From positions 1 through 64,000 of the forward strand of contig NZ_JAKVIL010000001.1 of NCBI RefSeq assembly GCF_022601675.1: 64,000 nucleotides of DNA, in the 5' to 3' direction. How positions within the stretch are numbered: position 1 is the first letter of the stretch; every line of letters starts with the position of its first letter. Of this stretch, positions 1 through 64,000 are shown piece after piece. The notes below the pieces were generated by a model that did not search any database, had not been told where the DNA came from, and saw only the letters and a program-made list of their open reading frames with translations. Source of the stretch: Ancylobacter gelatini. GTDB lineage: Bacteria > Pseudomonadota > Alphaproteobacteria > Rhizobiales > Xanthobacteraceae. A program made the translations under genes and the position numbers.

Positions 1-2
1 CT

Positions 3-77
3 CTCGCCGCACTCGCCCTCATCGTCGTGCTGCTCCCATCCGTCCGTAAAAAACGCGAGGAAGCCTTCCAGGAATAA
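3..77 (+). CDS. C-terminal end of a membrane protein (partial)
   Basis: The window opens inside this gene. The visible 24 residues are a hydrophobic stretch (LAALALIVVLLPSV) followed by a charged tail (KKREEAFQE) and a TAA stop. This is the typical end of a last transmembrane helix with positive residues after it. It is too short to assign a family. Other frames through this stretch stop early or lack this hydrophobic-then-charged pattern. Confidence 0.5.
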   Translation, partial: LAALALIVVLLPSVRKKREEAFQE

Positions 78-181
78 TGTGAAGAAAATGACGGAGGGTG
101 CGGGCGGGTATGGACAGGCCCGAATCCCTCTGCTACACGACCGCCACTTGCCGAGGCGATGTTTCGCCAAGCAACCCGGTC

Positions 182-257
<76 letters not shown>

Positions 258-402
258 TTTCCTGGTGGTACTGACCGATCAAGCCCCGCGGCACTTTCTG
301 CTGCGGGCCTTTGTGTTTTCGGCACTGGAAAGTTCCACTCGCGTCGCGTGCCGCAACTCTTGCGCTACCTGCGAAGGATACGTCGTCATCGACAATTCAT
401 CG

Positions 403-591
403 ATGCTTTGCGCTCATTGCCTGCGCTGCGGCCGCCGCTCCGTCGTGGGCCGTTCCAGCAACGCGCTGCTCGCCGAGAGCGAGGATGGCAAGCCGCGCCT
501 GCGCTGCGACATGTGTGGCGGGCGCAATGTGAAGCTGTTCCAGGCGCAGGGCCCGGTGGAGATGCTCGCCTTCCTGTCCGGGCGTCTCTGA
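403..591 (+). CDS. small zinc-ribbon-like hypothetical protein
   Basis: This 62-residue reading frame carries CxxCxxC near its start (LCAHCLRCGRR) and a second CxxC later (RCDMCGG), spaced as in a small zinc ribbon. The frame stays open upstream to about 265, but that part looks non-coding, so I took the ATG at 403. No strong ribosome binding site precedes it; a GAAGGA lies about 26 bases upstream. The gene sits just after tRNA-Lys and may share its transcript. I do not recognise a named family. Metal or nucleic-acid binding is an inference from the cysteines alone. Confidence 0.5.
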   Translation: MLCAHCLRCGRRSVVGRSSNALLAESEDGKPRLRCDMCGGRNVKLFQAQGPVEMLAFLSGRL

Positions 592-660
592 CGTCGCGGT
601 GAACGATTCCCCCGCTCGTGCGTTACCCGGTCGGGATCGTGACCTCGAGGAGAGCGGGAC

Positions 661-906
661 ATGGCGACGCGTGCACGCGGAATCGACCTTTCAGCAGCGG
701 ATAAGGCCGGCATCAGCCCGGCGGGCAAACACACCCGCGCCCGCGCGGCCCGCATCCCGAACGCGGACGCCGACGCGCTGACCGCCGATGCGATGGCGGA
801 GCCTTTCACGGCCGAACCCGTCACGGGCGAGCGGCGCTATTCTTTTAACGCCCTGCTGACGATCGGCATTGCCGGCTTCCTCCTTGGCCGCCTGTGCTCG
901 CGCTGA
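661..906 (+). CDS. small membrane-anchored hypothetical protein
   Basis: An 81-residue protein with a basic, alanine-rich, probably disordered N-terminal half and one C-terminal hydrophobic helix (ALLTIGIAGFLLGRL, about residues 64-78) ending in Arg/Cys/Ser/Arg. The sequence gaggag lies about 8 bases before the ATG and supports this start. The layout of a soluble head plus a glycine-containing C-terminal anchor recalls ElaB/YqjD-type inner-membrane anchors. Similarity to that family is only in layout, not in identifiable motifs. Confidence 0.6.
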   Translation: MATRARGIDLSAADKAGISPAGKHTRARAARIPNADADALTADAMAEPFTAEPVTGERRYSFNALLTIGIAGFLLGRLCSR

Positions 907-1000
907 TCGCGTCGGCGCCGACCGGGGTCGCTGATCGGCAACCATCCCAACTCGACGACCTCAACTACAGGCGGGGCCGAACCCCGCCGGAAAGCACAAT

Positions 1001-1894
1001 ATGCAAACCCTCAATGTTCGCCACGTCACGCATTACAACTATGCCAACCCGGTCGAGTTTCAGCCGCACCGGCTGATGCTGCGCCCGCGCGACAGCCATG
1101 ATCTGCGCCTCGTCGCCGCGGAACTGGTGATCTGGCCCCCCTGCAAGACGCGCTGGCTGCACGATGTGTTCGGCAATTCCGTCGCCATCGTGGATTTTCT
1201 GGAGCCCTCCAACGAGTTGCGCATCGAGAGCGTGCTGACGCTGGAGCGCTACGGCATGGGCACCCTGTCTTTCGAGCTGGAGGAATCGGCGACCAGCTAC
1301 CCGTTCGTCTACTCCTCGGACGACCGCACCGATCTTGGCCGCATGCTGGACGGTCATTACCCCGACCCGACCGGCGAGCTTCAGGCTTGGGCCAAACAGT
1401 TCGTCGCCGGCCGGCCGACCGACACGATGGCGCTGCTGACCGACATCAATAACGGCATCCATCAGGGCTTCGCCTATCAGGTCCGCCACGAGCAGGGCAC
1501 CCAGCCGCCGCTGGAGACGCTGCGCCTCGGCACCGGCTCCTGCCGCGACTTCGCGCTGCTGCTGATCGAGGCGGCGCGCGCGCTCGGCTTCGGGGCGCGG
1601 TTCGTCACCGGCTATCTCTACGATCCGGCGCTGGACGGCGACGGGCCGCAGGCCATCGGCGCGGGCGCGACCCATGCCTGGGCCGACATCTACCTGCCGG
1701 GCGCCGGCTGGATCGAGTTCGACCCGACCAATGGCACCATCGCCGCCGACAATCTGATCCGCGTTGCGGTGACGCGCGATCCGAGCCAGGCGGTGCCGGT
1801 GGCCGGCGGCTTTACCGGCCTGGTCGGCGACTATCTCGGTATGACGGTCGATGTGACCGTGCGCCAGCAGCAGCCCGAGGCGATCGCGGCCTGA
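1001..1894 (+). CDS. transglutaminase-like cysteine peptidase
   Basis: This 297-residue protein has the N-terminal beta domain of bacterial transglutaminase-like proteins (residues 1-85, starting with the typical HVTHYNYANPV) followed by the transglutaminase core. The catalytic triad can be read as Cys181 in GTGSCRDFA, His225 in GATHAWADIY and Asp241 in EFDPTNG. The family is thought to act as peptidases or amidases on unknown substrates, and no signal peptide is seen, so it is probably cytoplasmic. It is a single gene, with the HXXEE protein about 90 bases downstream on the same strand. Family assignment is firm; the substrate is unknown. Confidence 0.93.
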   Translation: MQTLNVRHVTHYNYANPVEFQPHRLMLRPRDSHDLRLVAAELVIWPPCKTRWLHDVFGNSVAIVDFLEPSNELRIESVLTLERYGMGTLSFELEESATSYPFVYSSDDRTDLGRMLDGHYPDPTGELQAWAKQFVAGRPTDTMALLTDINNGIHQGFAYQVRHEQGTQPPLETLRLGTGSCRDFALLLIEAARALGFGARFVTGYLYDPALDGDGPQAIGAGATHAWADIYLPGAGWIEFDPTNGTIAADNLIRVAVTRDPSQAVPVAGGFTGLVGDYLGMTVDVTVRQQQPEAIAA

Positions 1895-1987
1895 CGGGAC
1901 GCGATAGCGGCGCCGGCGGAATTGACGCCGCCGGCCCGCCATGGCTCGATGCGCCTTCGCGGAGGGTAGAGCCATGACGTTCGGGGC

Positions 1988-2461
1988 ATGACGGTCGAGA
2001 TCTGGGCCTGGCTCGCGCTCGCCGCCTACGCCATTCATATTCTTGAGGAGTTCTCGCTCGATTGGCGCGGCTGGGCGCGGGAGGTGCTGAACCTTCCCGT
2101 CGAATGGCCGGATTTCTACGTGACCAATGCCGCCGTGATCGTGGTGGGTCTGGTGCAGGCCAATCTGAGCTATCTGCTGCCGGTGATTCCGCTCAGCTTC
2201 GCGGTGCTGATGCTGATCAACGCCACTTTCTTCCACGTCGTGCCGATCTTCGCAGCGCAGGGGCGGTTTTCGCCCGGTGCCATCACGGCGGTGCTGCTGT
2301 TCTATCCCGTCGGCATCGGCATGTTTCGCGCCGCCAGCGCTCAGGGGCTGCTGAACGGGTGGACGCTCGGCTTCGCCATTGCCGGGGGCGTGGCGCTGAT
2401 GGCCTTCCCGATCCTGCTGCTCAGGCTCAGGACACTGCCCTATTTCCGGCAGTCGCCCTGA
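1988..2461 (+). CDS. HXXEE domain-containing membrane protein
   Basis: A 157-residue integral membrane protein with four to five predicted helices. Near the N-terminus it carries HILEEF, the His-x-x-Glu-Glu signature that names the HXXEE domain family. Conserved polar residues inside membrane segments suggest an enzyme or metal site, but no function is established for the family. A nearby ATG at 1974 runs into a stop after four further codons and is not the start. Confidence 0.85.
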   Translation: MTVEIWAWLALAAYAIHILEEFSLDWRGWAREVLNLPVEWPDFYVTNAAVIVVGLVQANLSYLLPVIPLSFAVLMLINATFFHVVPIFAAQGRFSPGAITAVLLFYPVGIGMFRAASAQGLLNGWTLGFAIAGGVALMAFPILLLRLRTLPYFRQSP

Positions 2462-2485
2462 GCCAGTCGCATAAACCGGCGCCGG

Positions 2486-3583
2486 TCAGCCCGCGGCGGC
2501 GTCCAGCGTGGGATAGGTGGTGTAGCCCTGCTCGCCGCCGCCATAGAGGCGATCGCGGTCGAGTTCGTTGAACGGGCCGCCGCGCGTCAGGCGCGCCACC
2601 AGGTCCGGGTTGGAGATGAACAGCTTGCCGAACGCTACGAGGTCGGCCTTGCCGTCGGCAATCACCTTGTCCGCCATGGCACGGTCATAGCCGTTATTGA
2701 CCATCCAGGTGCCGCTGTAGCGGCGGCGCAGCGCCTCGAAGTCGAAGTCCGGCGCAATGTCGCGCGGGCCGCCGGTGGCACCCTCGATCATGTGGACATA
2801 GACCGGCTTCAGCTCTTCCAGCACGTCGAGCACATGGTTGAACAGCGCCTGCGGGTTGCTGTCCGAGAGGCCGTTGGCCGGCGTGACCGGGGAGAGGCGG
2901 ATGCCGGTGCGCGCGGCGCCGATCTCGCCGATGATCGCGGCGGTGACCTCCTTGAGGAAGCGGGTGCGGTTCTCGATCGAGCCGCCATAGGCGTCGGTGC
3001 GCTTGTTGGCGCCGTCACGCAGGAACTGGTCGATCAGATAGCCATTGGCGCCGTGGATCTCCACGCCGTCGAAACCGGCCTCGATCGCCTTGGCGGCCGC
3101 CTTGCGGAAGTCGTCGACCACGCCAGCAATCTCGGAAAGCTCCAGCGCGCGGGGCTCGTCGACATCGTGGAAGCCGTTATTCACATAGGTCTTGGTCTCG
3201 GCCCGGATCGCTGACGGGGCGAGGGGGGCGGCGCCGCCCGGCTGGAGCGAGCGGTGCGAGACGCGCCCCACATGCCAGAGCTGGACGAAGATGCGCCCGC
3301 CGGCGGCATGGACCGCCTCGGTGATCGGCTTCCAGCCGGCGACCTGCGCGTCGGTATAGACGCCGGGCGTGTCCTGATAGCCCTGCGCGGTGTCGGAGAC
3401 CTGGGTGGCCTCGGTGACGATGAGGCCGGCGCTGGCGCGCTGGCGGTAATATTTCACGGCTAGCGGATTGGGCACCAATCCGGCGACGGCGCGGTTGCGC
3501 GTCAGCGGCGCCATGACAATGCGGTTCGACAGGGTGAGGTCGCCGAGACGATAGCTGTCGAACAGCGAAGGGGTCGTGGACAT
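2486..3583 (-). CDS. nemA: Old Yellow Enzyme-family alkene/N-ethylmaleimide reductase
   Basis: A 365-residue FMN-dependent flavin oxidoreductase with a TIM-barrel fold. Family signatures are the N-terminal SNRIVMAPLTRNRA and the substrate-binding motif HGANGYLIDQFLRD (His-x-x-Asn-x-Tyr) with YGGSIENR after it. These enzymes reduce electrophilic alkenes, nitro compounds and maleimides using NAD(P)H. The frame is open about 120 bases further upstream, but the ATG at 3583 gives the normal family length and N-terminus, with AGGA about 11 bases before it. It is divergent from a marR gene, the usual arrangement for reductases induced by reactive electrophiles. The symbol follows the closest characterised relative and is not exact. 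Confidence 0.92.
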   Translation of the reverse strand: MSTTPSLFDSYRLGDLTLSNRIVMAPLTRNRAVAGLVPNPLAVKYYRQRASAGLIVTEATQVSDTAQGYQDTPGVYTDAQVAGWKPITEAVHAAGGRIFVQLWHVGRVSHRSLQPGGAAPLAPSAIRAETKTYVNNGFHDVDEPRALELSEIAGVVDDFRKAAAKAIEAGFDGVEIHGANGYLIDQFLRDGANKRTDAYGGSIENRTRFLKEVTAAIIGEIGAARTGIRLSPVTPANGLSDSNPQALFNHVLDVLEELKPVYVHMIEGATGGPRDIAPDFDFEALRRRYSGTWMVNNGYDRAMADKVIADGKADLVAFGKLFISNPDLVARLTRGGPFNELDRDRLYGGGEQGYTTYPTLDAAAG

Positions 3584-3723
3584 GTCTGAAATCCTGGAAG
3601 TTGCGTTGTGGCCTGACATAGGTGTCCCGCTCCATCCTACTAGTGCGTCGCGCGCGATATTGCTGACGGTTTCGCCCTGCGCATTGCTGGTATGCCCGAC
3701 ATGCATGGCCTATGGTATGGCAA

Positions 3724-3747
3724 GTTATCATAACGTTGCTTATCATA
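3724..3747. promoter_or_regulatory. candidate MarR operator between nemA-like gene and marR
   Basis: The 186-bp divergent intergenic region has an AT-rich patch in an otherwise GC-rich window. It holds the perfect inverted repeat GTTATCATAAC (3724-3734), and its core TTATCATA recurs at 3725-3732 and 3740-3747, 15 bp apart. This size and symmetry fit a dimeric winged-helix regulator. The site lies 23 bp before the marR start, so autoregulation is likely. Binding is inferred, not shown. Confidence 0.5.
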
Positions 3748-3769
3748 TGTCGCGTTAGAGGATGCCGTT

Positions 3770-4228
3770 ATGCCTTTTCCCGATGACGTTCTGACCCTGC
3801 TGCACGAAGTGGCGCACCTGATGCGGATCCGCTTCGATCAGCGTGCGCGGGCGTTCGACATGACGCGTGCCCAGTGGGTGCTGCTCATCAAGCTGGAGCG
3901 CCAGCCGGGAATGACCCAGAACGAGCTTGCCGCGCTGGTGGAGGTGGAGCCGATCACCGTCGCGCGCCTCGTCGACCGGCTACAGGCGCGGGGCTTCGTC
4001 GAGCGGCGCCATGATGCCAACGACCGGCGGGTCTGGCGGCTTCACCTGAAGCCCGAGGCCGATCCGATCCTCAAGGAAATCGCCGTGGTGCGGCGCGAGA
4101 TGATGGCGGAGCTGCTGGGGGACAATCTTCCCCCCGAGACGGTGGCCGCCATGGAGGCCGCGCTGCGCCTGATGAAATCGAACCTGGTCGAGGGCGGGCG
4201 CCGCTTCCCCCTCGATGCGGCATCGTGA
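3770..4228 (+). CDS. MarR-family transcriptional regulator
   Basis: A 152-residue winged-helix regulator. The recognition region reads TQNELAALVEVEPITVARLVDRLQ (about residues 49-72), followed by the wing RRHDANDRRVWRLHL with the family's DxR signature. MarR proteins are dimers that usually repress nearby efflux or reductase genes and release DNA on binding phenolics or on oxidation. It is divergent from the flavin reductase and lies 11 bases ahead of the emrA-like gene, so it most likely controls both. No cysteine is visible, which argues for ligand sensing over thiol oxidation. Confidence 0.93.
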   Translation: MPFPDDVLTLLHEVAHLMRIRFDQRARAFDMTRAQWVLLIKLERQPGMTQNELAALVEVEPITVARLVDRLQARGFVERRHDANDRRVWRLHLKPEADPILKEIAVVRREMMAELLGDNLPPETVAAMEAALRLMKSNLVEGGRRFPLDAAS

Positions 4229-4239
4229 AGAGAACGATC

Positions 4240-5400
4240 ATGCTCGACCGCACCAAGAACCCGCCCGACATGCCCGAAGCCGCTGCCGACGAGGCGTCGC
4301 GCCTCGCGCCCGAATTGCCCGCCGCCGTCGACAAGCCCGCGTCCCCTGTCTCGCGCCGCCGTCGCCTGCGGCTGCCGCTGATGCTCGGCGGCGTGGCGCT
4401 GGTCGCCCTCGGCGCCGGTTATGGCTGGCTGAGCGGCGGGCGCTATGTCTCCACCGACGACGCCTATATCCGCGCCGCCAAGCTGATGGTCTCCACCGAC
4501 GTCTCCGGCCTCGTTTCCGAGGTCGATGTCCATGAGGGCCAGACGGTCAAGGCCGGCGACGTGCTGTTCCGGATCGATCCCCGCCAGTACGAGATCGCGC
4601 TGCGCAACGCGCAGGCCAATCTCGAAGAGGTGAAGCTCGACCTCGAAGGCCGCAAGCTCGACTACCAGCGCATGCTGAGCGACATCGCCGCCTCCGAGGC
4701 GACGCTGAACAACGACCAGGCTACCATCGAGCGCTACAATGTGCTGGTGAAGGACCCAGCCGCCCTGTCGCGCGCCAGCTATGATCAGGCCCGGTTCACG
4801 CTCGATGCCGACAAGGCCAAGCTGGACTCGCTGAAGCAGCAGGCGGCGGTGCAACTCGCCAAGCTCGGCGGCAATCCCGATTTCGATGTCGAGACCCACC
4901 CGCTCTATCTTCAGTCCAAGGCCAGCCTCGACGAGGCCCGCCGCCAGCTCGACCATACGACCATCCGCGCGCCGTTCGCCGGCACGGTGACCGAGGTCGA
5001 TAACCTCCAGCCCGGCCTTTATCTGGTCGCCACCACGGCGGCGCTGACCAATCAGGGCGCGGTGGGGCTGATCTCCGACGACAAGGTGTGGATCGACGCC
5101 AATGTGAAGGAGACCGACCTCACCTATGTGAAGCCGGGCGACGCGGTGAGCGTCACCGTCGACGCCTACCCGGACCATGACTGGAAGGGCACGGTCGGCA
5201 GCATCGCCCCGGCGAGCGGGGCCGAGTTCTCCATTCTCCCGGCGCAGAACGCCAGCGGCAACTGGGTGAAGGTCGTCCAGCGCGTGCCGGTGCGCGTGCT
5301 GGTCGAGCGCCGCGACACCGATCCCCCGCTGCGCGCCGGCATGAGCGTGGTGGTCGATATCGACACCGGCCATTCGCGCAAGCTGACCGACATTCTCTGA
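4240..5400 (+). CDS. emrA: HlyD/EmrA-family efflux periplasmic adaptor
   Basis: A 386-residue membrane-fusion protein. One N-terminal transmembrane helix (about residues 46-63, LMLGGVALVALGAGYGWL) precedes a biotinyl-lipoyl-like segment (VDVHEGQTVKAGDVLFRID), an alpha-helical hairpin and a beta-barrel domain (RAPFAGTVTEV). It would link an inner-membrane exporter to an outer-membrane channel. I took ATG 4240, which has GAAGAG 8 bases upstream. An in-frame GTG at 4225 overlaps the marR stop but lacks a binding site. It forms an operon with marR and emrB. Confidence 0.92.
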   Translation: MLDRTKNPPDMPEAAADEASRLAPELPAAVDKPASPVSRRRRLRLPLMLGGVALVALGAGYGWLSGGRYVSTDDAYIRAAKLMVSTDVSGLVSEVDVHEGQTVKAGDVLFRIDPRQYEIALRNAQANLEEVKLDLEGRKLDYQRMLSDIAASEATLNNDQATIERYNVLVKDPAALSRASYDQARFTLDADKAKLDSLKQQAAVQLAKLGGNPDFDVETHPLYLQSKASLDEARRQLDHTTIRAPFAGTVTEVDNLQPGLYLVATTAALTNQGAVGLISDDKVWIDANVKETDLTYVKPGDAVSVTVDAYPDHDWKGTVGSIAPASGAEFSILPAQNASGNWVKVVQRVPVRVLVERRDTDPPLRAGMSVVVDIDTGHSRKLTDIL

Positions 5401-5536
5401 TCGCTACCGGCCGCCCCATCGCCCCCCGCGGGCGGCCGGAGCGCGGCGGACGAGAGGGCACCGACCCGAAACCGGACCCTCTCGTCCGTCGACCCCACCA
5501 CGGCATGCGACCGCCGGCTCGGCCGCGGAGTGCTCG

Positions 5537-7108
5537 ATGATGAACGCCACTACCGCTCCCGCCGCCATGGCGGCACCGGACGCGACAAGTCCCGGCCTGA
5601 CCCGGACCCTCGTCACCGTCTGCGCCATGATGGCGACGCTGATGCAGGCGCTCGACGCCACCATCGCCAATGTCGCGCTGCCCTATATGCAGGGCTCGCT
5701 GGCGACCACGGCCGACCAGATCACCTGGGTGCTGACCTCCTACATCGTCGCCGCCGCGATCATGACCGCCCCGGTGGGCTGGCTCTCGGCCCGGTTCGGG
5801 CGCAAGAGCGTGTTCATCGTCAGCCTGGTCGGCTTCACCGTCGCGTCCATGCTGTGCGGCGTGGCGCAATCGCTGACCCAGATGGTGCTGTTCCGTCTCG
5901 CGCAGGGCGTGTTCGGCGCGGCGCTGGTTCCGCTGTCGCAGGCCACCATGCTCGACCTCTATCCCGAGGAGCAGCGCGGGCAGGCCATGGCGGTCTGGGG
6001 CATGGGCGTGATGCTCGGCCCGATCCTCGGCCCGACGCTCGGCGGCTGGCTGACCGACGCTTATAATTGGCGCTTCGTGTTCTACGTGAACCTGCCCTTC
6101 GGCGTGCTGGCGACGGCCGGCCTCGTGCTGTTCCTCAAGGACAGCAAGCGCAACGACGCGCTGCGCTTCGACTGGACCGGCTTCGGCGTACTCGCGCTCG
6201 GCATCGGCGCGCTGCAGATGATGCTGGACCGCGGCGAGCAGAAGGACTGGTTTTCCTCGACCGAGATCATCGCGGAAGGCGTGCTGGCCGCGCTCGGGCT
6301 CTATCTGTTCACCGTGCACATGATCACGGCGGAGAAGCCATTCCTCAGCCCGCGCCTGTTCAAGGACCGCAATTTCGCGGCAGGGCTCGTGATTATGTTC
6401 GCCATCGGCATGGTGCTGCTGGCGACCTCCGCGCTGCTGGCGCCCTACCTCCAGAATCTCGGCGGCTACCCGGTGCAGACCGCGGGCTTGCTGATGGCGC
6501 CGCGCGGTTTCGGCACCATGATGGCGATGATGGTGGCGGGCCGCATCATCTCGCGGGTGGAGCCGCGCCTCATCATGCTGCTGGGCCTCGGGCTGATCGC
6601 CTGGAGCCTCTACGAGATGACCGGATGGACGCCGGATGTGAGCACGCGCGAGCTGGTGTCGAACAGCATCGTGCAGGGCGCCGGGCTGGGCTTCGTGTTC
6701 ACCCCGCTGACCGTGACCGCCTTCGCCACGCTGGCACCGGAACTGCGCACCGACGGCACCGCCCTGTTCAGCCTCGTGCGCAATGTCGGCAGCGCGATCG
6801 GGGTCTCGATCACCTCGTTCCTGCTGTCGCAGAACACGCAGATCATGCACGCCGCGCTGGCGGAATATGTCACGCCGTTCAACCGCATGCTGCAAAGCGG
6901 CGGCGCCTTCCAGTTCTGGAACATCGCCAGCCCGGGGACGCTGGGCGCTCTGAACGCCGAGATCACCCGGCAATCGGCCGTCATCGCTTATGTCGACGAC
7001 TTCAAGTTCATGATGCTGATCACGCTGCCCACCGCGCTGCTGCTTCTGCTGATGAAGGCACCCGCCCGGCAGAAGCCCGGCGAGGGGCATGTCGAGGTGC
7101 TGGACTGA
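5537..7108 (+). CDS. emrB: DHA2-family MFS drug exporter (EmrB/QacA type)
   Basis: A 523-residue major facilitator protein with 14 predicted helices, the size of the DHA2 drug:proton antiporters. Motif A appears as GWLSARFGRKSVF, and motif C appears as MGVMLGPILGPTLGGWLTD. Together with the upstream EmrA-like adaptor it would form a tripartite pump using a TolC-like channel encoded elsewhere. GGAG lies 8 bases before the ATG. The 136-bp gap after emrA has no clear terminator, so co-transcription is likely. The substrate cannot be read from sequence; the reductase and MarR context suggests electrophilic or phenolic toxins. Confidence 0.93.
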   Translation: MMNATTAPAAMAAPDATSPGLTRTLVTVCAMMATLMQALDATIANVALPYMQGSLATTADQITWVLTSYIVAAAIMTAPVGWLSARFGRKSVFIVSLVGFTVASMLCGVAQSLTQMVLFRLAQGVFGAALVPLSQATMLDLYPEEQRGQAMAVWGMGVMLGPILGPTLGGWLTDAYNWRFVFYVNLPFGVLATAGLVLFLKDSKRNDALRFDWTGFGVLALGIGALQMMLDRGEQKDWFSSTEIIAEGVLAALGLYLFTVHMITAEKPFLSPRLFKDRNFAAGLVIMFAIGMVLLATSALLAPYLQNLGGYPVQTAGLLMAPRGFGTMMAMMVAGRIISRVEPRLIMLLGLGLIAWSLYEMTGWTPDVSTRELVSNSIVQGAGLGFVFTPLTVTAFATLAPELRTDGTALFSLVRNVGSAIGVSITSFLLSQNTQIMHAALAEYVTPFNRMLQSGGAFQFWNIASPGTLGALNAEITRQSAVIAYVDDFKFMMLITLPTALLLLLMKAPARQKPGEGHVEVLD

Positions 7109-7212
7109 TCGAGGGGCTGGACCAATTCTCAAGTGAGCCCGCCGGGCGCGCGGGCCGGGACGTCGGCGTTACGATCGGCTAGAACGGGGGCGAAGCAGTC
7201 AGGTTTCCCCGC

Positions 7213-8505
7213 ATGATCGACATCGCCACGCGCGTCTACAACCACACCTGGAAGATCGACCCGATCGTGCGCTCCGTGCTCGACACGGATTTTTATAAAC
7301 TGTTGATGGCGCAGACGATTTATCGCCGCCATTTCCAGACCCGCGTCACCTTCGGCATCATCAACCGCTCCTCTCATGTGCGGATCGCCGATTTTGTCGA
7401 CGAGGGGGAACTGCGCGAGCAGCTCGACCATGTACGCGGCCTGTCGCTGACGCGGGGCGAGTCCACCTGGCTGCGCGGCAACATGTTCTACGGCAAGCGT
7501 CAGATGTTCTCGCCCGACTTCATCGCCTGGCTGGAGGGCTTCCGTTTCCCGGCCTATCACCTCGAAAAGCGTGACGGCCAATATGAGCTTACCTTCGAGG
7601 GGCCGTGGATCGAGACCACCATGTGGGAGGTCCCCGCGCTCGCCATCATCAACGAGCTGCGCTCGCGTGCCGTGCTGCGCACCATGGGGCGGTTCGAACT
7701 CCAGATCCTCTATGCCCGTGCCATGGCGCGGGTCTGGGCCAAGGTGGAGCGGCTGCGGGCGCTGGGCGGAGCGAGCGTTGCGGATTTCGGCACGCGCCGC
7801 CGCCACGGCTTCCTGTGGCAGGACTGGTGCGTGCAGGCGATGATGGAAGGGCTCGGCGAGCGCTTTCTCGGCACCTCGAACTGCCTGATCGCGCTGCGTC
7901 GCGAGGTGGAGGCCACCGGCACCAATGCCCATGAGTTGCCCATGGTCTATGCCGCGCTGGCGAAGGGCGACGAGGATCTGGCGCAGTCGCCCTATCGCGT
8001 CCTTGCCGACTGGCAGCAGGACTATGAAGGCAATCTCCGCGTCATTTTGCCCGATACCTTCGGCACCACCGGCTTTCTCCGGCACGCGCCGGACTGGGTG
8101 GCGCGCTGGACCGGCATCCGAATCGACAGCAAGGAGCCGATCGAGGGCGGCGAGGAAGCGATCGCCTGGTGGCGCGCACGCGGGCAGGACCCCACCACCA
8201 AACTCGCCATCTTCTCCGACGGTCTCGACATTGACGACGTGGAGCGCATCTACCGCCATTTCCACGGTCGCATGCGCATGGGCTTCGGCTGGGGAACATT
8301 GCTCACCAACGATTTCCGGGGGTTCGCGCCGGGCGGCGCGCTCGACCCGATCTCCATCGTCTGCAAGGTGATTTCCGCCGATGGCCAGCCCACTGTGAAA
8401 CTCTCGGACAACCCGACCAAGGCCATGGGGCCGCCCGAGGCGATCCAGCGCTACAAGAAAATTTTCGATGTCGAGGAGCAGGAGCGCCGGGCCGTTCTGG
8501 TGTGA
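7213..8505 (+). CDS. pncB: nicotinate phosphoribosyltransferase
   Basis: This 430-residue enzyme joins nicotinate to PRPP to form nicotinate mononucleotide, the entry step of NAD salvage (Preiss-Handler pathway). Family marks are the N-terminal [22 protein letters not shown], the central [12 protein letters not shown] containing the conserved histidine region, and [10 protein letters not shown] with GWGTLLTND in the phosphate-binding half. Length is normal for the long proteobacterial PncB. It stands alone, about 100 bp after the exporter. Confidence 0.95.
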
Positions 8506-8904
8506 GGCCTGGCGGCCTGCCGGGGCGGGCCGGACGAAGGTGCCCGGGTGATGCTGGGGCCGAGGATGGTGGAAAGCGGCGCAGAGTTGCCGCAATCGGT
8601 GGGCAAGGTGAAAAATAAGGCGTGTGTCTTTCTTGCATCAAGGCGTTCTGTGCCGGTAATGTACCGCAATATGACGTGATGCAGGGGATGCCCGCACGAG
8701 GAAGCGGCCGCTGGTGGCCGCCGCAGAAAGTTGGAAGTACCGCATGCGAAGTGCTGATCGCCGCGAGACCGAGGAAACTGGCAGGGGCATCGCAGCATGC
8801 CGCAGGTCGTTGGCCCGCTCCGGCACTGGCTCTTTCCCGGCAGTCTGCCGCACGACGGGGCGCTTCCAGTCCCAGCCGTTGCATCAGGTAGGGTGATCGG
8901 CAGC
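8506..8904. other. 399-bp intergenic region with one weak promoter-like pair
   Basis: No convincing gene lies here. Open frames on both strands have unlike-protein composition and no binding sites. A possible sigma-70-like promoter reads TTGCAT (8633-8638), an 18-bp spacer, then TAATGT (8657-8662). It could drive the SH3-domain gene that starts 240 bases later. This promoter is a weak match. Confidence 0.35.
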
Positions 8905-10287
8905 ATGTCGATCTCATCTCAGGAGCCGCGTGGGTCTGGGCTCTCGACGTCGCTCGTCAGCGATTTCCGCGCCATCATGAGCGCGCTGGAGCAGCAGCGC
9001 GCGGCCGAGGCCGCCCCCGCATCGGCCGACAACGATTCGCCGGCCGATGAAGCCGCCCCGGCGGCGGCTTACGCGCCCGGTGAGGATTCCGCGGAGCCCG
9101 CACCTCTGGCGCCGGCCGACCCGGCCCCCCAGCCAGGCGAGCTTCCCGCATCCGCCGCTCAACCACCGGCGCCCGCCGAGACGGCGCTCCCGATTCGCGT
9201 CGCCCCCCGCCGGCCGGTGCTGCCGGAGCGCGCGCCGCCCAAGCCGTTCTCCGAAGTCCGCGGCATGATCGCGGCCCTCGGTCAGGTCGACGGCATGATC
9301 CCGGCGCGCCGTACGTCCGAGCCGGCGTCTCCGTCCACGCCGAACCCGGCATCCAGCTCCGACGCCGCAAATCCGCCGCGCCGCCGGGCCTTCGGCGCCG
9401 CCGCCACCGGTGAGGGCGAACCCGCTGCCCGCCGCCGCCGAACGGCGTCCAAAGATGTCATCACATGGCAGCGTCTCGGCGTGCTCGCCGTGTTCATCGC
9501 CGTGGTGGGTGGTGGCCTGTCGATGCTGCAATCCGTCGTCGGACGTGACGAGGCCACGGTCGCGCCGGAAGCCATCGGCAACGCCGCGATCGCCAGCGTC
9601 GCCCCGGCACAGGCCCTGCCCATGGCGATGCCCGCGCCGGAACCCGCGCCTGTCACGGTCGCGAAAACGGCCGCGGAGACCGCTTCTCTCGCCATTGCGA
9701 CGGCGGTTGCCGCGCCTTCCGCCGGGGCCACCCCGGTAGCGCCCGTCGCCCTTCTGAGCGCCGACCCGCCCGGTACCGAACCCACGAGCGGCTTTGCTCC
9801 CGCGCTGCCCGCCTCGGTGAGTGCCTTCGCCGCCCCCGAAGCTTCTGCGGCCGCCGAGGCGCATGTGACCCTGCCCAAGCAGGCTCCGCTGCCGCCGCCC
9901 GCGCCCGTCAAGCAGGTCGCCGCCGTCGATCCGGAGGCCACGCCCGCCGCTGACACGCCGCCCCCGGCAGCACGCGCCGCTGCCGCGCCGGCGACGCCGG
10001 AGGCTTCCGAGCCCGGCGCGCCGTTCGGTGGCGAGCCTGTCGGCACCGTCACGATCCGCCGTCCGGTGACCATGCGTGCGGCGCCGAAGAAGGGCTCCGC
10101 CGCCATCGGCAACATTCCGGCGGGCCATGAGGTGGAACTGATCGCGTGCACGCAGTGGTGCGAGGTCATTGCCGATGGCAAGCGCGGCTTCGTCTACAAG
10201 AGCTTCGTGGGCGCGACCGCAGCGACGGCCGGCGGCGCCGAGGCCGCAGACGAGGGCGAGCCCGAGGCTGAGCCCGACACGCCCTGA
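8905..10287 (+). CDS. membrane-anchored SH3b-domain protein
   Basis: A 460-residue protein in four parts. There is a low-complexity Ala/Pro-rich N-terminal region, one transmembrane helix (about residues 190-210, LGVLAVFIAVVGGGLSML), a second long Ala/Pro-rich linker, and a C-terminal bacterial SH3 domain (TIRRPVTMRAAPKKGSA to GFVYKSFVG). The layout predicts a cytoplasmic tail and an SH3b domain held in the periplasm on a flexible arm, where such domains often bind peptidoglycan. The ATG at 8905 is preferred. GTG 8893 is in frame but sits too close to the only purine-rich site. It lies upstream of the lipid A/MurJ genes, which fits an envelope role. Confidence 0.8.
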   Translation: MSISSQEPRGSGLSTSLVSDFRAIMSALEQQRAAEAAPASADNDSPADEAAPAAAYAPGEDSAEPAPLAPADPAPQPGELPASAAQPPAPAETALPIRVAPRRPVLPERAPPKPFSEVRGMIAALGQVDGMIPARRTSEPASPSTPNPASSSDAANPPRRRAFGAAATGEGEPAARRRRTASKDVITWQRLGVLAVFIAVVGGGLSMLQSVVGRDEATVAPEAIGNAAIASVAPAQALPMAMPAPEPAPVTVAKTAAETASLAIATAVAAPSAGATPVAPVALLSADPPGTEPTSGFAPALPASVSAFAAPEASAAAEAHVTLPKQAPLPPPAPVKQVAAVDPEATPAADTPPPAARAAAAPATPEASEPGAPFGGEPVGTVTIRRPVTMRAAPKKGSAAIGNIPAGHEVELIACTQWCEVIADGKRGFVYKSFVGATAATAGGAEAADEGEPEAEPDTP

Positions 10288-10428
10288 GCGTCGAGGCGCG
10301 CCCCGGCGGTGGTAACATCCTGAATCAATTATTGAAGGCTCGCCGGTGACGAATGGATCACTGCGCCTCGCCACGTCCGGGAGCGCATGTTAGACCCCGG
10401 CCACTGAAAGTCGTGAAGGATCGGACAA

Positions 10429-11424
10429 ATGGCGAATAGCGCGAGCGAGCAGGCCCCGGCAGCAATCCGTGTCGGCGTGCTCGGTGTCGGCGTGATGGGG
10501 TACAATCATGCCCGCGTGCTGACCGACCTTCCGGGCGCCGAACTGGTGGCGATCTGCGATCCCGACGAGGTGCAGCGCAACAAGGCGGCCGGCATGCTCG
10601 GCTGCGCGGCGGTCGGTTCGCTGGACGAATTGCTGGCGCTCGGCGTCGAGGCGGTGGTGATCGCCGCGCCGACTCATCTCCACCACGATATCGCCATCGC
10701 CGCTATCGCTGCCGGGCTGCATGTGCTGGTCGAGAAGCCGATCGCCCCGACGGTTGCCGAGGGCGAGGCCATCGTCGCGGCGGCCCGCGCGCGCGGCGTC
10801 GCGCTGATGGTCGGCCATGTCGAGCGCTTCAACCCCGCGGTCGAAGCCATCAGCAAGGCGATCAAGGGCGAGGAAATCCTGTCCATCGGCATCACCCGCG
10901 TCGGGCCGTTCCCCCCGCGCATGTCCAATGTCGGCGTGGTGATCGACCTTGCAGTGCACGACATCGACCTGATCTGCCATTTCACCGGCTCGCACATCAC
11001 CGAGGTGCAGCCGCAGGTGAAGGCGGCGGTGGCCGAGCGCGAGGACATCGCGCTGCTGCAGTTCCGCACCGCCAACGGCGTGCTGGCGCACATCAACACC
11101 AATTGGCTGACGCCGTTCAAGGCGCGCACGGTGCATGTCGCGACCCGCAATAAATACGTCATCGGCGACCTTCTGACCCGTCAGGTCACCGAGTGCTTCG
11201 ACTACCGCCCCGATGGCAGCTACAGCATGCGCCATTTGCCCGTGGCCTATGCCGAGCCGCTCCGCGTTGAACTGACCCACTTCCTGCAGGCGATCCGGGG
11301 CGAGAAGCCGCCGGCCGTCAGCGGCGAGGATGGCGTCGTCAGCATCGCCACCGCCATTCGCTGCCTCGAAGGTCCGGAGGCTGCGCCGGCCGTCGCGCCG
11401 ACCCTCGTCCGCGCCGCCGGCTGA
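10429..11424 (+). CDS. gnnA: Gfo/Idh/MocA oxidoreductase, probable GnnA-type UDP-GlcNAc 3-dehydrogenase
   Basis: A 331-residue NAD(P)-dependent sugar dehydrogenase. The Rossmann motif GVLGVGVMGYNHAR is near the N-terminus and the family signature EKP is at Lys103 (VLVEKPIAP), with AVHDIDLICHF in the substrate domain. It is followed 14 bases later by a DegT-family aminotransferase. In several alphaproteobacteria, Leptospira and Acidithiobacillus such a pair (GnnA/GnnB) oxidises and then aminates C3 of UDP-GlcNAc, giving the diamino-sugar of lipid A. The alternative is the WbpB/WbpE-like route to a uronic diamino-sugar. Family is certain; the GnnA call is inference from the pairing and the envelope context. 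Confidence 0.7.
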   Translation: MANSASEQAPAAIRVGVLGVGVMGYNHARVLTDLPGAELVAICDPDEVQRNKAAGMLGCAAVGSLDELLALGVEAVVIAAPTHLHHDIAIAAIAAGLHVLVEKPIAPTVAEGEAIVAAARARGVALMVGHVERFNPAVEAISKAIKGEEILSIGITRVGPFPPRMSNVGVVIDLAVHDIDLICHFTGSHITEVQPQVKAAVAEREDIALLQFRTANGVLAHINTNWLTPFKARTVHVATRNKYVIGDLLTRQVTECFDYRPDGSYSMRHLPVAYAEPLRVELTHFLQAIRGEKPPAVSGEDGVVSIATAIRCLEGPEAAPAVAPTLVRAAG

Positions 11425-11438
11425 GCCAAGGATAGACC

Positions 11439-12605
11439 ATGAACTCCCATGTGAAGACCGAGAGCGCGGCGAACCTCGCGCCGATCCCGTTCATCGACGT
11501 TGCCTCGCAGCGCGCGCGGCTTGGCTCGCGCATCGACGACGCGGTGACGCGTGTGCTGAACCATTGCCGCTTCGTGAACGGCCCCGAAGTTCAGGAACTT
11601 GAGGAGAAGCTCGCGGCTTTCGCGGGTGCCAAGCACGCCATTTCCTGCTCCAGCGGCACGGATGCGCTGGCGATGCTCCTGATGGCCTGGGGCGTGAAGC
11701 CCGGCGACGCCGTGTTCTGCCCGGCCTTCACCTTCTGCGCCACCGCCGAGGTGGTGCCGTGGGTCGGCGCGACGCCGGTCTTCGTCGACGTGCTGCCCGA
11801 TACGTTCAACATGGACCCGGCCAGCTTGGAGGCCGCCATCGAGGTGGCCAAGCGCAATGGGCTCACCCCGCGCGTCGTGGTGCCGGTCGACCTGTTCGGC
11901 CAGCCGGCCGACATGGACGCCATCGACGCCATCGCGGAGGCGCATGGGCTGAAGGTGCTGTGCGACACCGCGCAGGGCTTCGGCGCGACCTGGAACGGCC
12001 GGCGCACCGGCTCGTTCGGCGACGCCAGCGCCACCAGCTTCTTCCCGGCCAAGCCGCTCGGCTGCTTCGGCGACGGCGGTGCGGTGTTCACCAATGACGA
12101 CGAACTGGTGCCGGTGCTGAAAAGCGTGCGTGAGCACGGGCAGGGCGTCGACAAGTACCAGAACGTGCGCATCGGCATGACCGGCCGGCTCGACACCATC
12201 CAGGCCGCGATCCTGCTGCAGAAGCTCTCGATCTTCGACGACGAGATCATGGCCCGCCAGAAGGTCGCCGAACGCTACAGCGAGGCGCTGAAAGACGTGT
12301 GCATCGTGCCGGCGGTCGATCCGCGCGCGACCTCGGTCTGGGCGCAGTACACGATCCGGCTGCCGGAAGGCGTGCGCGACGGGCTCGGCGCGGCGCTGCA
12401 GAAGGACGGCGTGCCGACCGCTGTGTATTACCGCCTGTCGATGCACCAGCAGCCGGCCTACAAGCACTACCCCTCGGCCGGCAACGGCCTGCCGGTGTGC
12501 GAGCGCCTGTCCGGCGAAGTGATCAGCCTCCCGATGCACGCCTATCTCGACGAGCCGACGCAGGATCGCGTGATCGCCGCGGTGCGCCGCGCGCTGGGCA
12601 AGTAG
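11439..12605 (+). CDS. gnnB: DegT/DnrJ/EryC1/StrS aminotransferase, probable GnnB
   Basis: A 388-residue PLP-dependent sugar aminotransferase. Visible marks are SCSSGTDALAMLL, PAFTFCATAEV, PVDLFGQPADMDAI, the CDTAQGFGA aspartate that contacts the PLP pyridine nitrogen, and the Schiff-base Lys205 in FFPAKPLGCFGDGGA. It would aminate the 3-keto sugar nucleotide made by the preceding dehydrogenase. There is no acetyltransferase next to the pair. That favours GnnA/GnnB, where the free 3-amino group is acylated by LpxA, over an O-antigen pathway that needs N-acetylation. Confidence 0.75.
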   Translation: MNSHVKTESAANLAPIPFIDVASQRARLGSRIDDAVTRVLNHCRFVNGPEVQELEEKLAAFAGAKHAISCSSGTDALAMLLMAWGVKPGDAVFCPAFTFCATAEVVPWVGATPVFVDVLPDTFNMDPASLEAAIEVAKRNGLTPRVVVPVDLFGQPADMDAIDAIAEAHGLKVLCDTAQGFGATWNGRRTGSFGDASATSFFPAKPLGCFGDGGAVFTNDDELVPVLKSVREHGQGVDKYQNVRIGMTGRLDTIQAAILLQKLSIFDDEIMARQKVAERYSEALKDVCIVPAVDPRATSVWAQYTIRLPEGVRDGLGAALQKDGVPTAVYYRLSMHQQPAYKHYPSAGNGLPVCERLSGEVISLPMHAYLDEPTQDRVIAAVRRALGK

Positions 12606-12618
12606 ACGCGCCGGGGAA

Positions 12619-12646
12619 GCCTCTCGTCGGTAAGGCGACGAGGGGC
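12619..12646 (+). terminator. possible hairpin terminator after gnnB
   Basis: CCTCTCGTCG pairs with CGACGAGGGG around a six-base loop GTAAGG, 15-40 bases after the gnnB stop. The stem is strong (one T:G wobble), but no T run follows. It may act as a pause or mRNA-end hairpin. Confidence 0.45.
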
Positions 12647-12810
12647 GTCTGTTCGCGTATGACGGTATTGGCGCGGCACTCCCGCTGCCGTCGCTCGGAA
12701 TCGACCTCGCCATGGCCGACTCCGTGAGGACGTCTCCTTATCCCGACCGGCTGGCGGGGAAGGGCGGGCTTGGCTAGGGTCCGGCACCCTTAAGGCTCGG
12801 CAGACGCCCC

Positions 12811-14346
12811 ATGATTCGTTCCATCTTCTCGGTCGGCGGCTGGACGCTGCTCTCGCGCCTCACCGGCTTCGTGCGTGACATCGTCATGGCGGCGGTGCTG
12901 GGCGCGGGGCCGGTGGCCGATGCGTTCTACATCGCGTTCCGCCTGCCGAACCATTTCCGCGCCATCTTCGCGGAAGGCGCGTTCAACACCGCCTTCATCC
13001 CGGCCTATGCCCGGGTGAAGACGCAGGAGGGCGACGCCCGGGCTGGGCTGTTCGCCGGCGAGATTCTCACCGGCGTGGTGATCGTTCAGGCTGCGCTGCT
13101 GATCTTCGCGCTGGCGGCGACCGGCTGGGTGGTCGGCACGCTGGCGCCGGGCCTGTCGGCCGATGCCGAGCGCTATGAACTCACCCTCGGCTTTACCCGC
13201 ATCACCTTTCCCTATCTCGGGCTGATCGCCCTGGTGACGCTGGTCGGCGGCGTGCTGAACGCCAATGAGCGGTTCTGGGCCGCCGCCTCGGCGTCGATCC
13301 TGCTGAACGTCGCCATGGTCGGCACGCTGAGCGTTGCCGGGCTGTTTCCCACTGCCGGCGACGCGGCGGCCTGGGGCGTGCTGATTTCCGGCTTTCTCCA
13401 GCTCGGCCTGCTGGTGTTCGATGCCGAGACCCATGGGCTGGGTCTGCGCTTCGCCCGTCCGCGCCTCGACCCCGAAATGCGCAAATTCCTGATCGCGCTC
13501 GGCCCGGCCATCATCGGTTCGGCCGGCGTGCAGCTCGCCCTGTTCGCCGACACCATCATCGCCTCCTTCCTGCCGCAGGGAGCGATCGCCGCGCTGTTCT
13601 ATGCCGACCGCATCAACCAGTTGCCGATCGGCGTGATCGGCATCGCCGCCGGCATCGTGCTGCTACCGGAAATGTCGCGACGCATCGCGGCGGAGGACGA
13701 AGAGGGCGCCCGCCACGCGCAGGCACGGGCGATCGAACTCACCATCCTGCTGGTGCTGCCTTTCCTCGCGGCGGTGCTGACGATCCCCGAAATCATCATG
13801 CGCGGCCTGTTCCTGCGCGGCGCCTTCACCGGGGAGGCCGCTGCGGCGGCCGGCGCGACGCTCGCGGCCTATGGCGTCGGCCTGCTGCCCTTCGTGGTGA
13901 TGCGCGCGCTGATGGCGCCGTTCTATGCGCGCGGCGACACCCGCACCCCGGTGGTGGCGACGCTGGCGGCCGCTGCCATCAACATCGCGCTCAAGCTCTG
14001 GCTGATGCACGATTTCGCGCAGGTCGGGCTGGCCTTCGCCACCTCGGTTGGCGGCTGGATCGGCGTCGGCCTGCTCATCCTGCTGGCCTACCGTCGCGGC
14101 TACGGGTGCGGCGATGCGGCGCTGCTCGGCATGCTGCCGCGCTTCCTGGCCATCGTCGTTGTCCTCGCCTTGACGCTGCTGGGTGCCGCGTGGGCCGGCG
14201 AGGTAATGTTTGCCGGGCTTTCGACCCTGAGAAACGAAGCCCAACTGGCATTGTGCATCGCAGCAGGAGCGCTGGTCTATGGCGGGCTGTGTCTCGCTTT
14301 GATTGGCTCCAAACGTATGAAGGCGCTGGTTCGCGGTCGCGGCTGA
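12811..14346 (+). CDS. murJ: lipid II flippase MurJ (MviN)
   Basis: A 511-residue polytopic protein with 14 predicted helices and the MurJ signature start (SRLTGFVRDIVMAAVLGAG, then ADAFYIAFRLPNHFRAIFAEGAF). It flips lipid-linked peptidoglycan precursor across the inner membrane and is normally essential. The charged residues typical of the central cavity are present in helices 1-2. A GLLP motif before helix 11 (YGVGLLPFVVMRALMAPFYARGDTRTP in the full protein) matches the family. About 200 bp separate it from gnnB. Confidence 0.95.
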   Translation: MIRSIFSVGGWTLLSRLTGFVRDIVMAAVLGAGPVADAFYIAFRLPNHFRAIFAEGAFNTAFIPAYARVKTQEGDARAGLFAGEILTGVVIVQAALLIFALAATGWVVGTLAPGLSADAERYELTLGFTRITFPYLGLIALVTLVGGVLNANERFWAAASASILLNVAMVGTLSVAGLFPTAGDAAAWGVLISGFLQLGLLVFDAETHGLGLRFARPRLDPEMRKFLIALGPAIIGSAGVQLALFADTIIASFLPQGAIAALFYADRINQLPIGVIGIAAGIVLLPEMSRRIAAEDEEGARHAQARAIELTILLVLPFLAAVLTIPEIIMRGLFLRGAFTGEAAAAAGATLAAYGVGLLPFVVMRALMAPFYARGDTRTPVVATLAAAAINIALKLWLMHDFAQVGLAFATSVGGWIGVGLLILLAYRRGYGCGDAALLGMLPRFLAIVVVLALTLLGAAWAGEVMFAGLSTLRNEAQLALCIAAGALVYGGLCLALIGSKRMKALVRGRG

Positions 14347-14367
14347 GGCGGTTTTGCTCCCATTTTA

Positions 14368-14399
14368 TTGCTTACGCGGTGCAACAAAGTTGTGCTAGG
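14368..14399 (+). promoter_or_regulatory. candidate promoter/operator of the RND efflux operon
   Basis: The 149-bp gap before the RND adaptor gene contains TTGCTT (14368-14373), a usable -35-like element. Just downstream is a short inverted repeat CAAC-AAA-GTTG inside GCAACAAAGTTGTGC (14381-14395). The repeat lies where a repressor would block transcription. No -10 close to consensus is seen, and no regulator gene is adjacent. Confidence 0.3.
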
Positions 14400-14495
14400 T
14401 CGCAGGAATGGAGCGTGGCCCGGGCGGGTCGGATCGCGCGCCGAGCTTCGGATGGGGCATCCAGGCTGATAGTGTATCTATCTCGGAGTCGGTTC

Positions 14496-15692
14496 ATGTA
14501 TATCCCGTTGCCGCGCGCTGCCTTTCTCATTTCCGTTGCCGCCGGCCTCACTCTCGCCGGTTGTTCGGAACCCCAGCAGCAGGCTCAGCAGGCCCCCCCG
14601 CCGCCGAGCGTGACCGTTGCCAAGCCGACCACGCGCTCGATCACCGATTTCGACGAATATGTCGGCCGGTTCCAGGCCATCGACGAAGTTCAGATCTATG
14701 CCCGCGTCTCGGGCTACCTGCAGACCATCGATTTCAAGGACGGCGAACTGGTGAAGCAGGGCGAGCTCCTCTTCACCATCGATCCGCGCCCGTTCCAGGT
14801 GGCGCTCGATCAGGCCAAGGCCAATCTGGCGCGCAGCCAGGCCGATCTCGACTTCGCGCAGTCCGACCTTGAGCGCGCGCAGACGCTGATCCAGGACAAG
14901 ACCTCGACGGTCATCTCCAAGCAGACCTTCGACCAGCGCCTGCAGAGCGAGCGCTCGGCGCGCGCCAGCGTGGCCGCCGCGCAGGCCGCCGTCGACGCCG
15001 CCGCTCTCGACCTCGACTTCACCAAGCTGAGTTCTCCGGTCGCCGGCCGCATCGGTGACCGCAAGGTGTCGGTGGGCAATCTCGTCACCGGCGGCGCCGG
15101 CGGCACCAATACCAACACGCTGCTCGCCACCGTGGTCTCGCTGGACCCGATCTATTTCGAGTTCACCTATGACGAGGCCTCCTATCTGCGCTACCAGCAG
15201 ATGGCGAAGGCGCTGGGGCAGACCGGCTCCATTCCCGTGCGCGTCGGCCTGATCAACGAGAAGGGCTTCCCCCATGAGGGAACGCTCGACTTCGTGGACA
15301 ACCAGATCAGCCGCGAGACCGGCACCATCCGTGGCCGCGCGACCTTCAAGAATCCCGATGCGGCCTTCACGCCCGGCATGTTCGGGCGCATCGAGGTGCC
15401 CTCGTCGGCGCCGCACGACGCGCTCCTGGTGCCTGATGTCGCCATCGGCACCGAGCAGACCCGCAAGTTCGTCTACGTCATGCAGCCCGGCGACGCGCCG
15501 CAGGCGCCGAAGATCACCTATGTCACGCTCGGCCGGCAGTTCGACGGCCAGCGCGTCATCACCTCCGGCCTCAAGCCGGACGATCTCGTCGTGGTCAACG
15601 GCCTGATGCGGATCCGGCCCGGCGCACAGGTCGTCGGCAAGCTTGAGCAGCCCGCCAATCCTGCCGCTCCTGCCGCCCCCGCCGCGAACTGA
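14496..15692 (+). CDS. RND efflux periplasmic adaptor lipoprotein (MexA/AcrA type)
   Basis: A 398-residue membrane-fusion protein with a lipoprotein signal ending in LTLAGC (Cys23). It is followed by the MexA-type start (DFDEYVGRFQAIDEVQIYARVSGYL), a lipoyl half (FKDGELVKQGELLFTIDPRPF), a long helical hairpin, the second lipoyl half (SSPVAGRIGDRKVSVGNLV) and the membrane-proximal domain. It docks the RND pump to an outer-membrane channel. The frame is open far upstream inside murJ, but the ATG at 14496 has GGAG 8 bases ahead and starts the signal peptide. It is the first gene of a two-gene operon; the outer-membrane factor is not here. Confidence 0.95.
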   Translation: MYIPLPRAAFLISVAAGLTLAGCSEPQQQAQQAPPPPSVTVAKPTTRSITDFDEYVGRFQAIDEVQIYARVSGYLQTIDFKDGELVKQGELLFTIDPRPFQVALDQAKANLARSQADLDFAQSDLERAQTLIQDKTSTVISKQTFDQRLQSERSARASVAAAQAAVDAAALDLDFTKLSSPVAGRIGDRKVSVGNLVTGGAGGTNTNTLLATVVSLDPIYFEFTYDEASYLRYQQMAKALGQTGSIPVRVGLINEKGFPHEGTLDFVDNQISRETGTIRGRATFKNPDAAFTPGMFGRIEVPSSAPHDALLVPDVAIGTEQTRKFVYVMQPGDAPQAPKITYVTLGRQFDGQRVITSGLKPDDLVVVNGLMRIRPGAQVVGKLEQPANPAAPAAPAAN

Positions 15693-15709
15693 ACCGGGAG
15701 GCCGATTCC

Positions 15710-18700
15710 ATGCGCTTCTCGCATTTCTTCATCGATCGCCCGATCTTCGCCGCCGTGCTGTCCATCGTGGTGATGATCCTGGGCGGCGTCGCCTTCGTCG
15801 CGCTGCCGGTCGCGCAATATCCCGATATCGCGCCGCCGGTGGTCAACGTCACCGGCCAGTATCCCGGCGCCAGCGCCGAGACGGTGGCCGACACCGTGGT
15901 CGCGCCCATCGAGCAGCAGATCAACGGTGTCGAGGGGATGCTCTACATCTCCTCCAACTCGTCGGCGGATGGGCGTTTCTCCATCGCCGTCACCTTCGAT
16001 ATCGGCACAGACCTCGATATCGCGCAGGTTCAGGTTCAGAACCGTGTCGCGACCGCGACCCCCCGCCTGCCGCAGGACGTGCAGCAGATCGGCGTGACGG
16101 TGGCGAAGTCCTCGCCCGATATCCTGATGGTGGTGAGCCTGTTCTCGCCGGATGATACCCGCGATTCCCTGTTCATCTCGAACTACGCGAACCTGCAGAT
16201 CAAGGATCAGCTCCAGCGCGTGCCGGGCGTCGGCTCGATCACCGTGTTCGGCTCGCGCGATTACGCCATGCAGGTCTGGCTGGACCCGCAGAAGCTGGAG
16301 GCGCTGAGCCTCACCGCGACCGACGTTACCGCTGCGCTCCAGGCGCAGAACCTCCAGGTCGCTTCCGGCGTGCTCAACGCGCCGCCGGTGGAGAAGCAGC
16401 TCGCCTTCCAGGTCGCGGTGCGCACGCTGGGTCGCCTGTCGACGCCGGAGGAGTTCGGCAACATCGTGGTGCGCCAGACCGGCGACGCCGTGGTGCGGCT
16501 GCGCGATGTCGCGCGCATCAATATCGAGGCGCAGGACAATTCCTCGATCTCCTATTTCGACAGCAAGCCTTCGGTCGCGCTCGGCATCTTCCAGCTTCCG
16601 GGCTCGAACGCGCTGGCGACCGGGCAGGCGATCGAAGCGGAGATGGTGCGGATCGCCAAGAGCTTCCCGCCCGGCGTGGTCTATTCGACCGCGTATAACC
16701 CGACCCAGTTCATCGCCGAATCCGTCACGGCGGTGGAGCACACCATCTTCGAGGCGATCATCCTCGTGGTGGTGGTGGTGGTATTGTTCCTGCAGTCCTG
16801 GCGCGCGGCGATCATCCCGATCCTGGCGATTCCGGTCTCGCTGATCGGCACCTTCTTCATCATGAGCCTGTTCGGCTTCTCGCTGAACAATCTGTCGCTG
16901 TTCGGCCTGGTGCTGGCCATCGGCATCGTGGTCGACGACGCGATCGTGGTGGTGGAAAGCGTCGAGCACAATATCTCGACCGGCCTGAGCCCGCGCGACG
17001 CGGCGTACAAGACCATGGACGAGGTGGGCGGCGCGCTGGTGGCGATTTCGCTGGTGCTGGCCTCCGTGTTCATCCCGTCGGCCTTCATCACCGGCATCTC
17101 CGGCGAGTTCTACCGCCAGTTCGCGCTCACCATCGCGGGCTCGACGCTGATCTCGCTCCTGGTCTCGCTCACCCTGTCGCCGGCCATGTGCGCGCTGCTT
17201 TTGAAGCCGCACGCGAAGGACCATCGGCCGGCGTGGTATGCGCGCCCGTTCGTCGCCTTCTTCCGCATCTTCAACAAGGGCTTCGACGGCCTGTCGCGCG
17301 GCTATGGCTGGCTCACCGGCAAACTGGTGCGCATCGCCGTCGTGGTGCTGCTGGTCTATGTCGCGATCCTCGCCGGCGGCTTCAAGCTGTTCACCATGAC
17401 GCCGCAGGGCTTCATCCCGGCGCAGGACCGCGGCTATCTCATCGTCGCGGCGCAGCTTCCCGGCGGTGCCGCGCTCCAGCGCACCAATGAGGTGATGCAG
17501 CGCGCGGCGGAGATCACGCTCAAGACGCCCGGTGTGGCCCATGTGGTGAACATCGTCGGCTTCTCCGGCGCGACCTTCACCAACGCGCCCAATGCCGGCG
17601 CGATGTTCGTCATCCTCGGTCCGGCGGAAGAGCGCGCCAAGCATCCCGGCCAGTCGGCCGCCGCGATTCAGGGGCAGCTCTTCGGCAAGCTGGCATCGAT
17701 CGAGGAAGCGTTCATGATCGTGGTCATGCCGCCGCCGGTGAACGGCATCGGCAATGCCGGCGGTTATCGCATGATGATCGAGGATCGCGGTGGGCGCGGC
17801 TATGAGGCGCTGCAGGGCGCGGTCTATGCCATGATGGGACGCGCCAACCAGACGCCGGGGCTCAAGCAGGTCTACTCGCTGTTCGAGACCTCGACGCCGC
17901 AGCTCTTCCTCGACATCGACCGCACCAAGGCGCAACTGCTCGGCGTGAACATGGCTGACGTGTTCGCCACGCTGCAGACCTATATCGGCTCGTCCTATGT
18001 GAACGACTTCAACCTGTTCGGCCGTACCTACCGCGTGCAGGCGCAGGCGGATGCACCGTTCCGGTTGACGCCCGAGGACCTGCTGCAATTGCGGGTGAAG
18101 AATGCGAGCGGCGAGACCGTGCCGCTCGGCTCCTTCACCACGGTGCGGGACATTTCCGGCCCCTATCGCGTGCCGCGCTACAATTTGTATCCCGCCGCCG
18201 AGCTCGACGGCGATACGATGCCGGGCGTCTCGCAGGGGCAGGCGATCCAGCTGATGCAGCAGATCGCGGCCGAAACCCTGCCGGATGGCTTCGCCTATGA
18301 ATGGACGGCGCTGGCCTACCAGCAGATCCGGGCCGGAAATACCGCCGTCTTCGCCTTCGGGCTGGGCGTGGTGTTCGTGTTCCTGGTGCTGGCGGCGCAG
18401 TATGAGAGCCTGACGCTGCCGCTCGCGGTGGTGCTGATCGTGCCGATGTGCCTGATCGCCGCTATTGCCGGTATCCTGTACCGCGGACAGGACAGCAACA
18501 TCCTCAGTCAGGTCGGCTTTATCGTACTGATCGGCCTCGCGGCGAAGAACGCGATCCTTATCGTGGAATTCGCCAAGCAGCTCGAAGATCGCGGCGAGGA
18601 TCGTTTCACCGCCGCGACCCAGGCCGCGCAGCTTCGCCTGCGCCCGATCATCATGACCTCGCTGGCCTTCATCCTCGGCGTGGTGCCGCTGGTGATCGCC

Positions 18701-18874
18701 ACCGGTGCGGGCGCCGAGCTGCGCCAGTCGCTGGGCACGGCGGTGTTCTCCGGCATGATCGGCGTGACGTTCTTCGGCCTGCTGTTCACGCCCACCTTCT
18801 ATGTGGTGTGCCGCTGGCTCGCGAGCTTTGGCGAGCGGCGCCGCGCGCGGGCGGTTGAAACCGCCCCGCACTGA
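15710..18874 (+). CDS. RND multidrug efflux pump, inner-membrane subunit (AcrB/MexB, HAE1 family)
   Basis: A 1054-residue resistance-nodulation-division pump. It starts with the typical FFIDRPIFAAVLSIVVMILGG, has large periplasmic loops after helices 1 and 7, and carries the proton-relay aspartate pair in helix 4 (IGIVVDDAIVVVE, near residues 409-410). It exports hydrophobic drugs or solvents from the periplasm or inner membrane using the proton gradient. It lies 17 bases after the adaptor gene and is co-transcribed with it. Length and motifs match the hydrophobe/amphiphile exporters, not the heavy-metal RND group. Confidence 0.97.
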   Translation: MRFSHFFIDRPIFAAVLSIVVMILGGVAFVALPVAQYPDIAPPVVNVTGQYPGASAETVADTVVAPIEQQINGVEGMLYISSNSSADGRFSIAVTFDIGTDLDIAQVQVQNRVATATPRLPQDVQQIGVTVAKSSPDILMVVSLFSPDDTRDSLFISNYANLQIKDQLQRVPGVGSITVFGSRDYAMQVWLDPQKLEALSLTATDVTAALQAQNLQVASGVLNAPPVEKQLAFQVAVRTLGRLSTPEEFGNIVVRQTGDAVVRLRDVARINIEAQDNSSISYFDSKPSVALGIFQLPGSNALATGQAIEAEMVRIAKSFPPGVVYSTAYNPTQFIAESVTAVEHTIFEAIILVVVVVVLFLQSWRAAIIPILAIPVSLIGTFFIMSLFGFSLNNLSLFGLVLAIGIVVDDAIVVVESVEHNISTGLSPRDAAYKTMDEVGGALVAISLVLASVFIPSAFITGISGEFYRQFALTIAGSTLISLLVSLTLSPAMCALLLKPHAKDHRPAWYARPFVAFFRIFNKGFDGLSRGYGWLTGKLVRIAVVVLLVYVAILAGGFKLFTMTPQGFIPAQDRGYLIVAAQLPGGAALQRTNEVMQRAAEITLKTPGVAHVVNIVGFSGATFTNAPNAGAMFVILGPAEERAKHPGQSAAAIQGQLFGKLASIEEAFMIVVMPPPVNGIGNAGGYRMMIEDRGGRGYEALQGAVYAMMGRANQTPGLKQVYSLFETSTPQLFLDIDRTKAQLLGVNMADVFATLQTYIGSSYVNDFNLFGRTYRVQAQADAPFRLTPEDLLQLRVKNASGETVPLGSFTTVRDISGPYRVPRYNLYPAAELDGDTMPGVSQGQAIQLMQQIAAETLPDGFAYEWTALAYQQIRAGNTAVFAFGLGVVFVFLVLAAQYESLTLPLAVVLIVPMCLIAAIAGILYRGQDSNILSQVGFIVLIGLAAKNAILIVEFAKQLEDRGEDRFTAATQAAQLRLRPIIMTSLAFILGVVPLVIATGAGAELRQSLGTAVFSGMIGVTFFGLLFTPTFYVVCRWLASFGERRRARAVETAPH

Positions 18875-18895
18875 CGGCACGCTTTCCCGGACACG

Positions 18896-18929
18896 AAAAA
18901 GGCGCCGCATCCCCCGATGCGGCGCCTTT
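18896..18929. terminator. bidirectional rho-independent terminator
   Basis: An 11-bp perfect stem (GGCGCCGCATC, 18901-18911, with GATGCGGCGCC, 18916-18926) around CCCC is flanked by AAAAA on the left and TTT on the right. It sits between the convergent RND pump gene and XRE-cupin gene and can serve both. Confidence 0.85.
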
Positions 18930-18954
18930 CGCTTATGTGGGCGAAGCGCCCCGT

Positions 18955-19575
18955 TCAGTCCAGCACGGCGGCCTTCAGCAGGCACACCATGGTGGCGTGG
19001 GCGGTCGCGCCGCCCTTGTTGCGGATGACGTGGCGGCGGTCGCAACGATAGCGCAGCGTCTCGCCGGCGCGGGCGGTCTCCACCACGTCCGCGCATTCGA
19101 CCTCCAGCTCACCCGACAGTACCGAAAGGCACTCGATCGAGCCGCGCTGGTGCCCGTCGGAGACCAGCTCGCCGCCCGGCTCGGCGACGAAGTCGAACCA
19201 TTGCAGCCATTCCACCGTCTTGATCCAGCCGGTAATAGTGAGCCGGCACTTGCCGTCTTCCGACACCAGGATGGGCGTGTCGGCGCGGGTCAGGTGCTCG
19301 ACGAAGGGCTCGTCGTCGGTCGCCGCGAGAAAGCGTTCGATCGACACATCCAGCGCCTGCGACAGCCGCCAGACGGTGGCGAGCGTCGGGTTGGTCTCGT
19401 TGCGCTCGATCTGGCTGATGATCGACTTGGCGACGCCGGATTGCTCGGAGAGTTCGGAGAGCGAGAGATTATAGGTCTTGCGCAGTCGCTGAATGGTGCG
19501 GCCAAGCTGGCCGGTAATGGCCTGCGCACCGGCTTCCATGCCGCCACGGTCGAGAAAGCGTGTGCGGCCTGACAT
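18955..19575 (-). CDS. XRE-family transcriptional regulator with C-terminal cupin domain
   Basis: A 206-residue regulator. A helix-turn-helix of the XRE type lies at about residues 24-80 (LRKTYNLSLSELSEQSGV, then SIISQIERNETNPTLATVWRLSQAL). A cupin sensor domain follows (about 110-200, with GHQRGSIECLSVLSGELEV and RHVIRNKGG). The layout matches the PuuR/SutR-like group that controls amino-acid, polyamine or sulfur genes. It is divergent from the threonine dehydratase gene, which it may regulate. MEAGAQ at 19539 is an alternative start. Confidence 0.9.
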   Translation of the reverse strand: MSGRTRFLDRGGMEAGAQAITGQLGRTIQRLRKTYNLSLSELSEQSGVAKSIISQIERNETNPTLATVWRLSQALDVSIERFLAATDDEPFVEHLTRADTPILVSEDGKCRLTITGWIKTVEWLQWFDFVAEPGGELVSDGHQRGSIECLSVLSGELEVECADVVETARAGETLRYRCDRRHVIRNKGGATAHATMVCLLKAAVLD

Positions 19576-19784
19576 GCCGGCTCCTGCTCAGATTACGGGA
19601 ATGACGAGTTGTAGGTCGAGCCGCCCCACGGAGGCAAGGGACGCGGCGAGCCGGTTCGCGGCGCAAGGCAGGGGACGCATCGCTGTCGGTCGAGCCGGGC
19701 TATGCACGCGCGGCCACGAATGTGCCAAGATGGGCATCCGATATGCCGGCAACGGCGCACGCGCCCCCAACAATGGTGACCACC

Positions 19785-20798
19785 ATGGCGACCTCCCTCC
19801 CGGCCGGCTCCGTGCCGGTCCTTCCGACCGTCGACGACATCGCCTCGGCCGCCGAGCGCCTTGCAGGCGTTGCGGTGCACACGCCGCTGGTGTCGTCCGC
19901 GCGGCTCGACGCGATCACCGGCGGTCGGGTGTTCCTGAAGCCGGAGCCGCTGCAGCGCACCGGCTCTTTCAAGTTCCGCGGCGCCTATAACCGCATCTCG
20001 CGCATTGCCGAATCCGAGCGCGCCGGCGGCGTGGTCGCCTGCTCCTCGGGCAATCACGCGCAGGGCGTGGCGGCGGCGGCGACGCTGATGGGCATGCGCT
20101 CGGTCATCGTCATGCCGAAGGATGCGCCCGCGATGAAGAAGGCGCGCACCATCGCCTTTGGCGGCGAGGTGGTCGAATACGACCGCGAGAGCGAGGACCG
20201 CGACGCCATCGCCGGCAGCATCGCCCGCGAGCGCGGCGCGATCTATGTGCCGCCCTATGACGATTTCCACATCATCGCCGGGCAGGGCACGGTCGGCTAC
20301 GAGATTGCCCAGGATCTGGAGACTCTCGACATCGCGCCGGATGTGGTGATCGCCAACACCTCGGGCGGCGGGCTGATTTCCGGCATCGCCCTCGCCATCA
20401 AGGCGCGGTTTCCCGAGGCGCGGGTGATGACCGCCGAGCCGGCCGGCTTCGACGATCATGCGCGCTCGTTCCGCTCCGGCGGGCGCGAGCGCAACAACCG
20501 CGTATCGGGTTCGATCTGCGATGCGCTGATGGCGGCGACGCCGGGTGAGCTGACTTTCGAGATTACCTCGCGCATCGTCGGCGAAGGGGTTTCCGCGACC
20601 GACGAGGAAGTGGAGCGCGCCGTGGCCTTCGCCTTCGAGGAGCTGAAGCTGGTGGTTGAGCCCGGCGGGGCGGTCGCGCTGGCCGCCGTGCTGGCGGGCC
20701 GGGTCGATCTGCGTGGCAAGGTGGCCGCTGTGGTGCTCTCGGGCGGCAATGTCGATGCGGCGGTGTTCAACCGCTGCCTCGCGGCCGGCCGGGCCTGA
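19785..20798 (+). CDS. PLP-dependent threonine/serine dehydratase
   Basis: A 337-residue fold-type II PLP enzyme that deaminates L-threonine to 2-oxobutanoate (or serine to pyruvate). The PLP lysine lies in GSFKFRGAYN (Lys63 from this start), and SSGNHAQGV and TSGGGLISG bind the cofactor. There is no C-terminal regulatory ACT domain, as in the catabolic TdcB type and in serine racemase-like enzymes. In-frame ATGs at 19722, 19743 and 19773 are possible starts. None has a clear binding site, and 19785 gives the usual family length. Confidence 0.88.
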   Translation: MATSLPAGSVPVLPTVDDIASAAERLAGVAVHTPLVSSARLDAITGGRVFLKPEPLQRTGSFKFRGAYNRISRIAESERAGGVVACSSGNHAQGVAAAATLMGMRSVIVMPKDAPAMKKARTIAFGGEVVEYDRESEDRDAIAGSIARERGAIYVPPYDDFHIIAGQGTVGYEIAQDLETLDIAPDVVIANTSGGGLISGIALAIKARFPEARVMTAEPAGFDDHARSFRSGGRERNNRVSGSICDALMAATPGELTFEITSRIVGEGVSATDEEVERAVAFAFEELKLVVEPGGAVALAAVLAGRVDLRGKVAAVVLSGGNVDAAVFNRCLAAGRA

Positions 20799-20816
20799 GC
20801 GCCCGGCGCCGCCGCA

Positions 20817-21875
20817 TCAGCACGCGGCGGCGAGCGGCGGCAGGCCGGCCTGGCGGGCGGTCTCGATATTGTCGAGGAACTGCTGCGTGCAGGCGCGCCA
20901 GCTATATCCCAGCGCGAACTGGCGGGCGTCGGCGCGGTCGATCTCCAGCGCCGCCAGCGCCGCCGCGCGCAGATCGGTATCGAGCACCCCGACCGGCCGG
21001 TCGGCCGGGGCGGCGCCGATCACGTCGCGCGGGCCGGTGACGGGAAAGGCCGCGACCGGCACGCCGCTGGCCAGCGCCTCCAGCAGCACGATGCCGAAGG
21101 TGTCGGTGAGGCTGGGAAACACGAAGACGTCGGCGCTGGAATAGACGCGCGCCAAGTCCTCGCCCTCCTTCATGCCGAGGAAGCGCGCGGCGGGATGCCT
21201 GGCCTCCAGCTCCGCGCGGGCCGGGCCGTCGCCGACCACGACCTTGGTGCCCGGCAGGTCCAGCTCCAGAAAGGCGCTGATGTTCTTTTCCACCGACACG
21301 CGGCCGACATAGAGGAACACCGGCCCGGGAAAATCCAGCGCGGGATCGGCGATCTCCTCCCGTGTGCGCGGGCGGAACAGCGTGGCATCGACCCCGCGTG
21401 ACCATGGCAGGATATTGCGGAAGCCGCGCCCGGCCAGTTCGGCCCGCAGCGTGGGGGTCGAGACCATGATGCCGGCGCCGGCATTGTGGAAGCGGCGCAG
21501 CCACGCATAGGACAGGCGCTCGGGCACCGGGGCGCGGGCGGCGAGATATTCCGGGAAGCGCGTGTGGTAGCTCGTCGTGAAGGTGGCCCCGCGCGACAGG
21601 CAGATGCTGCGGGCGCGCAAGCCGATCGGGCCTTCGGTGGCGATATGCACGAGGTCGGCGCCGATCTCATCCATGCGCCGCGCGATCATGGAGCGGGTGG
21701 CGAGCGCCAGCCGCACTTCAGGATAGGTCGGCATCGGTATGGTGCGGAAGTCGCCCGGTGTCAGGAAGTCGATCTGCGCACCGAGTTCGCGCGCCTCGCG
21801 GGCGGTGTGCTGGAGCGAGCGGACGACGCCGTTGACCTGCGGTGTCCAGGCGTCGGTCGCGATGAGGATACGCAT
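20817..21875 (-). CDS. agt: GT4-family glycosyltransferase, probable Agt-type diacylglycerol glycosyltransferase
   Basis: A 352-residue GT-B glycosyltransferase. The acceptor domain begins MRILIATDAWTPQVNGVV with SYHTRFPEYLAARAP. The donor domain has FLYVGRVSVEKN and the C-terminal SLTDTFGIVLLEALASG, the nucleotide-sugar binding EX7E region of family 4. Its start overlaps the stop of the upstream metallophosphoesterase gene by one base (TGATG), so translation is coupled. In rhizobia and marine alphaproteobacteria such a PlcP-Agt pair replaces phospholipids by glycolipids under phosphate starvation. The Agt assignment rests on this pairing. A general mannosyl- or glucosyltransferase of the MgtA group is the alternative. 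Confidence 0.75.
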   Translation of the reverse strand: MRILIATDAWTPQVNGVVRSLQHTAREARELGAQIDFLTPGDFRTIPMPTYPEVRLALATRSMIARRMDEIGADLVHIATEGPIGLRARSICLSRGATFTTSYHTRFPEYLAARAPVPERLSYAWLRRFHNAGAGIMVSTPTLRAELAGRGFRNILPWSRGVDATLFRPRTREEIADPALDFPGPVFLYVGRVSVEKNISAFLELDLPGTKVVVGDGPARAELEARHPAARFLGMKEGEDLARVYSSADVFVFPSLTDTFGIVLLEALASGVPVAAFPVTGPRDVIGAAPADRPVGVLDTDLRAAALAALEIDRADARQFALGYSWRACTQQFLDNIETARQAGLPPLAAAC

Positions 21876-22681
21876 CAGGCGGCGGCTTTCGGGCTTTCCA
21901 GCAGCAGGGGCGCGCTGGTGCGGGCGCGGGCGACGCGCGCCCAGTCGACGATCTCGAAGCGGCCGTCCTCATGCTCGACGATGGCGGTGCAACTTTCCAC
22001 CCAGTCGCCGCAATTGAGGTAGCGCACGCCGAACTGGTCGTGCTGGGCGGCGTGGTGGATGTGGCCGCAGATCACGCCGTCCACCTTGTGGCGGCGGGCC
22101 TCGGTGGCGACCGCTTCCTCGAACCGGCCGATGAAATTGACCGCATTCTTGACCTTCAGCTTCGCCCACTGGCTCAGAGACCAATAGGGAAAGCCGAGTT
22201 TGCGGCGGATCCAGTTGAGGTAGGTGTTGAGCCCGAGCGCGGCGGTGTAGGCGCCATCCCCGAGGAAGGCGAGCCAGCGCGCGTGCCGCACCACCACGTC
22301 GAACACGTCGCCATGGATGACGAGGTAACGCTTGCCGTCGGCGGCTTCGTGGATCGCGGTTTCCACCACCTCGATGCCGCCGAAATGGCTGCCGTAATAA
22401 TCGCGGAGGAATTCATCGTGGTTCCCCGGCAGATAGACGATCCGGGCGCCCTTGCGGCCCTTGCGCAGCAGCTTCTGCACCACGTCATTATGGGCCTGCG
22501 GCCAGTACCAGCCCGAGCGCAGCCGCCACCCATCCACGATGTCGCCGACCAGATAGAGCGTGTCGGCGTCATGGTAGCGCAGGAAATCCAGCAGCAGGTC
22601 GGCCTGGCACCCTTTGGTGCCGAGATGGACGTCGGACAGGAACAGGCTGCGATAGCGGCGTGCATCCGGCGCGTCACTCAT
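21875..22681 (-). CDS. plcP: metallophosphoesterase, probable PlcP phospholipase C (LpxH-like fold)
   Basis: A 268-residue calcineurin-like phosphoesterase. All metal-site blocks are present in order: SDVHLGT, VGDIVDGW, PGNHDEFL, VIHGDVFD and CGHIHH. Automatic annotation usually calls this family UDP-2,3-diacylglucosamine hydrolase. However, Hyphomicrobiales generally use LpxI for that step, and the PlcP subgroup cleaves phosphatidylcholine and phosphatidylglycerol to diacylglycerol under phosphate limitation. Coupling to the downstream glycosyltransferase supports PlcP. In-frame ATGs at 22702 and 22762 exist. I prefer 22681 (MSDAPDARRY) because GGGGAG lies about 10 bases before it and the upstream promoter-like sequence would start transcription near 22762. 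Confidence 0.75.
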   Translation of the reverse strand: MSDAPDARRYRSLFLSDVHLGTKGCQADLLLDFLRYHDADTLYLVGDIVDGWRLRSGWYWPQAHNDVVQKLLRKGRKGARIVYLPGNHDEFLRDYYGSHFGGIEVVETAIHEAADGKRYLVIHGDVFDVVVRHARWLAFLGDGAYTAALGLNTYLNWIRRKLGFPYWSLSQWAKLKVKNAVNFIGRFEEAVATEARRHKVDGVICGHIHHAAQHDQFGVRYLNCGDWVESCTAIVEHEDGRFEIVDWARVARARTSAPLLLESPKAAA

Positions 22682-22782
22682 TTCGGAGGAACTCCCCGCC
22701 ATGGTCGCGAAAGACGTGTCCTCGAAAGGCACGCGTCCGAGTGGGTCCGAAGATGGGTTCATGCCCCCATAATCCCGACTCG

Positions 22783-22802
22783 GATCACGCTTTTATGACA
22801 TG
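22783..22802 (-). promoter_or_regulatory. Pho-box-like site upstream of plcP-agt
   Basis: Read on the minus strand the sequence is TGTCATAAAAGCGTGATC. The first half TGTCAT is a perfect PhoB half-site. It is followed by the AT-rich AAAA, and the second half, 11 bases on, matches at four of six positions (CGTGAT). Further on, ATTATG (about 22769-22774) could be the -10. The spacing fits a PhoB-activated promoter whose box replaces the -35 element. It lies between lysE and the plcP-like gene. Confidence 0.5.
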
Positions 22803-22820
22803 TGCCCCACGGCACCCGTT

Positions 22821-23414
22821 TCAGACGAACAGCATGACCACGCTGGCGGCCACCAGCGCGGCCATGGAGCGATTGACGATGCGCTGCTGACGGGGCTCGG
22901 AGAAGGCGCGGGCGAGCATCACGCCGAAACCTGCCCAGAGCGCCAGCGCCGGCAACGTGACGATGCCGCACACCACCGCGATCACCACCACCTCGGTTAC
23001 CAGATCGCCACCGATGGTGGTGAAGGCCGGGACGATGCTGAGCGCGATGGTCCACGCCTTGGGGTTGACCCATTGGAACAGGGCGGACTGCAAAAGCGTG
23101 AACGGCTTTTCAAGCGCAGTGCCGCCTGCCGTCCCGCCGGCATTGGCGATCTTCCAGGCGAGGAACAGCAGATAGCCGGCGCCGGCGATCTTCAGTGCGG
23201 AATGCAGGAAGGGCAGGGCGGTGAAGATGGCGCCCAGGCCTAGCCCCACCGCCATCACCATCACCGTGAAACCGACCGCGACGCCCCAGATCTGCGGCAG
23301 GGTGCGGCGGAAGCCGAAGGCGGCGCCGGAGCCGGCCGAGATCATGTTGTTGGGTCCCGGCGTGACGGCGCCGGCGATCGCGAACAGGAACAGCGAGAGG
23401 ATCTGGACGGTCAC
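22821..23414 (-). CDS. LysE/RhtB-family amino-acid exporter
   Basis: A 197-residue membrane protein with about six helices and the LysE signature near the N-terminus (AIAGAVTPGPNNMI), then AAFGFRRTLPQIWG and the conserved QWVNPKAWT. The family exports amino acids or their analogues using the proton gradient. The frame is open far upstream, but GTG 23414 has GGGAG six bases ahead and gives the standard family start. ATG 23444 is the alternative. The likely Pho-box of the next gene lies just downstream, so lysE is probably a separate unit. Confidence 0.9.
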   Translation of the reverse strand: MTVQILSLFLFAIAGAVTPGPNNMISAGSGAAFGFRRTLPQIWGVAVGFTVMVMAVGLGLGAIFTALPFLHSALKIAGAGYLLFLAWKIANAGGTAGGTALEKPFTLLQSALFQWVNPKAWTIALSIVPAFTTIGGDLVTEVVVIAVVCGIVTLPALALWAGFGVMLARAFSEPRQQRIVNRSMAALVAASVVMLFV

Positions 23415-23616
23415 GGCGATCTCCCGAAGTGCTTTGGTCAGCATTGCTGACGTTGTTGCGTCTACAGCTACAGCCGGGTCGCCGCGCTTGCAACCCGAAA
23501 CGCCCGTGCGCTGCGTGGTGGCAATCTGGCGCGGCTCCCTTGCCGTCCGGGAGGTCGCGGCGAATACTCCGCGTCGAATCTCCCCCCAACATCGTTCCAG
23601 CACCCGAGGACAAGAT

Positions 23617-24465
23617 ATGAAGCTCGTGCGTTTCGGCGCTCCCGGCGAGGAGAAGCCCGGCCTGATTGATGCGGACGGCATCGTGCGGGACCTCAGCGCC
23701 ATCGTGCCGGATATCGGTGCAGACACGCTCTCGCCGGCCGGCATGGCGGCGCTCGCGGCGCTGTCGCCGGCCGCGCTGCCGGCCGCGCCCGCTGGCGTGC
23801 GGCTGGGCCCCTGCGTGGCGCGGCCCGGACATTTCATCGCGGTCGGGTTGAATTATGCCGACCATGCCGAGGAAGCAGGCATGGCGATTCCCGCCGAGCC
23901 GGTGCTGTTTTCCAAGGCGCCGAACTGCATCGTCGGCCCGAATGACGACATCATCCAGCCCCGGGGCTCGACCAAGCTCGACTGGGAGGTCGAACTCGGC
24001 ATCGTGATCGGCAAGACCGCGCGTTACATTGAGGAGGCCGACGCGCCGGCCCACATCGCCGGCTTTTGTCTCGCCAACGACGTCTCGGAGCGCGCCTTCC
24101 AGATCGAGCAGGGCGGGCAGTGGATCAAGGGCAAGAGCTGCGAGACCTTCGGTCCGCTCGGTCCGTGGCTGGTCACGCCGGACGAGATCCCGGACGTGCA
24201 GAACCTTGCCATGTGGTGCGACGTGAACGGCGAGAAGCGCCAGCGCGGCTCGACCCGCACCATGATCTTCAACGTGAATTTCCTGGTGGCCTATATCAGC
24301 CAATTCATGGTGCTGGACGTCGGCGATGTGATCATCACCGGAACCCCGCCCGGGGTCGGGCTGGGGATGAAGCCGCCGGTCTATCTCAAGCCGGGCGATG
24401 TGGTCACGCTCGGCGTCGAAGGGCTGGGCGAGCAGCGCCAGAACGTGGTGGCCTTCGCCGGCTGA
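23617..24465 (+). CDS. fumarylacetoacetate hydrolase-family protein
   Basis: A 282-residue FAH-fold enzyme. The C-terminal catalytic core begins at GHFIAVGLNYADHAEEAG and contains the metal ligands in DWEVELGIVIG, FCLANDVSERAFQ and GDVIITGTPPGVGLGM. The N-terminal 70 residues are the small FAH_N-like domain (KLVRFGAPGEEKPGLID). Relatives hydrolyse acylpyruvates, decarboxylate oxaloacetate, or hydrate 2-keto-pentenoates or related acids; the exact substrate cannot be read. The ATG at 23617 has GAGGA 7 bases ahead. The gene is divergent from lysE and convergent with usp. Confidence 0.92.
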   Translation: MKLVRFGAPGEEKPGLIDADGIVRDLSAIVPDIGADTLSPAGMAALAALSPAALPAAPAGVRLGPCVARPGHFIAVGLNYADHAEEAGMAIPAEPVLFSKAPNCIVGPNDDIIQPRGSTKLDWEVELGIVIGKTARYIEEADAPAHIAGFCLANDVSERAFQIEQGGQWIKGKSCETFGPLGPWLVTPDEIPDVQNLAMWCDVNGEKRQRGSTRTMIFNVNFLVAYISQFMVLDVGDVIITGTPPGVGLGMKPPVYLKPGDVVTLGVEGLGEQRQNVVAFAG

Positions 24466-24481
24466 GGGCCGGCGGGAGGAG

Positions 24482-24509
24482 CGGGGGCACCCGGTTGCGG
24501 CTGCCCCCG
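24482..24509. terminator. hairpin between convergent FAH and usp genes
   Basis: CGGGGGCA (24482-24489) pairs perfectly with TGCCCCCG (24502-24509) around a 12-base loop. It sits in the 51-bp gap between convergent stops. No T run follows on either side, so termination is likely but not certain. Confidence 0.5.
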
Positions 24510-24516
24510 TGATGCC

Positions 24517-25332
24517 TCAGTGGGCGCAGAGCAGCGCGACCGGCGGCCGGCCGAGCAGCGAGGCGGTGACGCCGCCGAGAATAAACTCGGCGAGGCGCGA
24601 GCGGCTGTAGGCGCCCATCACGATGAGGTCGGCACCGAACGCGGCGGCTTCTTCGGCAATGGCAGCGCCGGCCGAATTGCTTTCCACATGTCGGTGGGTG
24701 GCGGTGACGCCGTGCGTGCCGAGGAACTCGGCCAGCCTGACGCCCGAGATATCCGGCACGCTGCCACCCTCGCCGACGGTCAGTACCTCGACCGCATCGG
24801 CACCCGCGAGGATCGGCAGGGAGAAGCGCACGGCGTGGGCGGCCTCGCGCGAGGGCTTCCACGCCACCAGCACCTTGCCGATGCGCGCCGGGACCGGCTT
24901 TCCGGTGGGCACGACCACGACGGGCGCGCTGCCGGCCAGCGCAAGATGCTCGGGCATCGTTGCCGCGAGGTCGTCGTCGACCGTGCCGTCGGGGGTCTCG
25001 CTGACCACGGTCAGGTCGACGAAGGTGGCGGCTTCGCGGAGCTCCGGCGTCACTTCGCCCTCCACCACCATCCACTCCCCGGAAACGCCCGCGGCGGCGA
25101 TGGCGGCCTCGAACATCGATTTTAAGCCGGCTTCCTTTTCCTTCGCCTCACGCATGATCTCCTTGATGTAGATCGCGAGCGCACGGCCGACGCGCGGAAC
25201 GCCGGCCGGATAAAGGGTGTAGACCGCCTTCACGGTCGCGCCGTTCTGGCGGGCGAGGCCGACAGCGAAAGCGAGGCGATCCTTGAAGCCGCTATCGGGG
25301 GCGGCATGAAGCAGAATGGTGCGGATGGACAT
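24517..25332 (-). CDS. universal stress protein, tandem UspA-like
   Basis: A 271-residue protein of double-domain size for the universal stress family. The N-terminal half (RTILLHAAPDSGFKDRLAFAVGLA) is a degenerate Usp domain. The C-terminal half has KVLVAWKPSREAAHAVRF and FGADLIVMGAYSRSRL followed by EFILGGVTASLL. The middle glycine of the usual ATP-binding GxxGx9G(S/T) is not clearly kept, so nucleotide binding is uncertain. AGGA lies 6 bases before ATG 25332. Such proteins are induced by starvation, oxygen loss or membrane stress. Confidence 0.92.
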   Translation of the reverse strand: MSIRTILLHAAPDSGFKDRLAFAVGLARQNGATVKAVYTLYPAGVPRVGRALAIYIKEIMREAKEKEAGLKSMFEAAIAAAGVSGEWMVVEGEVTPELREAATFVDLTVVSETPDGTVDDDLAATMPEHLALAGSAPVVVVPTGKPVPARIGKVLVAWKPSREAAHAVRFSLPILAGADAVEVLTVGEGGSVPDISGVRLAEFLGTHGVTATHRHVESNSAGAAIAEEAAAFGADLIVMGAYSRSRLAEFILGGVTASLLGRPPVALLCAH

Positions 25333-25386
25333 GATCCTACTTTCTTGCAACGGACGGACGGTTCCAGCTTATTTCAAGCGATAATG

Positions 25387-25401
25387 ATGACGCTACGTCA
25401 T
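25387..25401. promoter_or_regulatory. perfect inverted repeat upstream of usp
   Basis: ATGACG-CTA-CGTCAT is a 15-bp palindrome located 55 bp before the usp start, in AT-richer DNA between divergent usp and the cytochrome c' gene. It looks like an operator for a dimeric regulator. I cannot name the protein. Confidence 0.4.
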
Positions 25402-25506
25402 TTTAACCAATGGGTAATCGGGGAAAACACGACCCTCGCGTTCGTGTGAAGATCTGGCCAGCTTTTCAGTGTGCAGTGCATCACGAGCGCGCGATGGCGT
25501 CTTTCG

Positions 25507-25536
25507 TTGGCTTGTTATCGTTTAGAGCCTTACTAA
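25507..25536 (+). promoter_or_regulatory. possible promoter of the cytochrome c'-b561 operon
   Basis: TTGGCT (25507-25512) and TACTAA (25531-25536) are 18 bases apart and lie about 50 bases before the cytochrome c' start. The match to the sigma-70 consensus is moderate. Confidence 0.35.
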
Positions 25537-25584
25537 GCTGCTCTCGCGCTGACGCCGGGTCAGCTTGTCCAGGGAGCCTCTTTC

Positions 25585-26022
25585 ATGAAATTTCGCGTGC
25601 TGGCAGCCGTCGCTGCCGTTTCGCTCGCCAGCTATGCCACGGCCGTGGTGGCGCAGTCCGACGTCGTCAAGCAGCGCGAGGCTCAGATGAAGGAGTGGGG
25701 ACAGGCGACCCGTCCGGTGGGTGCCATGCTTCAGGGCAAGGCCCCGTTCGAACTCGCGCCCGTGCAGGCGGCGCTCGACATCTATGTGAAGAACGCGGCG
25801 ACCCTGCCGGCCCTGTTCCCTGAGGGCTCGCAGGCGGGCAGCGACTCGCTGCCGGCGGTCTGGGAGAAGAACGCCGAGTTCAAGGAACGGTTCGCAACCT
25901 TCGCGGCGGAGGCCAAGGCGGCGCGCGCGGCGATCACCGACGAGGCGAGCTTCAAGGCCAACTTCCCCGCCGTCGTCCGCTCCTGCGGCGGCTGCCACGA
26001 CACGTTCCGCGCCAAGAGCTGA
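25585..26022 (+). CDS. cytochrome c' / c556 (class II c-type cytochrome)
   Basis: A 145-residue periplasmic haem protein. A signal peptide covers residues 1-23 (cleavage after VVA), a four-helix-bundle-like chain follows (QREAQMKEWGQATRPVGAML), and the haem site is at the very end: Cys134, Cys137 and His138 in CGGCHDTFR. Class II cytochromes with this C-terminal CxxCH bind nitric oxide or shuttle electrons. The next gene, 30 bp on, encodes a b-type cytochrome, so the pair probably forms a short electron-transfer chain. Confidence 0.95.
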   Translation: MKFRVLAAVAAVSLASYATAVVAQSDVVKQREAQMKEWGQATRPVGAMLQGKAPFELAPVQAALDIYVKNAATLPALFPEGSQAGSDSLPAVWEKNAEFKERFATFAAEAKAARAAITDEASFKANFPAVVRSCGGCHDTFRAKS

Positions 26023-26052
26023 TCCGCTTCAAGAGCTGACGGGTTTCCCGAC

Positions 26053-26754
26053 ATGTCCTTCACCCCCGTGACCCAGGCGAGTGTGCTCGCCTGGGACCTG
26101 CCGACCCGCCTCGCGAAATGGACGCTGGCCGTCCTGCTCGGGCTCGCCTTCGCGACCCGGTATTACGGGGACGAGTCGCTGGTCTGGCACATGCGCAACG
26201 GCCTCGCGATTCTCGTCGTGCTGGTGTTCCGCCTGTTCTGGGGGCTGGTCGGTGGCAGCACGGCGCGCTTTGCCGGCTTCCTGCGCGGGCCGGGGGCCGC
26301 GGCGCGCTATGTCGGCGGGCTGCTGCGTGGACGCCCGCCGCATTATCTCGGTCACAATCCGGTCGGCGGCTGGATGGTCGTCGCGCTGCTGGCCGTAGTG
26401 GGGGCGCAGGCGCTCACCGGTCTGTTCACCACCGACGACATCATGGTGGACGGCCCCTTGGCCCTGTCCGCCAGCGCGGACGTGGTGTCGCGGGCCTCGG
26501 TCCTTCATGGCCAGATCTTCGAGCTCCTGCTCTGGTTGATCGGCCTGCATGTCACCGCGAATGTCGCCTATTCCCTGTTCGGCAGCGACAACGTGATCCT
26601 CGCCATGCTGAGCGGTCGCAAGCGGCCCATGATGTTCGCCGACAAGGCGCCGGCGACGCCGGGCTCGATCCTGCTCGCGCTGGCGTGCCTTGTGGCCGCG
26701 GCGGGCGTCGTTTTCGGCGGCATATGGCTCGCGGGTGGCGATCCGTTTCCGTAA
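26053..26754 (+). CDS. cytochrome b561-family membrane protein
   Basis: A 233-residue membrane protein with a four-helix di-haem b561 core. The histidines placed for haem ligation are in LVWHMRNGLAILVV, ASVLHGQIFELLL and WLIGLHVTANVAY. DLPTRLAKWTLAVLLGL starts the domain as usual. It would pass electrons between the quinone pool and the upstream periplasmic cytochrome c'. A C-terminal extra helix (ILLALACLVAAAGVVFGGIWL) lies after the core. Confidence 0.93.
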   Translation: MSFTPVTQASVLAWDLPTRLAKWTLAVLLGLAFATRYYGDESLVWHMRNGLAILVVLVFRLFWGLVGGSTARFAGFLRGPGAAARYVGGLLRGRPPHYLGHNPVGGWMVVALLAVVGAQALTGLFTTDDIMVDGPLALSASADVVSRASVLHGQIFELLLWLIGLHVTANVAYSLFGSDNVILAMLSGRKRPMMFADKAPATPGSILLALACLVAAAGVVFGGIWLAGGDPFP

Positions 26755-26814
26755 GCCTTCACGTTCCGCTTCACGTCTCTTGCCGAGACTCACACGTCGT
26801 GCTCCAAGGCGGCC

Positions 26815-27741
26815 ATGAACGCGGCAAAAGGCATCGCGCTGCAGATCGGCGCGACCTTCCTCTTCACCATCATGGCGGCGCTGGTGCGCATCGTGTCGGG
26901 AACGGTCCCGACCGGCGAGGTGGTCTTCGCGCGCTCCTTCTTCGCGCTGTTCCCGCTGCTGGCGCTGCTGGCCTGGCGCAACGAGATCAGCGCGGCGGTG
27001 CGCACCGCCCATCCGGCCGGGCATATTGTGCGCGGCACCATCGGTGTCACGGCGATGGGGCTGAGCTTCACGGCGCTGGCGCATATCCCGCTTGCCGACG
27101 CCACCGCCATCGGCTTCACCGCGCCGCTGATCACGGTGGCGCTCGCCGCTCTCCTGCTGCACGAGAGCGTGCGGCTATACCGCTGGGCGGCGGTGATGGT
27201 CGGGCTGGGTGGCGTGGTGATCATGCTGTGGCCGCATATGGGCGCCGGCTTCGACACGGCGGACAGCGTGATCGGCGCGAGCTGCGCGCTGCTCGGTGCC
27301 GTCTTCACCGCCGGCGCGATGGTGCAGGTGCGCCGACTGACCGCGACCGAAACCACGGCGGCCATCGTGTTCTATTTTCAGGCGCTGGCGGCGGTGGCGG
27401 GGCTGGCGACCGCGGCGTGGGGCTGGCATCTGCCCAGCCTGCTTGAGGCGGTGCTGCTGGTGGCGATCGGCGTGCTCGGCGGCATCGCGCAGATCCTGCT
27501 CACCGAGAGCTACCGCTACGCGCCGGCCTCGGTGGTCGCGCCCTTCGCCTATTCGGCGATGCTGTGGTCGCTGCTGCTCGGCTTCGTCCTGTTCGCCGAG
27601 GTGCCGCCGCTGCTGGTTCTGCTGGGCGGTCTGATCGTGATCGGGGCCGGCCTGTACGTGCTGTGGCAGGACCGGCGGCATGCCGAAGCGCTGGCGCGGG
27701 CAATGGCCGATTCCACCACGCCTTCCGGCCCGTCGGTCTGA
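26815..27741 (+). CDS. DMT-superfamily (EamA) transporter
   Basis: A 308-residue protein with ten predicted helices in two EamA repeats (about residues 5-135 and 150-285). The repeat ends carry the familiar PLITVALAALLLHE and FAYSAMLWSLLLGFVLFAE. Family members export or import metabolites such as amino acids or S-adenosylmethionine. The substrate cannot be read. It is convergent with the short Lrp-like gene, with only 6 bp between stops. Confidence 0.92.
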   Translation: MNAAKGIALQIGATFLFTIMAALVRIVSGTVPTGEVVFARSFFALFPLLALLAWRNEISAAVRTAHPAGHIVRGTIGVTAMGLSFTALAHIPLADATAIGFTAPLITVALAALLLHESVRLYRWAAVMVGLGGVVIMLWPHMGAGFDTADSVIGASCALLGAVFTAGAMVQVRRLTATETTAAIVFYFQALAAVAGLATAAWGWHLPSLLEAVLLVAIGVLGGIAQILLTESYRYAPASVVAPFAYSAMLWSLLLGFVLFAEVPPLLVLLGGLIVIGAGLYVLWQDRRHAEALARAMADSTTPSGPSV

Positions 27742-27747
27742 GCGGGC

Positions 27748-27984
27748 TCAGAATGCCTTGAAGGTGATGAGCGTGCGCGTGTCCTGAATGCCGGGCACGG
27801 AATGCACTTTCTGGTTCACGAAGTGGCCGATATCGGTGCCTTCGGTGACGTAGAACTTCACCAAGAGGTCGAACTCACCGGCGGTGGAATAGATTTCCGA
27901 GGCGATCTCGGCATCGGCGAGCGCGTTGGCCACGTCGTAGGAGCGGCCGAGCTGGCATTTGATCTGCACGAAGAAGGGGACCAT
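27748..27984 (-). CDS. stand-alone Lrp/AsnC ligand-binding (RAM) domain protein
   Basis: A 78-residue protein that is only the C-terminal regulatory fold of Lrp/AsnC regulators (VPFFVQIKCQLGRSYDVAN to RTLITFKAF). It has no DNA-binding domain. Motifs match the RAM fold, including EIYSTAGEFDLLVKFYV. Such small proteins occur widely in alphaproteobacteria and are thought to bind amino acids or to partner full-length Lrp proteins. The frame stays open upstream into a palindromic repeat, but ATG 27984 gives the complete family unit. Confidence 0.88.
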   Translation of the reverse strand: MVPFFVQIKCQLGRSYDVANALADAEIASEIYSTAGEFDLLVKFYVTEGTDIGHFVNQKVHSVPGIQDTRTLITFKAF

Positions 27985-28096
27985 TTCGGAATTCCGGGCC
28001 GGTTCAGGTGCGCCAAAGGAACAGAAGCCGGGCGCGCGCGCAACCCCTTGCCGCCCCCGTTCCCGCCTGTGCCTTGCAAGCGCCGGCGGCTTCGCC

Positions 28097-28214
28097 CAGA
28101 GCACTTCCGGATCGTTCGATGGAATATTCGAACGATCCGGAAGTGCTCTGAATCCATAGAGATGGAGCACTTCCTCTTCGATCAGATGATTCCATCTGAT
28201 CGGGAAATGCTCTA
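28097..28214. repeat. two-hairpin intergenic palindromic repeat
   Basis: The first half is a perfect 23-bp inverted repeat (28097-28119 with 28128-28150) around an 8-base loop, starting CAGAGCACTTCC. The second half (28165-28212) begins GAGCACTTCC, contains the perfect stem GATCAGATG-ATTC-CATCTGATC, and ends GGGAAATGCTC TA. The GAGC...GCTC ends and GATC stems resemble the repeat at 51701-51817, so this is probably a dispersed family of this genome. Confidence 0.75.
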
Positions 28215-28230
28215 TGCGTCGGTCAACGAT

Positions 28231-28340
28231 CGCGTTGGGGTGCCCGCAAGGGCTGAGAGGCCGGCGTCGGCGGCAGAGGCCGCAGACGCGCAGCCAACCC
28301 ACGAACCTGATCCGGGTCATGCCGGCGGAGGAAACGGATC
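28231..28340 (+). ncRNA. TPP riboswitch (THI element) of thiD
   Basis: The two conserved TPP-sensing blocks can be read. GGGGTGCC with GGGCTGAGAG is at 28237-28259, and CCACGAACCTGATCCGGGTC followed by ATGCCGGCGGAGGAA is at about 28299-28332. The closing stem pairs CGTT (28233-28236) with AACG (28333-28336). It precedes the HMP-phosphate kinase gene, so TPP should repress thiamine synthesis here. After it, CCTCC (28379-28383) can pair either with GGAGG (28365-28369) or with the thiD binding site GGAG (28392-28395), which suggests control of translation. Confidence 0.95.
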
Positions 28341-28403
28341 GCGCGCCGCACGGCCTTGCCGCGCGGAGGACGCGCCGGCCTCCCGGTCAACGGAGAGCGC
28401 CTG

Positions 28404-29213
28404 ATGAACGCCAAGACATCTATCGCGGTGACGATTGCGGGTTCGGATTCCGGCGGCGGCGCCGGCATTCAGGCCGACCTCAAGACCTTTTCGGCGCTCG
28501 GCGTCTATGGCGCGAGCGTCATCACCGCGCTCACCGCGCAGAACACGCTCGGCGTCACCGGCATCCACGACGTGCCGCCCGCCTTCGTCGGTGCGCAGAT
28601 CGACGCGGTGTTCTCCGACCTCGCGGTCGATGCGGTGAAGATCGGCATGCTGTCGCGCCCGGAGGTGATCGAGGCGGTGGCGGAGGGGCTCGACCGGCAC
28701 AGGCTGGCCACCGTGGTGCTGGACCCGGTGATGATCGCGGCCTCCGGCGACCGGCTGCTGGTGCCGGATGCGGTGGAATCGCTGCGCGCGCTGCTGCTGC
28801 CGCGTGCGCTGCTGATCACGCCGAACCTGCCGGAAGCCGCGGCGCTGCTCGACGAGGCCGCCGCCACCACGCCCGCGGGAATGCGCCGGCAGGCGGAACG
28901 CCTGCTCGCTATGGGCCCCAAGGCGGTGCTGATCAAGGGCGGGCACGGCGAGGGGCCGGAGAGTGTCGACGTGCTTCTCGACGCGGAGGGCGTGCTGGAG
29001 CTTTCCGCCCCGCGCCTGGCCACGCGCAACACCCACGGCACCGGCTGCACCCTGTCCTCGGCCATTGCGGCGGGGCTCGCCAAGGGATTGCCGCTGCGGG
29101 CGGCGGTGGAGGCCGCCAAGACGTATCTTTCCGCGGCCATCGGCGCGGCGGACCGGCTGGAGATCGGGCGCGGCCACGGGCCGGTGCATCATTTCCACGC
29201 GTGGTGGCGCTGA
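28404..29213 (+). CDS. thiD: hydroxymethylpyrimidine/phosphomethylpyrimidine kinase
   Basis: A 269-residue ribokinase-fold enzyme that phosphorylates HMP to HMP-P and then HMP-PP, the pyrimidine half of thiamine. Marks are the N-terminal IAGSDSGGGAGIQADLKTF, the LDPVMIAASGDRLL segment, LITPNLPEAAALL, and the catalytic anion hole THGTGCTLSSAIAAGL with its conserved Asn/Gly/Cys. The ATG at 28404 has GGAG 8 bases ahead, and the upstream TPP riboswitch confirms the pathway. No other thi gene is adjacent. Confidence 0.97.
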   Translation: MNAKTSIAVTIAGSDSGGGAGIQADLKTFSALGVYGASVITALTAQNTLGVTGIHDVPPAFVGAQIDAVFSDLAVDAVKIGMLSRPEVIEAVAEGLDRHRLATVVLDPVMIAASGDRLLVPDAVESLRALLLPRALLITPNLPEAAALLDEAAATTPAGMRRQAERLLAMGPKAVLIKGGHGEGPESVDVLLDAEGVLELSAPRLATRNTHGTGCTLSSAIAAGLAKGLPLRAAVEAAKTYLSAAIGAADRLEIGRGHGPVHHFHAWWR

Positions 29214-29292
29214 GAGGCGCGCCATAGCCGTCCTCGCAACGCGCGAGGCTTCCTGATATCGAGGCGCAGCTTTCTCTCCCGAGCTTCGCCCC

Positions 29293-30459
29293 GTGCCCGT
29301 CCTCGCCCCGCGCCACGCCATTGCCGCCGTCTATGTCGGATTGTTCTTCGGCATCGGCGTCTACATGCCGTTCTTCCCGGTATGGCTGCAGGCGCGCGGC
29401 TTCGATGCCTCATGGATCGCCTTCGCGCTCGCCGTGCCGATGGCGGCGCGGCTGTTCACCATGCCGCTGGGCGGGCTGATCGCAGACCGAAGCGGCCGGC
29501 CGCGCGCGACACTGATGCTCTACGCGCTGGCGACCGCGCTGTGCTTTGCCGGCGTGGCGCTGGCGCCGGGCACGACCTCGATGCTGATCGCGCTGGCGCT
29601 CGCCACCTGCTTCTGGCAGCCGAGCCTGCCGGTGATCGACGCCTATGCCGTGTCGCGGCGCAAGCTCGGGCAGCTCGATTATGGCCGGGTGCGGCTGTGG
29701 GGCTCGCTTTCCTTCATCGGCGGCAACATGGCCGGCGGGCTGCTGCTGGGGCTTCTGCCGGGCGATGCGGTGATCTGGTTCATCGTCGCCGGCGCGCTGA
29801 TCACGGCGGGGGCTTCCGCGCTGCTGGAGGAAGCGCCGCTGGCGCCGCGCGGCGCGCGACCGGCCAGGGGTGGCGTCACGACGCCGAGCCTCACCGCCAT
29901 CCTCGCGGTCGGCATCGCGGCGGCGGCGCTGGTGCAAGGCTCGCACGGCGTGCTGTACGCCTTCGCCTCGGTGCACTGGCGCGCTCTCGGCTATTCCGAT
30001 GCCGTGATCGGCCTGCTGTGGGCGGTCGGCGTGCTCGCGGAAGTGCTGCTGTTCCGCGTCGGCACCCGGATTACCGCCCGCCTCGGGCCGGAGCGGCTCC
30101 TGATGCTTGGCGGCCTCGCCGGGGTGCTGCGCTTCGGCGCGATGGCGCTTGAACCGCCATTGCCGCTGCTGGCCGGCCTGCAGATGCTGCACGGGCTGAC
30201 CTTCGGCTGCACCTATCTCGGCACGGTCGAACTGGTGGCGCGCCACGCGCCGGCCGGGCGGCAGGCGGGCACGCAGGCGCTCGCCTCCTGGGCGACGGCG
30301 ATCGTGATGACCGGGACGATCCTGCTCTCCGGCCCGCTCTGGACCGCGTTCGGCGCGGGCGCCTTCTACACCTCGGCGCTGATGGCACTGTGCGGCGCCG
30401 CGCTGGCCTTCGTCGCCTGGCTGCGGCCTCAGCCCCAGAGCGCGGCCTCGGGCGGATAG
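29293..30459 (+). CDS. MFS transporter, HcaT/MFS_1-like family
   Basis: A 388-residue transporter with 12 predicted helices. The start (GLFFGIGVYMPFFPVWLQ) and the segment QLDYGRVRLWGSLSFIGGN match the MFS_1-like family that includes HcaT (3-phenylpropionate) and NupG/LacY-type relatives. The start codon is GTG. Its last 31 bases overlap the end of the oppositely oriented epimerase gene, so no terminator separates them. The substrate is unknown. Confidence 0.9.
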   Translation: MPVLAPRHAIAAVYVGLFFGIGVYMPFFPVWLQARGFDASWIAFALAVPMAARLFTMPLGGLIADRSGRPRATLMLYALATALCFAGVALAPGTTSMLIALALATCFWQPSLPVIDAYAVSRRKLGQLDYGRVRLWGSLSFIGGNMAGGLLLGLLPGDAVIWFIVAGALITAGASALLEEAPLAPRGARPARGGVTTPSLTAILAVGIAAAALVQGSHGVLYAFASVHWRALGYSDAVIGLLWAVGVLAEVLLFRVGTRITARLGPERLLMLGGLAGVLRFGAMALEPPLPLLAGLQMLHGLTFGCTYLGTVELVARHAPAGRQAGTQALASWATAIVMTGTILLSGPLWTAFGAGAFYTSALMALCGAALAFVAWLRPQPQSAASGG

Positions 30460-31418
30460 ACCAGGCTGCCCTCATAGACGAGGCCGGGCGCGCGGTCGTG
30501 CGCCAGCAGCAGCGGGCCGTCGAGGTCGACGAAGCGGGCCTGCCCGGCCAGCAGCAGCGCCGGCGCCATGGACAGCGAGGTCGCGACCATGCAGCCGACC
30601 ATGAGGTCGAGCCCCGCGCCGCGCGCAGCCTCCGCCAGGGCCAGCGCCTCGGTGAGGCCTCCGGTCTTGTCGAGCTTGATGTTGATCGCGTCATAGCGCC
30701 CGGCGAGGCGGGGCAGGCCGGTACGGTCATGCGCGCTCTCGTCGGCGCAGATCGGGATCAGGTGCTCGACACGTTCCAGCAGCGCATCGTCCATTGCGGG
30801 CAGCGGCTGCTCCACCAGCCCGACGCCGGCGCGGGCGCAGGCCTCCATATTGTGCATCAGGTTGCCGGCACTCCAGCCCTCATTGGCATCGACGATCAGG
30901 GCGGCCTCCGGCACCGCGGCGCGAATGGCCGTGAGGCGTTCGATGTCTTCCGCCCCGCCCAGCTTGAGCTTGAGCACCGGGCGGGCCGCCTCGCGCGCGG
31001 CCTGCGCCATCGCCTGCGGCGTGTCGAGGCTGAGCGTGTAGGCGGTCACCACCGGGGAGGGCGCCGGCAGGCCGGCGAGCGCATGGACGCGCAGGCGCGT
31101 CTGCTTCGCCTCAAGGTCCCAGAACGCGCAGTCGAGCGCGTTGCGCGCCGCGCCGGCCGGCATGCGTTGCTGAAGCGCGGCCCGCGTCAGCCCCTGCGTC
31201 ACCGCGGGCGCCATGGCCTCGATTGCGGCGGCGACACCTTCCACGCTCTCGCCGTAGCGGGGATAGGGCACGCACTCGCCGCGCCCGACGATGCCGTCGG
31301 CATGAAGTTCGGCCACCACCACGACGGCCTCCGTCTTGGAGCCGCGGGCGATGGTGAAGCTGCCGCGGATCGGAAAGCGTTCGATGCGGACGTGAAGACG
31401 GGGAGCGGGGTTCTGCAT
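30429..31418 (-). CDS. L-Ala-D/L-Glu epimerase-type dipeptide epimerase
   Basis: A 329-residue enolase-superfamily enzyme of the muconate-lactonising subgroup. The catalytic base pair reads KLK in VLKLKLGG, metal ligands are in VDANEGW, VEQPLP and CADES, and the second lysine is in INIKLDKTGG. Dipeptide epimerases interconvert L-Ala-D-Glu and L-Ala-L-Glu and let the cell reuse murein peptides. It is convergent with the MFS gene, which makes a murein-peptide role for that transporter possible but unproven. Confidence 0.9.
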   Translation of the reverse strand: MQNPAPRLHVRIERFPIRGSFTIARGSKTEAVVVVAELHADGIVGRGECVPYPRYGESVEGVAAAIEAMAPAVTQGLTRAALQQRMPAGAARNALDCAFWDLEAKQTRLRVHALAGLPAPSPVVTAYTLSLDTPQAMAQAAREAARPVLKLKLGGAEDIERLTAIRAAVPEAALIVDANEGWSAGNLMHNMEACARAGVGLVEQPLPAMDDALLERVEHLIPICADESAHDRTGLPRLAGRYDAINIKLDKTGGLTEALALAEAARGAGLDLMVGCMVATSLSMAPALLLAGQARFVDLDGPLLLAHDRAPGLVYEGSLVYPPEAALWG

Positions 31419-31693
31419 GGCGACCTGACCGGGGGGCGCCGCGAATCACCGCGACGTCCGGTCACGATAAAGCCAGCCGGCGCGGGTGTCCGGCCGTCAC
31501 AGGGAAAGCACAGTTGGTGCGAGATAATGGAATTCATTCATCAGGATACCGTTAACCAGGTCAATGACCTCGACAGAGCGGAAGACGCAGGGTTAAGAAA
31601 TTAAACACGATTTGGCGATGGCCGGTCTGCGTCGCCCATGCCGGGTGTTCATGTGCCGCGCGCTGCGCGCGGAGAGCTCAAGGGGAGCCGGAT

Positions 31694-32842
31694 TTGGGGG
31701 CTGCTGAAGCGCCGCTTCTCGCTACGGCGCGCCATGGCCGGGAACTGGTGTTCGTCGGCAACGGCCGATGGATTGCCGCGCAGAGCCTCGCCCTGGAAGA
31801 GGCGGTTCGCCTGGGGCTGGCCGAGCTGGAAGCCGGCGCGGTCGAGGCCGCGCGCGTCGACCTGTCCGGCGTCCGCAGCTTCGATACGGTTGGCGCGGTG
31901 CTGGCTGACCGGCTGGTGCGCGCGCTCGAAGCGGCCGGCGTCCGGCCGCACGTCGTCGGGCTGGAGCGCCGCTTCGAGCCGCTGCTGGCCGAAATATCCC
32001 ATGGCTGCCATCAGGTGCCGCCGGAGGTGCGCCACATCAACCCGGTGATCGGCGGCCTGCGCGTGGTCGGCCGCACCATGGTCGACGTTCTCGCGGACAG
32101 CCGGCTGTTCCTCAGCTTCATCGGCGCGGTGACGGCGTCGCTGCTGCGCGTGCTGGTGCGGCCGCTGACCTTCCGCTGGACCTCGATGGTGTTCCATCTG
32201 GAGCGCACGGGGCTCAGGGCGGTGCCGATCGTGGCGCTGATCACCTTCCTGATCGGCTGCATCATCGCCCAGCAGGGCATATTCCATTTCCGCAAGTTCG
32301 GCGCGACCACCTATGTGGTCGACATGGTCGGCATCCTCACTTTGCGCGAGCTGGGCGTGCTGATCGTCTCGATCATGGTCGCCGGCCGATCGGGGAGCGC
32401 CTTCACCGCGGAACTCGGCTCCATGCGCATGCGCGAGGAGGTCGACGCGCTGCGGGTGATGGGCTTCGATCCCAATGAGGTGCTGGTGCTGCCGCGCCTC
32501 GTGGCGCTCATCATCGCGGTGCCGCTGCTCACCTTCCTCGGCAGCATGTGCGCGCTGTTCGGCGGCGGGCTGGTGGCGTGGCTTTATGGCGGCATCTCGC
32601 CGGAAATCTTCCTGGCGCGGCTGAAGGAAGCCATCTCGATGAACACCTTCGAGGTCGGCATGATCAAGGCGCCATTCATGGCGGCGATCATCGGCCTCAT
32701 CGCCTGCATGGAAGGCATGCGGGTGGGCGGCAGCGCCGAATCGCTCGGCGCGCACACCACCGCCTCGGTGGTGAAGGCGATCTTCCTGGTGATCGTGGTG
32801 GACGGGCTGTTCGCCATGTTCTTCGCCGCGATCAACATGTAG
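31694..32842 (+). CDS. mlaE: MlaE-family lipid ABC permease with N-terminal STAS-like domain
   Basis: A 382-residue protein. Residues 1-105 look like a STAS domain (VDLSGVRSFDTVGAVLADRLV), equivalent to MlaB fused to the permease. Residues 130-382 are the MlaE permease with its markers IAQQGIFHFRKFGAT, GSAFTAELGSMRMREEVDALRVMG and FGGGLVAWLYGGI. It is the membrane channel of an MCE system that moves phospholipids between the two membranes. The start is a TTG at 31694 with AGGGGAG placed 6 bases ahead; no in-frame ATG is available nearby. It heads a four-gene operon. Confidence 0.92.
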   Translation: MGAAEAPLLATARHGRELVFVGNGRWIAAQSLALEEAVRLGLAELEAGAVEAARVDLSGVRSFDTVGAVLADRLVRALEAAGVRPHVVGLERRFEPLLAEISHGCHQVPPEVRHINPVIGGLRVVGRTMVDVLADSRLFLSFIGAVTASLLRVLVRPLTFRWTSMVFHLERTGLRAVPIVALITFLIGCIIAQQGIFHFRKFGATTYVVDMVGILTLRELGVLIVSIMVAGRSGSAFTAELGSMRMREEVDALRVMGFDPNEVLVLPRLVALIIAVPLLTFLGSMCALFGGGLVAWLYGGISPEIFLARLKEAISMNTFEVGMIKAPFMAAIIGLIACMEGMRVGGSAESLGAHTTASVVKAIFLVIVVDGLFAMFFAAINM

Positions 32843-32851
32843 GGCGCGGCG

Positions 32852-33682
32852 ATGCAGGTGAACGACACATCCGCCCCCATCCGGTCTGCCGCCCGCATCG
32901 CGCCGGCGACCGAGCCGATCATCAGCGTGCGCGACGTCGTGGTCGGCTTCGGCGACCGCATCATCCTCAACGGCCTTTCGCTTGACGTGATGAAAGGCGA
33001 GATCCTCGGCTTCGTCGGCGCCTCGGGCGGCGGCAAGTCGGTGTTGACGCGCACCATTCTCGGGCTGGTGCCCAAGCGTTCGGGCACGGTCGAGGTGTTC
33101 GGGCAGGACCTCGACACACTGAACTTTGCCGAGCGGCGGGCGTTGGAACAGCGCTGGGGCGTCCTGTTCCAGCAGGGGGCATTGTTCTCCTCGCTCACGG
33201 TGAAGCAGAATATCCAGTTCCCGATGCGCGAATATCTCCAGATGTCGCAGCAATTGATGGACGAAATCACCATCGCCAAGGTTGAGATGGTGGGTCTCCA
33301 GCCGGACGTCGTGTCCAAGTTCCCCTCGGAACTTTCCGGCGGCATGATCAAGCGCGTCGCGCTGGCGCGTGCGCTCGCGCTCGACCCGGAAATCCTGTTC
33401 CTCGACGAGCCGACCTCGGGGCTTGATCCCATCGGCGCCGGCGAGTTCGACGAGTTGATCGCGACGTTGCAGCAGACTTTGGGGCTGACCGTATTCATGG
33501 TAACGCACGATCTGGACAGTCTTCACACGGTCTGTGACCGCATCGCCGCTCTTGGCGAGGGCAAGGTGATCGCGGTCGGGCCGATCGAGACCATGATGGC
33601 GTCCCGCCATCCCTGGATCGTCTCCTATTTTCACGGCAAGCGGGCACGAGCGGCCGGCTTCGCAACTGAAGGGCGTCGCTGA
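32852..33682 (+). CDS. mlaF: MlaF-family ABC transporter ATPase
   Basis: A 276-residue ATP-binding cassette. Walker A is GASGGGKSVLTRT, the Q loop is LFQQGALFSSLTV, the signature is LSGGMIKRVALARAL, Walker B is EILFLDEPTSGLDP and the switch histidine is in VTHDLDS. It powers the MlaE-type permease encoded 10 bases upstream. The GALFSSLTV stretch is typical of the Mkl/MlaF group. Confidence 0.96.
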   Translation: MQVNDTSAPIRSAARIAPATEPIISVRDVVVGFGDRIILNGLSLDVMKGEILGFVGASGGGKSVLTRTILGLVPKRSGTVEVFGQDLDTLNFAERRALEQRWGVLFQQGALFSSLTVKQNIQFPMREYLQMSQQLMDEITIAKVEMVGLQPDVVSKFPSELSGGMIKRVALARALALDPEILFLDEPTSGLDPIGAGEFDELIATLQQTLGLTVFMVTHDLDSLHTVCDRIAALGEGKVIAVGPIETMMASRHPWIVSYFHGKRARAAGFATEGRR

Positions 33683-33691
33683 GACCGGATC

Positions 33692-34738
33692 ATGGAAACA
33701 CGCGCCAACTACACCATCATCGGCCTGTTCACGCTCATCGTTGTGGGTGCGGCCTTCGGCTTCGTCTGGTGGTTCACCGGGCAGGGCAGCCGCGGGCCGC
33801 GCACCGAATATCAGGTGGTGTTCAGCGGGCCGGTGAAGGGGCTTCAGACCGGCTCAGCCGTCACCTTCAACGGCATTCCGGTCGGCGAGGTGATGAAGCT
33901 GGACTTCGACCGCGTCGATCCGCGCAAGGTGATCGCCACGATCGCCGTGCAGCCCGACACGCCGGTCAAGTCGGACACCAGCGCCACGCTCGATTCGCAG
34001 GTGCTCACCGGCCTCGCTTCGGTCGGCCTTGCCGGCGGCTCCGCCAATGCCGCGCCGCTGCCGGCGCCCCCGGCCGGGCAATTGCCGACGATCGACGCCG
34101 ACGCCTCGGCGATCCAGGACGTGATGCAGGGGGTGCGTCAGGTAATGGGCCGCGTCGACGACATTGCGCGCCGCATCGACGTGCTGCTGACCGACAACGA
34201 GTCCAAGATCAATTCCATCATCGACAATGTCGACAAGTTCAGCGCGGCGCTCGGCAAGAACGCCGACAGCATTGACGGCCTCGTCGCCGATGTCAGCAGC
34301 GCGGCGCGTCGCATCGACCAGCTCGCCGGCAATCTCGACAAGACGGTGGCCGCGATCGATCCCGACAAGGTGCGCGCCACGGTGAACGACATCAACGCCT
34401 TCACCGGGCGGCTCGACGGCATGGCCTCCAAGGTCGACACCATCCTCGACAATGTGAACGCGATGACCACCAGCGAGGAAGGCAAGGGCATGTTCGCTCA
34501 GATTTCCGGCGCGGCAGAGGAAGTGCGCAAGCTGGCCTTCAATCTCGACGCGCGGACCGCCGAGCTGTCGAAGAACCTGAATCAGTTCACCGGGCCGGGG
34601 CTGCGCCAGTACGAAGCGCTGGCGGCGGACGGTCGGCGGACGCTGGCAGAGATCGAGCGCGTGTTCCGCAATCTGGAGCGCAATCCCCGCCAGTTCATCT
34701 TTGGCGGGTCGTCTGTTCCCAGCTACAGTGGCCGGTGA
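33692..34738 (+). CDS. mlaD: MCE-domain lipid-transport protein (MlaD family)
   Basis: A 348-residue protein anchored by one N-terminal helix (about residues 8-28, IIGLFTLIVVGAAFGFVWWF). The MCE domain follows at 38-120 (VVFSGPVKGLQTGSAVTFNGIPVGEV), then a long helical region rich in NVDKFSAAL/NLDKTVAAI-type heptads. MlaD forms a hexameric lipid tunnel in the periplasm; the long helical tail is longer than in E. coli MlaD and like the Mce/PqiB-type tails. It sits 9 bases after mlaF. Confidence 0.95.
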   Translation: METRANYTIIGLFTLIVVGAAFGFVWWFTGQGSRGPRTEYQVVFSGPVKGLQTGSAVTFNGIPVGEVMKLDFDRVDPRKVIATIAVQPDTPVKSDTSATLDSQVLTGLASVGLAGGSANAAPLPAPPAGQLPTIDADASAIQDVMQGVRQVMGRVDDIARRIDVLLTDNESKINSIIDNVDKFSAALGKNADSIDGLVADVSSAARRIDQLAGNLDKTVAAIDPDKVRATVNDINAFTGRLDGMASKVDTILDNVNAMTTSEEGKGMFAQISGAAEEVRKLAFNLDARTAELSKNLNQFTGPGLRQYEALAADGRRTLAEIERVFRNLERNPRQFIFGGSSVPSYSGR

Positions 34739-34740
34739 AC

Positions 34741-35388
34741 ATGGGGCGTTCGAGGGAATCGGGCAGGGGCATTGGCGTGAATTCTAACAAGGCATGCCGC
34801 AGGGCGGCAGGCATCGGACTGACCGTTGGCCTCGCGCTGCTGGGCGGAGGCTGTGCGTCGGTGCTCGGCAGCAAGCCGGTGCCGACCTTCGATCTCACCG
34901 CACCGACCGATTTCCGTGCGCCGCGCGCGGGCCGGGGACAACTCGTCGTGGCCGCGCCCACGGCGCTGCAGGTGCTCGACACCCAGCAGATCGTGGTCGA
35001 GCCGGCGGCGGGGCAGATCAATTATCTCGGCGGTGCGCAGTGGGCGGACAGCCTGCCGGCACTGTTCCAGGCCCGGCTGATCGAATCGTTCCAGAACGGC
35101 AGCCGCGGTAGCTCCGTCGGGCGGGCCAGCGACGGCATCGTCGCGGAATACGCGCTGCTGACCGACATCCGTTCCTTCGGCCTCCAGACGTTCCAGGGCA
35201 ACGAGGCGGTGGTCGAGGTGTTCGCGAAGATCGTGCGCGCTTCCGATGGCCGCATCATCGGTTCTCAGCTGTTCAAGGCGCGGGCCCCGGCCAGCGGCAC
35301 GGCCGGCCCGGAAGTCACGCGCGCGCTGGATGAGGCCGCCGACACGGTGCTCGTCGAACTGGTCGACTGGGCGTCCCGGCGGTTCTGA
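34741..35388 (+). CDS. ABC-type transport auxiliary lipoprotein (Mla/PqiC-like)
   Basis: A 215-residue lipoprotein. The signal reaches Cys38 in LALLGGGCAS, and the mature part matches the transport-auxiliary lipoprotein family (TFDLTAPTDF, VVAAPTALQVLDTQQIVV, and ALLTDIRSFGLQTF). It probably serves as the outer-membrane partner of the MCE system in place of MlaA. Three starts are possible: GTG 34735 overlapping the mlaD stop, ATG 34741, and GTG 34777. The last has AGGGG about 8 bases ahead and gives a normal-length signal peptide, so it may be the true start. Confidence 0.88.
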   Translation: MGRSRESGRGIGVNSNKACRRAAGIGLTVGLALLGGGCASVLGSKPVPTFDLTAPTDFRAPRAGRGQLVVAAPTALQVLDTQQIVVEPAAGQINYLGGAQWADSLPALFQARLIESFQNGSRGSSVGRASDGIVAEYALLTDIRSFGLQTFQGNEAVVEVFAKIVRASDGRIIGSQLFKARAPASGTAGPEVTRALDEAADTVLVELVDWASRRF

Positions 35389-35417
35389 GCGGGTCGGTGT
35401 CTGCTGGCGTGAGATGA

Positions 35418-35444
35418 AAAAGGGCCCCCGTGAGGGGCCCTTTT
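35418..35444. terminator. bidirectional rho-independent terminator
   Basis: AAAAGGGCCCC (35418-35428) pairs perfectly with GGGGCCCTTTT (35434-35444) around CGTGA. The flanking A and T runs let it work in both directions. It ends the Mla operon on the plus strand and could end any minus-strand transcript entering from 35.6 kb. Confidence 0.9.
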
Positions 35445-35503
35445 GCGTGTGAGGTATCTGACCTGGGTGTGCCGCGCGTCATCGCGCCAGTCGGCCGATG
35501 ACC

Positions 35504-35587
35504 TCAGAGCCGCAGCGCCACATAGTTGCGCCCGGCGGCACGGGACATGCGAACCAGCACGACGCCGCTTTGGCGAGCGGCTCCCAT
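35504..35587 (-). CDS. possible 27-residue small ORF between two terminators
   Basis: This short minus-strand frame has coding-like composition (GVVLVRMSRAAGRNYVALRL at its end) and GGAG about 11 bases before the ATG. It lies inside a 220-bp segment isolated by two near-identical terminators. It may be a genuine small protein, the remnant of a longer gene, or chance coding inside a small RNA. I recognise no family. Confidence 0.25.
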   Translation of the reverse strand: MGAARQSGVVLVRMSRAAGRNYVALRL

Positions 35588-35665
35588 TTGGCGAAGAACT
35601 CCAAAGCGCCCGCGATAGCCCGCTGTGTCCCGAGAGCGGCCCCTGCGCCACCGCCCGCGCCAACA

Positions 35666-35691
35666 AAAAGGGCCCCGCCGGGGGCCCTTTT
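35666..35691. terminator. bidirectional rho-independent terminator after the GPR-like gene
   Basis: AAAAGGGCCCC (35666-35676) pairs with GGGGCCCTTTT (35681-35691) around GCCG. It lies 40 bases after the stop of the minus-strand giant gene. The stem is identical to that at 35418-35444. Confidence 0.9.
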
Positions 35692-35730
35692 CAGTTTCGC
35701 CCGGGAGGAGGGCGCCCGGCTCGTCCGCCG

Positions 35731-38700
35731 TCAGTCGAAGCGACCGGCGGCATGGGCGAGCAGAGTGTAGACCTTGCCGGTGTCCGAGGTCAGGTAGGTG
35801 CGGGTCATCTGCTGGCTGCGATCGTCGCGAGCCACCTGTTCCAGCAGACGCTCGAACTCGACGATGTAACGGTCCACCGTGTCGCGGAATTCGAGATCGC
35901 GGCGGTACTTGCGGCGGATTTCCTCGAAGGTCTGCTGGCCCTGCATGGTGTAGAGCCGGCGGGTGAACACGTTGCGCTCACCCTTCTTGTAGCGCTCCCA
36001 CAGATCCACGGCGGCCTCGTGGTCGATCATCCGTGCGATGTCGAGCGAGAGCGAATCCAGCGACTCGATGGTGTGGTGCACCGGCCGCTCGACCTGCCCG
36101 CCACGCGCCTCATTGCCGCGCGCCGGGGCACGGGACGAGGCCGGGGCGAAGGACTGGCCGTCGCCGTCCGATGCGCGGGCGAGCAGATCGGAGAGCCAGC
36201 CGCTCTGCTGGCCTTCCGCGCCGCGCGCGGGCGGATTGGCCGGGGCCGGGCGGCGGCCGGCCGGGGCCTGCTGCGGAGCGGGGGCGGCGGGGCGGCGGAC
36301 CGCCGGCTCATATTGCTGCGCGCCGGCAGGCTGGCGCGGGGCGACCGGCGCACGCGGCGGCTCGCTGCGCGCCGCCGGCGCGGCGACTCTGGCCGGAGCG
36401 GCGGCCGCAACCGGACGCGCCGGCTGGCTCGTTGCCGGCTGAGCGGCGGGCTTGGCGACCGCAGCTTTGGCGGCGGCAGGCTGCTGAACCGGAGCCTGGA
36501 CCCGCGCCGGCGCGGCGGCAACCGGCGCCGCAGCGACCGGAGCCGGCGCGGGGGGAGCAACGGCAACCGGCTGCGCGGGAGCGGGAGCCGGGGCCTTGGC
36601 TCGCGGCGGTTCGGCGTCGAAGGCGCGGCCATGACGGGCCACGATCTCGTTGAGTTCAGCGAGTGCCTTGATCTGCTCGGCGACGGTTCGGCGCATCGCG
36701 GAGGCGCTGGCTTCGGTCTCCTCGGGCAGTTCCATCACCCCGCGCTTGAGTTCCTCGCGCGTGGTCTCCAGCACGCTGTGAATGTCGGCGGCGGAGGCGC
36801 GCAGTTCCTGCGTGGCCGTGGTGAAGCCCTGATTAGCCTGCTCCATCAGCGTCTTAACTTCGCTGACCGCCTGATCATAGGTGGCGCGGAGCTGGGCGAG
36901 GGTACGCTCACGCTCGGCATCAGCCGTGGCGCGAATCTCTTCCTGCTGCTTGACCAGCGTGGAGGTTGAGTTCTGCGCCGTGTCCAGAATGGCGCGGGAG
37001 ATTTCCTCGGCTCGGCTCTCCGCCTTGCCGAAGGTTTCCTCCAACCGGCTGGTGTACTGCGCGACGCGCCCGTCCAGATCGGAGGTGCGGGCGTTGATCT
37101 GCTCGGCGAGGGCGAGCAGGGCCTCGTGGCGCCCGCCCAGTGTCTCGTCGAGGTTCTCATGCGCCGAGCCGAGCGCAGTGGCGACGGCGGTGATGACGCC
37201 TGCCTGCTCGTTGAAGCTCTGGCTGAGCGAGGCCACGTCCTGCAGCACTTCGGTCGAGACAGAGCGCAGGTTGCGGATCTGTTCGTCCATGCGGCTGGAG
37301 GCGAGGCGGCTGGCCTCCTCGACATTGGCCACGGTGCTGTGGAAGGAGCCGAGGCGATCGGTGATGGCGCTCTCGATCGCGGCCAGATTGGTCGCGGAGC
37401 CGGCAAGCACGTCCTGAAGCTGGACGTTGACGCTGCCGAGCCGCTCCAGAAGCGTGGAGACGTCGTTGGTCAGCGCGTCATTCGTCGCGGCGATCTCGGC
37501 GACGGCGGCGCGCCCGCTCTGCGCGATCGCGTCCACAAGGCCGGAGCCGCGCCCGTCGAGGGCTGCGGTGAACTCATCGCCGAGGCGCTGGAGTTCGGAC
37601 GAGGCATATTCCGTCGTCTGGCGCGCGACGTCGACGATGGAACTGCCACGGCCTTCCAGATTGGCCGCAAGCTCGTCACCGAGGCGCTGGAGTTCGGAGG
37701 AGGCGAATTCCGTGGTCTGGCGCGCGGCCTGGACGATGGAGCTGCCACGGCCTTCCAGATTGGCAGCCAACTCCTCGCCGAGGCGCTGGAGTTCGGAGGA
37801 CGCGTATTCCGTCGACTGGCGGGCCGCTTCGACGATGGTGTTGCCGCGCCCGTCAAGGGCAGCGGTCAGCTCATCGCTGAGGCGCTGGAACTCGGAGGAC
37901 GCATAGTCCGTGGTCTGGCGCGCGGCGTCGATGATCGAGCTGCCACGGCCTTCCAGATTGGCGGCCAGTTCCTCACCAAGGCGCTGGAGTTCGGACGAGG
38001 CGAATTCCGTGGTCTGGCGCGCGGCGTCGACGATGGAACTGCCACGGCCTTCCAAATTGGCGGCAAGCTCGTCGCCGAGGCGCTGGAGTTCAGAGGACGC
38101 GTATTCCGTCGACTGGCGGGCGGCTTCGACAATGGTGTTGCCGCGCCCGTCAAGGGCGGCGGTCAGTTCATCGCTGAGGCGCTGGAACTCGGAGGACGCA
38201 TAGTCCGTGGTCTGGCGAGCGGCGTCGATGATCGAGCTGCCGCGGCCATCCAGCGTTGCGACGAAGCTGTCGCTGACCCGCTGGAGTTCGGCGGAGGCGA
38301 ATTCGGCGGTCTGGCGCGCGGCATCGACCATGGAACTGCCACGCCCGTCGAGCGCTCCGACGAACTCCTCGCTGACGCGCTTCAGTTCGGTGGAGGTGAA
38401 CTCGGCGGTCTGGCGGGCGGCATCGACGATGGTCGAGCCCCGCTCGTCCAGCGCACGGACGAAGGTCTCGGTGAGCTGGGCGAACTCCGCGGAGGTGACG
38501 CTGGAGGTCTGGCGCACCGCGTCGACCAGGGTCGAGCCGCGTCCATCGAATTCGGAGATAAGCGCGTCGCTGGCGCGGGCAATCTCGTCGGCAACCTGGC
38601 CGCTGACCTGACGAACAGTGTCCACGAGGTTGGAGCCGCGTCCGTCGAATTCGGTCAGCAGATTGTCGCCGGCACGGGCGATCTCGCCGGTGACCTGGGT

Positions 38701-41700
38701 GCTGATTTCGCGCAGGGCGGTGACGACATCGCCGCTCTGGCCGTTGAGGTGGGTCAGCAGGTCGTCGCCAACGCGGGCCATCTCGGTGGCGGTCGCGTTC
38801 GAGGAGCGCTGGAAGGCGTCGAGAATATCCGCTGTGCGGGCTTCCACGGTGCCGAGCACGTCCTCGCTGAGGCGGGTGATCTGTTCCGCCCGGCCGCCGG
38901 TCGCCGCCTCGAAGGCCGAAACGATGACCTCGGAACGCTGCTCCAGCGTGTGCAGAAGGTCTTCGCTGGCCCGCATGACATCTTCGATCGCCCCGTTGCG
39001 GGTGGTGTCGAGCGCGCGGACCAGATTGTCACGATGGTCGTCAATGGCCGTCAGCAGGTCGCCGCTGGCGCGGGTGATCTCGGTGGTGATGCCGATGCTG
39101 CGGTCTTCGAGCGCAGTCAGCAGGCCATTGCCGCGCTCGTCCATGATGCGCGCGATTTCCTCGGTGCGCTGGTCGAACAGGGTCGAAACCTCGCCGGCGC
39201 GGTCGGCCAGCGTGCGGCTCACATTGTCGACCAGCGAGGTGAGGCTCTCCTCGATGCCGCCGGCCTCGTTGCGAAGCTGGCCGGCCACGGCGCCGATGCG
39301 CTGGCCCAGCAGGTCGGCCATGGCCGCCCCACGGACCTCGACCGAAGTGGCGACGCTTTCGATGCGCCCGACCACGGTCTCCTCGAAGCGGTTGACACGG
39401 GTGTCCAGGCTGGAGGCGATCTCCGCCGCGCGGCCGGCGAGCACGCGGTCGGCATGCTCGATGCGCTGGGACAGCTGTTCGGTGACGGCGCTCGCGCGGT
39501 CGTCGAAGAAATTGGTGAGGACGTCGAGCGACCGGTTCATCGCGTCGTTCGCGTTGCGGGCACCGTCGGTGAGGGTGCGGGCCGCCACGTCCATGCGGTC
39601 GCTCATCGACTCGGTCACGGCTTCCGCGTGCTGGCTGAAGAAGCCGTCCAGCACGTCCAGCGACTTCTCCATCGCCTCGGTGGCAAGGCGCGCGCCTTCG
39701 CTCATGGTCTGGGCGAATTCGGTCGTGCGGCCGGCGAGCGTCTCGTTGAGGCCCTCGACACCGCGGTCGAGCACACCCTCGATATTGGCGAGGCGCAGGT
39801 CGAGCGAGGAGGCAATCTGCTCGGCCTTGATCGTGACCTTGTCGTCGAAGCCGGAGAGCGAGACGTCGATACCGCGCGAGATGGTGTCGACCTGTTCGTT
39901 GATGCGCATGACGATGCCGTTGCCGTGGGTCTGCAGCACGGTATCGAAATCGCGCAGGCCGTCGACGATCTGCCGGCCGAGCATCGCGGAATCCGCTCCG
40001 ATGCGCTCGGCAAGTTCGCCGCCGCGGACCGAGAGCGTCTCTTCCAGCGCCTTGAGGCGGTTGTCGAGCATGTCGCGGACGGAATCGCCCTTGTTGCCGA
40101 TCTCGTTGGACAGGCCTTCGGCGGTCTCGCGGAACTGCTCGGTGACGCGGGTGCCGCGCGTCGCGATGGTCTGGGCCACCTCGGCGCCGATCTGGGAGAG
40201 CTGGTCGCTCATGGCGTTGCCGCGATAGGCGAGGTCCTGCGACAGGCGCTCGGCGGATTCGGCGAGCGCGTCATGAACGTCGGCGCCGGCATGCGAGAGC
40301 TGATGGACGACGCGCTGGCCGGTCTCGCCGAGCAGGCGCTCCAGTTCGCCGCCGCGCACGGCGATGGTCTCATAGATGCGGTTGCCGGTATCGGCGATGC
40401 GGTCGGCAAGGTCGTCGCCGCGCACGGTGATCGTCTCGGCGACACGCGAGCCGGTTTCCTCCAGCTTGCGCACGACGTCCCCGCCGCGCACCGACATGTC
40501 GAGAACCAGCGCTTCGCCGGTGCTCTTCAGGGTCTGGTTCACCTCGGTGGCGCGGACGGCGATCTCGTCGGCGAGGCGCGTACCGGTATTCACCAGCGCG
40601 TCGGTGATCTCGTCGGAGCGGGCGGTGAGCGTCTCGGTGAGGTTCAGCGTGGTGGCGGTGAGCTTCTCGCCCATCTCCTCGGTGCGCGTGGTGACGACGT
40701 TGGAGAGCTCGGACGCGGTCTCAAGCAGCCGGGCGCCGATCTCGTCGGTGCGCGCGGCGAGATTCGTGGTGAGGTCGGCGGTGACGCCGGACAGGCGGGT
40801 GGTGATCTCGTCGGTCTGGGTGGTCAGCGTCGTGATCAGGTGCTCGCTGGCGTCCGAGAGGTTGGTGTTGACCTCGGAGCCGGTGGCCTGAAGGCGATCG
40901 ATCAGGTCGCCGCCCTTGTCGGTGAGGGCGTCGATGATGGTGTCGCCGACGCGGCCGAGCGCCAGCGTGATGTGCTCGCCCTTCTCGGACAGCGTGCCGG
41001 TCACGCGATCAGCGGCCTCCATCACCGTCGAGTTGATGCGCTCGCTGACGCCGTCGACCTCGTGGGAGAACGAGTAATGCGCGCTGGTGATCGCCTCGCG
41101 GATGTGGTCGGCATGGCTGAGAATGCCCTCGCGCTCGTGCTGGAGGCGCTCCAGCAGGTTGCGCATGCGGGCTTCGTTTTCCTCATAGGCCTGTTCGAGG
41201 ACCGAAACCTCGCTGCGGACCATCGCTTCCAGCTCGCCGGCGCGGGCGATGGTGCGTTCCATGCCGTCGCCGATGGACGCCACTTCGCGGCGCACCACCT
41301 GGCCGACATTCACGACATCGTCGGTTGCGACCGGAGCGGGCTCGGCGAGGCGCATGGCGACCTGCGCCATGGACTGCGCGACCATCCGCATTTCCTGCAT
41401 GCGGCTGACCATGGAGCCGAGCACGAAGAACAGGGCCGGCGGCACGGTGAGGCCGGCGACCAGCGCCAGCAGCGAGGGCGAGCTCAGAAGATCGCTGAAC
41501 GAGGTCTGGGTCGCGGAGAGGTTGGTATAAGCCAACAGAGCCCCGGCGCCGATCCAGGCAGCCGAGGCGGCGCCAGCGACGATATAGGGTGTGGGCGACG
41601 GGCGGCGCTGCAGCGCGCCGAGAAGCTGGCCTATGGTCTGGCGGTCGTCATTGGCCGCGGGGTGGCTCGGCGCCGCGGGGCGCTTGGCATTTTTCCGGGC

Positions 41701-42207
41701 GCGCTTCGGCTCCTCCTCGACGGCGGGGGCCGGGGAAGCCATCGGGGCGGGAACAACCGGGGGAAGGGCGAACGCGTCGTCCTGCGCCTCATGCGCGCCG
41801 AGGGGCTGCGTGTCGTCGAGCTGGTCGGCGACCTCGGCGAATTCGTGCTCGAAATCGAAGTCCACCTGATCGGGCGAAGGCATTTCGATCTCGGGAGCGG
41901 CGGCCACCGGTTCCGGCTCGCCGGTGAGGACGACCTCGGGGGCCTCGTCGATATGACCGAACAGGTCGCTCTCGGTGAGGAAGGGCACGCCTTGGTCAGA
42001 GCCGAGCTCGTCGTCGAAATCCGAGCGCGTGCGCACCTCGATGCGCGGCGCCAACGGCTCGCGTGCAGGGGGCAGATCGAAATCGTCGCGGGGCTGGTGT
42101 GCCGCGTCGTCGTCCTGCGTGTTCAGGTCCAGGCTCAGGGCTTCCTCGATTGCCGACAGCGCGGCCTCCGCGGGATCCTGATAAACCTTCTTCGTGCTCG
42201 TCGACAT
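35731..42207 (-). CDS. giant coiled-coil polar-growth protein, GPR/RgsE-like
   Basis: A 2158-residue protein. Residues 1-200 are acidic and probably disordered. Two transmembrane helices lie near 207-228 and 242-265. Residues of about 270-1800 are one helical region made of 11/33-residue apolipoprotein-like repeats, with near-identical 33-residue units around 1290-1560 (GRGSSIVDAARQTTEFASS type). A Pro/Ala-rich linker (about 1860-2020) precedes a conserved C-terminal helical domain (from about 2049, LDIARMIDHEAAVDLWERYK). Size, membrane placement and layout match the growth pole ring protein GPR of Agrobacterium and RgsE of Sinorhizobium, scaffolds for unipolar growth. Homology is inferred from layout without an alignment. 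It is a single gene with its own terminator. Confidence 0.8.
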   Translation of the reverse strand: MSTSTKKVYQDPAEAALSAIEEALSLDLNTQDDDAAHQPRDDFDLPPAREPLAPRIEVRTRSDFDDELGSDQGVPFLTESDLFGHIDEAPEVVLTGEPEPVAAAPEIEMPSPDQVDFDFEHEFAEVADQLDDTQPLGAHEAQDDAFALPPVVPAPMASPAPAVEEEPKRARKNAKRPAAPSHPAANDDRQTIGQLLGALQRRPSPTPYIVAGAASAAWIGAGALLAYTNLSATQTSFSDLLSSPSLLALVAGLTVPPALFFVLGSMVSRMQEMRMVAQSMAQVAMRLAEPAPVATDDVVNVGQVVRREVASIGDGMERTIARAGELEAMVRSEVSVLEQAYEENEARMRNLLERLQHEREGILSHADHIREAITSAHYSFSHEVDGVSERINSTVMEAADRVTGTLSEKGEHITLALGRVGDTIIDALTDKGGDLIDRLQATGSEVNTNLSDASEHLITTLTTQTDEITTRLSGVTADLTTNLAARTDEIGARLLETASELSNVVTTRTEEMGEKLTATTLNLTETLTARSDEITDALVNTGTRLADEIAVRATEVNQTLKSTGEALVLDMSVRGGDVVRKLEETGSRVAETITVRGDDLADRIADTGNRIYETIAVRGGELERLLGETGQRVVHQLSHAGADVHDALAESAERLSQDLAYRGNAMSDQLSQIGAEVAQTIATRGTRVTEQFRETAEGLSNEIGNKGDSVRDMLDNRLKALEETLSVRGGELAERIGADSAMLGRQIVDGLRDFDTVLQTHGNGIVMRINEQVDTISRGIDVSLSGFDDKVTIKAEQIASSLDLRLANIEGVLDRGVEGLNETLAGRTTEFAQTMSEGARLATEAMEKSLDVLDGFFSQHAEAVTESMSDRMDVAARTLTDGARNANDAMNRSLDVLTNFFDDRASAVTEQLSQRIEHADRVLAGRAAEIASSLDTRVNRFEETVVGRIESVATSVEVRGAAMADLLGQRIGAVAGQLRNEAGGIEESLTSLVDNVSRTLADRAGEVSTLFDQRTEEIARIMDERGNGLLTALEDRSIGITTEITRASGDLLTAIDDHRDNLVRALDTTRNGAIEDVMRASEDLLHTLEQRSEVIVSAFEAATGGRAEQITRLSEDVLGTVEARTADILDAFQRSSNATATEMARVGDDLLTHLNGQSGDVVTALREISTQVTGEIARAGDNLLTEFDGRGSNLVDTVRQVSGQVADEIARASDALISEFDGRGSTLVDAVRQTSSVTSAEFAQLTETFVRALDERGSTIVDAARQTAEFTSTELKRVSEEFVGALDGRGSSMVDAARQTAEFASAELQRVSDSFVATLDGRGSSIIDAARQTTDYASSEFQRLSDELTAALDGRGNTIVEAARQSTEYASSELQRLGDELAANLEGRGSSIVDAARQTTEFASSELQRLGEELAANLEGRGSSIIDAARQTTDYASSEFQRLSDELTAALDGRGNTIVEAARQSTEYASSELQRLGEELAANLEGRGSSIVQAARQTTEFASSELQRLGDELAANLEGRGSSIVDVARQTTEYASSELQRLGDEFTAALDGRGSGLVDAIAQSGRAAVAEIAATNDALTNDVSTLLERLGSVNVQLQDVLAGSATNLAAIESAITDRLGSFHSTVANVEEASRLASSRMDEQIRNLRSVSTEVLQDVASLSQSFNEQAGVITAVATALGSAHENLDETLGGRHEALLALAEQINARTSDLDGRVAQYTSRLEETFGKAESRAEEISRAILDTAQNSTSTLVKQQEEIRATADAERERTLAQLRATYDQAVSEVKTLMEQANQGFTTATQELRASAADIHSVLETTREELKRGVMELPEETEASASAMRRTVAEQIKALAELNEIVARHGRAFDAEPPRAKAPAPAPAQPVAVAPPAPAPVAAAPVAAAPARVQAPVQQPAAAKAAVAKPAAQPATSQPARPVAAAAPARVAAPAARSEPPRAPVAPRQPAGAQQYEPAVRRPAAPAPQQAPAGRRPAPANPPARGAEGQQSGWLSDLLARASDGDGQSFAPASSRAPARGNEARGGQVERPVHHTIESLDSLSLDIARMIDHEAAVDLWERYKKGERNVFTRRLYTMQGQQTFEEIRRKYRRDLEFRDTVDRYIVEFERLLEQVARDDRSQQMTRTYLTSDTGKVYTLLAHAAGRFD
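37585..38235 (-). repeat. 99-bp tandem repeats with a 297-bp higher-order duplication
   Basis: Inside the GPR-like gene, consecutive 99-bp units encode 33-residue repeats beginning GRGSS or GRGNT. Three units (types SSIID, NTIVE, SSIV) occur as a block twice, exactly 297 bp apart. For example CTGGAACTCGGAGGACGCAT occurs at 37885 and again at 38182. The near-identity at DNA level, synonymous sites included, indicates recent duplication or gene conversion. Confidence 0.85.
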
Positions 42208-42589
42208 CGGCCTTAGCCTCCGGTCCGTACGCTACTCCGACCGGCTTACGCCGTCGGGCCGGGGTTGTGAGGGACGAACCTGCCTGGCCTTGCCGGAAAC
42301 CGATCCGACGCCGGGGAACTCCCCGGAGGTGCAATGCCAAGCAATGTCAGTCCACCGCAGCTTTATCCTACGCTCTTGCGCTCAAAAAATGGAACTGGGG
42401 TTAACAGGCGTCTTGACGTTATCGTTAACGAGCTGTTCACCATGCCGGTTAAGGAACGATTCGGATCCGTAGCAAAGCTGACGGGTGGAGGGTTTCCGCG
42501 CTGACGAGGTGCTGGCATTCGTGCGCGGGGGTCGCTATCTAGAAGACCTCACCTTGTAGTTCTTCAAGTTTGTTCAAAATCCGGATGCC
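42208..42589. other. 382-bp divergent promoter region (GPR-like gene / ferredoxin)
   Basis: No gene is supported. The region should hold promoters for the minus-strand giant gene and the plus-strand ferredoxin. Three TTAA(C) half-sites cluster at 42401-42405, 42425-42429 and near 42450, next to TTGACG at 42413. They resemble CtrA half-sites, but none forms the full TTAA-N7-TTAAC arrangement. Confidence 0.4.
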
Positions 42590-42910
42590 ATGCCCAAGGT
42601 TACCTATATAGACGCCGCCGACGTCTCTCGGACGGTGGAGGCAGCCGTCGGCTCCACTGTGATGGAAGCGGCCATCCGCAATGGCGTGCCCGGCATCGAT
42701 GCCGAATGTGGCGGTGCCTGTGCCTGCGCGACCTGTCATGTCTATGTCGACGACGCGTGGGCCGCGGCGACCGGCGAGCCGGGGCCGATGGAAGAGGACA
42801 TGCTCGACTTCGCCTCGGACGTGAAGCCGACCTCCCGCCTGTCCTGCCAGATCAAGCTGACCGACGCGCTGGACGGGCTGGTGGTGCGCACGCCCGAACA
42901 TCAGGGCTAA
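42590..42910 (+). CDS. fdxB: 2Fe-2S ferredoxin, adrenodoxin type
   Basis: A 106-residue ferredoxin. The cluster ligands follow the adrenodoxin/Isc spacing: Cys40, Cys46 and Cys49 in [14 protein letters not shown], and Cys86 in RLSCQIK. An additional Cys44 lies inside the loop. EEDMLDFA and the acidic helix before it are typical for docking to P450s or Isc partners. It is a single gene, not part of an isc operon here. The symbol is the one commonly used in this order and is tentative. Confidence 0.93.
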
Positions 42911-42923
42911 GGCCGGGCCTGGC

Positions 42924-43961
42924 CTATTCCCGCGCCTTGGCCTCCTCGTCCTTCACCTTCTGCGGCAGCAGGCCCGACGCCACATCGCTGAGCGCCGGGG
43001 CCGGCAGGGCGGCGAAGGGCAGGGGGCGCGTCACCTCGATGGCGGCCAGGCCGAGCCGCGCGGTCAGCAGGCCATTGACCACGCCCTCGCCGAGCCGGGC
43101 CGAGAGCTTGGCCGCGATGCCGTGGCCGACCACCTGCTGGATGAGCGAATCCCCCGCCGCCATGCCGCCCGTCACGGCCAGATGGGCGATGACCTGCCGG
43201 AACAGCCGGAACATGCCCAGAGCGCCCGGGCGCCCGCCATAAAGCAGCGCCAGCCGGCGGATCAGACCCACGGCGGTGATGAGCACGAAGAACAGGTCGA
43301 CCGCCGCGCGGGGCGACACTGCCGTGACCACCGAGACGCGCTTGGCGGCGGATGACACCAGCGCCGTCGCTTCGGCGTCGAGCGGAGCCATGAGGTGGCG
43401 CTCGGCGAGCCGCACCAGATCGGCGCCGTCGATGATCTCACCAAGATGCCCTGCCAGTTCGGTGCGTGCACGGAACAGGCGCGGCGAGGTCTTGGCGAGG
43501 GCGATAAGCTCGCGCGTCACCGCCTCCGCGCGGGGCCGGTCGTCCTTCTCGATGGCGAAGGTGGCATCCTCGCGCAGCTTGTTCAGCGTGCGCAGCCGCA
43601 TCAGCCCGAACATTTCGCGCCCGAGAATAACCAGGCTCGCCAGTATGAACGCGCCGGCAAAAGCAAGGCCCGTATAGCCGAGCCAGTCGGCGCGGGCGAA
43701 CAGGTCCTCGATCAGCTTGGAGACGGCGAGGCCGACACCCATGCTGACAAGGCCGCCCAACCCGGTCCAGAACAGCGTGCCCCAACGCGAGCCCTTGGGG
43801 GGAGGGGCGGGCAGCGGGATGTCCTCGACGGTTTCCGGCAATTGCGGGGCGGGAGTTACGATCACGGCGCCGCGCGGGGCGGGACGGCCGTCCTCCGCCA
43901 GCACGACGCCGGGGTCGTCGAGACGGAACGCCTGCGGGCGTCGATGGGTGCGCTCGTTCAT
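42924..43961 (-). CDS. ycjF: YcjF/TIGR01620-family membrane protein
   Basis: A 345-residue protein with a Pro-rich N-terminal tail, two membrane helices (TLFWTGLGGLVSMGVGLAV and YTGLAFAGAFILASLVILG) and a C-terminal DUF697-like region (AVDLFFVLITAVGLIRRLALLYGGRPG). It is the standard partner of YcjX and lies 4 bp after it. The pair is stress-linked in enterobacteria and its biochemical role is unknown. Confidence 0.9.
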   Translation of the reverse strand: MNERTHRRPQAFRLDDPGVVLAEDGRPAPRGAVIVTPAPQLPETVEDIPLPAPPPKGSRWGTLFWTGLGGLVSMGVGLAVSKLIEDLFARADWLGYTGLAFAGAFILASLVILGREMFGLMRLRTLNKLREDATFAIEKDDRPRAEAVTRELIALAKTSPRLFRARTELAGHLGEIIDGADLVRLAERHLMAPLDAEATALVSSAAKRVSVVTAVSPRAAVDLFFVLITAVGLIRRLALLYGGRPGALGMFRLFRQVIAHLAVTGGMAAGDSLIQQVVGHGIAAKLSARLGEGVVNGLLTARLGLAAIEVTRPLPFAALPAPALSDVASGLLPQKVKDEEAKARE

Positions 43962-43965
43962 GTGC

Positions 43966-45453
43966 TCACTTCAACCGGTCGCCGATCAGGAATTCCATCG
44001 CCCGATCGAGGCGGATATGGGGAATCGGCAGGGGAAGGCCGGCGGCATTGCGCTCCACCAGCGGTGGGCGGAAGCGCAAAAAGCGGAAATCGCCGCCATC
44101 CGCCTCCGATAGCCCCTTGAAGCCGAGCTTGGGATCAAACAGCTCGGCGGGGCTCTCCGGCAGGTCGCCGGGGAACACCGCCGCCTCTGCCAGCCCGTCG
44201 AACTGATCGGCACCGTATTGCCCGGCTTCCGGCACGCCGATGATCGCCGGCAGGCTGGCGCGACCGCGCTTCACATCGGCCTCGCGGGTCGCCCGCACGG
44301 CCGAGAGCGCCACCACGTCGATCTCCGCGCCCGCGCCTTCCGCCCGCGCCAGCGCCCGCTCGACGAGGCGGCGCAGGATCGCCTCCAGACGGTCATGGCT
44401 GCCATGGTGCAGATGATCGGCCTTGGTGGCGGCGAACAGCACCCGGCCGATGCGGTGGCGGAACAGGGCGGAGAGCCAGGAATTGCGCCCTGTGCGGAAT
44501 GCCGCGAGGATACCATCGAGCGCGGCTTCGAGGTCGGCCAGCGCCGCCGGGCCGGCATTAAGCGCGGTCAACAGGTCGATCAGCACGATCTGCCGGTCGA
44601 GCCGGGCGAAATGATCGCGGAAGAACGGACGCACCACCCTGTCCTTATAGGCCTCGTAGCGCCGCTCCATCATTGCGGCGAGTGAGTTGGGCGGAGCGGC
44701 GTTGCCGTCATAGAGGTCGATCGGCGCAAAGGTGAGGGCGGGCGACCCCGCAAGGTCGCCCGGCATCAGGAAGCGTCCGGGCGGCAAAAGGCTCATCGAC
44801 ACCTGCTCGGCGCGGCAGGCGGCGAGATAATCGGTGAACAGCGAGGCGAGCCGCCGGGCAGCGCCCTCATCGGCGGGCGCCTCCGGTTCGACATGGTTCA
44901 TGGCGTCCAGGAACGGTGCCGCCAGCGCGCGGCGGGCCGGGGCGCGGGCGAGGCGCAGGCTCTCCGCCGCGAAATCGGCATAGGAGCGCTCAAGCAGCGG
45001 CAAATCGAGCAGCCACTCGCCGGGATAGTCCACGATGTCGAGCGTGAGCACGCTCTTGCCGCCCCGTGCGGGGGCATAGTCGATGGCAAGGCGCAGTTCG
45101 CTGATGCGGCTGGTCGATTCCGGCCAGCGGCGCTCGTCGACCAGTGTGGCGAGATGGCCCTCATAGTCGAAGCGCGGCACGGCGTCGTCCGGCTGCGGCT
45201 CCAGCCGCGCTCCGGCGATCCGTCCCTCATGCATGGCGCGGAACACCGGGAAGCGGCCGCCGCGGGTCAGCGCATGGATGAGTGCGGTGGTGAACACGGT
45301 CTTGCCCGAGCGCGACAGGCCGGTAATGCCCAATCGCAGGGTCGGATTGGTCAGTTCCTCCGCGCGGTCCAGCAATGTCAGCGCGGTCAGGCGGGCCTCG
45401 TCGATCAGGCTGTCGTACCAGGACGGCAAGAGCTCAATCCTCCGCGACGCCAA
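43966..45453 (-). CDS. ycjX: YcjX-family P-loop protein
   Basis: A 495-residue protein of the YcjX/DUF463 family with the P-loop GLSRSGKTVFTTALIHAL near residue 45, DIVDYPGEWLLDLPLL as the Walker B-like region, and LFAATKADHLHH as a guanine-specificity-like motif. It is probably a GTPase acting with membrane partner YcjF. Its start overlaps the 3' end of the upstream phosphatase gene by 20 bp, so the three genes form an operon. Confidence 0.93.
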   Translation of the reverse strand: MASRRIELLPSWYDSLIDEARLTALTLLDRAEELTNPTLRLGITGLSRSGKTVFTTALIHALTRGGRFPVFRAMHEGRIAGARLEPQPDDAVPRFDYEGHLATLVDERRWPESTSRISELRLAIDYAPARGGKSVLTLDIVDYPGEWLLDLPLLERSYADFAAESLRLARAPARRALAAPFLDAMNHVEPEAPADEGAARRLASLFTDYLAACRAEQVSMSLLPPGRFLMPGDLAGSPALTFAPIDLYDGNAAPPNSLAAMMERRYEAYKDRVVRPFFRDHFARLDRQIVLIDLLTALNAGPAALADLEAALDGILAAFRTGRNSWLSALFRHRIGRVLFAATKADHLHHGSHDRLEAILRRLVERALARAEGAGAEIDVVALSAVRATREADVKRGRASLPAIIGVPEAGQYGADQFDGLAEAAVFPGDLPESPAELFDPKLGFKGLSEADGGDFRFLRFRPPLVERNAAGLPLPIPHIRLDRAMEFLIGDRLK

Positions 45454-45946
45454 GCGAGCGCGGCGTGATGAAACGCTCCAGCCGCCCGCTGCCGGCTGTG
45501 ATGTCGGACCAGCTGGCCGCGTCGAAATCGAGCACGGCGAGCGCGCCGGTCGGGTATTTTCCCGGCATCAGCGCCCGTTCGGTGCGCGGCAGCAGGCGCG
45601 CGGCGAGGTCCTCCATTCCAGGATTATGGCCAACCAGCAGCAGTGGGGAAACGTCGCCCTGCTGGGCGATGACACCAAGCAGGCGTTCGGCCGGCGCCTC
45701 GTAGATCGCTTCCTCATAGGCTGCCGGCGGCTCGTTGTGCCAGGCGCCCAGAACATGGGCCCAGGTCTCAAGCGTCCGCCGGGCCGGGGAAACCAGAACG
45801 CGGGAGGGCGCCAAGCCCTCGCGCGCCATATAGGCGCCGACGGCGGGCGCGGCGCGCCGGCCACGCGGCGACAGGGGACGGTCGCGATCCGCGACGCCGA
45901 CGGGCCAGGCCGATTTCGCATGGCGCAGGAGCAGGAGACGAAGCAT
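45434..45946 (-). CDS. SixA-like histidine phosphatase
   Basis: A 170-residue phosphohistidine-phosphatase-fold protein. The catalytic RHG-type motif is LLRHAKSAWP at the N-terminus, and the second histidine is in LLVGHNPGMEDLA. The short length is that of SixA, which dephosphorylates phosphohistidine in phosphorelays. The frame is open upstream, but ATG 45946 begins exactly at the fold. It heads the operon with ycjX and ycjF. Confidence 0.9.
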   Translation of the reverse strand: MLRLLLLRHAKSAWPVGVADRDRPLSPRGRRAAPAVGAYMAREGLAPSRVLVSPARRTLETWAHVLGAWHNEPPAAYEEAIYEAPAERLLGVIAQQGDVSPLLLVGHNPGMEDLAARLLPRTERALMPGKYPTGALAVLDFDAASWSDITAGSGRLERFITPRSLGVAED

Positions 45947-46146
45947 GGGCGGGGTGCTCGATCTTGGGACGCTGGCGGAACTGCCTGCATCATATAGGCA
46001 GCCGCGCGGCAATTGCGCGCCCTCGCGGCCATGGCGGTAAAACTCGACGGAAACGAAGGCTTTACGACGACGTGACTTTTCGGCAACCACAAGCGAGTGA
46101 ACGTGATGTATTACAAGTCATGTCGTGCTCGATAGGGTTGGGTGAG

Positions 46147-47007
46147 ATGCGGTCGTTCGGCGTTGCGGGTCTTGTTGTTGCGGGTGCTCTGGGGTTCGCC
46201 TCCATGGCGCAGGCTGCCGATATGGCGGCGGTCGAACCCATGGTGGTGAAGGCCGAGCCGACGCTGGATCGCCAGTGGACGCTGACTTTGGGCGCGTATC
46301 TCAAGGTCCAGCCGGAATTCATGGGCTCGGACGATTACGAGTTCGCGGCGAGCCCGATCTTCAGCATCACCCGTGCCGACCGCCTCAGCCGGTTCCAGAG
46401 CTACATGGATCGCCCGAGCATCGCGTTGTTCGATAGCGGGGTTTTCGAGGCCGGCATCACCGGCGCCATGGTGTGGAAGCGCGATTCCAGCGATTCGAAC
46501 AAGCTGCTCGGCCTGTCGAGCATCGATTATGCCTATGAGGCTGGCGGTTACCTGCAGTGGTACCCGATGGATTGGCTGCGCCTGCGCGGCGAAGTCGTGT
46601 ACGGCTTCGGCGGCTATGAAGGCGTGGTGGCGAATTTCGCGGCCGATGCGATCTATTTCTCCGACTATTTCGGCGGCATGACCCTGTCCGCCGGCCCGCG
46701 CCTCACGCTGGCCAGCTCGGGCTTCGTGGACACCTATTTCGGCATCACGCCGGAAGAATCCGCTCTGGCCACCGCGCTCGGCAACAGCCTGTCTCCCTAT
46801 GAAGCCGGTGGCGGCGTCTATTCTGTCGGCTTCGGCGGCCAGATCGTAAAGCGCTTCACCCCGAACATCACCGGCAAGGTGTTCGCCGAGTACGAGTACC
46901 TGACCGGCGATGCCGCCGACAGCCCGCTGGTGGTTCAGAACGGCGACCGTAACCAGTTCCAGGCCGGCGTCGGTCTGTCCTACACCTTCTTCCTCGGCTT
47001 CGAGTGA
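46147..47007 (+). CDS. MipA/OmpV-family outer-membrane protein
   Basis: A 286-residue beta-barrel protein with a signal peptide (residues 1-22, ending SMAQA) and alternating strands closing in LSYTFFLGFE with a terminal aromatic-rich strand. LTLGAYLKVQPEFMGSDDYEF is the usual start of the MipA/OmpV domain. The family includes MltA-interacting scaffolds and porin-like antigens. ATG 46120 is an alternative start that would lengthen the signal. Neither start has a strong binding site. Confidence 0.92.
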   Translation: MRSFGVAGLVVAGALGFASMAQAADMAAVEPMVVKAEPTLDRQWTLTLGAYLKVQPEFMGSDDYEFAASPIFSITRADRLSRFQSYMDRPSIALFDSGVFEAGITGAMVWKRDSSDSNKLLGLSSIDYAYEAGGYLQWYPMDWLRLRGEVVYGFGGYEGVVANFAADAIYFSDYFGGMTLSAGPRLTLASSGFVDTYFGITPEESALATALGNSLSPYEAGGGVYSVGFGGQIVKRFTPNITGKVFAEYEYLTGDAADSPLVVQNGDRNQFQAGVGLSYTFFLGFE

Positions 47008-47074
47008 GGCTGGCGCGCGGACCGCGAATCGCGCGGGTCCGCCGGGCTGATGAGCCTGATAATCTGATTTGAAT

Positions 47075-47107
47075 GGGCGCGGTCCTTCGGGGTCGCGCCT
47101 GTTTTTT
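47075..47107 (+). terminator. rho-independent terminator after mipA-like gene
   Basis: GGGCGCG (47075-47081) pairs with CGCGCCT (47094-47100), with further inner pairing of CC and GG around TTCG. The run GTTTTTTG follows immediately. It is placed 68 bases after the stop. Confidence 0.8.
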
Positions 47108-47335
47108 GTTCGTGGCGTTTGCCGCGCCATACCCGGATGGGGCGGTCCCACTCCGGGATTCGCCCTTGGGCCGACGGCCGGTCGTGGCGTCTCGATTTCC
47201 GCTTTTCGTTCATTTTCCGCAGGTTGTGCCGCCCCGCCGGGCGGTCGCGGCCGGGTGCGCGAGGCTGCCCGGTTTCGCCGCGCAAGCTGCTGAAAAATCC
47301 AGCATTTCATGTCGTGTGGATGACAATCAGAAATG

Positions 47336-47364
47336 TTGTATGGGGCAAGCGATGAGAATATAAG
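47336..47364 (+). promoter_or_regulatory. sigma-70-type promoter of dksA
   Basis: TTGTAT (47336-47341) and TATAAG (47359-47364) are separated by exactly 17 bases and lie 44 bases upstream of the dksA ATG. This is the best consensus promoter I found in the window. Confidence 0.65.
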
Positions 47365-47407
47365 CTCGGCGCAAGAGGGCACCCCCGGAACACGAGGACG
47401 AAGGCCG

Positions 47408-47824
47408 ATGTCGGTTGTAATCGACGAGGAGTATCGCCCCCGAGAGGACGAGCCTTTCATGAACGAGCGGCAGCGGGAGTATTTCCGCCACAAGCTGCTC
47501 CAGTGGAAGGATGACATCCTGCGCGAGGCGAAAGAGACGCTTCAGCATCTTCAGGACGAGAATCAGAACCACCCCGACATCGCTGATCGGGCATCTTCCG
47601 AAACCGACCGGGCCATCGAATTGCGGGCCCGCGACCGCCAACGCAAGCTGATCGCCAAGATCGACGCGGCGCTGGATCGCATCGACGACGGTTCCTATGG
47701 CTATTGCGAGGAAACCGGGGATCCGATCTCGCTCAAGCGGCTCGAAGCCCGCCCGATCGCTACGCTGTCGATCGAGGCGCAGGAGCGCCATGAGCGCCGC
47801 GAGCGGGTCTATCGCGACGATTGA
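47408..47824 (+). CDS. dksA: RNA polymerase-binding transcription factor DksA, reduced zinc finger
   Basis: A 138-residue coiled-coil regulator that works with ppGpp in the secondary channel of RNA polymerase. The coiled coil and DxxDxA tip are visible (HPDIADRASSETDRAIELRARDRQ). The C-terminal zinc finger, four cysteines in E. coli, keeps only Cys100 (YGYCEETGDPISLKRL). The other three positions are Thr103, Ser121 and Ala124, so no zinc is expected. This cysteine-poor form is known in alphaproteobacteria. It has its own promoter and terminator. Confidence 0.95.
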   Translation: MSVVIDEEYRPREDEPFMNERQREYFRHKLLQWKDDILREAKETLQHLQDENQNHPDIADRASSETDRAIELRARDRQRKLIAKIDAALDRIDDGSYGYCEETGDPISLKRLEARPIATLSIEAQERHERRERVYRDD

Positions 47825-47866
47825 TCTTTTCGGAAGCGGCCGGCTCTGCCGGAGGCTTTGGATGTG

Positions 47867-47904
47867 AAAAAGGCGGTCCTGCCGGCATGGCAGGGCCGCC
47901 TTTT
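47867..47904 (+). terminator. rho-independent terminator after dksA
   Basis: AAAAGGCGGTCCTGCC pairs with GGCAGGGCCGCCTTTT (one T:G wobble) around GGCAT-like loop bases. The A run on the left also allows it to end the minus-strand FliO-like gene, whose stop is at 47921. Confidence 0.88.
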
Positions 47905-47920
47905 CTTATTCGAGGTCCTC

Positions 47921-48925
47921 TCAGGGCCGGCGAGGGCGGCCGAGAATGCTGGCCATCTCCAGCTCGAAGCTGTCCTCGGCCGTCACCGTCGGGATCGGGG
48001 CCGGCGAAGGCGCGCCGGTCTGCGCGGTCACCGCATTGGGTGGCAGCACCTCGGGCGGAGCATGGCCGCCGCCGGCGCTTTCCGGCGGGAGGATTTCCGG
48101 TATGGCGGGGGCCGGCGCGGCGTTGTCCGCCGCGAAGGGCCGCGGCACGTCCATGGGCGGGGTCTTCACCGCCGGGGACGGGGCGGTCATGCGCTCGGGT
48201 GCGATGTCAGCCGGCAAGGAGGTTGCGCGTCGGGGCGCGGATTCCTGCGCGACGGGCAGCGGCCGGCGCAGCGTTTCCTCAAGCTCATCGACCATGCCGG
48301 CGAAGTACGGGTCGAGCTTGACCGCCACACGCGGCGCGGGCGGAGCCGCTTCCGCAGGAGCGAGCGTGGGCTGCGCACGCGGGGCCGGCGCGGGGCGATC
48401 GGCGGCAGCGGGCGGAGCCAGCGGGCGGTCCGGGACGGCCTGTGTCCGCGGTGCGGGCTCCGGCCGGCGGGCGGCGAGAGGCGCAGGCATGGGTTCCGGC
48501 GCCGGGCGCGTGGGGGCCACCGGCGGTTCCTGCCGGGGCGCCGGTGTGGGCGGGGCGACCGGCGCGGGCTCAACGGCGACGACAGGCTCGGGCCGGGCGG
48601 GGGCTGGCCGGGCCTGGACGTTCGGCGGCGAGGCGAGCGTGACCTGCGCCGCGCCAATGCCGGCCTCGACCAGGAAATCGCTTCCGCCGCCGAGGATGAC
48701 GAGATGCTGCACCTCATCGCGCTGGATCAGCACCAGCCGGCGCTGGTCGTCGATGGGAACCTGTTCCAGCACGGCGAGACGGTGGCCGGGATCGCGGTGC
48801 TGGCCGTGGCGGCGCGAGCGCCGGCCCAGCATCACGACGATGATGGCGAGAAGCACCAGCCCGACAAAGGCCAGAAAAGCACCGCCGAGACCCGACAGGT
48901 CGGTTAGTGCGGACAATATCTGCAT
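47921..48925 (-). CDS. FliO/MopB-like membrane protein with long Pro/Ala-rich tail
   Basis: A 334-residue protein. One N-terminal helix (GAFLAFVGLVLLAIIVVML, about residues 15-33) and the short FliO-type domain follow (LAVLEQVPIDDQRRLVLIQR to LVILGGGSDFLVEAGI). The remaining 220 residues are Pro/Ala-rich and low in complexity. FliO assists assembly of the flagellar export gate. No other flagellar gene is in the window, so a flagellar role is plausible but not supported by context. The terminator at its 3' end is shared with dksA. Confidence 0.75.
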   Translation of the reverse strand: MQILSALTDLSGLGGAFLAFVGLVLLAIIVVMLGRRSRRHGQHRDPGHRLAVLEQVPIDDQRRLVLIQRDEVQHLVILGGGSDFLVEAGIGAAQVTLASPPNVQARPAPARPEPVVAVEPAPVAPPTPAPRQEPPVAPTRPAPEPMPAPLAARRPEPAPRTQAVPDRPLAPPAAADRPAPAPRAQPTLAPAEAAPPAPRVAVKLDPYFAGMVDELEETLRRPLPVAQESAPRRATSLPADIAPERMTAPSPAVKTPPMDVPRPFAADNAAPAPAIPEILPPESAGGGHAPPEVLPPNAVTAQTGAPSPAPIPTVTAEDSFELEMASILGRPRRP

Positions 48926-49181
48926 GGTTTCTCAACCGCTCCCGTTCGATCGTCGCGCAAGTGACCGCTTCCCGGCGGCCGTCCTCGCGCCGCGTCCTTT
49001 TTGTCGTGCAAAGCCGGGCTCGGCAAGTGCGCGCGCCCCGGCATGGTTATGACTCGCGCCGCGTTGGGCGGGAAGCCGTGCAATCGCCGCTTGCTCCCGC
49101 CTGCCGCGTCAGGCACCAAGAAGCGAGGGATGAATCGTCTCCTGTTGTTCGCTCGACCCGAGCGGACAGGAGATTTCTGGC

Positions 49182-51704
49182 GTGGACATGGCGGACAGCG
49201 GAACCGACGATCTGAGGCACGATCGACCGGAAATCGGTGGCAGCATCCGGCTGGTGCTGGCGGTTGCGCTCGCTCTGGTCGGCGCCGTCGTGTCGCTGCT
49301 GCTGCTGGGGCGCGACCGCGCCGACCCGTGGATCATCGGCCTGCTGACCTTGCTGGCGGTGGCGGGCGTGTTCGCGCTGTTCGCCTATGCAACCGGGCTG
49401 CTGCGCTTCGGGCTCGCCGAACCGCGCGACGAACTGGCGCGGCGCATCGTCGACAGCGCCGCCGAGGGTATGAGCATCGTCGACCCGCTTGGCCGCGTGC
49501 TCTACGCCAATCCACGCTATCGCGACATTACCGGCGCGGCGAGCGAGGACGAGGTGCGCCCGATCGAGCGCCTGTTCACAAGCGATCCCGACGCGTCCGA
49601 GGCGGTGTACCGGCTCGCGCAGGGCGTGCGCGAAGGCAAGGCGCTGACCGAAGAGGTGCGGATTGCCGGCCTGCCGGACCAGCCGGCGCGCTGGCTCAAG
49701 CTCGGCGCACGACCGGCCCATTCCACCCGCGCCGGCCGCGCCGTGGTGTGGACGGTGAGCGACCTCACGCGCGAGCGTGAGCGGCAGGAGAGCGCCTTTC
49801 TCGAACTCCAGCACGCCATCGATTATCTCGACCACGCCCCGGCCGGCTTCTTCTCGGCCGCGGGCGGGGCGATCCACTACATCAACGCCACGCTGGTCGA
49901 CTGGCTCGGCTACGACCTCGCCGAATTCGGGCCCGGCGGGCTTTCGGTCGCGGACATCGTGCCCGGCGCGGCGGCGACGCTGCTGACCGGCATGGCGCCG
50001 GCGCCGGGTGGGGTGCGGACCGAGGTGATCGACCTCGACCTCAAGCGCAAGAATGGCCAGCGGCTGCCGGTGCGGCTTTGGCACCGCGTGGCCTTTGCGG
50101 CCGACGGCACGCCGGGCGCCTCGCGCACGCTTGTGGTCGACCGCTCCCACGGTGACAGCCAGCAAGACCCGCTGCGCGCCGCCGAGGTGCGCTTCGCGCG
50201 CTTCTTCCACAATTCGCCCATAGCCATCGCCGCCATAGACGGGCGGGGGCGGATCGTGCGCGCAAACGCCATGTTCGCGCGGCTATTCGGTGGCCCCAAT
50301 TCCGAGGCCGGCCGGCCCATCGTCCGTATTTTCGGCGAACCCGCGCAGGCGGGCTTCAGCGAGGCAGCCGAGCTTGCGCTGAAGGGCCAGACCCCACCCG
50401 GCCCGGTGGACGTGGTGCTCGACCGCGAGAGCGGACGCTCGGCGCGGTTCTACCTCTCGCCGGTGAAGGACGGCGAGGCCGAGGGCGAGGCGGCGATCGT
50501 CTACGCCATCGAGACCACCGAGCAGCGCGCGCTGGAGGCGCAATTCGCGCAGAGCCAGAAGATGCAGGCGGTCGGCCAGCTCGCCGGCGGCGTGGCGCAT
50601 GACTTCAACAATGTGCTGACCGCGATCATCGGCTATTCCGACCTGCTGCTGGCCAATTCGCGCCCCACCGACCCGTCCTTCCAGGACGTGATGCAGATCA
50701 AGCAGAACGCCAATCGCGCCGCCGGGCTGGTGCGCCAGTTGCTGGCCTTCTCGCGCCGCCAGACTCTGCGCCCGCAGGTGCTGAACCTCGGCGACGTGAT
50801 GAGCGACCTGTCGATGCTGCTGCGGCGCCTGCTCGGCGAGATGGTGAAGCTGGAGGTCAAGGAAGGGCGCGACCTGTGGCCGGTGAAGGCCGATCTCAAC
50901 CAGTTCGAGCAGGTCATCGTCAATCTGGCGGTGAATGCGCGCGACGCCATGCCGGATGGTGGCAGCCTGACCATCCGCACCATCAATGTGCCGGCGAGCG
51001 ATGCCGCCGACTATGCCGAGGCCGGCCTGCCGCACGCTGACCATGTGCTGGTCGAGGTGGCGGATACCGGCTCGGGCATTCCCGCCGACGTTATCGACAA
51101 GATTTTCGAGCCGTTCTTCACCACCAAGGAGGTCGGCAAGGGCACGGGGCTCGGCCTGTCGACCGTTTATGGCATCGTCAAGCAGACCGGCGGCACGTTG
51201 CAGGTGGAAAGCGAACCGGGACGGGGCTCGGTCTTCCGTGTCTTCCTGCCGCGCCATGTGCCTGAGGTCGTCGAGATTCCCGTCAAGGCGGCCGAGCCGG
51301 AAGCTCCTGCCAAGCCGGCGGACCTTACCGGGCGCGGCACGCTGCTGCTGGTCGAGGATGAGGAGGCGGTGCGCGCCTTCGCCGCCCGCGCGCTTGCCTC
51401 GCGCGGCTATCAGGTGCTGGAAGCCGGCTCGGGCATTGAGGCGCTGGAAGTGATGGCCGAGCACGGCGACGAGGTGAAGCTGGTGCTCTCCGACGTGGTG
51501 ATGCCGGAAATGGATGGGCCTTCCCTGTTGAAGGAATTGCGCGCGGCCAATCCCGACATCAAGGTGATATTCATGTCGGGATATGCGGAAGAGGCGTTCG
51601 CCAAGAACCTGCCGCAGGGCGCCGCTTTCGGCTTCTTGCCAAAACCCTTTACGTTGAAGCAACTTATTGAGACGGTAAAAGAAAATATCGGCCGCAACGA
51701 CTAG
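49182..51704 (+). CDS. cckA: cell-cycle hybrid histidine kinase CckA
   Basis: An 840-residue hybrid kinase. Two N-terminal membrane helices (about 25-45 and 50-75) precede PAS-like domains at about 90-200, 210-320 and 335-445. The HisKA domain has phosphoacceptor His473 in [19 protein letters not shown]. The HATPase boxes are [33 protein letters not shown] and [15 protein letters not shown]. The C-terminal receiver has Asp771 in [11 protein letters not shown]. The HDFNNxLTAI box and layout are those of CckA, which feeds the ChpT-CtrA relay controlling cell cycle and polarity. The GTG start has AGGAG 8 bases ahead, better placed than for ATG 49188. The stop TAG lies inside a repeat boundary. 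Confidence 0.93.
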
Positions 51705-51817
51705 AGCCCTTCCGATCGGGCGACGCCACCTGATCGACAGGAAAGTGCGCTGGATTCGATCCGCCGGCGCATTTTCTCTTCGCGAAACCCGGTCAAGTTT
51801 CGCGCAGAATGCTCTAG
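51701..51817. repeat. CTAGAGC...GCTCTAG intergenic palindromic repeat
   Basis: A 117-bp element with inverted ends CTAGAGC (51701-51707) and GCTCTAG (51811-51817) and three internal hairpins. These are CGATCGGG with CCTGATCG, then GCGCTGG with CCGGCGC followed by ATTTT, and CGCGAAAC with GTTTCGCG. It fills nearly all the space between cckA and pgi. The form is that of the dispersed intergenic repeats of Hyphomicrobiales. Its middle hairpin with ATTTTCT may end cckA transcription. Confidence 0.75.
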
Positions 51818-51848
51818 GCTACCCCCTCAGACCAAGCCGGAGATGTGC

Positions 51849-55153
<3,305 letters not shown>

Positions 55154-55170
55154 GAGCGGGCGGTTGAAAC

Positions 55171-55194
55171 GCGAAGGGGTTCAGACCCCTTCGC
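55171..55194. terminator. perfect stem-loop between convergent pgm and ldtR-like genes
   Basis: GCGAAGGGGT (55171-55180) pairs perfectly with ACCCCTTCGC (55185-55194) around the tetraloop TCAG, which contains the stop codon of the minus-strand gene. There is no T run on either side, so it may stabilise mRNA ends more than terminate. Confidence 0.5.
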
Positions 55195-55666
55195 CGTAGC
55201 GTAGGGAATCGGTCCAGAGCAGTTCCAGCCGGCGCAGCACGTTGAAGGCGGTTTCGAGCTCCTGCGCGTCCGACACGTTACGCGCGCTTTGGCGGTTCAC
55301 ATTGTCATGCATGGCGCGGATGGCCTCGCACAGCGCGTTGGCCTTGTCGGTCAGGCGCAGCCGCGCGGAGCGGCGGTCGCGCAGCGAGGCGGAACGATGC
55401 ACGTAATCGGCTTCCACCAGCTGCTTGAGATTGTACGAGGCGTTGGAGCCGAGATAGTGGCCGCGCTCCAGCAGGTCCCGCACCGAGAGTTCGTCGCTGC
55501 CAATGGTGAACAGCAGCATCACCTGCGACGGGCTGATATCGTCCGTGCCGAGGCGGGTCAGTTCGACGCGCAGGAGATCGAGAAAGCGCCGGTGGGCACG
55601 CTCGATAAGCCGCGCAATTTCCAGATGCGTGACCACGAGTTCGGGAGCTTCATTGACGCTGCTCAT
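55181..55666 (-). CDS. ldtR: MarR-family regulator, LdtR-like
   Basis: A 161-residue winged-helix regulator. The DNA-binding part reads LSVRDLLERGHYLGSNASYNLKQLVEADYV and the wing HRSASLRDRRSARLRLTD. The GSNASYNLKQLV recognition helix resembles LdtR of Liberibacter and Sinorhizobium, which activates an L,D-transpeptidase gene and responds to cell-envelope and osmotic stress. I assign it on that resemblance only. It is convergent with pgm and has its own upstream region. Confidence 0.75.
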   Translation of the reverse strand: MSSVNEAPELVVTHLEIARLIERAHRRFLDLLRVELTRLGTDDISPSQVMLLFTIGSDELSVRDLLERGHYLGSNASYNLKQLVEADYVHRSASLRDRRSARLRLTDKANALCEAIRAMHDNVNRQSARNVSDAQELETAFNVLRRLELLWTDSLRYGEGV

Positions 55667-56028
55667 ATGCGGGGAGCCTTGGAAAAGGGGGGCACCGATC
55701 GACCTTTTTTGATGTTCTCGCGGCAGAAACCGTCGAAGCGTCCGTCTCGCTTCATTGCCAGCTCTTCCACACCGGCCTCAGCCGGTTTGCAGTCGCGATT
55801 CCACGGCATGGCTGTGTCAGCACTCCATTGAACCACCCGCGAAGCGGCACAGGCATGGATGCAGCAAGACGGGATGACAGTGAGCAATACGTCGTCCGCG
55901 TGTGTCACAATAATGGCGTATCCCCAACGGGACTCACAGGTAATGTCGAGAAATTAACAGTGCTTCTTTAAGAGGAAAATCCCGGCCGCCACAAGAGAGT
56001 GTCGGCCGGGCGGATATCTGCGACGGCG
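55667..56028. other. 362-bp region: ldtR promoter side and dps terminator
   Basis: No gene is supported. The left part should carry the ldtR promoter (minus strand), although no clear boxes were found. The right end holds the dps terminator. A frame of about 80 codons on the minus strand (55663-55908) has cysteine/histidine-rich non-protein-like composition and no binding site. Confidence 0.5.
55974..56010 (-). terminator. rho-independent terminator of dps
   Basis: On the minus strand CCCGGCCG (56010-56003) pairs with CGGCCGGG (55988-55981). The T-rich ATTTTCC follows at 55980-55974. It lies 19 bases after the dps stop. Confidence 0.8.
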
Positions 56029-56517
56029 TTAGTGGCTTTCCTGCAGATGCGCTTCCAGGAACCACAGGGCTTTGTCGAGCGAGCGCGAGGCCGCCGTAAA
56101 AATATCAGCGGTGGTGGCGTCGCCGGCATCGTCGGATTCGTCGATCGCCTTGCGTACGCTGTTGGCGACAATGCCGTAACGCTCGATCAGCGCCTTGAGG
56201 TGATCCTTCACCGCGTAGATGTCGAGCGGGTAGGGCTTGAGGGTCGTGGCGTCGGCGACGACCTGCGTCGAGCCCAGCGCGGTTCCCCCCAACTGGACGA
56301 CGCGTTCGGCCATGGTGTCGGTGTGCTCGTCAAGCTGCGCGCGCAATCCGTCAAGCATCTCGTGGACCGCGATGAATTGAGGCCCCTTCAGATTCCAGTG
56401 CGCCTGCTTGGTCGCGAGGGCGAGGTCGAGCCCGGCTGCGAGATTGGCGTTCAGAAGCTGGATGGAGACCTGCTTGGCGTTGGAGGGGACGTCGTTGTTC
56501 GTCTTGTGCTCGCGCAT
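56029..56517 (-). CDS. dps: Dps ferritin-like DNA-protection protein
   Basis: A 162-residue dodecameric ferritin-like protein. The intersubunit ferroxidase ligands can be read in KQAHWNLKG (His), [21 protein letters not shown] (Asp and Glu). It binds DNA and oxidises iron with peroxide, protecting DNA in stationary phase and oxidative stress. The basic, asparagine-rich N-terminus ([13 protein letters not shown]) may contact DNA. It is a single gene with its own terminator. Confidence 0.96.
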
Positions 56518-57010
56518 GTTTTTCTCTCACTGGCGGACCCGGCCACTCACACTATGCCATCAATGCCGCCGTCGGGCGATGGGTGCGTGACGTTCATCTG
56601 TGGGCTGGTGCGCGTCGATTGCCCTACGACCAAAGGGCGGATCTAAAATTTTGAATTTCGAACTTTTTTAATGGCTTTTCGGCCGCAATGCTGGCAGATG
56701 TTACGTCCACGGGCTGGCTTTGTAACGCATGAGCATAGATGCGGACGCCAAATGAAGCGTGCGACGTGATCTCGATCTACGGCCTTGCCCTGTCGTGTCA
56801 CTCGAAGCCCACGGATCGCAACGCTTTCCTCACCTCGGTGAGGCGAGGGGTGCTGCTGTTTCCTTGCAGTTTGAAGGACGGCGCGCCGGGGAGTTCGCGA
56901 TGGGTATGAGGCTTTTGGAAGGGATCCCTCCGGAGACCGACCACGACAGGGAATTCCGGCCGGGACCTTGCGGCGTTTCGACTGACGACACCGGCCCGGG
57001 AGAACATCGC
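56518..57010. other. 493-bp divergent region with an AT-rich core
   Basis: No convincing gene is seen between dps and the glycosyltransferase. An AT-rich patch (56641-56670, containing AAAATTTTGAATTTCGAAC and TTTTTTAATGG) stands out in the high-GC background and is the likely promoter or silencer-binding area for the polysaccharide cluster. GTTAC and GTAAC form a loose inverted pair near 56700-56731. Confidence 0.5.
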
Positions 57011-57883
57011 GTGAGCACCTTTGAAGGCGTAATGAGCAACAACCTGTCGCCGCGCGTTTTCGGCCGCGCATCCGAGGTCCCGGTCGTCAATCTGCCGCCC
57101 GAGCAGACGGGCGAGCATGAGTTCCTCGGCGTGAAGCTGGCCAATCTGACGGAAAAGGACGCGGCCGCTCAGATCGCGGCACGTCCCGTGGACGCGCCGT
57201 TTGCGTATGTCGTCACGCCGAACGCGGCGCACTTCAATCGCCTGGCGCGCCTCGGCGACAAGCGGTTCAACGATGCATATGAGCACGCCTGGCTGCGACT
57301 GCTCGACGGGCAGATTCCGCGCGCGCTGGCCAAGATCTTCTTCGGGCAGAGCATTCCGCTCGCCACCGGCAGCGACGTCACGCTCGACCTGCTCCAAAAT
57401 CATATGCTCCCCGATGATGCGGTGACGATCATTGGCAGCACCGACGAACTGCTCGGCGGGCTCAAGGAGCGCTTCGGTCTGCGCAACGTGGCGCTTCACG
57501 TGCCGCCGCGCGGCTTCGTGAACAACGAGACGGCGTTCGCGGCCTGCGTGGACTTCGTGCTGGCCCATCCCGCCCAATACGTGTTCTTCGCCGTCGGCGC
57601 TCCGCAGTCGGAATATCTCGCCCGTGCGGTGTTTGCGCGCGGCGGGGCGGTGGGCACCGGGCTGTGCGTGGGCAGCGGTCTGCTGTTCGCCACCGGGCTC
57701 TCCCGGCGGGCGCCGCCGTTCTTCCGCCGTAACGGGCTGGAGTGGTTCTACCGGCTTATGTGCAACCCGCTCGGCCATGCGCGGCGCATCTTCGTCGAAT
57801 CGATGCCGATCTTCCTGATCGTGCTGCGCACCCGCTTCGGTTCGGATAAGGTTTCGGGCGGCAAGAGCCCACTGCCGATGTGA
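57011..57883 (+). CDS. WecG/TagA/CpsF-family glycosyltransferase
   Basis: A 290-residue GT26-family enzyme that adds a sugar (often ManNAc, GlcNAc or glucose/uronic acid type) to a lipid-linked intermediate. Family signatures are VVTPNAAHFNRL, LRLLDGQIPRAL, VTIIGSTDELLGGL, YVFFAVGAPQSEYLA and FRRNGLEWFYRL. The start GTG 57011 has GGGAG 9 bases ahead. ATG 57032 is the alternative, and the frame is open further upstream. Its stop overlaps the next start (TGATG), so the two are translationally coupled. It is the first gene of the exopolysaccharide cluster. Confidence 0.9.
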   Translation: MSTFEGVMSNNLSPRVFGRASEVPVVNLPPEQTGEHEFLGVKLANLTEKDAAAQIAARPVDAPFAYVVTPNAAHFNRLARLGDKRFNDAYEHAWLRLLDGQIPRALAKIFFGQSIPLATGSDVTLDLLQNHMLPDDAVTIIGSTDELLGGLKERFGLRNVALHVPPRGFVNNETAFAACVDFVLAHPAQYVFFAVGAPQSEYLARAVFARGGAVGTGLCVGSGLLFATGLSRRAPPFFRRNGLEWFYRLMCNPLGHARRIFVESMPIFLIVLRTRFGSDKVSGGKSPLPM

Positions 57884-58875
57884 TGAGGACCGACGTGGAC
57901 GATGCGTTCTCCGGTACGGTTCTGGTCACCGGGGCTGCGGGATTTGTCGGGCGCGCCGTCTGCCGTCATCTGCTCGCCGAGGGGTGGAGGGTCCGCGCCG
58001 GCCTTCGCCACTCGGCCATGCCCCCGGACATTGCCGGCCATCCCGGCCTTATCGCGACGCCCTGCGACCTGACCAAGCCGAGCGAGGTTCGCGCGGCGGC
58101 CGCCGGCGTCGACGCCGTGGTGCATGCCGCCTATGGCGAGGTTGCGGGCATGGAGCGCGAATTCGCCTGTCTGCTGGACGCTGCCGCCCGGCCGGAAGCC
58201 GCCCCGTCACTGGTCTATCTCAGCTCCATCGCGGTCTATGGCGAGCGCACCGGCGAGGTTCGAGAGACCGATGCGCCGGCCGGCACCCTGACCGACTATG
58301 GCGCCGCCAAGCTCACCTGCGAGAAATATCTGCGCGAATGGACCCATGCGGGCCGCAGCGCCACGGTGCTCCGCCCGGGCATCATCTACGGCTCGGGCAG
58401 TCCGTTCTGGATCGAGAAGCTGGGCCGGCGCATCCGGCTTGGCGCCTGGGGCACCTTCGGCGAGGATGGCGAGGGGCTGGCGGCGCTGGTGCATGTCGAC
58501 GAGGTGGCACGGGCCATCGGCCTGGCGCTACGCGCCGCGCCCGGTGAGGGGATGCGCGTGCTCAACATCACTGGGCCCGACAGCCCGAGTTGGAACGGCT
58601 ATTTCACCACGCTCGCCGCGCATATGGGGCAACGGCTGCGCCCGATCGGGCCGCTGGATCGCCGGCTGCGCATCGCCGCTTCGCTCCCCGCCAAAGTGTG
58701 GCGACGTCTGCGCCTTCCGGGCTTCGAGGCGCTGGCGCTGGCGCCGACGCGCGACGAGATGAAGCTGTTCGCCCGCAAGGCGCGCTATCCTTCCGAACGC
58801 GCGCGGACCGCGATCGGATGGGAGCCCGCGATCGGGCTCGAAGACGGGTTGAACAGGACGCAGCTCGTCGGCTAG
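57883..58875 (+). CDS. NAD-dependent epimerase/dehydratase (extended SDR)
   Basis: A 330-residue extended short-chain dehydrogenase. The NAD-binding GAAGFVGRAVCRHL is at the N-terminus, the catalytic Ser/Tyr/Lys are in LSSIAVYGE and DYGAAKLTCEKYL, and VLRPGIIYGSGSPF follows. Such enzymes epimerise, reduce or dehydrate nucleotide sugars. It is coupled to the preceding glycosyltransferase by a one-base overlap. The last two codons run into TAG within CTAGAGCC, the same boundary seen after cckA. Confidence 0.88.
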   Translation: MRTDVDDAFSGTVLVTGAAGFVGRAVCRHLLAEGWRVRAGLRHSAMPPDIAGHPGLIATPCDLTKPSEVRAAAAGVDAVVHAAYGEVAGMEREFACLLDAAARPEAAPSLVYLSSIAVYGERTGEVRETDAPAGTLTDYGAAKLTCEKYLREWTHAGRSATVLRPGIIYGSGSPFWIEKLGRRIRLGAWGTFGEDGEGLAALVHVDEVARAIGLALRAAPGEGMRVLNITGPDSPSWNGYFTTLAAHMGQRLRPIGPLDRRLRIAASLPAKVWRRLRLPGFEALALAPTRDEMKLFARKARYPSERARTAIGWEPAIGLEDGLNRTQLVG

Positions 58876-58964
58876 AGCCTTTGCGGTGGCTCTGGAGCCC
58901 TTTCCGCGCGGGCTTAGGGCGCGGACCGTTCCGGCTGGCGCCGCGACGTATCAGTGAAGGGCGG

Positions 58965-60425
58965 ATGGTCACGAACAGCGAGGGCACGGGGCGCGGCGGG
59001 CGCAAGGTTTCCGGTTGGGCGGCGATTGCCGGGCTGGAGGCGGCCAGCCGTCTGTTCCTGCAGGTGCTCACCACCGCGGTGCTGGCGCGGCTGCTGACGC
59101 CCGACGATTTCGGCACCACGGCGCTGGTGCTGACCGTGGTGACGATCTTCAACGTGTTCGTTGCCGTGCCGTTCGAGGAGCCGCTGTCGCAGCGCAAGCA
59201 TCTGCGCGGCATCCATGTGCGCACCGCGCTGGCGGCGAGCTGGGCGATGGGGCTGCTGTTCCTCGTCCTGTCAGTGCCGGTCGGCTGGGGGCTTGGCCGG
59301 CATTACAACCTGCCGGAACTCGCCGTGCTGCTGCCGGCGGCGTCGCTGATGCTTTTTCCCAATGTCGCGGTGGTGATGGCGACCGCGGTCGCGCGGCGCC
59401 GGCGGGCGTTCAATGCCATCGCCCTGTCGTCGCTGGTCGGCAATGTGGTCGGCACGGTGGCGGCGATCGGGCTCGGTTTCCTCGGAGCGGGGCTGTGGGC
59501 GTTGATCGCGTTCCGCGTGGCCGCGATCTTCGCGCAGGCGATCGTGCTGGTCGGGCTGGTGGGCATGAGCCTGAAGCCGGCCTGGTCGCGGCGCCACTAC
59601 GCCGATCTCGCCGGCTTCGCCTGGACCATTCTGTGGGACCGGCTCACCGACAACCTGACCTATCTGCTGTTCAATTTCATGGTCGCCAGCATGTTCGGCA
59701 TCGGCGTGCTCGGCCAGTTCAACATGGCGATGCGGGTGATCGAGCCGGTACGCGGCGCGGTGATAGCGGTGAGCCACAATCTGAGCTTCTCGCTGTTCCT
59801 GCCGGCGGCGCATGGGGCTGGCGATCTGGCCTTTCTGGTGCGTCGATTCTGTGCGCGCACGGCACTGGTGACCTCGCCGATCTTCTTCGGCATCGCCGCG
59901 GTGGCGCCGCTGCTGGTGCCTGTGCTGGCGGGGCCGGGGTGGGAGCAGGCGGTGCTGATCGCGCAGATTCTCGGCATTGGCGGCGGGCTGGTTACGGCGA
60001 CGCAGTTGGTCATCACCGGGCTCTCGGCGCTCGGCCTGCCGCGCTATTCGCTGTGGCGCGGCATGACGCGGCTGGGCGTCATCGTCGCTGCGTTGTCGAG
60101 CATCGGTCCGTTCGGCGTGGCGGCGGTCGGGCTGTCGCGGCTGGCCGGCGACCTGAGTGACACACTCGGAGCGCTGCTGCTGGCCGGCTACAAGCTGGGC
60201 GTTCCGTTGCGGGTGATGGTCGGCGACCTCTCCCGGCCACTGGTCTGTGCCGGCCTGATGGCGGGGGCGGTGGCGCTGGCTGGTCCTCTCCTGCATGCGC
60301 GGCTGGGCGAGATCGGCGGGCTGGCGGCGGCGGTGGCGCTCGGCGCCGTGCTCTATCCGGTGCTGCTCGCGCTGCTCGACCGCGAGGGCCTTTCCGCCGT
60401 GCTGGCGGCGGTGCGCAGGCGGTAG
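58965..60425 (+). CDS. Wzx-type polysaccharide flippase
   Basis: A 486-residue MATE/MOP-superfamily membrane protein with 12-14 predicted helices. The start (KVSGWAAIAGLEAASRLFLQ and ARLLTPDDFGTTALVLTVV) is typical of Wzx/ExoT/WzxC oligosaccharide exporters. It should flip the lipid-linked repeat unit across the inner membrane for Wzy-type polymerisation. AAGGG lies 6 bases ahead of the ATG. It is convergent with the glycosidase gene, leaving only 2 bp between stops. Confidence 0.9.
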   Translation: MVTNSEGTGRGGRKVSGWAAIAGLEAASRLFLQVLTTAVLARLLTPDDFGTTALVLTVVTIFNVFVAVPFEEPLSQRKHLRGIHVRTALAASWAMGLLFLVLSVPVGWGLGRHYNLPELAVLLPAASLMLFPNVAVVMATAVARRRRAFNAIALSSLVGNVVGTVAAIGLGFLGAGLWALIAFRVAAIFAQAIVLVGLVGMSLKPAWSRRHYADLAGFAWTILWDRLTDNLTYLLFNFMVASMFGIGVLGQFNMAMRVIEPVRGAVIAVSHNLSFSLFLPAAHGAGDLAFLVRRFCARTALVTSPIFFGIAAVAPLLVPVLAGPGWEQAVLIAQILGIGGGLVTATQLVITGLSALGLPRYSLWRGMTRLGVIVAALSSIGPFGVAAVGLSRLAGDLSDTLGALLLAGYKLGVPLRVMVGDLSRPLVCAGLMAGAVALAGPLLHARLGEIGGLAAAVALGAVLYPVLLALLDREGLSAVLAAVRRR

Positions 60426-60427
60426 CG

Positions 60428-62053
60428 CTATCCCTGCCGGTCGAGCACGAAATGGCGGGCGGAGCGGGCGGGAAGCGCGATCATGGCGAAGGGGTCGAAA
60501 TGCGCCGGACCCTCGCCGAGCGGCCCGAGCCGGGTCCGCGACGCATCGAAGCCATAGGCAGCGATGGTGCGGTAACGCTGGTCCAGATGCAGGCGCAGCG
60601 GCAGTTCCTTCGTCGAGCGATTGATCGCGACGACATGGAGGCGTGGGCCATCGACGCCGCCATAGAGCGCGAGTTCGGCCTGCCCCTCATGTTCGAGGTG
60701 CACGCGGCGAGGCGGGAAGGTGCCGCCCTTGCCGTCATAGTCACGATACAGGGCAAAGGCATTGCCGACCTGTCCGTCGAGCGGGCCCCAATGGCAGGCA
60801 TAGGCGACATTGGCCTGCGCGAAGCGGCCGAGCACGTCGGCGACGGCGAGCCCGGTGGCAAGCTGGCCGACGCCGCCGAAATTGAACTCGGTGACCCCGA
60901 GCAGGGTGCCCGGATAATGTTTGGCGATCAGGCGGTTGAGGCTCGGCAGGATCGGCAGCGCGAGCTCCACCTTGTCGCTGACCGGGAGGGCGCGGATCAC
61001 CCAGCTCTGCTCGGCAAAACCGGGTTCGGTAAGCGAGCGCGGGCCGGCGAGCACCGCCTCGGCATGGGCCGGCTCCTCGGTATTGAGCAGGTCGCCGAGA
61101 TTGGATTGCGGGTACCAGTGGACGTCCAGCACATCGAGCAGCCGCGCGCCGAAGGCATCGGAGGCGACGCGGAAGGCATCGAGATAGGCGGCGATGAAGC
61201 TGCCGAAATGCGCGTAATCCGCCCAGTCCGGCGCGTGCTGGAAATTCTGGAACTCGGTGACGCCCCAACTCGCCGGGCCGAACACCAGCGCGTGCGGGTC
61301 GATGGTCTTGATCACCTTCGCCGCCGCGATGGAGCGCTCCAACAGGCTCTTGATGGTCGGCGGCTCCAGTACGATGCGCGGATGGGTTTCCGCCCACAGG
61401 CCCGGCTCGTTGTCGAGCGAATAGGCGCGGATGCCGGTCGGCGTATTCGCGCCGCCGAAGGTTGCCACCAGCCGGCGAATGAGCTGGGGCATGTCGCACA
61501 CCGTCTTGTCGATGGCCGCGAAGGCCTCGGTGTCGGAGGACCAGCGAAGCGGGACGAAGCGCGAGGAGGGCGCATGCTCGGAGACCGGAACCTCACCATT
61601 GGCATCGGCGGCGACGTAGCCGGCGAGCTGCAGCGTGACGAGGCTCTGCGCGCCGCAATCGAGACTGTTGCGGTGCATTTTGGTGATGACGGCAGCGGGC
61701 TCGGCGCGCTGCTCGGGGGCGATGTCGAGGAATTCCGCCATGCCGAGTACATTGGCGTGATACCAGTCCTTCCCGGCGTTCTGGGTGTTATTGGTCCAGT
61801 TGTAGGTCGTCATCAGATTGCCGCCGAGGCGGCGGAACGGCGTGCGCAGCTTCTTGTCGAAGACGACGGACGGTTCGCCACCGACCATGCGGCCGAACTC
61901 GTTGGAGCCGTAGATCAAGGGCGAGATCGGTTCCGCCCGTGCGCCGTCATGGATGCGCACCGAGACGCCGGCCGCACGCGCAGCACCGGAGAGCGTCGTC
62001 GGCAGCAGGGCGGAAGCCAACGCCCCTTTCAGCAGTGATCGCCGTGTTGTCAT
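60428..62053 (-). CDS. Tat-exported GH44-like glycoside hydrolase
   Basis: A 541-residue secreted enzyme. The N-terminus TTRRSLLKGALASALLP is a twin-arginine signal with cleavage near residue 27. The body resembles family 44 endoglucanase/xyloglucanase. The acid/base candidate is Glu216 in YSLDNEPGLW, the nucleophile candidate Glu389 in GVTEFNFGG, with PFRRLGGNLMTTYNWTNN near the start as in that family and a C-terminal beta sandwich (about 450-541). In the middle of an exopolysaccharide cluster it probably trims, releases or quality-controls the polymer. Substrate is inferred only. Confidence 0.8.
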   Translation of the reverse strand: MTTRRSLLKGALASALLPTTLSGAARAAGVSVRIHDGARAEPISPLIYGSNEFGRMVGGEPSVVFDKKLRTPFRRLGGNLMTTYNWTNNTQNAGKDWYHANVLGMAEFLDIAPEQRAEPAAVITKMHRNSLDCGAQSLVTLQLAGYVAADANGEVPVSEHAPSSRFVPLRWSSDTEAFAAIDKTVCDMPQLIRRLVATFGGANTPTGIRAYSLDNEPGLWAETHPRIVLEPPTIKSLLERSIAAAKVIKTIDPHALVFGPASWGVTEFQNFQHAPDWADYAHFGSFIAAYLDAFRVASDAFGARLLDVLDVHWYPQSNLGDLLNTEEPAHAEAVLAGPRSLTEPGFAEQSWVIRALPVSDKVELALPILPSLNRLIAKHYPGTLLGVTEFNFGGVGQLATGLAVADVLGRFAQANVAYACHWGPLDGQVGNAFALYRDYDGKGGTFPPRRVHLEHEGQAELALYGGVDGPRLHVVAINRSTKELPLRLHLDQRYRTIAAYGFDASRTRLGPLGEGPAHFDPFAMIALPARSARHFVLDRQG

Positions 62054-62212
62054 GAAGAGCGCGGATCAAGGGATGAGGGGAGCGGGCAGGCGGGAATACG
62101 TGAAGCCGGGCGCGGGCGCCGTCCTCCGCTTCACAATGCGGCGCCACGGCCAATCCCTGAAGCAATTCATTCATCATCCCTGCGAAAAATTGCCTGAATT
62201 CCACGACTAAAA

Positions 62213-62228
62213 TGCAACAATGGTTGCA
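62213..62228. promoter_or_regulatory. perfect inverted repeat upstream of gumC-like gene
   Basis: TGCAAC-AATG-GTTGCA is a 16-bp palindrome, 77 bp before the GumC-like start and 160 bp before the divergent glycosidase start. It is a good candidate operator for the polysaccharide operon. Confidence 0.4.
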
Positions 62229-62304
62229 AGATGGCCGGAGATGCTCCTTCGGTGAGCCGAAAGCCTTTGCCACTCAGCATTCGGCGCGATCTCAAGGTTG
62301 GTTC

Positions 62305-63729
62305 ATGTCTGCGGTTCCGCCCTCGACACAGGCGTATTCGGAGCTGCGGCTTCAGCAGGAGGCGCAGGATCCGCTTCGCGACATCACGATCGATTTCGAC
62401 GCGATCCGGGGCTTCCTCAAGCGCAGCATCGGCCTGATGATCGTCGGCATTCTGATCGGCGGGCTGCTGGCGGTTGGTCTCGCCATGGCTACCTCGAAGA
62501 AGTACACGGCGTCGACGCGCGTGCTCTACGGCACGCTGAAGGGCGACGATGTGGCCGGCCAGACCACGCTGGAGCCGGGCTTCGGCGACAATCTGGTCGA
62601 TGCCCAGATCGAACTCATCCGCTCCAACACCGTGATGAAACGCGTGATTGCGGAGCTGGATCTTATCAATGGCCCGCTCGGTCGCGCCGAATTCGGCCGG
62701 CCATCGCCGCTCGCCACCCTGTTCGGCACGCTGCCCAAGCCGCTTGACGAGACCGCGCTGCTCGAGGCGATCGGCAAGCGGCTGGAGGTGGAGCGGGTCG
62801 GTCGCAGCCAGGTCGTGCAGATCAGCTACACCTCGTCCGATCCCGAATTTGCGGCGCTGATGACCAACACCATCGGCAAGGTCTATGTCGACCAGCAGCT
62901 CGAGGCCAATTCCGCTGTCGCCGAATCCACCGCTGCCTGGACGACGACCCAGATCGATGAGCTGCGCGGGAAGATGGAGGCCAAGGAACAGGCCATCCAG
63001 ACATTCAAGGCCGACAACAACCTGTACGGCGCCGATGGCCGCATGATCGGGGCCGAGGATCAGCTCACCGAGATCAACGCCCAGCTCATCCGTGCCGAGG
63101 CCGATGTCGCGCAGGCGCGCACCCGTCGCGACCGGCTGGTGCTGATACAGCAGAGCGATCCCACCGCGCTGCTGGCCGAGTTCCGCGGCAACAACGCCAT
63201 CGAGGCGCTGCATGAGCGCTACATGACGGTCGATCAGCGCTATCAGCATCTGCTCAACCGGCTGGGGTCCACCCACCAGCTCGTGCAGCGGGAACTGCGC
63301 TCGCTGAACGATGTCCGGCGCCAGATCGATCAGGAAGCCGGGCGCGCGATCACTGCCGCCAATGCGGAGGTCGAGGCCAGCGGCTCGCGCGTCACCTGGC
63401 TGCGCGCCAATCGCACGTCGCTGATGGAACAGATCCGCCGCTCGGACGCGGCCGCCGGGCAGCTGGTGCAGATGCAGGTCGAGGCCGACGCGCTGCGCAA
63501 GGCCTATGAGAGCAACCTCACCCGCTACCAGCGTGAGATGCATAACCAGAGCTATCCGGTCGCCAACGCCCGGATTATCGAGGTCGCGGACGTGCCGGAG
63601 AGGCCGTCCTCGCGCGGAACCATCGTGCTGGTCGCCATCGGGTGCATGGCTGGCCTGCTCGGCGGGTTGTTCCTTGCGTTCCTCACCGACGGCCGCCGTC
63701 GCCGCCGGAGCGAGGCCGTGGCCCTGTGA
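62305..63729 (+). CDS. GumC/Wzz-type polysaccharide co-polymerase
   Basis: A 474-residue chain-length and export protein. Two membrane helices (about residues 40-62, LMIVGILIGGLLAVGLAMA, and 440-463, IVLVAIGCMAGLLGGLFLAF) flank a large periplasmic coiled-coil domain. The Wzz motif is at KKYTASTRVLYG, and a PxxP-like ADVPERPSSRG precedes the second helix. There is no fused tyrosine kinase domain. The ATG at 62305 is chosen over the longer open frame. Its stop overlaps the next gene's GTG start. Confidence 0.93.
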   Translation: MSAVPPSTQAYSELRLQQEAQDPLRDITIDFDAIRGFLKRSIGLMIVGILIGGLLAVGLAMATSKKYTASTRVLYGTLKGDDVAGQTTLEPGFGDNLVDAQIELIRSNTVMKRVIAELDLINGPLGRAEFGRPSPLATLFGTLPKPLDETALLEAIGKRLEVERVGRSQVVQISYTSSDPEFAALMTNTIGKVYVDQQLEANSAVAESTAAWTTTQIDELRGKMEAKEQAIQTFKADNNLYGADGRMIGAEDQLTEINAQLIRAEADVAQARTRRDRLVLIQQSDPTALLAEFRGNNAIEALHERYMTVDQRYQHLLNRLGSTHQLVQRELRSLNDVRRQIDQEAGRAITAANAEVEASGSRVTWLRANRTSLMEQIRRSDAAAGQLVQMQVEADALRKAYESNLTRYQREMHNQSYPVANARIIEVADVPERPSSRGTIVLVAIGCMAGLLGGLFLAFLTDGRRRRRSEAVAL

Positions 63730-64000
63730 GCGGCCGCGCGGGCGAGGCCGGGCCGAGCGCCGCGCAGGGCGCGCCGCTGCCGCGCGTCACTCTCTCCCGC
63801 GAGAGTCTGTGCCAATTGCTTGGCCTCGTCCTGCTCGGCATGTTTCTCGTCGTCACCTTCATCGGGCTCAACCCGCTCGCCGATATCGAGGTGCAGACGC
63901 GCGCCGAGGGCAATATCGTCGACCGGCTGGTGTCGCTGGCGATGGGCGGGCTGGCCTTCGCGCTGATCCTGCTGCGCTGGCGCCTCGCGCTCATGCTGTT
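63726..64000 (+). CDS. N-terminal part of a Wzy/O-antigen-ligase-like membrane protein (partial)
   Basis: The frame starts with GTG 63726, overlapping the gumC-like stop (GTGA), and runs off the window. The visible 91 residues have a basic Ala/Gly-rich head, a first helix (LLGLVLLGMFLVVTFIGL) and a second (LVSLAMGGLAFALILLRW). Position after a Wzz/GumC gene and helix pattern fit an O-antigen ligase or polymerase, but the diagnostic loop lies outside the window. Confidence 0.7.
   Translation, partial: MSGRAGEAGPSAAQGAPLPRVTLSRESLCQLLGLVLLGMFLVVTFIGLNPLADIEVQTRAEGNIVDRLVSLAMGGLAFALILLRWRLALML

Follow-up and report, generated by a model that had tools for sequence, protein, structure and literature searches.

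This locus raises the question of which kind of protein is encoded by a giant reading frame in Ancylobacter gelatini, and of what its presence says about how the organism grows. The frame lies in the window, by which we mean the whole 64,000-nt stretch of DNA that was analysed, and a first-pass annotation had read it as a scaffold matching GPR of Agrobacterium and RgsE of Sinorhizobium, with an apolipoprotein-like helical region, and had taken it to imply polar growth. The 2158-residue frame itself stands, on the minus strand (Table 1). A 1696-aa frame on the plus strand, over the same bases as the real gene, was rejected and taken as a shadow, because all that it matches in Pfam at E 0.001 is the apolipoprotein model, and that below threshold (20.5 bits, with the cut-off at 90). 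The best explanation, and very probably the right one, is that Ancylobacter has here its orthologue of the growth-pole scaffold RgsE/GPR. This reading is based on the homology of both ends, the shared neighbours, the architecture, the hendecad arm and the lack of an MreB match at E 1e-60.

Both ends of the protein were compared with RgsE (SMc00190) of S. meliloti, as the annotation had proposed, using a 2089-codon CDS of strain Ak57 that was identified by its length and domains rather than by its locus tag, and whose length matches the published length of RgsE. The N-terminal part is 46% identical over 209 aa (residues 175-380, E 1e-48) and the C-terminal part 57% identical over 174 aa (E 2e-60), with only 23% identity in the middle region. 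The likeness extends to the length class, the membrane hairpin, the hendecad arm (period 3.655), the Pro-rich linker and the C-terminal domain, and both genes have a YcjF and a ferredoxin gene nearby. The two loci differ in that the ferredoxin gene of S. meliloti is separated from rgsE by an Hpt gene and from the YcjF gene by fol and other genes, all of which the window lacks at these places; furthermore, the strongest internal repeat of the arm is 33 residues in the window protein and 22 in S. meliloti RgsE. GPR and RgsE are 42% identical (PMC7327166), and PMC8262873 describes GPR (Atu1348) of A. tumefaciens as a protein of 2115 aa with two N-terminal membrane helices, a long helical region and a Pro-rich region near the C-terminus. 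The comparisons support the assignment of the gene as an orthologue of S. meliloti RgsE and hence, via RgsE, of Agrobacterium GPR. The match to GPR/RgsE is upheld by both ends, by the two shared neighbours and by the distribution of the family, and the protein is of a known kind, adding a further genus to those in which the scaffold family is represented.

Table 1. Positions in the window of the putative scaffold gene, its parts and its neighbours.
Feature	Position	Strand	Basis
Putative gpr/rgsE orthologue, 2158 aa, ATG start	35731..42207	minus	ORF and RgsE comparison
Acidic, Pro-containing N-terminal segment, residues 1-200	41608..42207	minus	44 D/E, 14 K/R, 24 P
Membrane-proximal N domain, conserved, residues 187-400	41008..41649	minus	iterated profile
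Putative membrane helix 1, residues 208-226	41530..41586	minus	hydropathy 1.63, weak
Putative membrane helix 2, residues 246-264	41416..41472	minus	hydropathy 2.19
Proline-free arm, residues 293-1827, 1535 aa	36727..41331	minus	no proline
Hendecad region, residues 359-1612, 1254 aa, 114 eleven-residue units	37372..41133	minus	near-constant 11/3 phase
Tandem DNA repeats inside arm, 99-bp (33-residue)	37546..38538	minus	DNA repeats
Pro/Ala-rich linker, residues 1867-2030	36118..36609	minus	composition
Conserved C-terminal domain, residues 2031-2158	35734..36117	minus	predicted all-helical
2Fe-2S ferredoxin, divergent neighbour	42590..42910	plus	68% over 105 aa to rgsE-neighbour ferredoxin, E 7e-53
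YcjF-like (TIGR01620/DUF697) neighbour	42924..43961	minus	56% over 188 aa to S. meliloti rgsE-neighbour, E 4e-70
YcjX-like (DUF463) neighbour	43966..45453	minus	

The layout of the protein largely agrees with the annotation. Two membrane helices had been placed near the N-terminus, and the hydropathy windows do fit two helices, although the first is weak: it falls under the 1.7 threshold of a crude hydropathy scan, which counted one helix here. Some 200 acidic, Pro-containing residues precede them, so that they do not lie right at the N-terminus. The helical region of about 1500 residues corresponds to the proline-free arm, and the Pro/Ala linker is found where it leads to the C-terminal domain. 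This domain (about 128 aa) contains DIARMIDHEAAVDLWERYK and is predicted to be all-helical with seven helices (mean pLDDT 84). A known fold was rejected, as comparison with PDB folds gave no match at E 0.001 (best 0.17), comparison with PDB sequences no convincing match (best E 0.04) and comparison with PHROG only matches at E 0.04-0.08. That the domain is conserved is confirmed by its presence in 41 of 41 relatives and in 190 of the 199 sampled genomes of the order (Rhizobiales). At the other end, the iterated profile of the N domain matches all 105 of 105 proteins over 850 aa from within the order and all 41 of 41 homologues from outside it, including the membrane part in 37 of the latter.

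The apolipoprotein label comes from the arm. PF01442 (apolipoprotein A1/A4/E) scores 161 bits on the whole protein, above the Pfam cut-off of 90, and the two share an 11-residue periodicity; the 11/3 geometry is also that of helices known to bind lipid. The arm could therefore bind lipid as a genuine apolipoprotein-like helix and in this way shape the membrane at the pole or recruit it there, and a lipid-related role has indeed been proposed for GPR (PMC8262873). We consider this improbable. When residues were shuffled within the 11-residue frame, which keeps nothing but the position-specific composition, the score was kept in four of four shuffles (105.1 bits against 106.9 for the real sequence of a 500-aa piece; 96.1, 81.7 and 87.7 against 81.9 for a 330-aa piece), while it was lost in all six other shuffles. 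The PF01442 score thus reports the hendecad rhythm, and the shuffle tests revealed no sequence similarity to apolipoproteins beyond repeat periodicity, so that this part of the annotation does not hold as it was worded. The window protein furthermore differs from apolipoproteins in being bacterial, membrane-anchored and devoid of proline over 1535 residues. Two of the eleven positions in the hendecad region are strongly hydrophobic (78% and 71%), forming a narrow stripe, and residues 381-1800 of the arm carry a net charge of -109; the median net charge is -5.6 per 100 residues among 103 proteins of the order with arms of at least 500 aa. Judged from the periodicity, a right-handed coiled coil would fit the negative charge and the two-position stripe better than lipid binding. 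Self-identity is 29% at an offset of 33 residues, compared with an average of 8% for offsets 2-139, and a single straight helix of the arm's length, rising 0.15 nm per residue, would span about 230 nm; a single-sequence monomer model of a 330-residue piece gave a helix with one break (pLDDT 75). It is highly improbable that the protein is instead a long coiled coil with some other function (SMC-, ZorA- or kinesin-like), whose likeness to GPR is one of composition only. In NCBIfam the ZorA and SpiroCoCo models match it weakly, below threshold, and 'kinesin' is the annotation given to the gene in S. meliloti, but such an identity is refuted by the matches of both non-repetitive ends to RgsE at the E-values given above, with which the two neighbour genes agree.

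The remaining question is what the protein says about growth. The GPR/RgsE family and MreB have been published as mutually exclusive (PMC7327166). This fits the genome studied here, in which nothing matched TIGR00904, a model of MreB, at E 1e-60; the broader Pfam model of MreB gave three matches above its 27-bit cut-off (59.6, 29.4 and 29.0), which we take, from frame lengths and scores, for Hsp70 and FtsA-like proteins. A single SEDS protein scores 227 bits, below the RodA cut-off of 336.7. Mutual exclusion does not fit the family, since the C-terminal domain occurs in 22 of the 23 MreB-bearing genomes of the order and in 137 of 380 sampled alphaproteobacterial genomes outside it, 130 of the 137 having MreB, and homologues with both end domains are found, within the order as well as beyond it, in alphaproteobacteria that have MreB. 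Judging from this co-occurrence, a GPR/RgsE homologue alone does not imply polar growth, and the annotation does not hold as it was worded. Polar growth in Ancylobacter is nevertheless likely, because MreB is missing and the family has a known role in relatives, rather than because of the protein alone; a literature search gave no paper on Ancylobacter with polar growth. The idea that hendecad periodicity is causally tied to the loss of MreB was set aside, as the tree shows two MreB changes and only one or two independent pairs, and three MreB-bearing members already have a period of 3.655-3.66. A query of a plasmid collection with a homologue from outside the order gave no match. Because members of the family are also found alongside MreB, what they do at the molecular level need not be growth as such. 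Alternatively, the protein could be a general new-pole landmark like TipN of Caulobacter crescentus that organises polarity or chromosome segregation, with an indirect effect on polar wall growth and a derived polar-growth role in Rhizobiales. That homologues carrying both end domains are spread over the Alphaproteobacteria, most of them in genomes with MreB, would agree with this, and published descriptions state that GPR resembles TipN (PMC8546619), call the 882-aa TipN analogous (PMC13170164) and present TipN as a new-pole marker acting with ParA on chromosome segregation (PMC10127582). The length of TipN lies within the 642-2486 aa of homologues from outside the order (n=40); a query from PDB 2ooc to locate Caulobacter TipN gave a best match of 51% identity and pointed to no particular Caulobacter genome. 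On the other hand, depletion of RgsE and GPR strongly alters cell shape (PMC7327166, PMC8262873), and we regard the landmark alternative as somewhat unlikely.

Returning to the growth-pole scaffold, we suggest that the two-helix hairpin would anchor a protein that is nearly all in the cytoplasm, and that the arm would form a long helical rod that self-associates via its narrow 11/3 hydrophobic stripe, while the linker would offer the C-terminal domain to partners. Rings of such rods at the new pole may then focus envelope synthesis, replacing MreB. According to PMC8262873, GPR forms a polar ring, its loss causes cells to round up, and its function requires the C-terminus.

Ancylobacter would work without the Hpt protein that is encoded beside the gene in most sampled relatives of the order. 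Among the matches listed, 118 genomes of the order have both gpr and an Hpt phosphotransfer gene, and in 103 of them the two are no more than 12 kb apart. Relocation of the gene was rejected, as none of the 72 candidates in the Ancylobacter genome, all of them scored, matched Hpt at E 0.001; a 120-aa minus-strand frame at 42539-42901 was likewise rejected as the missing Hpt, since neither NCBIfam nor Pfam gave a match to it at E 0.001 and the opposite frame there is a ferredoxin. Upstream neighbours at 30 loci outside the order without a recognised Hpt gene, and at two more with an Hpt of kinase type, comprised no dominant family (at most 4 of 61 proteins), and the literature searched held no link between the Hpt neighbour and GPR/RgsE. 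Tentatively, and as a possibility that we rate below even, we propose an ancestral alphaproteobacterial module of two halves, in which GPR/RgsE would be the scaffold and a stand-alone Hpt phosphotransfer protein, encoded divergently beside it, the partner. This Hpt would couple the polar ring to a phosphorelay, by docking on the scaffold or by controlling its expression. The length of the continuous hendecad rod would set the size of the growth zone, and Ancylobacter would be a natural experiment in which the Hpt was lost and the rod kept.

The comparative results matter more than the addition of one genus to the scaffold family. They question the reading of the GPR/RgsE family as apolipoproteins, and they show that the family is not confined to polar growers without MreB. 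They also point to the Hpt neighbour as a conserved signalling gene, through which cell-cycle phosphorelays might be tied to the ring at the growing pole.

We find that the 2158-residue protein of this Ancylobacter (order Hyphomicrobiales, family Xanthobacteraceae) is encoded by one minus-strand gene, here gpr, of the length that the first-pass annotation had given, and that both its ends match RgsE of Sinorhizobium meliloti. The gene compared is a 2089-codon one annotated 'kinesin' in the S. meliloti Ak57 record CP090106.1, and its length is that published for RgsE (PMC7327166). Identity to it is 46% around the membrane hairpin (209 alignment columns, E 1e-48), 23% in the repetitive middle and 57% at the C-terminus (174 columns, E 2e-60), and the C-terminal domain is the part best conserved between the two proteins. 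Both genes also share two neighbours. The ferredoxins are 68% identical over 105 aa (E 7e-53); for YcjF, whose S. meliloti copy is truncated at the edge of the stretch, the figure is 56% over 188 aa (E 4e-70). The C-terminal domain, previously described as conserved, is present in 41/41 relatives and in 190 of 199 genomes of the order. Because the end matches, the two neighbour genes and this distribution agree, we treat orthology with RgsE as settled, and the proposed GPR/RgsE identity is upheld, Agrobacterium GPR being tied in through its published 42% identity with RgsE. The record CP090106.1 (locus L118) is labelled plasmid pSymB, but its 3.7 Mb and its rgsE, fol and cytochrome bc1 genes suggest a chromosome under a wrong label.

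Features of gpr and other genes in the window
Feature	Window (strand)	Residues	Remark
MCE/Mla-type lipid transport operon	32852-35388 (+)		ABC ATPase, MlaD-like, ABC_trans_aux lipoprotein; ends ~340 bp from the gpr 3' end, opposite strand
gpr	35731-42207 (-)	1-2158	single gene
Hydrophobic segment 1		208-226	weak
Hydrophobic segment 2		246-264	
Arm		293-1827	zero proline
Near-constant 11/3 phase		359-1612	
Net charge -109		381-1800	
Pro/Ala-rich linker		from ~1867	
C-terminal domain			~128 residues
ORF opposite gpr	37126-42216 (+)	1696 aa	probably a by-product of high G+C and repeats
Ferredoxin	42590-42910 (+)		directly next to gpr; Hpt absent
Glycoside hydrolase family 44 protein	60428-62053 (-)		

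Two membrane helices had been placed near the N-terminus; two hydrophobic segments are indeed present, one of them weak, but they follow about 200 acidic, Pro-containing residues and so do not lie at the very N-terminus. The C-terminal domain is predicted as seven helices (mean pLDDT 84, 31 sequences). Searches of the PDB returned neither a fold match at E 0.001 nor a persuasive sequence match (best E 0.04), and the best stretch of every Pfam match lies outside it. It appears to be a helical domain that has not been described before.

The protein had also been called apolipoprotein-like. As a whole it scores 161 bits against PF01442, and published work builds on this match (PMC8262873). A 500-residue piece of the arm scored 106.9 bits and still 105.1 after a hendecad shuffle, in which residues trade places only with others at the same position of the 11-residue frame and which left 19% identity to the original; neither a full nor a 7-residue-frame shuffle matched. 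For a 330-residue piece (81.9 bits; cut-off 90), three hendecad shuffles scored 96.1, 81.7 and 87.7. PF01442 matched none of the four other shuffles of this piece (two full, one 10-frame, one 12-frame); one of the full ones had an unrelated weak match. Since the score is kept by 4/4 hendecad shuffles and by 0/6 others, the match reports the 11-residue rhythm and holds little or no information past it. Alone it is evidence neither for apolipoprotein ancestry nor for lipid binding; an arm that acts as a lipid-binding helix is still compatible with these scores.

The rhythm itself was measured in the longest stretch containing no more than one proline, for periods of 3.40-3.85, leaving out stretches below 250 residues and proteins truncated by the end of a contig. 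An 11/3 hydrophobic period (bin 3.645-3.69, median 3.665) was found in 90 of 93 in-order proteins, a set with many close relatives that comprises the window protein and 20 others from MreB-less genomes, the rest being without MreB assignment. Nine in-order proteins from MreB-bearing genomes had periods of 3.62-3.66 (3/9 in the bin), and 40 out-of-order proteins a median of 3.575 (0/40). As MreB changes only twice on the tree, we claim a difference in period between clades and no causal link to MreB. In the window arm two of the eleven positions are strongly hydrophobic (78% and 71%), and 99-bp tandem repeats make up part of it. Arms of at least 500 residues (103 in-order proteins) carry a median net charge of -5.6 per 100 residues. 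Homologue length, taken from the first Met of each frame, ranges over 642-2994 aa, and a 330-residue piece of the window arm is modelled, from a single sequence, as a helix with one break (pLDDT 75).

The C-terminal domain (E 0.001) occurs in 142 of 385 class-wide genomes, namely in all five that belong to the order and in 137/380 other Alphaproteobacteria. MreB, called with TIGR00904 at E 1e-60, with carriers matched by hand across both tables, is found in 350 of the 385 (344 above the curated cut-off), in 0/5 order members and in 130 of the 137 outside carriers, leaving genomes G083, G114, G139, G179, G206, G211 and G256 without it, some of which are incomplete. In the order sample MreB is found in 23/199 genomes (21 above the cut-off), 22 of which also have the domain (exception G531). 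Rgs and MreB homologues have been proposed to be mutually exclusive (PMC7327166, section 11); our counts disagree, at least for the gpr protein. After three iterations, a profile built on the membrane-proximal N-terminal domain matched 105/105 in-order proteins over 850 aa and 41/41 out-of-order proteins, 37 across the membrane part and four only in the coil; a single-sequence search recovered 9/41. As judged by these profiles, the family likeness outside the order extends to both ends.

It had been held that the protein implies polar growth. With the domain also in those 130 outside and 22 order genomes that bear MreB, the protein alone does not imply it. For this organism, polar growth is supported because its genome has no MreB match (TIGR00904, E 1e-60) and a lone SEDS protein under the RodA cut-off, and because of what RgsE and GPR are known to do. 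Counting against it are three matches above the cut-off of the broad Pfam MreB model (59.6, 29.4 and 29.0 bits), which we tentatively take, by frame length, for Hsp70 and FtsA-like proteins. Two kinds of MreB occur among the 23 order genomes, one of ~507-512 bits in families f209 and f210 and one of ~358-456 bits in f2, f12, f191, f198, f204, f205 and f211, with one partial match of 247. On the gpr tree the sampled second-kind genomes (loci L179, L184-L187, L190) fall inside groups of MreB-less families, which could mean that MreB was regained in the order or retained unevenly.

Between ferredoxin and rgsE, S. meliloti has a divergent gene with an Hpt domain (37.1 bits to the Pfam Hpt model). 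With a profile grown from it, 80 of the 153 gpr loci, some of them incomplete, gave a homologue (70/112 in the order, 10/41 outside); it is divergent and upstream in 77, and in 75 of these no more than 1.25 kb from the gpr frame. Of 16 genomes from other families of the order, 15 carry Hpt, G027 being the exception: 13 have it beside gpr and two on other contigs. At E 0.001, 167/199 order genomes have a match, a few being weak and perhaps kinase-embedded, and 32 have none, including the complete genomes G447, G456 and G485. Among the matches listed for each gene (150 apiece), 118 order genomes are common to both; the pair lies within 12 kb in 103 and on different contigs in 15, and is never far apart on one contig. 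Outside the order, the C-terminal domain and Hpt (E 1e-10) occur together in 37 genomes; the pair lies within 5 kb in 20 of these, from eight families, and does not in the other 17. The HxLKG-like phosphoacceptor motif is kept in 73/80 Hpt loci; of the other seven, L045, L094, L156 and L168 keep the His, L119 (Sphingomonas) and L137 lack it, and L169 carries no assignment. Among solved structures, PDB 2ooc, 'Histidine phosphotransferase', is the closest (E 2.3e-15). At two out-of-order loci, L143 and L156, a ~900-codon frame ending in an Hpt-like domain lies co-directionally 32-63 bp upstream of the gpr-like frame. Hpt, phosphotransfer, histidine and phosphorelay are all absent from the main text of PMC7327166, and we found no open-access paper linking an Hpt gene with polar growth.

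No Hpt match was obtained in 22/25 genomes of the window's genus, its own included; in G003 Hpt adjoins gpr, and the only matches in G004 and G008 are weak and sit within ~965-codon frames. Hpt was likewise not found at this position in the gpr loci of Azorhizobium, Aquabacter and Microvirga. In conclusion, the gpr protein is a known type of scaffold, now in one more genus, and what is surprising lies in the comparative results: a two-ended family outside the polar growers, a periodicity behind the apolipoprotein name and the absent Hpt neighbour.
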